DNA from: a virus
Strand: one strand, 5' to 3'
IMG/VR virus record: IMGVR_UViG_3300021963_004492
Location: 1 to 37,301 of that record
Length of the DNA: 37,301 nt
Below are positions 1 to 37,301 of this stretch, in pieces. The notes below the pieces were generated by a model. It saw nothing but the letters and a program-made list of their open reading frames with translations, was not told the origin of the DNA and searched no databases. Both the position numbers and the translations under genes were made by a program. Positions within the stretch are counted from its first letter, which is position 1. The number at the start of each line of letters is the position of its first letter.

Positions 1-129
1 TCGTGTTGCCAACGCTGGTTAGGTAGACCCATGATTTTACTCATGCCCTATTCAAAGGGAGAACCATCCTACTGATCGTCAGTCAGTTTCTCTCGTGCGG
101 ATCACACTAGCAGTGATTAGCTGCGGGTT
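1..129. other. Non-coding, hairpin-rich left edge
   Basis: No credible reading frame. Several short inverted repeats are visible: ATCAC/GTGAT near 101-117, CCCT/AGGG near 46-59 and CATGA/TCATG near 30-45. The stretch lies next to the Met-like tRNA and probably continues the transcribed tRNA/non-coding RNA region beyond the window. I do not recognise a known RNA. Confidence 0.4.
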
Positions 130-204
130 TGGTAGCGGGAGGTGGTAACGCTCCACCCTCGATATGGCTTATGAGACCATTCGGTTCAACTTGAACTTCC
201 CGCA
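130..204 (-). tRNA. tRNA-Met-like (anticodon CAU), atypical
   Basis: Minus-strand cloverleaf with encoded CCA. Anticodon loop CTCATAA gives CAU. Acceptor positions 2-7 pair (GCGGGA/TCCCGC), while positions 1 and 72 are U and U. A mismatch at 1-72 is a hallmark of bacterial initiator tRNAs. However, the anticodon stem lacks three clean G-C pairs, the D-loop is tiny (AAGTT, no GG) and the T-loop is AGCGTTA rather than TTCRANN. It may be a divergent initiator, a degenerate Met/Ile tRNA, or a tRNA-like structure. Confidence 0.6.
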
Positions 205-209
205 ATAAC

Positions 210-284
210 TGGCGACTCGTAGGGGAATCGAACCCCTATGTTCTGCTAGACAGGCAGACATAATAGCCACTATATGAACGAGCC
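210..284 (-). tRNA. tRNA-Asp (GUC)
   Basis: Canonical cloverleaf on the minus strand with encoded CCA. Acceptor GGCTCGT/ACGAGTC, discriminator G. Anticodon stem TCTGC/GCAGA around loop CTGTCTA gives GUC. T-arm GGGGTTCGATTCCCC. Five bases separate it from the Met-like tRNA, so both are probably cut from one transcript. Confidence 0.93.
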
Positions 285-489
285 ATGAATTTGGTGTAGG
301 CTACGTATTTCGTTCTCGCCCCTACTTGAGTTTACAACCCTGTCGTCACATTTGCATATACTCAGTCTGTGTGATTCAGCCAACTCAGAGTCTGCAAGGG
401 TAGTTTCCATCCTCACGCTTACGGTTTTCTGCCACCGAATCTCTATCGTATAATTAAACGCCACATTAACGCAAGTGGTACGGAAATTT
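285..489. other. Spacer between tRNA-Asp and tRNA-Tyr, no gene seen
   Basis: About 200 bases without a convincing protein gene. On the minus strand it ends in TAGCCTACACCA next to tRNA-Asp, which looks like a tRNA 3' end with CCA, but I could not build the rest of a cloverleaf. A GTAGG/CCTAC pair is visible near 296-325. It may be a decayed tRNA or part of the structured RNA region. Confidence 0.4.
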
Positions 490-582
490 TGGTGGAGGCA
501 GTTGGAGTCGAACCAACATTGTTTACCACGAGGGAACGGATTTACAGTCCGCTGCAGAACACGCCATATCTACAATGCCTCC
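490..582 (-). tRNA. tRNA-Tyr (GUA)
   Basis: Class II tRNA with encoded CCA and a long variable arm. Acceptor GGAGGCA/TGCCTCC, discriminator A. Anticodon loop CTGTAAA gives GUA. T-arm GTTGG/CCAAC around TTCGACT. It is the first tRNA downstream of the 1.5-kb non-coding region. Confidence 0.93.
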
Positions 583-1145
583 AAAATTTATACAACTGAT
601 AACTTGCACGTTCCACCACGTTATTGGAACCATTCACCCATCGGTTATGTGCACAGGGAGTCGGTACGTTACTAGGAATACTTGTCCAACGCTTCTAGGT
701 TTTGCTAGGGTATTGCGCCCCTCGTTGCTTTACATTGCATGGATCTTCGAAGAATCCTTATCAATGTGACTTTCTCTTGCTAACAACAAATTACCATGTG
801 TATAAACTTTTATTTTTGGAGGACTGAGAATACATCCTTACCGAATAACACTTCAGACATTATTACAATCCTTGCGAGACTGCTTTCTTCTGACTTCCAC
901 ACAGCCCTATTGCTAGGTATCCGTGTATGTTACCAACATCGCCGTTTAAAGACAGGCAGTAGTCTTGACGCTATATGCTACTCTACGCTTTATTTTCCGT
1001 TGACCTTGCGAGCCATTAAGTCTTGCGAACTACGAAACTTCTAGCACAAACTAATCTCACCTTGCGAGTTTGATTAGACTCAATTCACTTGCGTGTCGAG
1101 TGTTAGATGATTTTCACATATAACCGAGGCAGTCTTTGCATTTTT

Positions 1146-1215
1146 GTTAGATAGTGGTTATGAAGCCACAGCCTATTCCTTAAAAGGGAATTGCTCTACG
1201 ATGAGCTATATCGAA
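1146..1215 (-). ncRNA. tRNA(Lys)-like cloverleaf embedded in the structured RNA
   Basis: A 70-nt cloverleaf can be folded on the minus strand: acceptor TTCGATA/TATCTAA (one C-U mismatch), D-stem GCTC/GAGC with loop ATCGTA, anticodon stem ATTCC/GGAAT with loop CTTTTAA (anticodon UUU), and T-stem GTGG/CCAC with an 8-nt loop. CCA is not encoded and the D-loop lacks GG. The element sits inside the GAGGCAG/CTGCCTC helix (1126-1132 with 1230-1236), so it looks like a domain of a larger RNA rather than a free tRNA. A canonical tRNA-Lys (UUU) exists elsewhere in the array. Confidence 0.5.
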
Positions 1216-1685
1216 CCTACTGCGATGTGCTGCCTCAGTTGCTTCATATTCTTTTGAAATACAAAATACAACACACCACGTACCTTTTGTCTTGCGAACT
1301 ACTCAGTAGTCTTTTGCGACCAGTGTGACCCCGCCATTGCTGACAGCCCCACTAACCACTCAAACTGCATCCTAGCCCTTGGGTGCAACCCCTCGGACAC
1401 AGACACTACACTTTCTCATACCAACTAACTGATTGGTTTCGCAGCGAGGGACAGCACCACCTGTTTCCTCTCCAACAACTCAAGTTCCCCTTTCGGGCTT
1501 GTAAGTCATCGTTCTCTCCGCTACTATCAGCTTTACTGTTACCTCCACCAGTCTTATTAGTGAAGGGATCCTCACGGATCTGAGCATGCTTGTTTAGATG
1601 AACCATTGCTGGCGGTGGTATGTAGGCATTCCACCTTTGGGAGAGTCACCCCTCTTATTCTAATGACACTAAACTGCCATAATTA

Positions 1686-1879
1686 GTATTAGTTTTGTTG
1701 TTTTGTTATGAGTAGCCTTCACCGTACTACTGTTTGTTTTTATCGGACTAACTTATTTCCCTACCGTCGTAGGATTTTCGTTTCGTCTCAACCGATGTGT
1801 AGTCTAGTGCACCTAACCACGCAGAGCGGATTCACTGTCCAGCGATCACTGGAATTTTCCAAAACAACAAAACTAATAC
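1686..1879. repeat. Perfect 20-bp inverted repeat enclosing 154 bases
   Basis: Positions 1686-1705 are exactly complementary, in reverse, to 1860-1879. A match of this length is not expected by chance in 1.5 kb. The enclosed bases hold smaller hairpins such as CCTAC/GTAGG and TCCAG/CTGGA. It is probably a long helix of the structured RNA. Confidence 0.85.
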
Positions 1880-2096
1880 CACATTTAATTGTACTGGGAA
1901 GTTTGACAACAATCTGTTCTACAGTTAACCACGTCATCGTCTGACGAATGGTTGTCATCCTCATTACGTTTCAACTTTATCCAGCGTCCTCCTGATATTA
2001 TCTCAAGGTTTCGTGTAATCTAGCGAGCGATACTCCGTCAAGTATCCTAAACTCCTAGATCACCTACTGGGGTTGACAACCCAATGCAATTAAATC

Positions 2097-2171
2097 TGGT
2101 ACTCGGTAGGGGAATCGAACCCCTCTTCCTGCCGTGAAAGGGCAGTGTCCTAACCGATAGACGAACCGAGC
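2097..2171 (-). tRNA. tRNA-Glu (UUC)
   Basis: Canonical cloverleaf with encoded CCA. Acceptor GCTCGGT/ACCGAGT, discriminator A. Anticodon loop CTTTCAC gives UUC. T-arm GGGGTTCGATTCCCC. It lies about 55 bases downstream of the expected start from the promoter at 2234-2262. Confidence 0.94.
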
Positions 2172-2233
2172 AGAACCTCAGGCTTCCGACTTCACGTAAA
2201 GACTCAGAGAGGATTTCCGACTAACTTAGAGTT

Positions 2234-2262
2234 ATTATACCTCAACCCTAAATAAAAGTAAA
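2234..2262 (-). promoter_or_regulatory. Sigma70-like promoter for tRNA-Glu and the structured RNA
   Basis: On the minus strand: -35 TTTACT at 2257-2262, 17-bp spacer, -10 TATAAT at 2234-2239, with GAGG directly before the -10. Transcription would start near 2227. The same architecture recurs five more times in the window. Confidence 0.8.
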
Positions 2263-2275
2263 GCACTAATATAAA

Positions 2276-2298
2276 TAACCCTACAAGTTGTAAGGTTA
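2276..2298 (-). terminator. Hairpin of the AACC type upstream of the promoter
   Basis: Stem of about 9 bp with one mismatch and a 5-nt loop, just downstream of tRNA-Cys and just upstream of the promoter at 2234-2262. It lacks a clear U-tract, so termination is uncertain. It may act as a terminator, an RNA-processing boundary, or part of the recurring hairpin-promoter module. Confidence 0.45.
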
Positions 2299-2312
2299 AA
2301 ACTTTTGTTTTC

Positions 2313-2388
2313 TGGAGTGGGCGACAGGACTCGAACCTGCATTACAAGGATTTGCAATCCCTTCCCTAGCCATTCAGGACACGCCCAC
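2313..2388 (-). tRNA. tRNA-Cys (GCA)
   Basis: Acceptor GTGGGCG/CGCCCAC, discriminator U (typical of Cys), encoded CCA. Anticodon loop TTGCAAA gives GCA. It lies 14 bases from the start codon of the plus-strand gene at 2403, so its own promoter must overlap or lie beyond those oppositely oriented genes. Confidence 0.93.
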
Positions 2389-2402
2389 ATTATAAGGTCA
2401 TC

Positions 2403-2966
2403 ATGTTCATATTGGAACTTATTCACGTTAACAAACAAGAAGATCTATTCTTCGAAGATACTGCAGATGGTTCTCTACTGAAGGAACACTTCGCAGCATT
2501 CTACAAAACTTTTGACGAGTCACACTCACAAAAATTTTACAAACAAAATGTTATAACAACAACCAAACGAGACAAACTACAGGATGGTTCGTTCAGAAGG
2601 ATAACAACAAAATCATTCTTTAAAAGACAATCTGATGCAGAGTTATACTTTAAAGAATTATTTTTAAACTACCAGAGACATGAGTGGGATGAAACTGGTA
2701 AGCGAGAAAAACACACCGAAGAATTCAACCTCAAACGAATAGACTGGCAGACTTCCAATAACATCTTCATGGAAGCAAACATTCTAGACAATCAAGGTAA
2801 ATTTATTAAGTGTATAAATTCATGCACTCAACAAGTTTGCATCAGATTCGGAGAGTGTAACCCATCCGACAAATGCGCAACCATCTATCCAGAATCTCAA
2901 ATTTTTAACAAGTCAAAAGTTTCATTTCATCATGTTCCAATTTCTTCAATCAAGAGGAAAGTATAA
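2403..2966 (+). CDS. Unknown protein, paralogue A of a tandem pair (187 aa)
   Basis: I do not recognise this family. It is one of only two credible plus-strand genes and lies inside the tRNA array. It shares the start (M-[FY]-ILE then IH-x-NK-x-EDLFFED), the centre (EANILD then G-x-FIK then NSC) and the end (HH-x-P-x-SSIK) with the next gene, so the two are tandem duplicates. Four cysteines in the C-terminal third (NSC, VC, GEC, DKC) are roughly kept in the paralogue and could bind a metal. AAGG lies about 6 bases before the ATG. The stop overlaps the next start by one base (TAATG). Charged, with no membrane segment. Likely a recently inserted accessory cassette. Confidence 0.75.
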   Translation: MFILELIHVNKQEDLFFEDTADGSLLKEHFAAFYKTFDESHSQKFYKQNVITTTKRDKLQDGSFRRITTKSFFKRQSDAELYFKELFLNYQRHEWDETGKREKHTEEFNLKRIDWQTSNNIFMEANILDNQGKFIKCINSCTQQVCIRFGECNPSDKCATIYPESQIFNKSKVSFHHVPISSIKRKV

Positions 2967-3508
2967 TGTATATCTTAGAAATAATCCATATCAACAAAAC
3001 TGAAGATCTGTTTTTCGAAGACTTAAAGGTACTTCCTGACGATTTACAACAAGAACAAAATAACTTCTACGAAAGAGTAGAAGAAAAATGTTTACAACAC
3101 ATTTACAAAAAGAAGTTGACGTATTCTGTTGAGAGACGACAACTATCTAATGGAAATTATTCCATCAATCACAAAAGAAAATTCTTCAAATCAATACATG
3201 GAATAGAAGAATACTGGCGCACCTTCTTCTATGAATACTCAAGCATCGATGTTACAACATCAAAGATGACACGTTACAAAAAAGACTGGGCTAAAGAACA
3301 CGATATAAGAACTGAAGCCAACATCCTTGATGTTAACGGAAACTTTATTAAAACTGTCAACTCATGCGAGCAAGGTATATGCGGAAGGTTTGACGACCGC
3401 AACTGTTCACCTGACGCCCATTGCTGGGAAAAGCACGAAGTTAAAACTAACGTATCATATCATCACATACCATTATCTTCAATCAAGAAGAAAGTAATGG
3501 TGGGCTGA
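2966..3508 (+). CDS. Unknown protein, paralogue B of a tandem pair (180 aa)
   Basis: Paralogue of the preceding gene, translationally coupled to it through TAATG. The same N-terminal block (ILEIIHINK then EDLFFED), central EANILD/NSC block and C-terminal HHIPLSSIK are visible, with cysteines at NSC, IC, NC and HC positions. The terminal few codons (VMVG and TGA) lie inside the oppositely oriented tRNA at 3498-3572, so the gene apparently ends by reading into a tRNA 3' end. That suggests an insertion junction, or loss of the original stop. Function unknown. Confidence 0.75.
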   Translation: MYILEIIHINKTEDLFFEDLKVLPDDLQQEQNNFYERVEEKCLQHIYKKKLTYSVERRQLSNGNYSINHKRKFFKSIHGIEEYWRTFFYEYSSIDVTTSKMTRYKKDWAKEHDIRTEANILDVNGNFIKTVNSCEQGICGRFDDRNCSPDAHCWEKHEVKTNVSYHHIPLSSIKKKVMVG

Positions 3509-3572
3509 GAGAGAATTGAACTCTCACTCGACCGATTATGAGTCGGCTGCTTTACCATTAAGCTATCAGCCC
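3498..3572 (-). tRNA. tRNA with CAU anticodon (elongator Met or Ile2)
   Basis: Acceptor GGGCTGA/TCAGCCC, discriminator A, encoded CCA. Anticodon loop CTCATAA gives CAU. The anticodon arm (GCCGA/TCGGT) resembles tRNA-Ile2, whose C34 is changed to lysidine, so Met versus Ile cannot be settled by eye. The fully paired 1-72 argues against an initiator. Its 3' end overlaps the stop of the plus-strand gene ending at 3508. Confidence 0.9.
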
Positions 3573-3578
3573 AACAAC

Positions 3579-3653
3579 TGGTGCGGCATACAGGAATCGA
3601 ACCCATATTCGTGGTGTAGAAGACCACTGTATTATCCATTATACTAATGCCGC
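3579..3653 (-). tRNA. tRNA-Arg (UCU)
   Basis: Acceptor GCGGCAT/ATGCCGC, discriminator A, encoded CCA. Anticodon stem GTGGT/ACCAC with loop CTTCTAC gives UCU, which reads AGA/AGG. Confidence 0.93.
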
Positions 3654-3657
3654 AAAC

Positions 3658-3742
3658 TGGTACGAGTAGTCGGACTTGAACCGACACGCACGAAGGCGAG
3701 GGATTTTAAGTCCCTTGTGTCTACCTATTCCACCATACTCGC
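3658..3742 (-). tRNA. tRNA-Leu (UAA)
   Basis: Class II tRNA with a normal long variable arm (CGCCTTCGTGCG). Acceptor GCGAGTA/TACTCGT, discriminator A, encoded CCA. Anticodon loop CTTAAAA gives UAA. Confidence 0.94.
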
Positions 3743-3752
3743 AAAAAACCTT

Positions 3753-3829
3753 TGGTGCCGAAGGTGGGACTCGAACCCACAGAATCCTGATTTTGAGTCA
3801 GACACGTATACCAATTCCATCACTTCGGC
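3753..3829 (-). tRNA. tRNA-Leu (CAA) with a shortened variable region
   Basis: Acceptor GCCGAAG/CTTCGGC, discriminator A, encoded CCA. Anticodon loop CTCAAAA gives CAA. The acceptor and D-arm look leucine-like, but only about five bases (ATTCT) separate the anticodon stem from the T-stem, so the long variable arm expected of bacterial tRNA-Leu is missing. It may be minimised or altered in charging. Confidence 0.85.
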
Positions 3830-3830
3830 T

Positions 3831-3920
3831 TGGCAGAGAGTGTGGGAATCGAACCCACTGACCTGCTTTCACAAGTCTACTGATTAGCAATCAGCTGCAT
3901 TACCATCCTGCCCACTCTCT
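3831..3920 (-). tRNA. tRNA-Ser (GCU)
   Basis: Class II tRNA. Acceptor AGAGAGT/ACTCTCT, discriminator G (serine-typical), encoded CCA, long variable arm (GACTTGTGAAAGCAGGTC). Anticodon loop TTGCTAA gives GCU. One base separates it from tRNA-Leu (CAA). Confidence 0.94.
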
Positions 3921-3926
3921 ATAATT

Positions 3927-4018
3927 TGGCGGAAAGCAGAGGAGTCGAACCCCATCCCATTTCTGAGAACCCAGTTTTCAAGGCTGGTCGCCGTACCAAC
4001 ACAGCTGCATTACTTTCC
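3927..4018 (-). tRNA. tRNA-Ser (UGA)
   Basis: Class II tRNA. Acceptor GGAAAGT/GCTTTCC, discriminator G, encoded CCA. Anticodon loop CTTGAAA gives UGA. The last anticodon-stem pair is C-A, a small irregularity. Confidence 0.92.
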
Positions 4019-4024
4019 ATAATC

Positions 4025-4114
4025 TGGCAGAAGCAGTGAGATTCGAACTCACGGAGCCATTGCTGACTCGCTAGTTTTCTAGACTAGTTCCTTAAACCGC
4101 TCGGACATACTTCT
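4025..4114 (-). tRNA. tRNA-Ser (AGA)
   Basis: Class II tRNA. Acceptor AGAAGTA/TGCTTCT, discriminator G, encoded CCA, long variable arm. Anticodon stem CTAGT/ACTAG with loop CTAGAAA gives AGA. An A34 serine anticodon is unusual in bacteria, which normally read UCU/UCC with GGA. It would read UCU directly, or more widely if A34 were deaminated to inosine. Confidence 0.9.
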
Positions 4115-4121
4115 ATAACTT

Positions 4122-4196
4122 TGGCACCCAATGAGAGAATCAAACTCCCAACCCAGCGTTCGTAGCACTGTGTGATATTCATTTCACCAATCGGGT
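4122..4196 (-). tRNA. tRNA-Arg (ACG), atypical elbow
   Basis: Acceptor ACCCGAT/ATTGGGT, discriminator G, encoded CCA. Anticodon stem CAGTG/CGCTG with loop CTACGAA gives ACG. The D-loop (AATGAATA) lacks the GG pair and the T-loop is TTTGATT, so position 56 is U rather than C. The normal G19-C56 elbow contact therefore appears lost on both sides. Confidence 0.82.
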
Positions 4197-4197
4197 A

Positions 4198-4272
4198 TGG
4201 AGCAGGATATCGGGTTCGAACCGATGACATTTTCGTTGGCAACGAAACATTCTACCACTGAATTAATCCTGC
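4198..4272 (-). tRNA. tRNA-Gly (GCC)
   Basis: Acceptor GCAGGAT/ATCCTGC, discriminator U, encoded CCA. Anticodon stem TTTCG/CGAAA with loop TTGCCAA gives GCC. One base separates it from tRNA-Arg (ACG). Confidence 0.94.
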
Positions 4273-4279
4273 ATAAACT

Positions 4280-4353
4280 TGGCATCCCGCCAGGGACTCG
4301 AACCCCGACCAACAGTTTTGGAGACTGACATGCTGCCATTACACCAGCGAGAT
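4280..4353 (-). tRNA. tRNA-Trp (CCA)
   Basis: Acceptor ATCTCGC/GCGGGAT with one G-U pair, discriminator G, encoded CCA. Anticodon loop CTCCAAA gives CCA. Confidence 0.93.
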
Positions 4354-4359
4354 ACAACT

Positions 4360-4434
4360 TGGTCCTCTCGAAAGGAATCGAACCTTAGGTCTATCGCTTA
4401 TCAAGCGAGTGCTCTACCATTGAGCTACAAGAGG
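4360..4434 (-). tRNA. tRNA-Ile (GAU)
   Basis: Acceptor CCTCTTG/CGAGAGG, discriminator A, encoded CCA. Anticodon loop TTGATAA gives GAU. The outermost anticodon-stem pair is C-U. D-arm AGCTC/GAGC is canonical. Confidence 0.92.
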
Positions 4435-4442
4435 AAATACTT

Positions 4443-4518
4443 TGGTGCAGCCAGTGGAATCGAACCACTGCGGGAATCTAGAATGCGGAGCCGATGCCCC
4501 TACCCATCCAATACTGCA
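4443..4518 (-). tRNA. Degenerate or undetermined tRNA
   Basis: Ends in encoded CCA, with a good T-arm (AGTGG/CCACT around TTCGATT) and D-arm (GATG/CATC with a GG-containing loop). The acceptor is irregular (GCAGT pairs, the rest does not, and one 3' base seems missing). I cannot form an anticodon stem from 4468-4492, so no anticodon can be read. Either a decaying tRNA gene or a noncanonical tRNA. Confidence 0.55.
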
Positions 4519-4526
4519 TAAACTTT

Positions 4527-4602
4527 TGGTACCGAGAGACGGGATCGAACCGCCCACGCACAGATTTTCAGTCTGTCGCTCTACCAACTGAGCTATCTCG
4601 GC
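4527..4602 (-). tRNA. tRNA-Phe (GAA)
   Basis: Acceptor GCCGAGA/TCTCGGT, discriminator A, encoded CCA. Anticodon stem CAGA/TCTG with loop CTGAAAA gives GAA. D-arm and T-arm canonical. Confidence 0.94.
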
Positions 4603-4603
4603 A

Positions 4604-4678
4604 TGGGGTATCGTACGAGAATCGAACTCGTGATAACGGAATCACAACCCGTGGTTTTACCACTAAACTAACGACACC
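4604..4678 (-). tRNA. tRNA-His (GUG)
   Basis: Acceptor GTGTCGT/ACGATAC with an extra 5' G (G-1) facing discriminator C73, the hallmark of tRNA-His. Encoded CCA. Anticodon loop TTGTGAT gives GUG. Confidence 0.95.
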
Positions 4679-4737
4679 ATATAGAAACACACTATGCCAC
4701 GCTCTGAACCTGGACTCTTAGTAATGTGTTTTTATAT
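4679..4737. other. Long hairpin between tRNA-Lys and tRNA-His
   Basis: Positions 4679-4691 pair with 4725-4737 in a 13-bp stem with one G-U, closing a 33-base loop. One arm touches the CCA end of tRNA-Lys. It may be a processing signal or the relic of a tRNA acceptor stem; no cloverleaf could be built inside. Confidence 0.5.
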
Positions 4738-4810
4738 GGTAGGGGTACAGAGAATCGAACTCTGGTTAATAGGTTAAAAGCCTACTACTTTACCACTAAG
4801 TTATACCCCC
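4737..4810 (-). tRNA. tRNA-Lys (UUU)
   Basis: Acceptor GGGGGTA/TACCCCT with G-U at 1-72, discriminator A, encoded CCA. Anticodon stem TAGG/CCTA with loop CTTTTAA gives UUU. Confidence 0.94.
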
Positions 4811-4815
4811 ACATT

Positions 4816-4889
4816 TGGCACCCGAAATAAGAATCGAACTTATACTAACAGAGTCAAAGTCTGCTGTGCTACCACTACACCATTCGGGA
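4816..4889 (-). tRNA. tRNA-Gln (UUG)
   Basis: Acceptor TCCCGAA/TTCGGGT, with U-U at 1-72. A weak first pair is typical of GlnRS substrates. Discriminator G, encoded CCA. Anticodon stem CAGA/TCTG with loop CTTTGAC gives UUG. First gene of the array in transcription order. Confidence 0.93.
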
Positions 4890-4943
4890 ACATTTGGTAC
4901 GCAAATTTTTAAGGAACAATTTTGGGACGATGCCCTAAAACAA

Positions 4944-4976
4944 AAAACCCTCGAGATTTTCATCTTCGAGGGTTTT
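4944..4976. terminator. Strong hairpin, possible bidirectional terminator
   Basis: AAAACCCTCGA at 4944-4954 pairs perfectly with TCGAGGGTTTT at 4966-4976. The U-rich outer arms on both strands fit rho-independent termination. If it terminates on the minus strand it lies between the promoters and the tRNAs, so it could attenuate the array or protect the RNA. Confidence 0.6.
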
Positions 4977-5125
4977 GGGAAATAACCTTAGACTTTAAGT
5001 CTTACTTTCCAAAACCCCCACTATCATACTCAATCGCAAACTGTGGGCGTGTTGCTGACCAGCTACCATTTAATGGTAGGGAATGCTTACACACGACAGT
5101 TATGTTTCTCGATTTCATAGAAGAA

Positions 5126-5154
5126 ATTATACCTCAGTTTTGAATTAAAGTAAA
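5126..5154 (-). promoter_or_regulatory. Sigma70-like promoter for the tRNA array
   Basis: -35 TTTACT (5149-5154), 17-bp spacer, -10 TATAAT (5126-5131), with GAGG before the -10. Almost identical to the promoter at 5216-5244. Confidence 0.82.
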
Positions 5155-5166
5155 GCACTAAATTTA

Positions 5167-5191
5167 ATAACCTTGCAACTCGCAGGGTTAT
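5167..5191 (-). terminator. Hairpin upstream of the array promoter
   Basis: ATAACCTTGC at 5167-5176 pairs with GCAGGGTTAT at 5182-5191 (one G-U), loop of 5. It has the same shape and position as the hairpins upstream of the promoters at 2234, 15603 and 35331. Confidence 0.55.
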
Positions 5192-5215
5192 CATGCTTCA
5201 CTCTTATTTAGTCAA

Positions 5216-5244
5216 ATTATACCTCAGGACTGAATAAAAGTAAA
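5216..5244 (-). promoter_or_regulatory. Second sigma70-like promoter toward the tRNA array
   Basis: -35 TTTACT (5239-5244), 17-bp spacer, -10 TATAAT (5216-5221), with GAGG before the -10. It lies just downstream of the erpA-like stop codon. Confidence 0.82.
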
Positions 5245-5262
5245 GTATTTTTTAAAAAATTT

Positions 5263-5568
5263 TTACACAGAGAAGGAAGAACCGCATCCACAAGTAGTTT
5301 CAGCGTTTGGGTTTTGCACTCTGAATGACGAACCCATCAGATCTTCAACATAGTCGACAGTCGCACCTTGCAAGTATTGCATGCTCATCGCATCAACAAT
5401 AACCTTGTCGAGAGTGAAGTCATCTTCGTCGGCTACATCATCAAACATGAATGCATATGTGAAGCCAGAACAACCACCACCCTGCACTGACATGCGCAAG
5501 AAGTTTTCTTGGTTCTCTGCCAACAAGTCGACAATTTTGTTTGTAGCGTTTTCTGTTACTGTAATCAT
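5263..5568 (-). CDS. erpA: A-type iron-sulfur carrier, ErpA-like (101 aa)
   Basis: A-type carrier that takes Fe-S clusters from a scaffold such as IscU and passes them to apoproteins in the cytoplasm. The three cluster cysteines of the family are present: C33 in GGGCSGF and C93/C95 in TCGCGSSF. Length matches the family. The start at 5568 is chosen because its ATG overlaps the TGA of the upstream iscA gene (ATGA); an upstream in-frame start would add nine poorly fitting residues. It is last in the iscU-iscA-erpA run and is followed by the tRNA promoters. ErpA rather than a second IscA is inferred from the GGGCSGF/CGCGSSF signature. Confidence 0.88.
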
Positions 5569-5891
5569 ACTCTGAAACTTTCTCCGCAACCACATCGGTC
5601 ACGTTCATTTGGGTTTTGAAAATCAAATCCTTCATTGAGTCCATTGCGAACCCAATCAACTGTCATGCCATTCAAGTAGGCATCTGCTTTAGCGTCTACA
5701 AGAACAGCGAATTCTGGTTGAGCATAGTTGGTATCACCAATTTGCCCAGTATATTCATCGACATATTCTAGTGTATATGCCAAACCACTGCATCCTGTAG
5801 TTTTTACACCTAACCGAATGCCAACTCCCTTGCCACGTTTCTCAAGCAGTTGCTTGATTTTCTTTTTGGCTGCGTCGGTTACGGTAATCAT
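5565..5891 (-). CDS. iscA: A-type iron-sulfur carrier IscA (108 aa)
   Basis: Cytoplasmic A-type carrier of the ISC pathway. The signature cysteines C34 (TTGCSGLAY) and C100/C102 (CGCGESF) and the conserved GLNEGF/FQNPN segment match IscA closely. The start lies inside the end of iscU (about 50-base overlap) and the stop overlaps the erpA-like start, so the three genes form one translationally coupled unit. Two different A-type carriers side by side in a phage is notable; in bacteria they have overlapping but distinct client sets. Confidence 0.92.
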
Positions 5892-6246
5892 TTACAGCTG
5901 CCTTAATTGCATCTTCTGCTAGAATTGAACAATGAATCTTTACTGGTGGGAGTGCGAGTTCTTCAGCGATTTGAGAGTTCTTAAGTTTATCAGCATCGTC
6001 AATGTGCATACCCTTAACCATCTCAGTGACCAGCGACGAGCTGGCGATTGCTGAACCGCATCCATATGTCTTGAAACGAGCATCTCTAATAATACCATTA
6101 TCATCTACCTTAATCTGTAATTTCATCACGTCACCGCATGCTGGCGCTCCAACCATACCTGTACCGACACCATCTTCGTCTTTGGCGAAGCTACCCACAT
6201 TGCGAGGGTTTTCGTAGTGATCGATAACTTTATTTGAGTATGCCAT
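5842..6246 (-). CDS. iscU: Iron-sulfur scaffold protein IscU (134 aa)
   Basis: Scaffold on which Fe-S clusters are built from sulfur delivered by the cysteine desulfurase IscS. All functional residues of E. coli IscU are present at the same positions: C37 and D39 (PACGDVM), C63 (YGCGSAIASS), the LPPVK chaperone-binding motif and H105/C106. From memory the N-terminal two thirds match bacterial IscU almost residue for residue, which suggests fairly recent acquisition. The C terminus runs about 17 codons into the iscA frame. No iscS, hscA/B or fdx is nearby, so the host would have to supply sulfur and chaperones. Confidence 0.95.
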   Translation of the reverse strand: MAYSNKVIDHYENPRNVGSFAKDEDGVGTGMVGAPACGDVMKLQIKVDDNGIIRDARFKTYGCGSAIASSSLVTEMVKGMHIDDADKLKNSQIAEELALPPVKIHCSILAEDAIKAAVNDYRNRRSQKENQATA

Positions 6247-6254
6247 ATGACTAT

Positions 6255-6806
6255 TTATTCAAGAATTAGATTGGATGATAGGCTAATTCTAGGAAGAGGT
6301 GACTTATTTGTTTCAACTGAATGCAGCAAAAACCCTGGAAAGATAACAAGAGAACCTTCCTTTGGTTTAATTCTTGTATGCTTAACGCCAACAATACTAC
6401 CCTCAACTTCCCATCCCCAGTTCACACCACCACGTGGATCAAACAGTAATAAATCTCCGCAATTATTTGGAGACTTTATGTAGTATGTGCATACTACAGT
6501 GGTATTACCGTGATTATGTGTAGCTAAAGATTCGCCAGTTTTATGATAGTTAACCCATCCTCTTTTCAGAGACAATTTGTGTTTAATGTAGGATGGTATT
6601 TCTTCTGAGACAACATCGTTGATAATCTTCAATGTGGTTTCTCGTAGAGTATCGATAGATTCTGTATTATAGTTCCAGATGTTAAACTCATTCCCAGGAG
6701 AAGAGTGGATGATGTTGATGTCCCTCAGAAGATCAGCATTAAACTTACCACTCAACCCTGTGTCAACTTCCCAAACAGGGGTTGACCACCACTCATGTTT
6801 TATCAT
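6255..6806 (-). CDS. 2-oxoglutarate/Fe(II) dioxygenase-like protein (183 aa)
   Basis: Resembles the short phage 2OG-Fe(II) oxygenases. Likely iron ligands are H97 or H99 (ATHNHGN) and H162 (FLLHSVE), with R173 (PRISLSSN) placed to bind 2-oxoglutarate. The core strands TVVCTYYIK, GDLLLFDP and GSLVIFPG fit a double-stranded beta-helix. The carboxylate ligand is not obvious. Substrate unknown; in T4-like phages such enzymes are suspected to hydroxylate nucleic acid bases or proteins. The start overlaps the stop of the TctC-like gene (ATGA), and iscU follows, so an iron enzyme sits next to iron-sulfur genes. Confidence 0.75.
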   Translation of the reverse strand: MIKHEWWSTPVWEVDTGLSGKFNADLLRDINIIHSSPGNEFNIWNYNTESIDTLRETTLKIINDVVSEEIPSYIKHKLSLKRGWVNYHKTGESLATHNHGNTTVVCTYYIKSPNNCGDLLLFDPRGGVNWGWEVEGSIVGVKHTRIKPKEGSLVIFPGFLLHSVETNKSPLPRISLSSNLILE

Positions 6807-7678
6807 TTTGATTTCTCGATTTCAGATCTATATTTTTCTTGCAGCGTTCTTACAAGTTTAGTTGAATTTGTATAGAATACTTCAGCAGATTCTTTGGGAA
6901 TCCTCATACCAGAAACTTTGTAAATCTCGTTTGCTCCAACTTTGTTCTGAGCATTGTTTAAAATTTGCTTGATAGCTTCACGTCTCGCCTTACTCATAGA
7001 AACATGAGCCATCGTGATGTTAAAGACATATGGTGCTTGGATTCCAAGTTCTTTCAGAGTCTTTAGGTTGGGTGCTTGCGGTAGTCTATCTGGACAACTA
7101 GCTGCGAATGCTTGTAAGTTTGAATTCTTAGTCTTCATAGACTCATAAGATTCATAACGATCAATCACCATAAAGATTCCATTGTTGCCAGCCATGTTAA
7201 CTAAAGCATCGTTGTTTGACTTGAACACAATGTACTTGGTTGTAAACTTATACTTCTCACCCAATGCTAGTGCAGTTAGATGAGCAGCATTACCAAACCC
7301 AACACCACCAACAGTCAACTCTTTGTTAGCGTTGATTGGTCCATTTGTGATGACAGCCCAGCATGCATCACCAAGAGCATGGATAGGAACATAATCAGAT
7401 TCTTTAATCTGCCCTGATGCTACGTTCTCGACAAATGCTGGTGCAATGATGCCAAGACTATTTTCGTCCATAGCCTTGAGAGCAATAATCTGATTACCAC
7501 CTGGACGAAACTCAAGGATAAACTTGTATATACTTTGTTCTTTGTTTGCCTCATCAATGATTCTAAACATAGCTGGAGTCGCTGAGTGCGATGGGCTATA
7601 CGGAGAATAAATTTTAATAGTCTCCGCTGCAAACAAATTCGTGCATACCATTGCCAGTAAAGCAATAATTTTCTTCAT
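6803..7678 (-). CDS. TctC/Bug-family periplasmic solute-binding protein (291 aa)
   Basis: An N-terminal signal peptide (residues 1-17, KKIIALLAM core, LFA-A cleavage region) is followed by a two-lobed binding-protein sequence: YSPYSPSHSATPAMFRIID, then RPGGNQIIALKA, then TVGGVGFGNAAHLTALAL, and a C-terminal LKELGIQAPYVF segment. These fit the tripartite tricarboxylate transporter receptor (TctC/Bug) family, which binds carboxylates in the periplasm. Length is slightly shorter than the usual 320. No TctA/TctB membrane subunits are present, so it would have to feed host transporters or serve another purpose. Coupled by ATGA to dCMP deaminase upstream and the oxygenase downstream. Confidence 0.75.
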   Translation of the reverse strand: MKKIIALLAMVCTNLFAAETIKIYSPYSPSHSATPAMFRIIDEANKEQSIYKFILEFRPGGNQIIALKAMDENSLGIIAPAFVENVASGQIKESDYVPIHALGDACWAVITNGPINANKELTVGGVGFGNAAHLTALALGEKYKFTTKYIVFKSNNDALVNMAGNNGIFMVIDRYESYESMKTKNSNLQAFAASCPDRLPQAPNLKTLKELGIQAPYVFNITMAHVSMSKARREAIKQILNNAQNKVGANEIYKVSGMRIPKESAEVFYTNSTKLVRTLQEKYRSEIEKSK

Positions 7679-8148
7679 ACTTTATTCACCTCTATATTAC
7701 ATTTTTCTAAAAAGTCAAGCCCATTAGTATCACGGTAAGAATTACGGTAATACACGGTATTTATACCAGCACCGTAAATCAGTTTGGCACAATCCACACA
7801 AGGAGCATGAGTAATAAACATAGTACTACCAAGACCAGATTCGTTCGATCTTGCCAGCTTAGAGATCGCATTAGCTTCAGCATGGATAACCTCTTTCTTA
7901 GTTACAAGTTTATACTTCATCCATTGGTTTGCATCTTTTGGTAGCAGCTGCTCAGACCAATCACCATCTTCACAATAGATCTTTTCCTCGCAGTTGTTAT
8001 CCCAACCAGCAGGTGTTCCGTTGTATCCAATAGAAGTGATACGTTCGTCTTTAACGACTACAGCACCAACATGTAAACGACGTGAACTAGACAGCTGAGC
8101 AAACCTCTCTGCTGTGTCCATAAATGCATTAATCCATTTTTCTTTCAT
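7675..8148 (-). CDS. cd: dCMP deaminase (157 aa)
   Basis: Converts dCMP to dUMP, the substrate for the phage ThyX encoded at 24.6 kb. The zinc site is complete: H89-A-E91 (catalytic Glu) and C117-x-x-C120 in APCVDC. SSRRLHVGAVVVKD and GYNGTPAG near the N terminus are typical of the T4-like family. The ATG overlaps the TGA of the aldolase gene, and its own stop overlaps the tctC start. Confidence 0.93.
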   Translation of the reverse strand: MKEKWINAFMDTAERFAQLSSSRRLHVGAVVVKDERITSIGYNGTPAGWDNNCEEKIYCEDGDWSEQLLPKDANQWMKYKLVTKKEVIHAEANAISKLARSNESGLGSTMFITHAPCVDCAKLIYGAGINTVYYRNSYRDTNGLDFLEKCNIEVNKV

Positions 8149-8861
8149 AATTTAAACTCTGGGTATTTTTGTTCAACTAACCTATACATAGCATTCCAAG
8201 CAGCAATGTAAGGTTTCTCTTTGTTATCTAGACCAATCATAATCTTTCTGCTTGAATCTGCCATAACATCTTCTCTTATCATAATGGCACGATCTTTATT
8301 GATTAACACTTGGGTTTCACAGGCAACCTGAAGTGCACGCATAGACGCCATAGATTCTTCTACGCAAGAACCAACAGTAAGGATACCATGATTTCTCATA
8401 ATCAAATATCTTTTATCAGCAAGGTTTTGCTTCAACAGACGTTTCTCTTTTTCATCAACTACCAGTCCATAGTAATCGTGATACGCAAGACTTCTCAGAC
8501 AAGTATATGCACGTTGAGTGCATGGCCATAGCCCATCTTTATCTGCAGCAACTGCCATACCTTCTTTAGTGTGAAGATGGATAATGCATCCAGCATCTTC
8601 TCGGTAATCATGAATTGCACTATGTATAACCAAACCAGCTGGGTTAACCTTACCTCTACCAGAAATTATTTTTCCACTCAGGTCTATCTTCAACAGGTTG
8701 CTTGCTGTGATTTCATCAAACCTAAGCCCATAAGAATTGATTAGGATGTGGTCTGTTCCAGGGATTCTCGCAGAAGCATGGGTGAAAATTAAGTCATCCC
8801 ATCCATAGTGATAAATTATGCGAAAGACTGCAGCAAGTTTAAGCCTCAATGATTGTTCCAC
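8145..8861 (-). CDS. Class II aldolase/adducin-family protein (238 aa)
   Basis: Zinc-binding class II aldolase fold. Likely zinc ligands are H95 and H97 (CIIHLHT) and H158 (RNHGILTVG), with the usual THASARIPG phosphate-loop region near residue 27 and NPAGLVIH before the zinc loop. Relatives split sugar phosphates or decarboxylate ketoacids; many annotated members have no known substrate. The start is GTG, supported by AAAGG about 8-10 bases upstream; it overlaps the previous gene by 23 bases. Coupled by ATGA to dCMP deaminase. Confidence 0.83.
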   Translation of the reverse strand: MEQSLRLKLAAVFRIIYHYGWDDLIFTHASARIPGTDHILINSYGLRFDEITASNLLKIDLSGKIISGRGKVNPAGLVIHSAIHDYREDAGCIIHLHTKEGMAVAADKDGLWPCTQRAYTCLRSLAYHDYYGLVVDEKEKRLLKQNLADKRYLIMRNHGILTVGSCVEESMASMRALQVACETQVLINKDRAIMIREDVMADSSRKIMIGLDNKEKPYIAAWNAMYRLVEQKYPEFKL

Positions 8862-9531
8862 TACACACCTTTAATACAGAATCAAAATCCATATCATAAA
8901 AATCAATTACAAAAGTTTTTCTATTAGCTACAACATCTGGCAGTCTGTGCACTGAGTGGAATGGTTGGTTGTTAAAAAGATACCAAGAACCACTCTGTAT
9001 AACTTCAGTGTGAACAACTTCTATGTCATCTGGAAAGGCAAACCTTAAAGTATCAGATTCTTTGAAGTCAAATTTCTTTTTATACCAACGTGTTTCGCAG
9101 TCAGGTTTTGATAAGGCATAAAACAAACCACATTTTCTATGATGATCTCTATGTGGTTGAATATAGTCGCCACCCTTAGCCCACTGCACCGTAATCTCAC
9201 CACATATATTTCTTATGTTATCAGGTAACATATCCAGTAATTGCTGTTTGTATGGTTCTTTAACATCATACTGATTAAAAATCAAAGTATCCTTACCATA
9301 AGCAACTATTAGAGATTCATTGATCTTCTTTAACCACTCTGCAGTTTCACTACCCAACAAAGAAATGCTATTCTCATTTGAAAGATCTGGATCTTCGTGT
9401 GCAGAAATTTTAGCATTCTTCCAATGAGGGAATCTTTGCTTAGTGAATAAAGGCATGTCCGCAAACATGCCTCTAATTCGTTTTTCTACTAAAGGTAAAG
9501 AAAGATCTAATTTTAGAATATATGGATACAT
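8839..9531 (-). CDS. 2OG-Fe(II) or Asp/Asn beta-hydroxylase-like protein (230 aa)
   Basis: A second probable non-haem iron oxygenase. The HxD motif H127-R-D129 (QPHRDHHRK), H192 or H195 (FHSVHRL) and R204 (ANRKTFVIDF) are spaced as in aspartyl/asparaginyl hydroxylase-like or prolyl-hydroxylase-like cupins. SGSWYLFNNQPFHSVHR is the most typical stretch. The N-terminal 120 residues are not recognisable. Substrate unknown. It overlaps the aldolase start. Confidence 0.65.
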   Translation of the reverse strand: MYPYILKLDLSLPLVEKRIRGMFADMPLFTKQRFPHWKNAKISAHEDPDLSNENSISLLGSETAEWLKKINESLIVAYGKDTLIFNQYDVKEPYKQQLLDMLPDNIRNICGEITVQWAKGGDYIQPHRDHHRKCGLFYALSKPDCETRWYKKKFDFKESDTLRFAFPDDIEVVHTEVIQSGSWYLFNNQPFHSVHRLPDVVANRKTFVIDFYDMDFDSVLKVCSGTIIEA

Positions 9532-9549
9532 TCTTTGTATATTTTCTCG

Positions 9550-10011
9550 TTACGCTTTCGCTCCACTCGCTGGAGCCTGTGCGTTTTTTGATTTCTTCTC
9601 CTTTACAACTGGAGCAGGAATGTTATCCCAGATATCACTAACTAACTTATGTGTAATCTTTGGAAACAGCTTAGTCAATTTTTGATCTTTAACAGCAAGC
9701 ATCAACTTAGCCTCAGAAGGGTGTACGTTCTCCAACAGTTGAATGAACAAAGTCTCACGACGAACAGAATTCAAGTCTGCACGACAGAACACATACAGCT
9801 TCTTCATTTCCATATGAAGGTTAGCTGGGCTCATACCGATCGGAGCAGCATCAGGTTTGAAGGGTGGATCGCCATCAGGTAAGATAAATTTCTTAGCAGG
9901 ATCGAACGCATGTTCAAACAACAAGCGCAACGCTGCATTAGTTCTATGCTTCTCAAGTAATGCTGGATTGTCATTAATCTCAGCAAGAATTTCAGTTAAT
10001 AGTTTAGTCAT
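9550..10011 (-). CDS. Conserved phage protein, DUF6433-like (153 aa)
   Basis: Helical, charged protein that resembles a small family found in marine T4-like phages (DUF6433, from memory). Visible: ALRLLFEHAFDPAKKF near residue 25, a Pro-rich centre and an Ala/Lys-rich tail. The start at 10011 is ATG; an upstream TTG is possible. It shares one base with the stop of the RNase H gene. Function unknown. Confidence 0.7.
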   Translation of the reverse strand: MTKLLTEILAEINDNPALLEKHRTNAALRLLFEHAFDPAKKFILPDGDPPFKPDAAPIGMSPANLHMEMKKLYVFCRADLNSVRRETLFIQLLENVHPSEAKLMLAVKDQKLTKLFPKITHKLVSDIWDNIPAPVVKEKKSKNAQAPASGAKA

Positions 10012-10901
10012 CAAAAGTCCTCAAGTTCGTCTAATAGTAAACGACATTTTTTCTCAATCAAATAGTTCATGATTGACATCTTGTCGCCAGTGGGTTTAGT
10101 ATTTATGTAGGCTGACACGATTTCTTTAGAGACATCTTCAGGGATATACTCAAAATCAATCAAAGTTACGTTGCGATGCCAGTTACGACGCTCGTCATCA
10201 TTCTTGCAAGCAATGAAACCATTCTCAATAAATTCTTGCAGTCGTTTAGCGGAAACAGGTTTCTGTCTCTCGCCAATCATAAACACATCATCTTTACTCA
10301 GGATGTTAGGAATACCATCGTCACCTGCTTTCACAATGTGAGTGATGTATTTCTCGTGCAACTCTTTCTTGGTTGCCTTCACATACTTCTTCTGAATAGG
10401 CGACCACTGTGTTACGTTGCTGTATTTTTGTAGCTGCACGAAGTCGTTGTCAGAAGAGAGGATCAAAACCTTCTGCGGTTCTTCAACCAACCCTTGCTGG
10501 ATCAAACCATTATCTTGCGTCCACTTAGACAAGACTGCGATGATGTCATCAGCCTCAGCACGATCTAAGTGCAGAACACGATAAGGGAAATACTTTGCGA
10601 TGTCTTCACGCATCTCAGACAGCGTGTCGAAGATCAGCGTCCAATCAAGTTCGCTGTTCTCACGTTGCTTCTTACGATTACCTTTGTAATGTTGGAAGAA
10701 TTCTCTGCGCCAGTACTTACGTCCGTCGCAACAGATAACCAACTCGCCATACTCCTTACCGTATTTCTTCTTATAAGATTTGAGGGTGGACAGAGTCACA
10801 TGACGAATCAGGTTTTTCACTTCCGACTCTGTCCCCTTCAATTCACGTTGAAAGGTTAGGATAGCACTCAGTGCTACTTGGGAATAGTCAACTAAAATCA
10901 T
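10011..10901 (-). CDS. rnh: T4 RNase H-type 5' nuclease (FEN family, 296 aa)
   Basis: Flap/5'-3' nuclease that removes RNA primers from lagging-strand fragments. The acidic metal-binding residues of the family are present: D5 (ILVDYSQ), D59 (CCDGRKYWRR), E116/D118/D119 (RAEADDI) and D151/D153 (SSDNDFVQL). Length is close to the 305 aa of T4 RNase H. The start at 10901 is preferred over one 15 codons upstream because the fold begins at MILVDYSQ and the ATG follows the upstream stop by one base. Replication partner of the primase at 25.3 kb. Confidence 0.9.
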   Translation of the reverse strand: MILVDYSQVALSAILTFQRELKGTESEVKNLIRHVTLSTLKSYKKKYGKEYGELVICCDGRKYWRREFFQHYKGNRKKQRENSELDWTLIFDTLSEMREDIAKYFPYRVLHLDRAEADDIIAVLSKWTQDNGLIQQGLVEEPQKVLILSSDNDFVQLQKYSNVTQWSPIQKKYVKATKKELHEKYITHIVKAGDDGIPNILSKDDVFMIGERQKPVSAKRLQEFIENGFIACKNDDERRNWHRNVTLIDFEYIPEDVSKEIVSAYINTKPTGDKMSIMNYLIEKKCRLLLDELEDF

Positions 10902-10902
10902 A

Positions 10903-12009
10903 TTAAAATGCTCCAAGCAAAATACATTCTTCATTAAACCGACCATTGGGAGTCGCAGGTTTTGTCTTCAGTGTTTTCATTGCACTGTTCAATGCACGTT
11001 TACCCAGCGACAACCCTTTGAAGAAATCTTCAGGTTTACGCAAGGTCATACGCTTGGATTCTTTCACATCAAACCCAATAATGGTAGTACCCTTTACAGA
11101 CAACGTGTTACCGTTCTCACCTTTGTAGACACCAATATGTTTGTACTTAGTGTTGTAATACCATACCTCAGTAGAACCGATGATGGTTTCAGGTTTAACC
11201 GACTTGAGTTTAAGTTCGGCAAACTCTTTCAGATACTTCAGCTTCGATACTTGAACAGAAGCAGGTTTCTCTTTGCGCTTACGTGGCGCACGATTGACCT
11301 TAGCAGTCTGAACCATCTGATTACAGTCAGAAATAATAGCCTCAACAAACTCAGCGAATTTCTTCAACTCACGTTTAGTGAAGTTGGAGTAACCTTCCAC
11401 AAGTTGTTTGTCGTCTCCAGCAATTGCTTCACGTAGCTCTGCTGCAGTTCGCACATAGAAGTCTCCGATGCGTTTTGCGATCGGTGCTGAGACGTTGTTT
11501 GCGAGCAGATAGTTCTTCGTTGAGAAGTCTGATGTTTTGTTAATGATAAAGTCATCGATAGCGCCTTCAATTTCTCCAGCCAACTCGTGCGCTTTCTCAT
11601 CCATACGATCTTGGATTGAAACCACGTTAGTGACTGGCTTTTCTTCTTTCTTGACCTCAACGACTACTTGAGGTTTGTTTGTTAGTTGGATTAGTTCTTC
11701 AATCTTGTTGTTGAGGAAGTTAAGTTCCTTCTCTTCAAGATAAGAGTTGTGAGATAGCAGACGAGCAAGAATGCCAGCGTGACGAAATAAACTTTCGTCC
11801 AGCTTAGTCAAAGCAACAGCTGTTTTCTTATCTGTCTTTGCGACGTGTGCGATAAGCCATTTCTTCTTATCTTTGTCGTCGTTCTCAAAATTATAGTAAT
11901 TCAGTGCAGTCAAAAGTTGGGCACGGTAGTTGCCCTCATCACTGATGGTTGGTTCGTTACCTTTAATCGAGGCAACGAGTTCTTTACGTTTCGCTGTATT
12001 CATAGCCAT
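10903..12009 (-). CDS. Unknown conserved phage protein (368 aa)
   Basis: I do not recognise a characterised domain. The N-terminal 130 residues are helical and charged, followed by a KEEKP linker, a helical middle (residues about 135-235), a basic stretch NRAPRKRKEKP near 240, and a beta-rich end (TEVWYYNTKYKHIGVYKG, TTIIGFDV). The architecture suggests a nucleic-acid-associated protein, but that is inference. It has a strong GGAGGTG ribosome site and its own sigma70-like promoter (12037-12065), and is followed directly by RNase H. Confidence 0.75.
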   Translation of the reverse strand: MAMNTAKRKELVASIKGNEPTISDEGNYRAQLLTALNYYNFENDDKDKKKWLIAHVAKTDKKTAVALTKLDESLFRHAGILARLLSHNSYLEEKELNFLNNKIEELIQLTNKPQVVVEVKKEEKPVTNVVSIQDRMDEKAHELAGEIEGAIDDFIINKTSDFSTKNYLLANNVSAPIAKRIGDFYVRTAAELREAIAGDDKQLVEGYSNFTKRELKKFAEFVEAIISDCNQMVQTAKVNRAPRKRKEKPASVQVSKLKYLKEFAELKLKSVKPETIIGSTEVWYYNTKYKHIGVYKGENGNTLSVKGTTIIGFDVKESKRMTLRKPEDFFKGLSLGKRALNSAMKTLKTKPATPNGRFNEECILLGAF

Positions 12010-12036
12010 AGGTTTACACCTCCAAATTGAACCTTA

Positions 12037-12065
12037 ATTATACCCTAATTCTGATTATTTGTAAA
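12037..12065 (-). promoter_or_regulatory. Sigma70-like promoter
   Basis: -35 TTTACA (12060-12065), 17-bp spacer, -10 TATAAT (12037-12042), with AGGG before the -10. It drives the unknown 368-aa gene and probably the genes down to iscU. A weak CCAGA/TCTGG hairpin lies just upstream (12069-12086). Confidence 0.85.
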
Positions 12066-12088
12066 CCCCCAGAAAAACTCCTCTGGAA

Positions 12089-12907
12089 TCAACGAGTTAC
12101 GTAATCCCTTACAGTTTGTAGGGTTATTTTGTACTCATTTTCCCACATGGAAAAGTGTGTGGAGTTCGGGATTACCACTTCCTCAATATTTGGGAAGTAC
12201 TGCTTGAACAGGGTATAGCCACCTGTCGTTATTTCATAGTCGTACTGACCAACGATGCTCAGAATTGGTGGAACCTTGTTTGCAATGAAACCATGATTGC
12301 CACGCTTAGGGTAGAAGTTGCCAACATCATGAACGACTTTTGCTGGCACCTTCCATTCTTCTTTACCAATGACTGCTAGAATCTTTTCTCTCCAACCATC
12401 AACTCTGTTCGGCTTAGGAATCAGCTTGTCGCTGATGTTTCCAATTCTTTCTTTAATCAATCGTTCGATTCCAGTGTTCATTTCTTCTTGATGACGAACA
12501 AAGTATTTGATGTCTTGTCTGATGACTGGACTGTGAATGATTACCTTGTTAAAAAATTTCTGAGAAGCAATCAATGCAGGTGCAGTTGTCGTTGAGAATC
12601 CGAATATGGTTTTGGTTTCATAATCTTTGTTTATCTCAGCAGTCGCTTCTTCAATTTGTTTAGCGTATGCAATTCTATCATATGAGTAGAATGCTTTACT
12701 GTTACCATAACCGACTGGATCGAATAAAACTACATCGATGCCTTGCGAGCAAAACCATTCTGCATGTGTGAAACCCTCATCTGTCTTCCAGTCCCAGAAA
12801 ACTCTGGGTGACAAACTTTGTCCTGGTAGAATAAACAGTAGATGTTTATTTTCAGATGAGGTATAGGTCTTTATGAAAGTTTCTTTTAGATAGCGTTCTT
12901 CAACCAT
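12089..12907 (-). CDS. Alpha/beta-hydrolase (272 aa)
   Basis: The nucleophile elbow is G-F-S105-T-T. The likely acid is D223 (VGQYDYE), or D226-equivalent, and the base is H251 (STHFSMWE). LLFILPGQSLSPRVFW near residue 23 forms the oxyanion region and VVLFDPVGYGNS the next strand. It is the last gene of a three-gene cassette (hydrolase, aminotransferase, hydrolase), overlapping the aminotransferase by 22 bases. Substrate unknown; esterase, thioesterase and C-C hydrolase are all possible. Confidence 0.8.
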   Translation of the reverse strand: MVEERYLKETFIKTYTSSENKHLLFILPGQSLSPRVFWDWKTDEGFTHAEWFCSQGIDVVLFDPVGYGNSKAFYSYDRIAYAKQIEEATAEINKDYETKTIFGFSTTTAPALIASQKFFNKVIIHSPVIRQDIKYFVRHQEEMNTGIERLIKERIGNISDKLIPKPNRVDGWREKILAVIGKEEWKVPAKVVHDVGNFYPKRGNHGFIANKVPPILSIVGQYDYEITTGGYTLFKQYFPNIEEVVIPNSTHFSMWENEYKITLQTVRDYVTR

Positions 12908-13701
12908 GTTAGAATCTCATTCTCTTCAAAGTATCTATCTTCTAATCTAGTTACAGGAATGACATTACCAGCTGTTGAAGTCAGAAACATAGCATCGATG
13001 TATTGTAGTTCAGTATGTGGGATAATCGTGTATGTGAATTTGATATTGTTGGAATCACAAACCTTCTTCACCTGATCCATCACTGTGCCCTGTAAACGAT
13101 TGTATGCTGGTGCAATAATTTCACCATCTTTAATCACAGCGACGTTAAATCCTGGACCTTCTGACAAACAACCATTTCGATTCAAAAGAACTGCAGTATC
13201 AAATCCACGTTCAATGGCTTGCCACTGCGCCAGCGACAAGTCTTGCCATGAAAAGTTTTTCATCTTCTGGTCGAACGAGTCATTTCTAAACACACCCTTA
13301 GCAACACATACAGTAGCACTGTTGGTAGAATTGAAACCGAAGTATGGCTTAGCATACGCCATAAACCTACCAGAGCATTTGTCAAGCGCACGAGGGTTAC
13401 CAGTTGTTGGAATACCACGTGTCGAGCACAACCAGAGTAAAAGATCTTTAGTCGGCGATCGTTTAACAAGACTAACACATAACGCTTCAAGTTCATCGAT
13501 AGGTGGGCAGTTTAGTCGCCACCCATCACAACTCGATTGGAATCGTGTTAGGTGCGCTTCAAAGTTTTGGATAATCCCATCTTTAACTGAGATAACATCA
13601 TATGTTGCATCAGAATGAATAAAGCCAAGATCAAGAATAGAAACATTCAAATCTTTAACTGTGCAGTGAACACCATCTGAGTAAGCAGGATAGTCAAGCA
13701 T
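12886..13701 (-). CDS. Class IV aminotransferase (BCAT/D-amino-acid transaminase type, 271 aa)
   Basis: PLP enzyme of fold type IV. The Schiff-base lysine is probably K148 (MKNFSWQDLSLAQ) and the conserved glutamate E181 (LSEGPGFNV). The start of the fold (DLGFIHSDATYDVISVKDG) and the end motif FLTSTAGNVIPVT match branched-chain or D-amino-acid transaminases more than PabC lyases. It could transfer an amino group to a small keto acid. Overlaps both neighbours (8 bases with the hydrolase before it, 22 with the one after), implying joint translation and a shared pathway. Confidence 0.85.
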   Translation of the reverse strand: MLDYPAYSDGVHCTVKDLNVSILDLGFIHSDATYDVISVKDGIIQNFEAHLTRFQSSCDGWRLNCPPIDELEALCVSLVKRSPTKDLLLWLCSTRGIPTTGNPRALDKCSGRFMAYAKPYFGFNSTNSATVCVAKGVFRNDSFDQKMKNFSWQDLSLAQWQAIERGFDTAVLLNRNGCLSEGPGFNVAVIKDGEIIAPAYNRLQGTVMDQVKKVCDSNNIKFTYTIIPHTELQYIDAMFLTSTAGNVIPVTRLEDRYFEENEILTWLKNAI

Positions 13702-14320
13702 TCATAAACTCCATTATGGTATCAAAGGCATTAAGTCTGGATGGTTCAATCATTACGTAGTGAGAAGAATCTGGTATAACCGAAGTAGTTTTGTTTGGAA
13801 TGTTCATAAAAACATTTCTAGGATTATCTAGATTGTTTTTAGAATACCCATATTCAGAAAACAAAAATAATGTTTTTTGTTTAACTGGTTTGAGTAGTGA
13901 GAAATCTAGCGTCTTAGTGATAACAGCATTCTTGTTTTTAATATCATCATCGAAGAATTTATTCGCAGTATCTACATCTTCAATATACTTCTTCTGAGTA
14001 TGATCAACTATTGCATCTGGGTCTACTAGAATCAACCCTTTGGCGTTTTCGTTTAAACATGCAACAGCAGGAAAACAACCAAAACTATATCCCATGATGT
14101 AATCGACTTTAAAGTTCTTACACTGGTCAACCACTTCAGGGAAGGTATCATTTATATCATAATCAACAGAATAGGTTTCAACTCCAGCGGAGTTTAGTAA
14201 GTTCTGAAAATTGTTATCAACGAATGATGAGGCGAACATGGTTTTGTGTTTCCATGTCGCACCCATAAAATACAGAAGGCTAAACTTACGGTTGCTGGGA
14301 AGTTTGTGATGTATTTGCAC
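13694..14320 (-). CDS. Small alpha/beta-hydrolase-like protein (208 aa)
   Basis: Nucleophile elbow G-Y-S79-F-G, acid candidate D98/D100 region or later, base H187 (DSSHYVMIEP). LLYFMGATW near residue 15 resembles the first core strand and oxyanion loop. The lid domain is reduced, so the protein is shorter than typical hydrolases. The start is probably GTG at 14320, inside the DsbA-like gene; the next ATG (about 14266) would cut into the first strand. First gene of the coupled hydrolase-aminotransferase-hydrolase cassette. Confidence 0.72.
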   Translation of the reverse strand: MQIHHKLPSNRKFSLLYFMGATWKHKTMFASSFVDNNFQNLLNSAGVETYSVDYDINDTFPEVVDQCKNFKVDYIMGYSFGCFPAVACLNENAKGLILVDPDAIVDHTQKKYIEDVDTANKFFDDDIKNKNAVITKTLDFSLLKPVKQKTLFLFSEYGYSKNNLDNPRNVFMNIPNKTTSVIPDSSHYVMIEPSRLNAFDTIMEFMNA

Positions 14321-14564
14321 GAGTCACTTCTTCATACATCTCTACAAATTCTTCATGCTCTGCAGCTACCTGAGACATGCTCTGCTTGTGATAAACGATC
14401 GCCATCTTCTTAACAACTTTCTTTGAGATTTGAAAGTTATCAGAAACATCCTTAACGATGTCTTTAATCAAGTCACGTTCAGCTTCAGTACGTGTCATCG
14501 ATGCACTGATCTCACGAATAGCAGCAAAGATTTTCTTGCGATCTTCAGGAGATGAGATACTCAT
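14286..14564 (-). CDS. dsbA: DsbA-like double-stranded DNA-binding protein (92 aa)
   Basis: Resembles T4 DsbA, a small helical DNA-binding protein reported to act at late promoters. Visible: ERDLIKDIVKDVSDNFQISKKVVKKMAIVYHKQ followed by an acidic segment EEFVEMYEEV, the same order as in T4. Length (92) matches T4's 89. This is not the thiol oxidoreductase of the same name. Coupled by ATGA to the small membrane protein upstream. Confidence 0.8.
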   Translation of the reverse strand: MSISSPEDRKKIFAAIREISASMTRTEAERDLIKDIVKDVSDNFQISKKVVKKMAIVYHKQSMSQVAAEHEEFVEMYEEVTRANTSQTSQQP

Positions 14565-14749
14565 TTACGGCTCCCGAAACTAAATGCGCTACCACCAACT
14601 GCACCACTGAGGATGATTGATGCCATCCAAGTATCAAGAGTTACTGGGATTGCGAGCACAGGGAACAGTGTGTTCAAAGACCAAATAATCGCAATAGGCA
14701 TTACGATGATAAGAAGCACAACGAGTGCGATAATAGCTAAAACTTTCAT
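14561..14749 (-). CDS. Small membrane protein (62 aa)
   Basis: Two hydrophobic segments (about residues 3-24 and 40-56) around a short hydrophilic turn, with a GGSAFSFGSRK tail. Similar two-segment proteins are common between early genes of T4-like marine phages. It could sit in the inner membrane. ATGA overlaps on both sides tie it to the SH3-like gene and dsbA. Function unknown. Confidence 0.78.
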   Translation of the reverse strand: MKVLAIIALVVLLIIVMPIAIIWSLNTLFPVLAIPVTLDTWMASIILSGAVGGSAFSFGSRK

Positions 14750-15042
14750 AGTGTAAACTCCACTTTAATTACTGAATCCCAACGGAATGATCTCCATTCA
14801 CTTTTCTCTGTATCAAAGACTCGAACTGCGGATCCAGCAGACGTGCTAGCTGCGCCTTCGGTTTTTGGTTGCTTGTCTTTAGGGATGAGATTTTCGACAA
14901 GGGTGCAACGCATTGCTCTTTCACTACCATCTTTCTTGGTAAAAGTAATGCACAGATCTTTGATTTTGTCATCGTGGAGAACTCCAAGTGTCCAGGTTTT
15001 AAATTCTTCAAACTCTTTATCGGTTTTGAATACTGTTTGCAA
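14746..15042 (-). CDS. SH3-barrel-like phage protein (DUF2693-type, 98 aa)
   Basis: Short protein with a KDLCITFTKKDGSERAMRCTL strand pair and a C-terminal RVFDTEKSEWRSFRWDSV strand pair, as in phage Sm/SH3-like barrel proteins (DUF2693/WYL_2, from memory). Possibly binds nucleic acid. The start codon is TTG, supported by AAGGAG spaced six bases from it; no in-frame ATG occurs nearby. Overlaps the preceding gene by 26 bases and the next by four. Confidence 0.78.
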   Translation of the reverse strand: MQTVFKTDKEFEEFKTWTLGVLHDDKIKDLCITFTKKDGSERAMRCTLVENLIPKDKQPKTEGAASTSAGSAVRVFDTEKSEWRSFRWDSVIKVEFTL

Positions 15043-15217
15043 TTTTCACTCCTTCATAATAATCAACTAATGGTTTCCAAAAAGCAAGAAATTCTTCTTG
15101 CGATGCATAAAGTTCTTTCTTGACTTTATGACCAGCAACATCAGATTCAATCAACGTCTGAATGTAACCTTTCGGTACTGGGATTTCTTTAACACTCAGA
15201 GTATGAGGATAATCCAT
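15017..15217 (-). CDS. Small unknown protein (66 aa)
   Basis: No recognised family. Soluble, with IPVPKGYIQTLIESDVAGHKVKK then EEFLAFWKPLVDYYEGVKIA, suggesting a helical C-terminal half. AAAGGA lies about 8 bases before the ATG. It overlaps the genes on both sides, typical of a packed early phage operon. Confidence 0.7.
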   Translation of the reverse strand: MDYPHTLSVKEIPVPKGYIQTLIESDVAGHKVKKELYASQEEFLAFWKPLVDYYEGVKIANSIQNR

Positions 15218-15356
15218 ATGTGTTTCCTTTGTGCTTAGGTTTACGAATGTACTTCACCTTAGACTCCTCAGTGCGTAGACGGTACTTCGGTGTCCTCAAA
15301 TCCTTGGCTACAAGGTTTCTTGGCTTAGGTAAATTATACACTAGTTTCGTATTCAT
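15189..15356 (-). CDS. Small basic protein (55 aa)
   Basis: Basic peptide with PRNLVAKDLRTPKYRLR and a KYIRKPKHK motif, similar to short proteins of marine T4-like phages (DUF7230-like, from memory). The start at 15356 is chosen because its ATG lies one base after the stop of the preceding small gene; an upstream in-frame start would overlap that gene widely. Probably binds nucleic acid or ribosomes, by inference from charge alone. Confidence 0.72.
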   Translation of the reverse strand: MNTKLVYNLPKPRNLVAKDLRTPKYRLRTEESKVKYIRKPKHKGNTYGLSSYSEC

Positions 15357-15357
15357 G

Positions 15358-15534
15358 TCAATCTTCTTTTGAGCCTTTTGCTCTTGCATTTGCAATCTTT
15401 GCACGTTCAGCTGACCATTCAGCATGGATCATCTGTCGTTTAAAGATGTTACGTTCTTCTTGGTCTTTGAATGGCAGAAGAGCCAGCAAAGTTTTCGTTC
15501 TTTTAGAGAGACGAAAGTTTTTATCTGTTTTCAT
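15358..15534 (-). CDS. Small basic helical protein (58 aa)
   Basis: Short gene with a good ribosome site (AAAGGA then ATAT then ATG). Sequence begins MKTDKNFRLSKRTKTLL and continues through DQEERNIFKRQM and HAEWSAERAKIAN. It is the first gene after the promoter at 15603-15631 and after a TAAATAA element, so it heads an operon that can be read early and perhaps late. Similar short Lys/Arg-rich helical proteins occur at operon starts in related phages. Function unknown. Confidence 0.75.
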   Translation of the reverse strand: MKTDKNFRLSKRTKTLLALLPFKDQEERNIFKRQMIHAEWSAERAKIANARAKGSKED

Positions 15535-15562
15535 ATATTCCTTTAAAATGAGATTAGGTTGC

Positions 15563-15569
15563 TTATTTA
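15563..15569 (-). promoter_or_regulatory. T4-late-like TAAATAA element
   Basis: TAAATAA on the minus strand, about 30 bases before the 58-aa gene. Resembles the core of T4-type late promoters (TATAAATA). Lies just downstream of the sigma70-like promoter. Confidence 0.5.
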
Positions 15570-15602
15570 GCTAATACAAATCTAATCAACCCTAACACTG
15601 TT

Positions 15603-15631
15603 AGTATACCCTAAAGTCAAATAAAAGTAAA
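15603..15631 (-). promoter_or_regulatory. Sigma70-like promoter of the small-gene operon
   Basis: -35 TTTACT (15626-15631), 17-bp spacer, -10 TATACT (15603-15608), with AGGG before the -10. Confidence 0.8.
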
Positions 15632-15644
15632 GTATTGCAAACAA

Positions 15645-15668
15645 AAAACCCTACCGAAGTAGGGTTTT
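15645..15668 (-). terminator. Rho-independent terminator with UUCG loop
   Basis: Perfect 10-bp stem (15645-15654 with 15659-15668). On the minus strand the loop is UUCG closed by C-G, an exceptionally stable tetraloop, and the stem is followed by U residues. It ends the transcript of the DUF4337-like gene; the next promoter starts 14 bases downstream. Confidence 0.88.
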
Positions 15669-15689
15669 GCAATAAGTCTGGTAAGAAAC

Positions 15690-16232
15690 TCAGATAGGTA
15701 ACCACAACCAGATAGCTTGGGACATTAACAATGCTGCAAATCCACCAACACCAATACTTGCGTTGTAAAGTTTATTGTTAACTGCAAGAATAGAAGCAGT
15801 CAACAAAACAACTGCAATTTGAAATAGAGAACCAGCGTAAGTATACCATGGGCTACGTTGTTTGGCAACTGATCTCTCAGCTTCTAAACCTTTAGCCTTC
15901 GCCAACAACTCTTTCTTGCCTTCACCAGTTGCTGGATCAGACTCGTAGCGATCAATCTTCTTTTGCAATGCTTCAGCCTTCTTAGTATCTTTAGCACGAA
16001 CAGCATCGTCATATGCCATCTCAGCTAAAGTACCTTTGATAGACTTAGCTTGATAGAATGCGTATGTGTTATTCGCATCAATCGTGTTATTCAATACCTT
16101 ACTAGAATTGCTACCACCCATATAAGTATTAATGGCCAATAGAGCAGCCAATACGGTAATAACCCACCCTGCTTTGTCTTTGATGAGGGCTTCTCTTTCG
16201 CTTCTACTAAGAGGCTTCTTTTCTTCTGTCAT
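15690..16232 (-). CDS. DUF4337-like membrane protein (180 aa)
   Basis: One N-terminal hydrophobic segment (about residues 21-37), then NTYAFYQAKSIKGTLAEMAYDDAV, a charged helical region, and two C-terminal hydrophobic segments. The FYQAKS-I motif and layout match DUF4337 proteins of bacteria and phages, whose function is unknown. The start at 16232 is chosen because AAGGAGT lies about 7 bases before this ATG; an upstream in-frame start lacks a site. Confidence 0.8.
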   Translation of the reverse strand: MTEEKKPLSRSEREALIKDKAGWVITVLAALLAINTYMGGSNSSKVLNNTIDANNTYAFYQAKSIKGTLAEMAYDDAVRAKDTKKAEALQKKIDRYESDPATGEGKKELLAKAKGLEAERSVAKQRSPWYTYAGSLFQIAVVLLTASILAVNNKLYNASIGVGGFAALLMSQAIWLWLPI

Positions 16233-16257
16233 GATTTTACTCCTTATGCTCAATTCA

Positions 16258-16264
16258 TTATTTA
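16258..16264 (-). promoter_or_regulatory. T4-late-like TAAATAA element
   Basis: TAAATAA overlapping the stop codon of the coiled-coil gene and about 25 bases before the DUF4337-like start. Confidence 0.5.
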
Positions 16265-16842
16265 GCTAATGGGTTATCCAATGCTTTCTGAATCTTAATA
16301 TCAACTGTTCGCTCGATACTCTTTAAGTGAGCATCTGTTTCACGAGATAGCTGCTTCATATTGTTATCAACTTCTTTAGTAGAAGCTCTTACTTCAGAAC
16401 GAACTGCTGTCATTTCTTGGCGAACTGCTTGAATAGACTGGTCAGTCTCACGTGATGCTTGCTTTTGGCTGCGCTCTACGCTCTCAGCAACACCCTCAAC
16501 ACGACGGATATCATTCTTCAAATCGTTCTTAATATCTTGAGTATACTGAACTGCTTTCTCAGAGTTCTGCATAGTGATTTCCATCTTCTTGTTCAACTCA
16601 GACAAGTCTGGAGCCACATATTCAGCGATACGCTTCTTCATAGACTGGTAGTCTTTGTAAACTTCGAAAGCACCATAAAGACCACCCAGAGTGGATGATA
16701 CGATAGTGAACGCAACCATCAACTTAGCAGGTGTAAACTCATACCCACCGATGCTGATAACTGTATCCTTGCTAGCGTACTTCTTCATCGCTGCTTCTGC
16801 TTCGTCAATCTTAGCGTTGACGTCTTTAATTTCTTGTGCCAT
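16258..16842 (-). CDS. Membrane-anchored coiled-coil protein (194 aa)
   Basis: A short helical N terminus, a single hydrophobic segment (about residues 40-60, LMVAFTIVSSTLGGLYGAF), then roughly 110 residues of heptad-rich helix (SELNKKMEITMQNSEKAVQ onward). Probably a bitopic protein with a long rod. The start at 16842 is two bases after the stop of the 740-aa gene and has AAGGAG eight bases upstream; a longer frame reaching 16899 would overlap that gene. Function unknown; perhaps virion or envelope associated. Confidence 0.8.
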   Translation of the reverse strand: MAQEIKDVNAKIDEAEAAMKKYASKDTVISIGGYEFTPAKLMVAFTIVSSTLGGLYGAFEVYKDYQSMKKRIAEYVAPDLSELNKKMEITMQNSEKAVQYTQDIKNDLKNDIRRVEGVAESVERSQKQASRETDQSIQAVRQEMTAVRSEVRASTKEVDNNMKQLSRETDAHLKSIERTVDIKIQKALDNPLAK

Positions 16843-16843
16843 T

Positions 16844-19066
16844 TCATTTCTCCTTGTATTGTGAATCGACCATTTCATTGTGTAGTCTATCAGTACCACT
16901 GAACATTCTTAGAGTAGCACGATTTTCAATATTTTTCTGATTGTTGTAAACTGTAAATGGTCTGTAACCATTTCCATCAGGTAAAGTTGCCTTACCATAA
17001 ACATCAAATCCTGGAGTGAATCCCATTGCTTGGATGACTACGTTCTGCATCTGTTTCTGAGATTCCATGTCAGCGACTTTACCCATCTCGTTGGCAAGAT
17101 TCTTACCTCTTTCTACAGCCTCTGCTCTTGCAGCAGCTTGTCTTCTCTCAACTAATGCTTCACGATTAGTTTGTTGTGATGGCTTAGAATCACCACCTTG
17201 TGGTGCTTGTGCCATCTGTGTGCCACCTGCAGGACCATCTTCTTTTCTTGCTGGTCGTTCACCTGATGGTTCTTCCTTCTTTTCTGCTCTCTGCTCTTGT
17301 TTTCTTCCACCCTCACCCTGCGCTTGTTGTGGACCAGCAGTTGGAGGTGGTGGAGGTGCTAATTGAACTGGTGCTGCTGGCGCAGCTGAACTGTTCGCTG
17401 TAGTAGTCGTTGGTGTAATTGCTTTATCAACATTAGTATCACCTGTTTTAGAAACACCAGTTGAAACTGTACCATCCGTACTTACTGTTGTGCTTGCTGT
17501 ATTTGTTGCAACAACTGTATTCGTTGGATCACTTGCTTTAATAGCTGCTGTACTTGATAATGATCCATTAACTGCAGTTGATACTGTAGAGTCTGACGAA
17601 ATTGGAGTTAGATACTTGATAGCATAAGCAGTGGCATATCCCTCACACTTTGTTGAGTATAGAGAGTCTTTAATACACTGCGCATTTAAATACGCCTGTT
17701 CATATCCAGCACATGTAGTGCTGTATAGAGGGTTGACGGAGCACTGGTATGTTAAATATGCAGCAGCGTATCCTGGGCATGTAGGATCGTACAACACGTT
17801 AGCAGTACATTGTTGTGTTTTGAATGCTTCTGCATATCCTGGGCAGTCAGTTGCAGAAAGTGGGTTGGCAGTACATTGTTGTAGTTTATACGCAGCAGCG
17901 TAACCAGAACAAGATGTTGATGAAAGCGGATTGACTACGCATGGGTCTGGTGTATATTGCCAGTTACTCCACTGATTGAATACAGCACCAGTTCCATTCA
18001 CCTGATCAACCATAGCAAATCCACCCATGTTTGACAACAACTGTGTTGTTGGAAACAAATATGTAAAGTTGGTCGACCCACTAGTATTTTGATCAGTGTG
18101 AGAGTGAACCTTAGAATATAAAATGTTTGAATTTATATCTGTAACAGCAACACCCACATCAATAGATGAAGGATCCCACTTAGAACATCCAAGAGTACCA
18201 TCTGTATTTTGTCCAGCAACTGAACACCATGTTCCACCTAAAACATAATCATAACCATACTTAAATCCATGGATCTTAACACCAGAACCAGAAAGACCAA
18301 GTGCTTGATTGATAGCGTAACTTGTTGCTAGTATATTTTGAGATGTTAGAATATCAGTGAAACCTGCACAAGCAGAAGAGTACAATGGATTATTAGTACA
18401 TTGTTGTGTTAGATAAGCAGCAGCATAACCTGGACAACTTGGACTTGATAGAGGGTTTGATGAGCATTGATCGAATGTATAGTTTAGAGTTATTGATGGA
18501 TCTTTAACTTGTGGACCATAGTAACCTGCCCAAAAACGCTGATCTTTGCCTGTGAAACTTAAAGAGAAGTTCGCAATACTTGCTACGGCTAAACCACTGG
18601 TACCAAAGTTCTCTGTTCCACTAATCTTAGTCCAATCAGTAGTTGTGCCGAGAGTCCAAGTTTTATTGTGAAGAGAAGAACCATCAACACCAGCAAAGTT
18701 TACTGCAGCTGATAGAGTTCCATTGTATGGGTTTTGATTTAAATATTCCCAAGCATAATTATACCCAAGGATAGTCATACCACTATTTTGAAGTGCTTGA
18801 CTAAATGCGTAAGTATATGCAGCAGTTTTTGTTTGATATCCAAAGTAGAGTGTATTGGTAGTAGAGTTATATCCAGGGGTACTACCACCAGAAACACCAC
18901 CACCAGTTCCACTATACGATGTCGTTCCTGTCCAACCACCTTGTTGATTGTTTATGTTAACAAGGTTTGGAGAAACCATAGTTCCCGTTACGTTTACTTG
19001 TGCAGTAACGTGGCTGGATAGAAATCCTGCCATTAAAACAGCAGCAAGAAACTTGACTAACTTCAT
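16844..19066 (-). CDS. Exported repeat protein with seven Cys-rich GYA repeats (740 aa)
   Basis: Signal peptide at residues 1-22 (VKFLAAVLMAGFLSSHVTAQ). Two related beta-rich domains follow: about 75-185 (GMTILGYNYAWEYL) and 245-370 (GVKIHGFKYGYDYV). Each is followed by repeats of the form QC-x3-PL-x4-C-x-GYA-x-AY: two copies near 200-235 and five near 376-485. Then come a Ser/Thr-rich stretch, a Pro-rich and charged linker (about 580-660) and a C-terminal domain ending near FDVYGKATLPDGNGYRPF. The paired cysteines suggest disulfides formed in the periplasm. No known family recognised; related proteins seem to occur in aquatic phages. Low-complexity regions probably make it flexible. Confidence 0.82.
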   Translation of the reverse strand: MKLVKFLAAVLMAGFLSSHVTAQVNVTGTMVSPNLVNINNQQGGWTGTTSYSGTGGGVSGGSTPGYNSTTNTLYFGYQTKTAAYTYAFSQALQNSGMTILGYNYAWEYLNQNPYNGTLSAAVNFAGVDGSSLHNKTWTLGTTTDWTKISGTENFGTSGLAVASIANFSLSFTGKDQRFWAGYYGPQVKDPSITLNYTFDQCSSNPLSSPSCPGYAAAYLTQQCTNNPLYSSACAGFTDILTSQNILATSYAINQALGLSGSGVKIHGFKYGYDYVLGGTWCSVAGQNTDGTLGCSKWDPSSIDVGVAVTDINSNILYSKVHSHTDQNTSGSTNFTYLFPTTQLLSNMGGFAMVDQVNGTGAVFNQWSNWQYTPDPCVVNPLSSTSCSGYAAAYKLQQCTANPLSATDCPGYAEAFKTQQCTANVLYDPTCPGYAAAYLTYQCSVNPLYSTTCAGYEQAYLNAQCIKDSLYSTKCEGYATAYAIKYLTPISSDSTVSTAVNGSLSSTAAIKASDPTNTVVATNTASTTVSTDGTVSTGVSKTGDTNVDKAITPTTTTANSSAAPAAPVQLAPPPPPTAGPQQAQGEGGRKQEQRAEKKEEPSGERPARKEDGPAGGTQMAQAPQGGDSKPSQQTNREALVERRQAAARAEAVERGKNLANEMGKVADMESQKQMQNVVIQAMGFTPGFDVYGKATLPDGNGYRPFTVYNNQKNIENRATLRMFSGTDRLHNEMVDSQYKEK

Positions 19067-19069
19067 GGG

Positions 19070-19546
19070 TTAGTCCTTGCTCTTAACTTTCTGTGGGATT
19101 CTTTCTGGATTTGCTGACCAAATTTCTTTGGCTTGCTCACCGATCTTGCCATCGACTGGACATGGAGTTCCAGCATTCATCATGGCAGTGAAGACACGTT
19201 CGTCTTGACACATGATAGCAACTGCAGCAACTTTCATACCCATATCATAGACGCCACGAGCGAGTTTTAGTCGTTCGCAGTTTTTATCTGTCATGGTTCC
19301 ACCCATGGAGATACCTAAGATTTGAGTTTGAACTGCACCTGATGCAGCAACTGCACAAACATCTGAATTGATGACTGTGATTGCTGGTGCTACTGCTGTT
19401 GGTGGTGGGGAGTGGACAGTTGTTACACTGGTTGAGTTCGAATCAGTAGTGCTTTTAGAAGTCGAGTCAGTAACGATTGTTTGTGCAATCGCAATAGATG
19501 TAGTCATGACAAAAAGCACCGCTGTGTAAGCGATGTTTTTGATCAT
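19070..19546 (-). CDS. Exported conserved phage protein (158 aa)
   Basis: Signal peptide (residues 1-21, VLFVMTTSIAIAQ), a Ser/Thr-rich spacer, then a conserved domain: SPPPTAVAPAITVINSDVC, AVQTQILGISMGG, DKNCERLKLARGVYDMGMK, VAAVAIMCQDERVF and NAGTPCP. The cysteines probably form disulfides. I recall similar proteins in aquatic T4-like phages, always of unknown function. The stop lies four bases before the 740-aa start, so both exported proteins are made together. Confidence 0.8.
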   Translation of the reverse strand: MIKNIAYTAVLFVMTTSIAIAQTIVTDSTSKSTTDSNSTSVTTVHSPPPTAVAPAITVINSDVCAVAASGAVQTQILGISMGGTMTDKNCERLKLARGVYDMGMKVAAVAIMCQDERVFTAMMNAGTPCPVDGKIGEQAKEIWSANPERIPQKVKSKD

Positions 19547-19586
19547 CTTGTTTACCCTTATGTGAGTTGGTTAATCAACTATAAAC

Positions 19587-19592
19587 TATTTA
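19587..19592 (-). promoter_or_regulatory. T4-late-like TAAATA element
   Basis: TAAATA overlapping the stop of the upstream membrane-protein gene, about 40 bases before the 158-aa exported protein gene. Confidence 0.45.
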
Positions 19593-20714
19593 GGTCTTGT
19601 AAAACTCTACAGATATTGTATCGGTTACGTTCACTTCGGTATTATCTAAACTAATTAGTTTTTTAGTGTTTGCATGTTCATGCACTTCAACTAGTGGAGT
19701 CATCTCAGGTTCTTCTTGTGGGTGGAAGAACTCTTTAATTATTTGTTTAGACTCTTCAGGAATTTGTTGGATCGGGTCTATTTTTTTAAAAAATACATCA
19801 GACCACTTATCAGTCGGTTTATCTTCAGTTAACCACTTAGGAACCCAATCAATAGGTTTAGGTTCTTCTGATTCTATTTCTGCTAGTTCTTCGGCTGTTG
19901 GTTTTTCACCAACGTCTGCTACGTATACAGGAACAGTATCATGTAGTAGTTCTTCTTCGATAACTCCATCTTCTTTCTTCATTTGCCAGTTTGCTGCCAT
20001 TAACAACAATACTGCCAATGGATCAAATACCATAACAATAAGAATGATAACCCAACGAACTGACTTCTCTAGGATATCAGCATCTGGGTTATCACCATAA
20101 ATTAACGCTGCGATGTACTTGATCGGTCCGACTTCGGCTTCGACTTTGCGGACTTCGCTGGCGATGGGCGCTCTTTCTTCGTTGAGTTTGGCGATCTTGG
20201 TTTGCGCTGCACCGATTTCGTTGAGGATTCTGGCTCTGTCTTTTTGCTGTCCTCTACGGATGGCAATGGCTCGCTCTGCACCACCTGCGTCGGTTGTTCT
20301 TGCGATGGTTTGATCCACTTGAGCATCGAGTTGAGTAAGTTCTTTACGGCTTGCATTTACATTCTCCTTTTCGGTTTTAATTTTTTCATCAATTAATGCT
20401 AACTTAGATGCTATGTCACCAGTTGGCACTGCTTGATCTAAGTGTGCTTTACTTAGATATCCAAAGATACCCATTGATGTTAACATCATAAGGATAACTA
20501 AAGCTGTTGTGAAGTAGGTCTTCATCAACAAAGGCACTTCTTTCCAACTTCTGTATAGCCATGAAGCGACAACGAGTTTAGATGCTTCTAGTAACGACCC
20601 CATAATAAAGATGGGTATGACTGCAGCTGCGAAGATCGCAACCAGACCCATAATTGAATAATAGGCTGCACAGGCTGATAATGCCAGCGCAGTTACTAGG
20701 AGAAGATATTTCAT
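19590..20714 (-). CDS. Multi-pass membrane protein with coiled coil (374 aa)
   Basis: Three hydrophobic segments near the N terminus (about residues 2-20, 22-45 and 66-85), a long helical region (about 100-200, KLALIDEKIKTEKENVNASRKEL onward), a fourth segment (about 218-240, VIILIVMVFDPLAVLLLMAA) and an acidic soluble tail. The layout resembles membrane proteins of marine T4-like phages with no assigned role. The start at 20714 is chosen for its ATGA overlap with the preceding stop. Confidence 0.78.
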   Translation of the reverse strand: MKYLLLVTALALSACAAYYSIMGLVAIFAAAVIPIFIMGSLLEASKLVVASWLYRSWKEVPLLMKTYFTTALVILMMLTSMGIFGYLSKAHLDQAVPTGDIASKLALIDEKIKTEKENVNASRKELTQLDAQVDQTIARTTDAGGAERAIAIRRGQQKDRARILNEIGAAQTKIAKLNEERAPIASEVRKVEAEVGPIKYIAALIYGDNPDADILEKSVRWVIILIVMVFDPLAVLLLMAANWQMKKEDGVIEEELLHDTVPVYVADVGEKPTAEELAEIESEEPKPIDWVPKWLTEDKPTDKWSDVFFKKIDPIQQIPEESKQIIKEFFHPQEEPEMTPLVEVHEHANTKKLISLDNTEVNVTDTISVEFYKT

Positions 20715-20971
20715 TCGTATTGTTCGGAAATGTCTGTAATTGAGTTCACGTTGTTCTGAGTGACCCAACTAAACCAAGTTTCATTATATTGAGGGTAATG
20801 TGTGTTGTTACCACCAACCAACTTATAGCCATTAATTTCTCGTTCAGCAGTTGTTTGAACATCTTCAACGAATGGCTTTAATCCGACTGGATTTAATCCG
20901 ACTAATACTGTTCTTTCCACACCAGTATTAGATACAGTTTTGTAAACTTTCCAGCAAGTAACTTCTTTCAT
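20711..20971 (-). CDS. Unknown small protein (86 aa)
   Basis: Not recognised. Predicted beta-rich, with VTCWKVYKTV, TVLVGLNPVGLKPF and a C-terminal ETWFSWVTQNN. AAGG precedes the ATG by about six bases. Coupled by ATGA to the membrane protein downstream. Confidence 0.68.
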   Translation of the reverse strand: MKEVTCWKVYKTVSNTGVERTVLVGLNPVGLKPFVEDVQTTAEREINGYKLVGGNNTHYPQYNETWFSWVTQNNVNSITDISEQYE

Positions 20972-20979
20972 AATAGCCT

Positions 20980-21402
20980 TTAAAATTTTAGTGTGCTTCT
21001 GTGTACTCTGACTTGAATATGACCATTGTAAAACTCATCAGGTTTTTCCAACACCTCATATTGAAATTGCAACTTAGCTTCTACGTAAGACATCGTTCCC
21101 TTAGACTTACAGAAATGCAAAATTTCTCTGCGGAAGTTTTCTTTCCCCAGAGAATTTACGTCAGCAGATAATTCTACGCTGGAACCATAATAGTCCATCC
21201 AATCAGAATCAGTTTGGGTTTTAACCTTCTTCTTCTTTTTGGTGCCATTCTTCAAGGTAACAGTTTTCTGTTTAGTCCTTGAAAACTTAGCCAGCTTCTT
21301 ACCGATATACTTTCGATTGTTGAGTTGGTTCGTTATTAGATAAACGAACCCAACGCAATCTTCGGGTAACTCTTGTATAATTTCGTTATTATAAAACCAC
21401 AT
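20980..21402 (-). CDS. GIY-YIG-like endonuclease-related protein (140 aa)
   Basis: GFVYLITN (residues 18-25) and KYIGKK (31-36) correspond to the GIY and YIG strands of GIY-YIG nucleases, and EAKLQFQYEVL near residue 115 carries a candidate catalytic Glu. DWMDYYGSS and LGKENFRREIL are typical of the phage subfamily often found as free-standing homing-type enzymes. The expected Arg after YIG is not clear, so activity is uncertain. The start at 21402 (ATG) is chosen over an upstream TTG. Confidence 0.72.
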   Translation of the reverse strand: MWFYNNEIIQELPEDCVGFVYLITNQLNNRKYIGKKLAKFSRTKQKTVTLKNGTKKKKKVKTQTDSDWMDYYGSSVELSADVNSLGKENFRREILHFCKSKGTMSYVEAKLQFQYEVLEKPDEFYNGHIQVRVHRSTLKF

Positions 21403-21430
21403 TAGAATAAACAATTAGTCAATGAACTAA

Positions 21431-21437
21431 TTATTTA
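21431..21437 (-). promoter_or_regulatory. T4-late-like TAAATAA element
   Basis: TAAATAA in the short gap after the zinc-ribbon gene, about 30 bases before the GIY-YIG-like start and formed partly from the stop codon of the preceding gene. Confidence 0.5.
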
Positions 21438-21590
21438 GTCTTCGTCCTCATCTTTAAATTCTTCTTCCTCGTAGATATCGCCAGAACAAACTGGACAGTA
21501 TACGATATCTTCGAGTTGATGATCACTTCCCTTTAACAAAATCTTTCCATTCGCACCACATTCATTACATTCGAAGTGTCTTGTTGTCAT
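21435..21590 (-). CDS. Small zinc-ribbon protein (51 aa)
   Basis: Two CxxC knuckles (CNEC near residue 8 and CPVC near 32) and a very acidic tail (EEEEFKDEDED). A one-ribbon fold of this size may bind RNA polymerase, DNA or a partner enzyme. The start at 21590 is chosen because ATG overlaps the nrdB stop (TAATG). Directly after nrdB, so it could help the reductase, but this is only context. Confidence 0.75.
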   Translation of the reverse strand: MTTRHFECNECGANGKILLKGSDHQLEDIVYCPVCSGDIYEEEEFKDEDED

Positions 21591-22582
21591 TACGCTGCCT
21601 TTGCCCAAACGTCTCCCCATGTTCCGCTCAATGCACCTTTAGCATAATCTGTAACACGATTCTCAAAGAAGTTACCGTGCACTGGTGCATTGATCATTTC
21701 TTCGACCCATGGAAGAGGATTCTTTTTAACTTTGAAGATGCCTTTCATACCTAAGGAGATGAGGCGACGATCTGCGATGTAACGAATGTATTGTTTAACA
21801 TCAGCTGCAGACAAATCACGCATATCACCATTAGCGTAGCAGAGATCGATGAACTTGTCTTCTAGTTCAACCATCTTTTCGGCGATTGTATATATCTTTC
21901 CTTTGAGTTCATCATTCCAGATCTCTGGATTTTCTTTGATGAATTCTTTAAACAAACGAATCATGTTCTCAGAGTGCATAGTCTCATCAACGATAGACCA
22001 TGTAACGATCTGTCCCATCCCTTTCATGATACCATGGCGTGGGAAGTTTAACAACATGATGAATGAAGAGAACAGCTGCATACCTTCAGTGAAAGCAGAG
22101 AATACTGCAATGTGCGTCGCAGTAGACTCAAGTGTTCCATTGCGACTGGAAAGTTCTGTCACATAATCATGCTTATCTCGCATCTCTTGATATTCAAGAA
22201 ACTCATTGTAAGTTGCCTCAGGCATACCTAGAGTTTCAATCAAGTGAGAATATGCTGCAATGTGAAGAGCTTCACGTGCAGCAAAGCCAGAAAGCATCAT
22301 GCGAATTTCAGGTTGTGGGAAGTATGGAAGATAGTTCTTCACATAACCACCAGCAACGTCAATATCACCCTGTGTGAAGAAACGGAAGATGTTAGTCAAA
22401 AACTTCTTTTCTTCAGCAGTTAGTTTCTTCTTCCAGTCTTTCACATCTTCAGCCATCGGCACTTCTGTATGCAACCAGTGTGCTTGCTCGTGCTTCAACC
22501 AAGCCTCATATGCCCATGGATAATTGAATGGTTTGAAATACGTTCGTTCATCAGTCATTCTACTAGTTTTATTCTTTACCAT
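21590..22582 (-). CDS. nrdB: Ribonucleotide reductase class Ia small subunit (330 aa)
   Basis: Provides the tyrosyl radical for NrdA. The dimetal ligands are complete by spacing with E. coli R2: D73, E104, H107, E166, E200 and H203, with the radical tyrosine at Y111 (EALHIAAYSH). The C terminus is short and ends in GDVWAKAA. AAGGA lies before the ATG. Works with NrdA, dCMP deaminase and ThyX to supply deoxynucleotides for phage DNA synthesis. Confidence 0.95.
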   Translation of the reverse strand: MVKNKTSRMTDERTYFKPFNYPWAYEAWLKHEQAHWLHTEVPMAEDVKDWKKKLTAEEKKFLTNIFRFFTQGDIDVAGGYVKNYLPYFPQPEIRMMLSGFAAREALHIAAYSHLIETLGMPEATYNEFLEYQEMRDKHDYVTELSSRNGTLESTATHIAVFSAFTEGMQLFSSFIMLLNFPRHGIMKGMGQIVTWSIVDETMHSENMIRLFKEFIKENPEIWNDELKGKIYTIAEKMVELEDKFIDLCYANGDMRDLSAADVKQYIRYIADRRLISLGMKGIFKVKKNPLPWVEEMINAPVHGNFFENRVTDYAKGALSGTWGDVWAKAA

Positions 22583-22583
22583 T

Positions 22584-22778
22584 TTATTCCTTGTCTGTAA
22601 TTAGTTCTATTGCTTTTATTTCTGCATTCCATCTGGCACCAATAACTTCACGATAACCCTCAGGGGTTAATATTACTACTGCCATATGGTTTTTTGTTTT
22701 TGGTCCACTGCCACTATTTTTATCTGTATTATCCATCCATAAGGATTTTATTGCCCAGAATAAATCGTATGCGTCCAT
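22584..22778 (-). CDS. Unknown small protein between nrdA and nrdB (64 aa)
   Basis: Short soluble protein (MDAYDLFWAIKSLW then HMAVVILTPEGYREVIGARWN). The start at 22778 lies one base after the nrdA stop; the frame extends upstream inside nrdA but without need. Its position between the two reductase subunits suggests a role in that unit, though it may simply be a phage filler gene. Not recognised. Confidence 0.65.
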   Translation of the reverse strand: MDAYDLFWAIKSLWMDNTDKNSGSGPKTKNHMAVVILTPEGYREVIGARWNAEIKAIELITDKE

Positions 22779-22779
22779 T

Positions 22780-24576
22780 TTATCCCTCGCAAGCCAAACA
22801 TTCATTTCCCTCTGCGAGAGCTTGCAGATCAATCTCTTTAATCACTTCACGTTCGATACGCTTGGAAACTTTATCAGCCTTAGCGATCTTATCAGAACGA
22901 CAGTAGTACATAGTTTTCAAACCTTGCTTCCATGCTTGGAAGTGAACTGCATGGATATACTTGATATGACTATCTGGACGGAAGAATACATTCAATGATT
23001 GGGCTTGGTCAATAAACTCTTGACGATCAGCAGCATGTTGAACAACCCAACGCTGGTCAATCTCCATAGATGTTTTGAACACATCTTTCGCCCACTGATC
23101 CATCCAATCGATATGTTGAACTGAACCATCGTTAGCAATGATGCTAGACCATACTTCGTCTGCCCAACCTTCTTTATGAGAAGCAGATTCTTTCTGAATT
23201 AGCTGATCCAGATAACGATTTTTATTTAGGTGAGAACCCGATAGAGTGTCCTGGCGATAAGCGTTAGCCCTATAAGGTTCAATACTAGGAGAGGTATTGC
23301 CCATAAGAATGGAAGAACTAGCATTGGGAGCAATTGCCATGAGATGGCTGAAACGATTACCAGTACCTTCAGCGTCTGGTGCCTCACCTCTTTCCAATCC
23401 CAACTGCTTGTTCGCATCATTTAACTTTTCTCTAATGTGTTTGAAGATTTGTTTGTTCTTGCCAACAGCCATCGGCGACTCCCAAGGAAGATTGTTGCGC
23501 TGAAGGAAAGCATGCCACCCAAGAGCACCAATCCCAATGCTGCGCTCACGTTCTGCAGAATACTTAGCTCGGGCAATGTGGCTTGGAGAATTATCAATGA
23601 AATACTGAAGAACATTATCAAGCATCTCTGCCACGTCTTTAAGGAACAAAGGATCATTTTTCCACTCATCATAATACTCCAAGTTTAGGGATGACAAACA
23701 ACAAACGGCAGTACGTTGCTCATTTGTTGGCAGAATAATTTCTGAACACAAATTGGATTGATGAACTTTCAATCCTTTATCCTTCAACCATTGAGGGAGG
23801 TGTTTATTACTGGTATCAATAAAATGTAGATACGGCTCGCCAGTTTGCATACGCATTTCTAAAACACGTTGCCAGAGTTCTTTGGCAGAAACTGTTTCAC
23901 GAACTTCATGAGAATGTGGATCAACCAAATTCCAAGAGTCGTCTGCTTCTGGATCAATCATGCATCGTTCAATAATTTCCATGAACGAATCAGGAATATT
24001 AACACCATGGTGCATGTTAAGAGTACGCATGTTCTGATCGCCTGTCGGCTTGCGCATCTCTAGAAAATTGATAATATCAGGGTGAGATATGTCAAGATAA
24101 GCAGCGTAAGAGCCACGACGAGTGCGACCTTGGCGATAAGCCAAAGACGAAGCGTCATACATTTTGAGATGAGGCATAACCCCAGTTGACTTGTCGTCAG
24201 CTGAGCGAATACCAAAACCAATGCCAACACCGCCACCAAGCATACTAAGCCAGTTAGTTTCGCTAAGATTATCAACTAGACCCTCCGCTGTATCTTCAAT
24301 ATAATTAAGGAAGCATGATATAGGAAGACCACGCTTGCTGCGACCAAAAGAAAGAATGGGAGTAGAATAAGAGAGCCAATGCTTACTGCTGTACTCATAT
24401 AATCTTTGTGCATGTTCTGGGTTGCTCCCGAATTGTTTCGACACAAAGGCGAATCGCTCTTGCGGACTCACCTCATCATCTTTCATATAACTTTCTTTTA
24501 ATCTGATTCTGCCTAACTCATCAAATAAACTATCACGTGAATAGTCTACTGTAATGCCATGCACAACACTTTCCAT
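22780..24576 (-). CDS. nrdA: Ribonucleotide reductase class Ia large subunit (598 aa)
   Basis: Reduces ribonucleotides to deoxyribonucleotides. Active-site features: C88 (LPISCFLN, redox), the N275-x-C277-x-E279 catalytic triad, C292 or C293 (second redox cysteine), the Y557/Y558 radical-transfer pair, and the C-terminal C593-x-x-C596 shuttle. The N-terminal ATP-cone is absent, so the protein is shorter than E. coli NrdA (761 aa) and probably lacks classical dATP inhibition, which would suit a lytic phage. GGAG precedes the ATG. Confidence 0.95.
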   Translation of the reverse strand: MESVVHGITVDYSRDSLFDELGRIRLKESYMKDDEVSPQERFAFVSKQFGSNPEHAQRLYEYSSKHWLSYSTPILSFGRSKRGLPISCFLNYIEDTAEGLVDNLSETNWLSMLGGGVGIGFGIRSADDKSTGVMPHLKMYDASSLAYRQGRTRRGSYAAYLDISHPDIINFLEMRKPTGDQNMRTLNMHHGVNIPDSFMEIIERCMIDPEADDSWNLVDPHSHEVRETVSAKELWQRVLEMRMQTGEPYLHFIDTSNKHLPQWLKDKGLKVHQSNLCSEIILPTNEQRTAVCCLSSLNLEYYDEWKNDPLFLKDVAEMLDNVLQYFIDNSPSHIARAKYSAERERSIGIGALGWHAFLQRNNLPWESPMAVGKNKQIFKHIREKLNDANKQLGLERGEAPDAEGTGNRFSHLMAIAPNASSSILMGNTSPSIEPYRANAYRQDTLSGSHLNKNRYLDQLIQKESASHKEGWADEVWSSIIANDGSVQHIDWMDQWAKDVFKTSMEIDQRWVVQHAADRQEFIDQAQSLNVFFRPDSHIKYIHAVHFQAWKQGLKTMYYCRSDKIAKADKVSKRIEREVIKEIDLQALAEGNECLACEG

Positions 24577-24594
24577 ATATTACTCCAAACTTTT

Positions 24595-25287
24595 TTATTC
24601 TTTATTTACAAAGTCACCCACCATAGGGAAGACTTCAGCGATTACTTTTGCACACTCACGTGCAACTTCCATATGTTCTTTTTGAGTGCCATTTGCGCTA
24701 CGCAATTCAATAAAGTGAATCCAACTACGCAATGTGCCATTCATATACAAACGAGAGACAGTCAGTCCCTCAGGCAATACTGCTCGGGCTTGTTCTTTAG
24801 CAATCCCGTTGGCAATAGCCCATTTATATTCTTTCTCAACAGCGTACAACACACGCTTTTGAGCACGTTCCCATTCAATAGCAAGTAATCTTTGGGCTTC
24901 ATCTGTCTTGTCTACTTCGACAGAGTTTTGCCTATTTTTTGTATCTTGCCATCTCGCTTCACGAATCACGAAAGCGTCACCGATCTCTGCAGTAGGATCT
25001 GCATATCGTTGACTGAATTCTTGGAACGAGAAAGAACGATGACGTAACATCTGACGAGCGATGTCACGAGTGGTTTCAACTTCAAGACAAGCACTGACCA
25101 TTTCTAGTGGCGACCAGTGTTTATTCTTGACCAAATAACGAATTAACTTCTCTGCTGTATCTGTGTTGAATTGGTTGCTAGGATTACTGACACGAGCACA
25201 AAACGCAACTAACTCTTGTGCATCCATTAAACCTTCATCATACATTTGTCGGGATGGTTTGCTGTAACTAATTAACTTAACTTTCAT
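24595..25287 (-). CDS. thyX: Flavin-dependent thymidylate synthase ThyX (230 aa)
   Basis: Makes dTMP from dUMP using FAD, NADPH and methylene-tetrahydrofolate. The ThyX motif RHRxxS is intact (R82-H-R-S-F-S87), followed by EFSQRYAD. The C-terminal LRSWIHFIELRSANGTQKE is also typical. The start at 25287 is chosen because its ATG overlaps the primase stop (ATGA). It receives dUMP from the phage dCMP deaminase. Confidence 0.95.
   Translation of the reverse strand: MKVKLISYSKPSRQMYDEGLMDAQELVAFCARVSNPSNQFNTDTAEKLIRYLVKNKHWSPLEMVSACLEVETTRDIARQMLRHRSFSFQEFSQRYADPTAEIGDAFVIREARWQDTKNRQNSVEVDKTDEAQRLLAIEWERAQKRVLYAVEKEYKWAIANGIAKEQARAVLPEGLTVSRLYMNGTLRSWIHFIELRSANGTQKEHMEVARECAKVIAEVFPMVGDFVNKE
24602..24608 (-). 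promoter_or_regulatory. T4-late-like TAAATAA element
   Basis: TAAATAA inside the last codons of thyX, about 25 bases before nrdA. Confidence 0.4.
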
Positions 25288-26303
25288 ATTTTCTTCCATT
25301 CTGAGAATTTCAATTTCGCTTCCAACCCTGAAAAGGTATTGTTATTTATCAATTTGAAAATGTCATCTTGGTTTTTGCCAGACAAAATCATCTCATTAAT
25401 ATCCTTTTCCACTACACTTTCAGGAAACATGCATACAGAATACCCAGCATTGATATTCTTTTCCATTAACTTAACAATCTCTTTACTTCTAGGTTCGTTG
25501 TCCATTACCAACGTGGCATTTGCGAGCAAAGCACGAACAGTAGTGGTATCAAAACTGCTTCCTGAAACAGCGATTGCGTTCGGTAAAAATAAAGAGTCAA
25601 TCGGTCCTTCAACAACGTATATCCTTCTTCCAAAATCAATGCGATCAAGTCCATAAATTTTCTCCTGCGTTTCATCTACCTTAATGGTATAATACTTAGG
25701 CTGCTCATCTCCATACGCTCTTGCTTGAAAAGCGAAACACTTTCCAGCAGCAGTAAAGAATGGGATAATCATCCTCGGGTGTTCACCCTCAATCGGCTCT
25801 TGAAATTTTGGAGTGACTGAGTTTGTGAATGCTTTAAACTTTGGTGCAAAGTACAAAAGATTCCATTTATCTTTTGGAATCTTTCGTTTAATCAAATACT
25901 TGACTGCTGGGTGTGTTATGTCCAACAAATCTAATCGTGTTATGCCACTGAGGATGTCATCCTCAAGTAGTTCTTGTTTCTTTTCTGGGATAATTTCAGC
26001 TACGTCTTTGTGTGCATTGTATTTTGATGCACCACCTTTGTAGCGTTCGAGCACATACTCATCATATAGTTTAGAATCAACATACTTGATAAGGTTACCA
26101 AGATTAGTACCATAACCACATTTGTGACATTTAACAAACAAGTCTGACTTCGCACGATAGATGTACCCACGTGCTTTCAGTTTGTTCTTTGTACTATCCC
26201 CACAAACTGGGCAAGAATAGTTCCAAACATAATCTCTTGTTTGTTTGAAATTTCTTAGGCGTGAGCCAAGAATGTTTGCAAACTTAACATCAATGTATAA
26301 CAT
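25284..26303 (-). CDS. 61: DNA primase, T4 gp61 type (339 aa)
   Basis: Synthesises RNA primers for lagging-strand replication in complex with the gp41-type helicase. An N-terminal zinc ribbon (C31, C34, C59, C62; CPVCGDS and CHKCGYG) is followed by a TOPRIM core with E232 (YVVEGPIDSLF) and D268 (VMDNEPRS). Length matches T4 gp61 (342). GGAG precedes the ATG and directly abuts a hairpin. Shares ATGA with thyX. Confidence 0.92.
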   Translation of the reverse strand: MLYIDVKFANILGSRLRNFKQTRDYVWNYSCPVCGDSTKNKLKARGYIYRAKSDLFVKCHKCGYGTNLGNLIKYVDSKLYDEYVLERYKGGASKYNAHKDVAEIIPEKKQELLEDDILSGITRLDLLDITHPAVKYLIKRKIPKDKWNLLYFAPKFKAFTNSVTPKFQEPIEGEHPRMIIPFFTAAGKCFAFQARAYGDEQPKYYTIKVDETQEKIYGLDRIDFGRRIYVVEGPIDSLFLPNAIAVSGSSFDTTTVRALLANATLVMDNEPRSKEIVKLMEKNINAGYSVCMFPESVVEKDINEMILSGKNQDDIFKLINNNTFSGLEAKLKFSEWKKI

Positions 26304-26312
26304 AATATCTCC

Positions 26313-26337
26313 ACTAGAGCAATTATTTTACTCTAGT
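26313..26337 (-). promoter_or_regulatory. Hairpin next to the primase ribosome-binding site
   Basis: ACTAGAG (26313-26319) pairs with CTCTAGT (26331-26337), 7 bp with an AU-rich 11-base loop. On the minus strand the stem ends immediately before the GGAG site of the primase gene. It may be an RNA-binding operator for translational control, or a weak terminator. Confidence 0.45.
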
Positions 26338-26356
26338 TCACGATAAAAAGCAAATT

Positions 26357-26683
26357 TTATTTTGAGAATAACTTGCTGAATAGATCTAGGTGACCTATTA
26401 GATAACCGCAAACAATTGCACCACCTACAATCATGAAACGCCACTTCTCAAGAATATCAACTCGATTATTCATCGCATCAATTTTCTTTGACATGGATGT
26501 ATGTTGTTCAGCGTCTGACTTTGCAAGTTGATCAATCTTCTGGTCGATGTGATCAGTGATCTCACGTGTATTTGTAGTAATACGTGAGTGTAGTTCTTTG
26601 ATGTCTTGCTTCACGTCTGCAACATCCTCTTTAATAGATTCTACTTGTGCTTCCAATTTAGCAACTCTTTCTGCGTCTATCAT
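26357..26683 (-). CDS. Coiled-coil protein with C-terminal membrane anchor (108 aa)
   Basis: About 75 residues of heptad-rich helix (VAKLEAQVESIKEDVADV onward) followed by one hydrophobic segment (about 84-98) and a LFSKLFSK tail. This layout resembles XhlA-type holin-associated proteins. It lies immediately after the probable spanin genes, so a lysis role is plausible. Coupled by ATGA to the lipoprotein gene. Confidence 0.7.
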   Translation of the reverse strand: MIDAERVAKLEAQVESIKEDVADVKQDIKELHSRITTNTREITDHIDQKIDQLAKSDAEQHTSMSKKIDAMNNRVDILEKWRFMIVGGAIVCGYLIGHLDLFSKLFSK

Positions 26684-26949
26684 TTAACACTCTCGTAAAT
26701 AGTCTTTTGTATATTATACCACTCAATCCACGAGTCCAGTTTTACTGCGCATGTATAATATTCAGAATAATTTTGCGTGACGTTTTTAGCAACGTCACTT
26801 AACTTAGCATCTTCTTCTAATTTTTGTAGGTTTGGACATTTCTCTAAAGAAAGTTTCCCTGGAGCATCAGGAAACTTTGCTCTGACTGGTACTGTCGTTG
26901 AACAACCAGTTAATACTAGAAGTGCTACGATTGTTAAAATCTTTTTCAT
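26680..26949 (-). CDS. Outer-membrane lipoprotein, probable o-spanin-like (89 aa)
   Basis: A signal peptide ends in a lipobox (LTGC, C16), so the mature protein is probably lipidated, followed by a Pro-containing segment and KNVTQNYSEYYTCAVKLDSWIEWY. Size, lipobox and position next to a membrane/coiled-coil protein fit the outer subunit of a two-component spanin that joins the outer to the inner membrane at lysis. Cys in YYTCAVK could pair with a partner. ATGA overlaps at both ends. Confidence 0.72.
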   Translation of the reverse strand: MKKILTIVALLVLTGCSTTVPVRAKFPDAPGKLSLEKCPNLQKLEEDAKLSDVAKNVTQNYSEYYTCAVKLDSWIEWYNIQKTIYESVK

Positions 26950-27374
26950 TTTGGTGGCTCCGCTGCATCATTAAGTGCTTTAACAAATTCTTTTGGTATG
27001 ACACACTGGTTATCATACTTAACGATTTCTCTATCCACATATTTCACAATATCATCGCCACGAGTTCTTACAAGTTCAATCTTTGTTCTTGTCTTCTCAA
27101 TAATCTTTACATTCTCTTTTACAGATTCGACTTCAGCTGCAGCAACTTTAGCTTCCATCTCTTTCACACGAAGTTCCCACTTCTCTTGATTAGAGATACC
27201 ACCTTCCATGTAGATTCCACAAACCAAAATAATAATAGAAGCTACCTGAATAGGTAAGCGATATGTAGAAACTAGTGGGATGAATCTCAAGAAGAGAGAT
27301 GCGAATAAACCAACAACACCTGCTGCTACTATTAGGTGAAAAATCCAGTTAGGTGCAAAGTCAAGTATCCACAT
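26946..27374 (-). CDS. Membrane protein with periplasmic coiled coil, probable i-spanin-like (142 aa)
   Basis: Two N-terminal hydrophobic segments (about 10-32 and 41-56), then a helical stretch (KWELRVKEMEAKVAAAEVESVKE region) and a C-terminal CVIPKEFVKALNDAA motif that is common at the ends of Rz-like proteins. Overlaps the lipoprotein gene by four bases, as spanin partners often do. Two membrane segments rather than one makes it atypical. Phage lysis role is inferred. Confidence 0.65.
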   Translation of the reverse strand: MWILDFAPNWIFHLIVAAGVVGLFASLFLRFIPLVSTYRLPIQVASIIILVCGIYMEGGISNQEKWELRVKEMEAKVAAAEVESVKENVKIIEKTRTKIELVRTRGDDIVKYVDREIVKYDNQCVIPKEFVKALNDAAEPPK

Positions 27375-27375
27375 A

Positions 27376-27918
27376 TCAAGCCTCTACTGGTGGTTTTCTG
27401 CGTGCTATATTTTTATATTTCTTAATGTCTTTAGACATTGGGACTGGTATGTCAGTGTTGACACCAGATCCTGTAACATTTGCTACTGCTGCTACAACAG
27501 GTCCACCATCTTCCATGATCGGGTTCTGTAGAAAACGAGTAACTAAAATTTCTTCCTCAACCAAACATAAACCGCTGTTGAGTTTATCGATAATCTGAGA
27601 CAACTGACTTTCCATTAAAGTAGTTGTTCTATCATTGCGCTCATAGTATTCTTTAACGAGGAATAGTGCAGCAATGATGTTCTTAAGTTTGGAATCTCCA
27701 CCTGGAAGTTTTCCAAGAATCTTTTTCATATTAAAGACTAGACGATGCAGATATGTGTATGCATCTTTCTCTTCAGAAGTTCTGAGTGTGGTCGTCTTCT
27801 TCAGGTTATTACCCTTAGCATCAATGATGCCAAGTTTAAATGCCTTAGTATCAGTAAACGGAGTTACCAACATCGATAGAATTCTATATGCTATCAAGTT
27901 GTCTATAATTCTACTCAT
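27376..27918 (-). CDS. Conserved phage protein of unknown function (180 aa)
   Basis: The N-terminal half is well ordered: VTPFTDTKAFKLGIIDAKGN, then YTYLHRLVFNMKKILGKLPGGDSKLKN and IAALFLVKEYYE. I recall similar proteins in aquatic T4-like phages. A Pro/Val-rich, basic tail ends the protein. No catalytic motif seen. Coupled to the next upstream gene by ATGA and placed between spanin-like and structural-type genes. Confidence 0.72.
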   Translation of the reverse strand: MSRIIDNLIAYRILSMLVTPFTDTKAFKLGIIDAKGNNLKKTTTLRTSEEKDAYTYLHRLVFNMKKILGKLPGGDSKLKNIIAALFLVKEYYERNDRTTTLMESQLSQIIDKLNSGLCLVEEEILVTRFLQNPIMEDGGPVVAAVANVTGSGVNTDIPVPMSKDIKKYKNIARRKPPVEA

Positions 27919-28292
27919 ATCTTCCTTAGTACAGAAACAATCTTTTCGTCAAGAGGATAGTCGGAAAGTCTAATCGAAAATTCAGGAATTTCTTCTGGCA
28001 TTCTTTCCAAGTAAACTAAGAAAGTGATTAGCTGTGGCCATAAATCTTTTTCTATTTTGTAGAACAACATTCTGGTGGTTGCGATACCGAATATGTTATA
28101 CAAAACAATAATATGGTTCAGTATTAATCTCTCTCTTAGTTCACCTGAGTTGGTATATCTGTAAATTAACTTCTTCAGATACACAAACTTTTTCAGATCG
28201 TCTTCAAACTCTGCAATATTATGACATTGAGGGTTGTCATAGTGATGCATCGCATAAACTAAGAAATTCGAATCATTTAATTTTTCTTCCAT
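27915..28292 (-). CDS. Conserved phage protein, DUF7207-like (125 aa)
   Basis: Helical protein: NFLVYAMHHYDNPQCHNIAEFEDDLKKF, then YLKKLIYRYTNSGELRERLILNHIIVLYNIFG and a C-terminal LITFLVYLERMPEEI. This pattern recurs in T4-like marine phages (DUF7207, from memory). Function unknown. A terminator-like hairpin lies just upstream of its start. Confidence 0.72.
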   Translation of the reverse strand: MEEKLNDSNFLVYAMHHYDNPQCHNIAEFEDDLKKFVYLKKLIYRYTNSGELRERLILNHIIVLYNIFGIATTRMLFYKIEKDLWPQLITFLVYLERMPEEIPEFSIRLSDYPLDEKIVSVLRKI

Positions 28293-28309
28293 AATCCCAC
28301 ATAATTATC

Positions 28310-28332
28310 AAAAGGGAGGCGAAGTGCCTCCC
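28310..28332 (-). terminator. Rho-independent terminator
   Basis: GGGAGGC (28314-28320) pairs perfectly with GCCTCCC (28326-28332), loop of 5, followed on the minus strand by UUUU. It ends transcripts of the small virion-type gene at 28348 and separates them from the 125-aa gene. Confidence 0.85.
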
Positions 28333-28340
28333 ATACATGA

Positions 28341-28347
28341 TTATTTA
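28341..28347 (-). promoter_or_regulatory. T4-late-like TAAATAA element
   Basis: TAAATAA directly after the stop of the 90-aa gene and before the terminator hairpin. A start here would fall inside the hairpin, so its use is doubtful. Confidence 0.35.
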
Positions 28348-28620
28348 TTATGCGTCTGGAACAGTTGCATCATCTGCATTATCGCCAGCAACAACAGCAG
28401 TAACGCCCATTGCTACTAATACTTCAGACTTGTTACGAGTGCGACCTTGAGCATCAGTATAAGTTGTATACTTAACCCAACCAGAGTGTGCCATACCTTT
28501 TGCTTTGTTAGCAGCAACAGACTCTTCAGTCATGTCAACACCGAACGTAGCTGCTTTCTCAGCAGTAGTAAGGTACTTTGGCTTGCTGCCAGCTGCGTCT
28601 GTTTTTCCCCATAGTGCCAT
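28348..28620 (-). CDS. Small conserved phage protein, probably virion-associated (90 aa)
   Basis: Begins MALWGKTDAAGSKPKYL and contains KAKGMAHSGWVKYTTYTDAQG and RNKSEVLVAMG, with an acidic end. Proteins with this start are common in T4-like phages of aquatic bacteria and are often listed as structural (from memory). Likely highly expressed, as it has its own strong terminator. Confidence 0.75.
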   Translation of the reverse strand: MALWGKTDAAGSKPKYLTTAEKAATFGVDMTEESVAANKAKGMAHSGWVKYTTYTDAQGRTRNKSEVLVAMGVTAVVAGDNADDATVPDA

Positions 28621-28647
28621 CTTATTTCTCCTTAGTGGACAGTTTAA

Positions 28648-30231
28648 TTATCTTCTTGCGCCAGATTTAGATCCAGCTGGGCGACCACGACCACGTTTTG
28701 CCATGTTGCCTGTTGGTTGCTCTGTAGTTTCTTTTTCAGCTTTATCATAATCACGCTCATGCTTAACACCACTTGAAGTTACAGTGCTAGTGCCAGAAGA
28801 AGTTTTAGTTTCAGAACCAACTTTACCTCTGGTTGTGTCTGGGAACTTCTTCTTATACTCTGGAGTGCCTGGCCATAGAGCTTCATCAATGCTTGTTAAA
28901 AAATCTTTGTATGATTTCATATTTGTTTCCAATTCTCCGTTTTCGAACTCTTCGTTATTTTGCTTTGGTAAATTTGAAGAGACTTTAAACTTATGTAATT
29001 TACCATCACCCAATTCTTTGTGGGCTTGGATATGAACTTGTTTACCATCGTTCTTGATAACCTTGCCTTGCATCTTATCGCCAGTCTTGCTAGCATAGAA
29101 GTCTACATCGTTTCCACTCTTTTGGTGGATGTCCATCTTAGCGTGGTCAGGGTGCATCAAACCATGGGATGCATACTCACGACCATTGATAAACCCTTCA
29201 TCCAATTCAACTTCTTCTTTGAATTTTTTCTTAACATTTGCAGCTGCATCACCAACATCTTTAGCAGTATCAAGAACTGCGCCAGCTACACGTTTTACTG
29301 CACGATAAGGAACACGTACTGCTTGCTTAACAACTTCTGCAGTTCCCTTAAAGATACCTTCTTCAACATGTTCCACTTCTTCAGATGTAGGCTTAACACC
29401 AGTGTTTCTGTCGTGAGCACGTTGAAGGTTAGCTGTAGTCTTTTTAACATGACTCATAGAAGGAGGCGCACCAGTTTTATAAATGCTGTCCATCTTTTTC
29501 TTGATGTAAGATTTAACAGTTGTCTTCTTCAACTCATCAAGTTGTTGGGACAACTCAAGTAATTGTTCGTGTGACAGAGATTTAAGTTCTTCTAGCATCT
29601 GTTCGTCAGTCATGTCGTACCCTTCGTTACGTGTATTAGTTGGATGACCATTAATTGGTTTATTCTTTTCTTTGTGCGCTTTGTTCTCAGGTGTTCCCTT
29701 GATGTATTTTCTATCAAGAGTTGGAGCAACTGGAGCATTTTCTTCTAGTTCAGATTCTTCTTTAACTGGTTTGCGCCACTCTTTATTACCATGGTGACGA
29801 TCTAGATGTTTTGCTAGAGATTCTTTATCGCTTGCGCTAGCATTCTTGTGGTAGTATGCTTTCTTTGCAGAGTCAGCGTTGTACATACGTGGATTGCTGG
29901 CGATTTCAGATGGATCGAGAGCTTCTTCTAGTTCAACTTCTTCGTTACGTTGCTTGGCATAGTAAGCAGCGAGAGCCATCTCTTTACGCTTCTCTTTAGA
30001 CTTACCTTCAAACTTTGGGTTGTCAGAATGAATGAAGTCGTGGATCCATTCAGAAGCAGCTGCATCTTTAGAAAGAACTTCATCTAAAGTTTCTTCTTTA
30101 AGGTCATCTTTAATTTGCGCTTTTGATTTGCCATATAACTTTGTGAACATTTCTGGAGACATAGTTTTGATATGATCCTTTACGGCTGACTTATCAAATT
30201 TACCTTCTACCAGTTCTTTAAACTTAATCAT
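28648..30231 (-). CDS. Probable prohead core/internal protein with CTS-like ends (527 aa)
   Basis: Begins MIKFKELVE-G, matching the T4 capsid-targeting pattern with an LxE cleavage site at residue 9. A second copy of the signal lies inside the chain (MKSYKDFLTSIDE-A, about 425-440), which suggests fusion of two internal proteins. The rest is hydrophilic, rich in Lys, Glu and LxE sites (EEALDPSEIASNPRMYN, DEQMLEELKSLSHEQ, EELDEGF), with a basic tail GRGRPAGSKSGARR like an AT-hook. Likely a processed scaffold or DNA-associated capsid protein. The start at 30231 has GGAG upstream; a longer frame overlaps the Dps gene. Confidence 0.72.
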   Translation of the reverse strand: MIKFKELVEGKFDKSAVKDHIKTMSPEMFTKLYGKSKAQIKDDLKEETLDEVLSKDAAASEWIHDFIHSDNPKFEGKSKEKRKEMALAAYYAKQRNEEVELEEALDPSEIASNPRMYNADSAKKAYYHKNASASDKESLAKHLDRHHGNKEWRKPVKEESELEENAPVAPTLDRKYIKGTPENKAHKEKNKPINGHPTNTRNEGYDMTDEQMLEELKSLSHEQLLELSQQLDELKKTTVKSYIKKKMDSIYKTGAPPSMSHVKKTTANLQRAHDRNTGVKPTSEEVEHVEEGIFKGTAEVVKQAVRVPYRAVKRVAGAVLDTAKDVGDAAANVKKKFKEEVELDEGFINGREYASHGLMHPDHAKMDIHQKSGNDVDFYASKTGDKMQGKVIKNDGKQVHIQAHKELGDGKLHKFKVSSNLPKQNNEEFENGELETNMKSYKDFLTSIDEALWPGTPEYKKKFPDTTRGKVGSETKTSSGTSTVTSSGVKHERDYDKAEKETTEQPTGNMAKRGRGRPAGSKSGARR

Positions 30232-30236
30232 TTTTA

Positions 30237-30680
30237 TTATTCTCCAGACTTTAGGGATGCGTCCAACATCCAACCATGTTTCTTATGAGCATCTAATCTA
30301 TCTGCAATAAAGTTGGCGAAGCCTTGTTCTTTAGCTTTAATTAACAGATCTGACAATTTATTTAGGCTGTCGATGGTTTTGTTGTTGGCTACACGCAAAT
30401 CTTGCAACATACCCTTAACGTCAGTAGCAGCGTTATCTGTATCGATTGTAGTTACCTTATACAACTCTTCAATATTCTTTGGAGCATATTCTCCAAGGGC
30501 ACGAATCTCTTCAGCGAATGTGTCAACAGAACCATACAACTCTTCGTATAAGTTACCGAAGAACTCATGGTATTGAGAGAAGAACATTCCTTCCACATTC
30601 CAGTGGTATGCATGTGCCTTGAAATACATCAAGAATGTATTCGCCATTGCAATTTTAGCAGCTGCTACATTTTCATTCAT
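30237..30680 (-). CDS. Dps-like ferritin-family protein (147 aa)
   Basis: Matches DNA-protection-during-starvation proteins: AHAYHWNVEG with H26, H38 (YHEFF), D53 and E57 (VDTFAEEIRALG) aligned to E. coli Dps ferroxidase residues H51, H63, D78 and E82. The ligand equivalent to D67 is Gly42, so iron oxidation may be weakened. It would bind iron and perhaps protect DNA. It sits among capsid-targeted proteins and overlaps the next gene by ATGA, but lacks the CTS N terminus itself. Confidence 0.85.
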   Translation of the reverse strand: MNENVAAAKIAMANTFLMYFKAHAYHWNVEGMFFSQYHEFFGNLYEELYGSVDTFAEEIRALGEYAPKNIEELYKVTTIDTDNAATDVKGMLQDLRVANNKTIDSLNKLSDLLIKAKEQGFANFIADRLDAHKKHGWMLDASLKSGE

Positions 30681-31174
30681 TTCGATTCTTTCTCAACTTT
30701 CTTACCAACATATTTTCTAAACTCTTGGTATTTCTTTTTGTTAGCATCAATCTTCTTAGCTAACTCTGGGTCGCCTTTGATCATCCAGCCTGGACGCATA
30801 TTGTGCTCTGGCTTCAAACCTTCTTTAACTTGTTTCTTCTCGGCTTCTTTACGCTCACGCTCTTTACGTTCTTGCTTAGCCATCTGGGACATTCTCTTAT
30901 TGAACGAAGGCTTCTTCCAATATGGAGTTGATTCTTCTTTAACAGACAAAGACTTCTCGTGATGCATCTCAGCCTTCTCAGCATGTTTGTCTGCAGAAGC
31001 AGAACGACCTTTAGAGTCATGCCATTCAGACATAGAGTCGTGATGGTCTGCCATGTGAGCATGGAATGATTTCATATCACCCTTTGCTTCAGCATCATTT
31101 GCTTTTGATAGATGCTCTTCAGCATCATCATAGTGTTTATTATCTTCTTGGATGTAATCTTTAAAACGAAACAT
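30677..31174 (-). CDS. Probable capsid-targeted internal protein, His-rich (165 aa)
   Basis: Begins MFRFKDYIQE-D, the shared CTS-like pattern with IxE at residue 10. The first half is rich in His, Asp and Ala (FHAHMADHHDSMSEWHDS), the second in Lys/Glu. No enzyme motif. Probably packaged in the head and clipped after residue 10 if a gp21-like protease acts. The start lies inside the 646-aa gene, with AAGGGA upstream. Confidence 0.7.
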   Translation of the reverse strand: MFRFKDYIQEDNKHYDDAEEHLSKANDAEAKGDMKSFHAHMADHHDSMSEWHDSKGRSASADKHAEKAEMHHEKSLSVKEESTPYWKKPSFNKRMSQMAKQERKERERKEAEKKQVKEGLKPEHNMRPGWMIKGDPELAKKIDANKKKYQEFRKYVGKKVEKESK

Positions 31175-33101
31175 TTGGTGTCCCTTTAGTATACTTGCTG
31201 TGTGTTAAACGAGCAGATTCAATTCTACGTACACGTGGAGCTAACTTCATAGCAACACGATTAATAACAGCTTTGCGTTTCGCTAAAGCACGTTCGATTC
31301 TTTCCTTTTCGCCAACAGAGATCTTGTTAACATCACGCCCACGCAGCAGACGTTTCTTCATTAACTTAATCGCAAGACGACGAGAACGCTTATTGATAAC
31401 TTTAGAAGAAGAACGAGTCTTTAATGCAATCTCAGCTTTACGTTCACGTTTGGCTTTAGTCTTAGCGAAACGAACACGAGCACGCATGCGTTCAGAACGA
31501 GAAAGAACTTCAAGAATAGTTTGCTCTGCAAGTTCAGGTTCTTCTTCGATCTCTTCTCCAGTTTCTGGATCAATCACAGAGAACTCTTCATCATCATAAA
31601 CATCTAAGATGTCATCGTCAGATGTAGAATCAACAATGTGATCAATCTGCTCATCAGACAAGTCCAACTCTTGAGCCAACTGATCTTCTAAGTTGTCTTC
31701 TGTATGTTGTCCTGGATTGGCACACATACAAGTTTCTTGACCACACTCTGGGCAGAACTGGTGTTCGTGTTCTTCACACCCACAATCTTCTTTAATAGAT
31801 TTCTGATGGTCGTCTGCTTCTTTTTGTGCAGCTACTGTATCTGGATGTACGTTGATTGGAACTGTTTTGTAAACACGTTTCTGTGCATCCCAAACTGTTT
31901 TTCGTGGACCTTCTTTGGCAAGTTTACCTACACGTTTGACCATGTCTTGATAATCTGCGTCATAGGTTTCCATGAAAGACGCCACCTTTCTTCTACGTAG
32001 GTGATCGTTTCCAGTTTTATCTAAAGTGTGTCCAACTTCGTTCGCTTTATGAACGCCAGTAACGTCGTCTTCTTTATCTTCTTCTGGAGAAGGGTCTTTC
32101 TTTAAACTCTCTTTTAGTTTATTTGGTTTTAAAGAAGTATCATACTCAATACCAACTTCAGTTGCAAGAGCTAACATCTTGTCAAGAATCTTCATTCCGT
32201 CTGCATTGAGTGCTTTGTTTCGCACACGACGCAATGCTGTATTAACGAGCAACTCTGGGTTAGAAGAAGTCTCTGCATTCTCCACACCGAGCATAGTGGC
32301 AATGATTCGTGCGACCTTAATCTTATCGGTAGGCTTGAGTGTTTTATCTGTTAGATCTTCTTTAACCATAAACTCTTTCGTAGTAACCTTAACGTCCTGT
32401 ATCCATTTACTGACTATTCTACCTTCCTCATTCTGAACGAGCAAGTGATTAGAACCACGCTTAACAATTTTATAAACTGTATCTTCCGACTCAACGATAT
32501 CATCCACATTAAAGATCTCACCACGGAAGTATTGCTCACGCACTTGGTCTTTAACGAGGTTTAATTCTTCCTTCAAAACATCAAGACCAGTTGCTTGTCT
32601 GATGTCATTCATCAAACGACGACTGTCTAACTCACGAATTGAAGTAGGAAGTTTCTTTTTAAAATCTTCATACAAACCTTTGGACGCTAATGTCTTAATA
32701 GTATCGTCCAAGTCTGGGTCTTTGTCAGAAATAGAAATAGTTTGAACATCATACTTACTCAATGACTGTGCTTTATCAGCACTAGTAACGACGATGACGT
32801 TCTTATAACTTTCTTTCAGCTTCTTGATTTGATCTCCCAAATTATCTGAAGACTCAACGAAGTTGGTCTTAGGGAAAACCAGATCGAGATACTGGAGTTT
32901 CTTTTCTACTAATAGAGGGTTCTTTTTCGCATCGCTAATATTGGATGCATAGATGACGTGGTCTGCGCTTTTCTGCTCAGCCAGTTTCTTGACAGATCTT
33001 ACGAGAACTTCGTGTGCTAATGTTGGAGGGTTGAATCTCCCACAGGCTAGAACAACAGTTTTAGAAGGCAATTCCTTCAAGAAATTCTTGTAATTTTTCA
33101 T
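31161..33101 (-). CDS. Multidomain capsid-targeted protein with nucleotidylyltransferase-like N terminus (646 aa)
   Basis: Begins MKNYKNFLKE-L (CTS-like). Residues 15-35 read VVLACGRFNPPTLAHEVLV, matching the ATP-binding start of the nucleotidylyltransferase superfamily, with TLAH in place of HxGH. A middle beta-rich segment follows (EIFNVDDIVESEDTVYKIV, residues about 205-235). Cysteine clusters CGCEEHEHQFCPECGQETCMC near 450 look zinc-binding. The last 110 residues (RSERMRARVRFAKTKAK onward) are strongly basic and recur in related phages. Likely ejected or core-associated; enzyme activity uncertain because later motifs are degenerate. Confidence 0.75.
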   Translation of the reverse strand: MKNYKNFLKELPSKTVVLACGRFNPPTLAHEVLVRSVKKLAEQKSADHVIYASNISDAKKNPLLVEKKLQYLDLVFPKTNFVESSDNLGDQIKKLKESYKNVIVVTSADKAQSLSKYDVQTISISDKDPDLDDTIKTLASKGLYEDFKKKLPTSIRELDSRRLMNDIRQATGLDVLKEELNLVKDQVREQYFRGEIFNVDDIVESEDTVYKIVKRGSNHLLVQNEEGRIVSKWIQDVKVTTKEFMVKEDLTDKTLKPTDKIKVARIIATMLGVENAETSSNPELLVNTALRRVRNKALNADGMKILDKMLALATEVGIEYDTSLKPNKLKESLKKDPSPEEDKEDDVTGVHKANEVGHTLDKTGNDHLRRRKVASFMETYDADYQDMVKRVGKLAKEGPRKTVWDAQKRVYKTVPINVHPDTVAAQKEADDHQKSIKEDCGCEEHEHQFCPECGQETCMCANPGQHTEDNLEDQLAQELDLSDEQIDHIVDSTSDDDILDVYDDEEFSVIDPETGEEIEEEPELAEQTILEVLSRSERMRARVRFAKTKAKRERKAEIALKTRSSSKVINKRSRRLAIKLMKKRLLRGRDVNKISVGEKERIERALAKRKAVINRVAMKLAPRVRRIESARLTHSKYTKGTPNVSF

Positions 33102-33130
33102 TTAACCCATCTATAAAGTAGTAATAAGAA

Positions 33131-33137
33131 TTATTTA
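33131..33137 (-). promoter_or_regulatory. T4-late-like TAAATAA element
   Basis: TAAATAA about 30 bases before the start of the 646-aa gene, in the gap after the 203-aa nucleotidylyltransferase-like gene. Confidence 0.5.
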
Positions 33138-33143
33138 TTCTTT

Positions 33144-33755
33144 TTAATCTTTATGCCCCATACCTTTACGGACATCTTTATACATCTCAGCTTTATGCTC
33201 ATCACTCATCTTAGACGGAGCACCTTTATGGAATTCTTTATGGTTACCAGAGGCAGCGTGTTCACGCATTTTACTGGCTGACATTCCCTTAGTTCCCTCA
33301 GCATCTGGGTCACGTTTACCTGAAGAATGGACAGTTATAGACTTAAAATTGTAGTGACCATGAGCAGAATCTTTACCATTGTATTTGTGTAGCAGATCGT
33401 GCATCTCTTGTTTACGATCAGAGCCAGCTACTACATGAAGGTGATGCACACCTTGTTTGTGTAGCTCAGCAGCATGGTGAAGAATAGTAGGTTGTTCTTT
33501 GGAGGCAGACTTCACCTTAGTTCCTGGGAAAGCACGACCAGCGTGTTTAACTTTCTGTTCACCAGTTAATGGATTCTTCTTAGCGTCTTGGCTATGAGAA
33601 ACAATAACAGTATGATCTGCTTTGTGTTTCTTTGCAACATCATGAACTTTATTAACAACAGCTTCGTGACCAGAAGTGATCGGGTTCATACGACCGAAAG
33701 CCATCACGTGATGTTTTTCTTCAGCTTCGACTAGGTATGTGTTAAAGGATTTCAT
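33144..33755 (-). CDS. Capsid-targeted nucleotidylyltransferase-like protein (203 aa)
   Basis: Begins MKSFNTYLVE-A (CTS-like, LxE at residue 10). Then HVMAFGRMNPITSGHEAVV carries the TxGH motif of the cytidylyl/adenylyltransferase superfamily, and GMSASKMREHAASG near the end fits the ISTxxxR motif, so both halves of the active site appear present. Related to the N terminus of the 646-aa protein. Substrate could be NMN, a nucleotide sugar or a lipid head group. The start at 33755 shares a base with the preceding stop (TAATG). Confidence 0.8.
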   Translation of the reverse strand: MKSFNTYLVEAEEKHHVMAFGRMNPITSGHEAVVNKVHDVAKKHKADHTVIVSHSQDAKKNPLTGEQKVKHAGRAFPGTKVKSASKEQPTILHHAAELHKQGVHHLHVVAGSDRKQEMHDLLHKYNGKDSAHGHYNFKSITVHSSGKRDPDAEGTKGMSASKMREHAASGNHKEFHKGAPSKMSDEHKAEMYKDVRKGMGHKD

Positions 33756-34129
33756 TAGCAGTTCCACTTTCTGAGAGCGAGTGCCTTACGGGTAGGCTCG
33801 CCATTTGGTTTTTTCATTGGACCTTCTACTCCAGACATTCTAGCGCAGAAAGACTTGCGACGATTGGCAGCTTTACTTCCTGGCTTTAGTTTGCTAGGTT
33901 TTGTAGTTACTGGTGCCTTCAGGTTACCACCTTCTGTTCTGTTATAATGGTCACGACCCTTTTGCGTCAGACCACCAGTAGAAGACTTGTATCCTTTAGC
34001 ATCGACTGCTGCTTCTTTAATACAAGATCCCTTTGAGCATGGCGCAGTTCCTGGCTTGCGTTTATATCCAGTCCAGCAGGTACAACCTGTCTTATTTGTT
34101 TCTTCTAGGTATTCTTTAAACGAGACCAT
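33755..34129 (-). CDS. Capsid-targeted basic Cys protein (DUF6321-like, 124 aa)
   Basis: Begins MVSFKEYLEE-T (CTS-like). Contains CTCWTGYKRKPGTAPCSKGSC, probably metal-binding, then a very regular basic domain with YKSSTGGLTQKGRDHYNR, TTKPSKLKPGSKAANRRKSFCARM and a final ALRKWNC. I recall this as DUF6321, found in phages and some microbes. Its charge suggests DNA or RNA binding inside the head. Function unknown. Confidence 0.78.
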   Translation of the reverse strand: MVSFKEYLEETNKTGCTCWTGYKRKPGTAPCSKGSCIKEAAVDAKGYKSSTGGLTQKGRDHYNRTEGGNLKAPVTTKPSKLKPGSKAANRRKSFCARMSGVEGPMKKPNGEPTRKALALRKWNC

Positions 34130-34130
34130 T

Positions 34131-35309
34131 TTATCTTGCCTTTAATAAGTTTGATCGAGCGAACTCGGCACGATTAACTAACTTAGTTGGTTGGTTATCG
34201 TGATGAACGACGAAACCTTCTGGTTTGGACTTCTTACCATCGATATGATGTTCAAGTCCACCTTCGTGAGTTTCAAGATGCTTAACTAAAGTGTTCTTTG
34301 CTTGTTGCAAGTGCCCATGCATATTTAACAAATTAGTATAGTGTTCTTTATTCTTTTCAATATGAGTAACCTGAGAAGATCCTTCAGCACGTTTAGCACT
34401 TTGAGATTTTTCAGTTTTAACTTTAGATGCTTGCTTCTCATAGTGAGAAGTAATATGATTTTGAAATCCCTTAGCAGAAGGTTTCTCACCAGTACGAACA
34501 GTTGAGTTAATGTAAGTTGCTAGGTGTCCAGCATCACCAGAGTGAGAAGCATGAACAGCGTTATACATTTTATGACCATGTTCATCATGAATTTTCTTAG
34601 CAGCATCCATATGCCCTTGGAATTTCTTTTGGGCAGAAGCAGGATAATTCACTTTACTGGTATCGTGAGATGGGGATTTTTGATATACGTCTGGGTGTTG
34701 TTTGAAACCCTTTTCGTTCTCTAAAGGTTTAGCATGCATAGATGCCAAATCTTTACCGTGATATTGCGTATGAGTAACAATACCTACATGAGAGTCTTTT
34801 ACTTTCTTGGCTTCATCGCCATGAGCAGTGTAGCTAATAGTGTTAGGTTTGAAAGTAGCAGTACCCTTCTTTTCATCATGGTGCACATCAGTCTTTGAGT
34901 GCATCAAGTCTCCTTGGAAAACACCTTTCTTTGGAGCAACCTTTGGGAGATGAGTAAGAGCAGCAGATAATTTATCAACAAGACCTGGAGCATGTCCATG
35001 GTGCTTTTGAATATCATCGTGGGTATAATTTAACTTTGGGTTCTTGTTGAACGCAGACTTAGAAGCAACGAAGAATTTACCTGTCTCTGGGTGATGACCA
35101 TAAACAACGGCAGGGCTACCATCATATTTCATGGAAAGGCTGCTATCAGTTTTACCAGACTTGATATGCTCATGAGCATGAGACAATGCACCATGGGCAT
35201 GTTCAAATCCTTGGTGTCCATGCATCAGAGGACGATCCTCAGCGTGATGGATATGCTTTAACTTAGCACCCTCTTCTTCTTCTTTTAAATATGTCTGAAA
35301 TTTTAACAC
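34131..35309 (-). CDS. Capsid-targeted ligase-like protein (DUF6267-like, 392 aa)
   Basis: Begins MLKFQTYLKE-E (CTS-like). Contains the marks of covalent nucleotidyltransferases (DNA/RNA ligases, capping enzymes): motif I K61-Y-D-G64 (SMKYDGSPAVVY), a motif III-like VFQGD (130-134), motif IV E364-G-F-V, and a Lys at 376 for motif V. Unusually rich in His. From memory it corresponds to DUF6267 of marine phages. If active, it could seal nicks in ejected DNA or repair cut tRNAs, but no substrate is shown. First gene of the block, after the promoter at 35331-35359. Confidence 0.75.
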   Translation of the reverse strand: MLKFQTYLKEEEEGAKLKHIHHAEDRPLMHGHQGFEHAHGALSHAHEHIKSGKTDSSLSMKYDGSPAVVYGHHPETGKFFVASKSAFNKNPKLNYTHDDIQKHHGHAPGLVDKLSAALTHLPKVAPKKGVFQGDLMHSKTDVHHDEKKGTATFKPNTISYTAHGDEAKKVKDSHVGIVTHTQYHGKDLASMHAKPLENEKGFKQHPDVYQKSPSHDTSKVNYPASAQKKFQGHMDAAKKIHDEHGHKMYNAVHASHSGDAGHLATYINSTVRTGEKPSAKGFQNHITSHYEKQASKVKTEKSQSAKRAEGSSQVTHIEKNKEHYTNLLNMHGHLQQAKNTLVKHLETHEGGLEHHIDGKKSKPEGFVVHHDNQPTKLVNRAEFARSNLLKAR

Positions 35310-35330
35310 TTCTTTTCCAATCTATAACCT

Positions 35331-35359
35331 ATTATACCCTAGTTTTGCAATTTTGTCAA
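35331..35359 (-). promoter_or_regulatory. Consensus sigma70 promoter of the internal-protein block
   Basis: -35 TTGACA (35354-35359, perfect), 17-bp spacer, -10 TATAAT (35331-35336, perfect), with AGGG before the -10. Confidence 0.9.
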
Positions 35360-35370
35360 GCATTTTTTTC

Positions 35371-35395
35371 ATAACCCTACCCTCTGTAGGGTTAT
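35371..35395 (-). terminator. Hairpin upstream of the consensus promoter
   Basis: ATAACCCTAC (35371-35380) pairs perfectly with GTAGGGTTAT (35386-35395), loop of 5. It follows the PD-(D/E)xK-like gene and precedes the promoter. The U-tract lies on the plus strand, so minus-strand termination is not certain. Confidence 0.55.
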
Positions 35396-35429
35396 TTTTC
35401 TCGTTTAAAATCAACGACTTAGCATACCA

Positions 35430-36152
35430 TTAGACCAAAAATGGGTTAGTCTTCTTGGTTCCTGGCTTCACAGAGTACTTACTCTCAGGCATCTGAGCAA
35501 TTTTGATCTCAGCCTGCACTTCATAAAATTCTGAACGAGTTGATACACGAACCTTAAAGTCACCCCTACCTGAAAGTAATGGGATGGCAGCACCCAAACC
35601 GAATGGGTCTTTATTTGAGATGCGATAGAAGTCATCACCTGCTTGCATATAGTAGGCAGGTTCAGCCTTACCTTGAGTATAGTGTTCTGTTACAACCTTA
35701 CCAAGATCCATATTAGCACTGTTGGCTATGTAGCGATTCACGTTAGGTTGTGCGAAATATCTTTTCATAGTCTCAAGAGGAACTGCTCCTGGCTCTTTCA
35801 ATCCACTCTTAGTAGTTGGAATCTTGAGAGATCTAAATGGGATACCAGAGAACTCGGCAATCGCCTTAAGAAACAGTTTAGTCTTTGGATCTTTGTTCAG
35901 AATGTTAACCGCAGCTGCTGCTGATGGTGTTTTGTAAGTAGTTTTCCAAACACCATTCTCATAGTAAACACGTGGATTAGACAGGTTGTCTGTGTGATTC
36001 ATCTTCACTTCCATCCAGTGTGTTTTCTTTTTATACGTAATTCTGACGTCTGCGTAAGCAGTATCTCCAGGTGGACGCTCAGCCTTAACCCCTGGAATTT
36101 TATTCACATTCTTAGCAACGTCGGCTTCGTATTTGTCTGATGCAGCACTCAT
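35430..36152 (-). CDS. PD-(D/E)xK nuclease-like protein (240 aa)
   Basis: The N terminus resembles the PD-(D/E)xK nuclease fold: an early helix with E9, D35 in AYADVRITY and E48-V-K50 in HWMEVKMN on the next strand, with RPPGDTAYAD before them. The rest is unrecognised. It could be a nuclease of phage DNA metabolism or host DNA degradation. The start at 36152 is ATG; an upstream TTG is possible. A TAAATAA element lies about 30 bases before it. Confidence 0.65.
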   Translation of the reverse strand: MSAASDKYEADVAKNVNKIPGVKAERPPGDTAYADVRITYKKKTHWMEVKMNHTDNLSNPRVYYENGVWKTTYKTPSAAAAVNILNKDPKTKLFLKAIAEFSGIPFRSLKIPTTKSGLKEPGAVPLETMKRYFAQPNVNRYIANSANMDLGKVVTEHYTQGKAEPAYYMQAGDDFYRISNKDPFGLGAAIPLLSGRGDFKVRVSTRSEFYEVQAEIKIAQMPESKYSVKPGTKKTNPFLV

Positions 36153-36182
36153 TAGCAATTTACCTATTAATATAACATTTTA

Positions 36183-36189
36183 TTATTTA
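36183..36189 (-). promoter_or_regulatory. T4-late-like TAAATAA element
   Basis: TAAATAA just after the zincin-like gene, about 30 bases before the PD-(D/E)xK-like gene. Confidence 0.5.
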
Positions 36190-36191
36190 GG

Positions 36192-36893
36192 TCAAATTTT
36201 GCGTTGAAATTTCCTATCCCACTTACCTATCTGTTCCATTATCTTTCTTGGAGACGTGTTGTTTCTGAAGTCATAGTCAAAGGTCTTCAGAAAGTAATGT
36301 AATGTTCGGGAGTCTTTGTGAGCATTAGTCTTATGTCTTTTCAACAGAAGATCTATGTCTAGTCTAGGTTTGTTGGATTTGAAGTCAAGATATACGCAGT
36401 GGGCATATGCTTGAATCTCATCAAACTCAGACAGGTATCTTCTCTCTGAGTCTTTCTTTTTGATACCAACTTTTTTGTAAGGTACTACGATGGAAGGGTT
36501 GCAATCATTGCGACGATCATATTGCATAAGATGTATCAACTCATGCATGAGAGTTTGTATCATGCGGTATTTGAATGCGTCCCAAGTCTTTTGAGTAAAC
36601 TTGAAAGTATCAAATTCTAATGTGTAGATTTGTATTGCGCAGCGTCTTTCTTCTGGAGCATACTCGCCACCTATGGCAACATGAGTATCAAAGACTTTGG
36701 CATTAGAAGGTTTATGACGCCACTCAATCTTAGTGCGCCACTTTTTGAAATAGTTGGAAAGACCTTTAGAGTCATTCTCGTACTCGTCCAGATCTTTCCA
36801 AATTTTAGAGGGTATCAGTTTTGCTCTGAAAGGTCTCTCATAGAAATTAAGAATTTCTATCCAATCAAAGTTTAGAGTCTCTAGGTAATGCAT
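36192..36893 (-). CDS. Zincin-like metallopeptidase-like protein (233 aa)
   Basis: H117-E118-L-I-H121 (LMHELIHLMQ) is the HExxH zinc motif, and E159 in SEFDEIQAYAH is placed as the third ligand, giving a gluzincin-like site. The rest is Lys-rich and unrecognised. Similar HExxH proteins occur in aquatic phages without assigned targets. It may cleave a virion or host protein; activity is inferred only from the motif. Confidence 0.72.
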   Translation of the reverse strand: MHYLETLNFDWIEILNFYERPFRAKLIPSKIWKDLDEYENDSKGLSNYFKKWRTKIEWRHKPSNAKVFDTHVAIGGEYAPEERRCAIQIYTLEFDTFKFTQKTWDAFKYRMIQTLMHELIHLMQYDRRNDCNPSIVVPYKKVGIKKKDSERRYLSEFDEIQAYAHCVYLDFKSNKPRLDIDLLLKRHKTNAHKDSRTLHYFLKTFDYDFRNNTSPRKIMEQIGKWDRKFQRKI

Positions 36894-36902
36894 ATTCCAA
36901 TC

Positions 36903-37283
36903 CTATTTAAATGGTATTGGTTCTGCCATTCCCCTTTCCCAAAAATACAACTCAATCTCCTGGGGGAGTAGCTTCCTCATCCCTCTTAGAACTTTCTTGT
37001 TATCTTCGTAGTGACGCTGAACACCCAATTCCAAGACTGTTTGCGTTTTAAAGTTTACAGCATTTTGAACTGTTCTTGAATCCGACAAAAGGTGGAATCC
37101 AAGAACTCTGTCACCATAATATTTATTCAACCAAGTCTTTGTAGCGTCCCAAACCCTTGGCTCTCGCTTTCTTGCAGAGATAGCATAGAACTGGTTTTCG
37201 TTGGGATTTAACAACGCTGTGGCGTTGGCGTACCAATCAATAAGGAATTCCTGTCTGGCTTTCCTCTCGGAGCCATTCATCAT
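36903..37283 (-). CDS. Unknown phage protein (126 aa)
   Basis: No family recognised. Contains KREPRVWDATKTWLNKYYGDRVLGF and a C-terminal IELYFWERGMAEPIPFK. Two adjacent ATGs occur at the start (37283 and 37280), preceded by GTGGGGA. The remaining upstream bases are too few to show the preceding gene. Confidence 0.65.
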   Translation of the reverse strand: MMNGSERKARQEFLIDWYANATALLNPNENQFYAISARKREPRVWDATKTWLNKYYGDRVLGFHLLSDSRTVQNAVNFKTQTVLELGVQRHYEDNKKVLRGMRKLLPQEIELYFWERGMAEPIPFK

Positions 37284-37301
37284 TCCCCACTTCTTTTCAT
37301 T

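Follow-up and report, generated by a model that had tools for sequence, protein, structure and literature searches.

A phage tRNA array with a GOLLD RNA and three candidate new families of structured RNA, two of them with palindromic loops

The homo-oligomeric ornate RNAs GOLLD, OLE and ROOL feature symmetric kissing loops, namely L21a, L9.3 and L18, respectively (PMC12286853). The covariation logic that we apply below was used by Kretsch et al. for L21a of GOLLD and L9.3 of OLE, and the structures confirm it (PMC12286853). The GOLLD RNA solved by cryo-EM, env-38, has 833 nt; the same work puts the linker inside the GOLLD cage and advances the idea that phage tRNAs sit in this linker (PMC12286853). 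A mycobacterial GOLLD lies in a large tRNA cluster, there on a bacterial chromosome, and its inner pseudo-tRNA is not detectably expressed alone; the available sections of that account make no mention of the RNAs that we term A1, A2 and B (PMC6582537).

The locus reported here shares several features with known GOLLD RNAs (RF02032): a core with a full-length model match, two domains, a tRNA array and a tRNA-like domain in the linker. It differs in that this copy is flanked by three structured RNAs outside GOLLD, and in that its linker tRNA is degenerate. Known traits of GOLLD that would be predicted for the present copy are a 14-mer cage and expression that increases as the phage lyses its host.

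The locus and its GOLLD core

The window, that is, the whole stretch of DNA analysed, is a 37.3-kb contig from an uncultivated virus; its minus strand bears a large tRNA array at 1-4900. Phage genes for RNR, ThyX and primase lie on the same contig, which thus offers the phage and tRNA context of GOLLD RNAs. Within the array, 583-2096 (minus strand) resolves into four separable predicted folded RNAs in a row: A1, A2, GOLLD and B. As a preliminary description of this stretch had stated, it has tRNAs on both sides; these lie on the same strand as the four RNAs and are tRNA-Glu(UUC) at 2097-2171, which ends in CCA directly before A1, and tRNA-Tyr(GUA) at 490-582, which starts directly after B. The promoter that it saw pointing into the stretch is TTTACT-17-TATAAT at 2262-2234 (minus; TTTACT from 2262, TATAAT to 2234), and belongs to a terminator-plus-promoter cassette upstream of the unit. 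This cassette, a terminator-like inverted repeat (TAACCCTACA...GTAGGGTTAT) followed by a sigma-70-type promoter (TTTACT or TTGACA, then TATAAT), occurs four times in the window (2297-2176, 5189-5085, 12125-12029 and 35393-35319, all minus). A candidate RNA, element 'E', turned out to be this cassette and was rejected.

A protein-coding reading of 583-2096 was likewise rejected because no frame is conserved: the longest ORF has 82 aa, and relatives do not keep any one frame consistently open, in line with the earlier view that there is no credible protein gene. Predicted folding favours the minus strand, with z=-4.7 versus -2.1 on the plus strand for 1280-2096, and z=-2.4 versus +0.1 for 583-820.

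Several other elements were noted around this unit. RNA C, a further conserved inter-tRNA element outside 583-2096 (285-489, minus), sits between tRNA-Tyr and tRNA-Asp and has 18 matches in other arrays at a strict threshold, 11 of which are distinct and were aligned. tRNA-Met(CAU) (about 134-208) and tRNA-Ser(UGA) (3921-4024), both minus, are probable genes missed by ARAGORN. As element 'D' (209-1) begins with this tRNA-Met, it drifted into tRNAs on iteration and was dropped as an RNA family. Two paralogous ORFs of 187 and 180 aa (2403-2966 and 2966-3508, plus) lie mid-array on the strand opposite to the tRNAs and have no match in Pfam or PHROG. Phage metabolic genes at 5263-8861 and 12886-13701 (minus) encode IscU-like NifU_N and IscA-like Fe-S assembly proteins, a TctC-type solute receptor, a class II aldolase and a class IV aminotransferase.

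By homology we identify 1683-821 (minus) as a genuine GOLLD RNA, a new member of the known family. Its 3' domain, 821-1279, matches the full Rfam model (RF02032, positions 1-416) with 224.2 bits and E=2e-62, against a curated cut-off of 150 bits. As the Rfam model takes in the conserved 3' domain only, the 5' domain at 1280-1683 lies outside it; this segment answers to the roughly 400-nt, less conserved 5' domain typical of GOLLD, with homology to other GOLLDs and nine covarying pairs at 1653-1482. GOLLDs above the cut-off were found in thirty IMG/VR contigs, phage DSS3_MAL1 and Xanthomonas phage XacN1, and the 5' regions of most of these match window positions 1679-1280. Because of this 5' homology, and because conservation in the GOLLD comparison starts near 1690-1680, we take GOLLD proper to span about 1683-821. 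The tree-aware covariation test returned 18 significant pairs in GOLLD, all 18 Watson-Crick and spread over both domains. XacN1 (AP018399.1) carries two equal-scoring GOLLD copies (38570-38983 and 357365-357778), perhaps in terminal repeats.

The preliminary description had proposed a GOLLD/ROOL-like RNA or a new class. The GOLLD part stands; the Rfam ROOL model finds no match in the window even at E<10, and novelty applies to the flanks (A1, A2 and B) rather than to the core. The GNRA-capped minus-strand hairpins that it listed correspond to CGCAAG loops within the GOLLD match. The suggestion that the RNA may exceed the known classes in size falls away, as GOLLD itself, at about 863 nt, is close to the 833 nt of env-38 (PMC12286853).

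The tRNA-like domain noticed earlier is also real: it lies in the GOLLD linker at 1146-1215 (minus) and matches RF00005 with 49 bits, although ARAGORN misses it. It has a Lys-like anticodon loop (CUUUUAA), altered D- and T-loops and no CCA. Across 24 compared GOLLDs such a domain lies 59-65 nt after the Rfam start, with anticodons for Asn, Lys, Arg, Ile, Ser and Pro. None of these 24 has an encoded CCA, as against 195 of the 203 other tRNAs of the same loci, and a perfect acceptor stem is seen in three of 24 versus 181 of 203. Thus, lacking the encoded CCA and intact acceptor stem of a functional tRNA, the embedded domain appears to be a tRNA mimic that stays in the linker rather than a tRNA to be excised. 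The placing of phage tRNAs in the linker is an idea of the cryo-EM work (PMC12286853); the systematic absence of CCA is a measurement of the present analysis.

RNAs A1, A2 and B

Upstream of GOLLD lie A1 and A2, which abut; B lies downstream. A1 (1876-2096, minus) is closed by a terminal helix of 2080-2095 with 1883-1898. A2 (1682-1880, minus) has a 20-bp terminal helix, 1860-1879 with 1686-1705, which is the perfect 20-bp inverted repeat picked out in the preliminary description. B (about 583-812, minus; model core 592-797) has an outer stem of 583-606 with 787-810. None of the three matches any of 4227 models of the one Rfam release used, with the window and eleven other loci scanned. The covariance models give the window copies E-values, to be read as rough, of 3e-53 (A1), 5e-35 (A2) and 5e-45 (B), and those of A1 and B also recover members left out of model building.

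All three recur elsewhere. Window positions 2096-1881 match the stretch directly after tRNA-Leu in loci L006 and L031; 1880-1680 match inter-tRNA stretches away from GOLLD in L004, L009, L013 and L016; and 820-583 match L030, there too between GOLLD and tRNA-Tyr, as well as two loci in which the match is away from GOLLD, L019 and L016. Scanning viral contigs for patterns, together with profile searches, brought the loci to at least 82 (A1), 19 (A2) and 85 (B), all relatives being metagenome contigs and the counts being of contigs, some near-identical. Among the matches listed for A1, A2 and B, the strand is that of the neighbouring tRNA in 314 of 314 comparisons. A tRNA lies within 15 nt upstream or 25 nt downstream of 62 of 70 full-length A1 copies among the matches listed, 15 of 18 full-length A2 copies and 63 of 81 full-length B copies. 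B adjoins tRNAs of many different identities; typically it follows immediately on the CCA of the preceding tRNA, with 2 nt left between its own end and the next tRNA. Modules are ordered differently from array to array, with tRNA genes between modules in other phages; among the fetched loci, this window alone combines A1, A2, GOLLD, B and C.

A blastn search with a single member of each of the three families had no match in 50,697 records of named phages; the only named phages matched, DSS3_MAL1 and XacN1, were matched via GOLLD. The sole bacterial-genome match to the B pattern (Acinetobacter, L162) was discarded as a chance one, as neither the B profile nor its covariance model confirms it. 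The open-access literature searched yielded no paper that deals with these RNAs. We therefore regard A1, A2 and B as new families, on present sequence comparisons, within a broad category already known, that of structured RNAs in phage tRNA arrays.

That the three are structured RNAs is indicated by strong compensatory covariation. In A1, A2 and B, RNAalifold predicts 48, 41 and 32 pairs; 30, 28 and 22 of these are changed on both sides, and 94.0%, 95.1% and 92.5% of the cells, respectively, are paired under the named structures. Double changes number 110, 119 and 292 versus 35, 36 and 88 in shuffles; none of 500 shuffles reached the observed covariation in any of the three, and sliding the partners by 1-3 columns makes all pairing measures collapse. 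The tree-aware test, a home-made analogue of R-scape for which the GOLLD result doubles as a positive control, supports twelve Watson-Crick pairs in A1, eight in B and a single one in A2, the alignment of which holds 16 sequences. In A1, six of the 18 significant column pairs are not Watson-Crick and were not counted as support: five fall in columns 103-162, with alternative sequence types, and one in the terminal helix. Covarying helices, which the preliminary description set against codon-biased conservation in homologues, are present in A1, A2, B and GOLLD, with no conserved coding frame.

Many B members have, at columns 84-98 of alignment A3, a hairpin with a T-arm-like loop, GGGTTCRANNCCC, in place of which the window copy has GGGGCGCAATACCC; it is often followed by a GGAA-capped hairpin (about columns 100-122 of the same alignment).

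Palindromic loops of A2 and B

Viral RNAs joined by loop-loop contacts include the HIV-1 dimer initiation site, with a palindromic loop, and the phi29 pRNA. Both have been named as viral RNA homomers (PMC12286853); there is no known kinship to A2 and B, which are stand-alone modules in phage tRNA arrays. The apical loop of A2 in the window, GTGCAC at 1807-1812 (minus), is a palindrome, and so are two loops of B: the apical loop TGTGCACA at 648-655 and a second hairpin loop, TCTTCGAAGA, at 744-753 (both minus). The A2 loop and the apical B loop are proposed as homotypic kissing loops. In A2, a palindrome six bases long or longer is present in all 16 apical loops, with 14 different palindromes among them (besides GTGCAC, for instance TTCGAA, CTAGCTAG, TGTGTGCACACA, CCTGCAGG and ACTCGAGT); shuffled loops gave a mean of 3.3 and loops with swapped 3' halves a mean of 5.6, with a maximum of 10 in 2000 trials. 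Among the distinct apical loops of B, 28 of 29 are palindromic, with 16 different palindromes and a half-swap maximum of 21. Of six control hairpins, five do not rise above their shuffles; the remaining one (B, columns 37-72) is itself the second palindromic loop, the centres of which switch. Only some A2 members have an additional palindrome, at columns 158-173, which is absent from the window copy. A1 and C have no palindromic loop.

The palindromic columns of B alone show 47 double changes versus 15 when shuffled, and alignment positions that enclose no more than two nucleotides covary (E=6e-4). Bases so close cannot pair within one chain, yet they covary, which argues for pairing between molecules. 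The loop centre of A2 shifts by 1-2 columns between two clades, and a fixed-column palindrome scan understates A2. Compensatory palindromes for which pairing within the chain is impossible are thus most evident in B, and in A2 appear through the symmetry of the loop. These patterns are most simply read as self-pairing of A2 and of B, copy with copy, via palindromic kissing loops. As in GOLLD and OLE, the palindromes switch while symmetry is kept (PMC12286853). The differences from the ornate homo-oligomers are that A2 and B have about 200 nt, are unrelated by covariance model, use 14 and 16 palindromes and form oligomers by prediction only.

Alternative readings and the proposed working of the array

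The stretch could in principle be a single 1.5-kb RNA, as first described, in the form of one long GOLLD variant with A1 and A2 as an enlarged 5' domain and B as an added 3' domain. Here the four RNAs do abut, with no tRNA or predicted terminator between them; GOLLD and B are also adjacent in L030, L097, L115, L118, L140 and L226, and the order A1-GOLLD-B recurs in L070 and L226. However, A1, A2 and B are each closed by a helix of their own, and the majority of their copies are found away from GOLLD, beyond intervening tRNAs. We rejected the single RNA since its parts recur separately in arrays of other uncultivated phages, and a long GOLLD variant is quite unlikely. The idea that the stretch might hold two RNAs had the right direction, the number being four, with three not in Rfam. 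That A1, A2 and B are mere structured spacers, or processing signals aiding excision of the adjoining tRNAs, would suit modules that are flush with tRNA ends and always on the tRNA strand, and the terminal helix of A2, which in several arrays covers the last 4 nt of the upstream tRNA. It is nevertheless unlikely: many tRNAs of the same arrays are few nt apart without such an element, and a spacer needs neither long invariant internal motifs nor switching palindromes.

The palindromes themselves admit other readings. Six bases of palindrome are a common shape of DNA sites, for protein binding or recombination, and some could simply lengthen the hairpin within one RNA, their outer bases closing a tetraloop. 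Against both stand a sequence that is free while symmetry is kept, a location, in two unrelated families, at the tip of an RNA stem that covaries, and the covariation of innermost bases unable to pair in one chain; we hold such readings to be distinctly improbable. Very unlikely is pairing between different RNAs of an array, for example A2 with B, instead of with self. In this window A2 and B both carry GTGCAC, but their palindromes differ in the five other arrays where both are readable (L016, L085, L091, L102 and L116), most loci have only one of the two families, and a partner in such pairing need not be palindromic.

Taken as a whole, a single unit of four modules with excision, self-assembly by kissing loops and a GOLLD cage is, in our judgement, the probable explanation. 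A single minus-strand transcript would run from the promoter through tRNA-Glu, A1, A2, GOLLD, B and tRNA-Tyr and beyond. Because the modules sit flush against CCA-ending tRNAs, we infer that processing of tRNA ends, by an RNase Z-type activity and RNase P, would cut them from the array transcript. As the RNAs of the window have no tRNAs between them, tRNA processing alone would free one 1.5-kb piece from between tRNA-Glu and tRNA-Tyr; this would be released whole at first, and would then have to be cut further or act as a chain. In view of the covariation, A2 and B would form homotypic assemblies via their palindromic loops, one in the A2 of the window and two in its B, while GOLLD would assemble into the homo-oligomeric cage known for it, with the linker and its tRNA-like domain enclosed. 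As to role, gene neighbourhood and a GOLLD ribosome pull-down cited in PMC12286853 prompt a weakly supported guess: self-assembling scaffolds made with the phage tRNAs in lytic growth and acting on the host translation machinery.

In general terms, and with slightly less assurance than for the unit itself, we think it likely that phage tRNA arrays encode modular structured RNAs cut out between tRNAs, several previously undescribed, and that at least two of these, A2 and B, self-assemble through lineage-specific palindromes, a fast-changing private code of self-recognition, beside a GOLLD cage with a captive tRNA mimic. Natural homo-oligomers made of RNA only have been shown recently, for three large RNAs. 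A2 and B, at about 200 nt roughly four times smaller than GOLLD and seen so far in 19 and 85 viral loci, would, if they self-assemble, be much smaller relatives of these, in principle only. Their palindromes make a prediction: exchanging the palindrome would exchange the partner. The constant link to tRNAs and the CCA-less tRNA mimic make the role of GOLLD-type RNAs in infection more approachable, and A2 and B, being short and easy to make, may offer a handle on their function.
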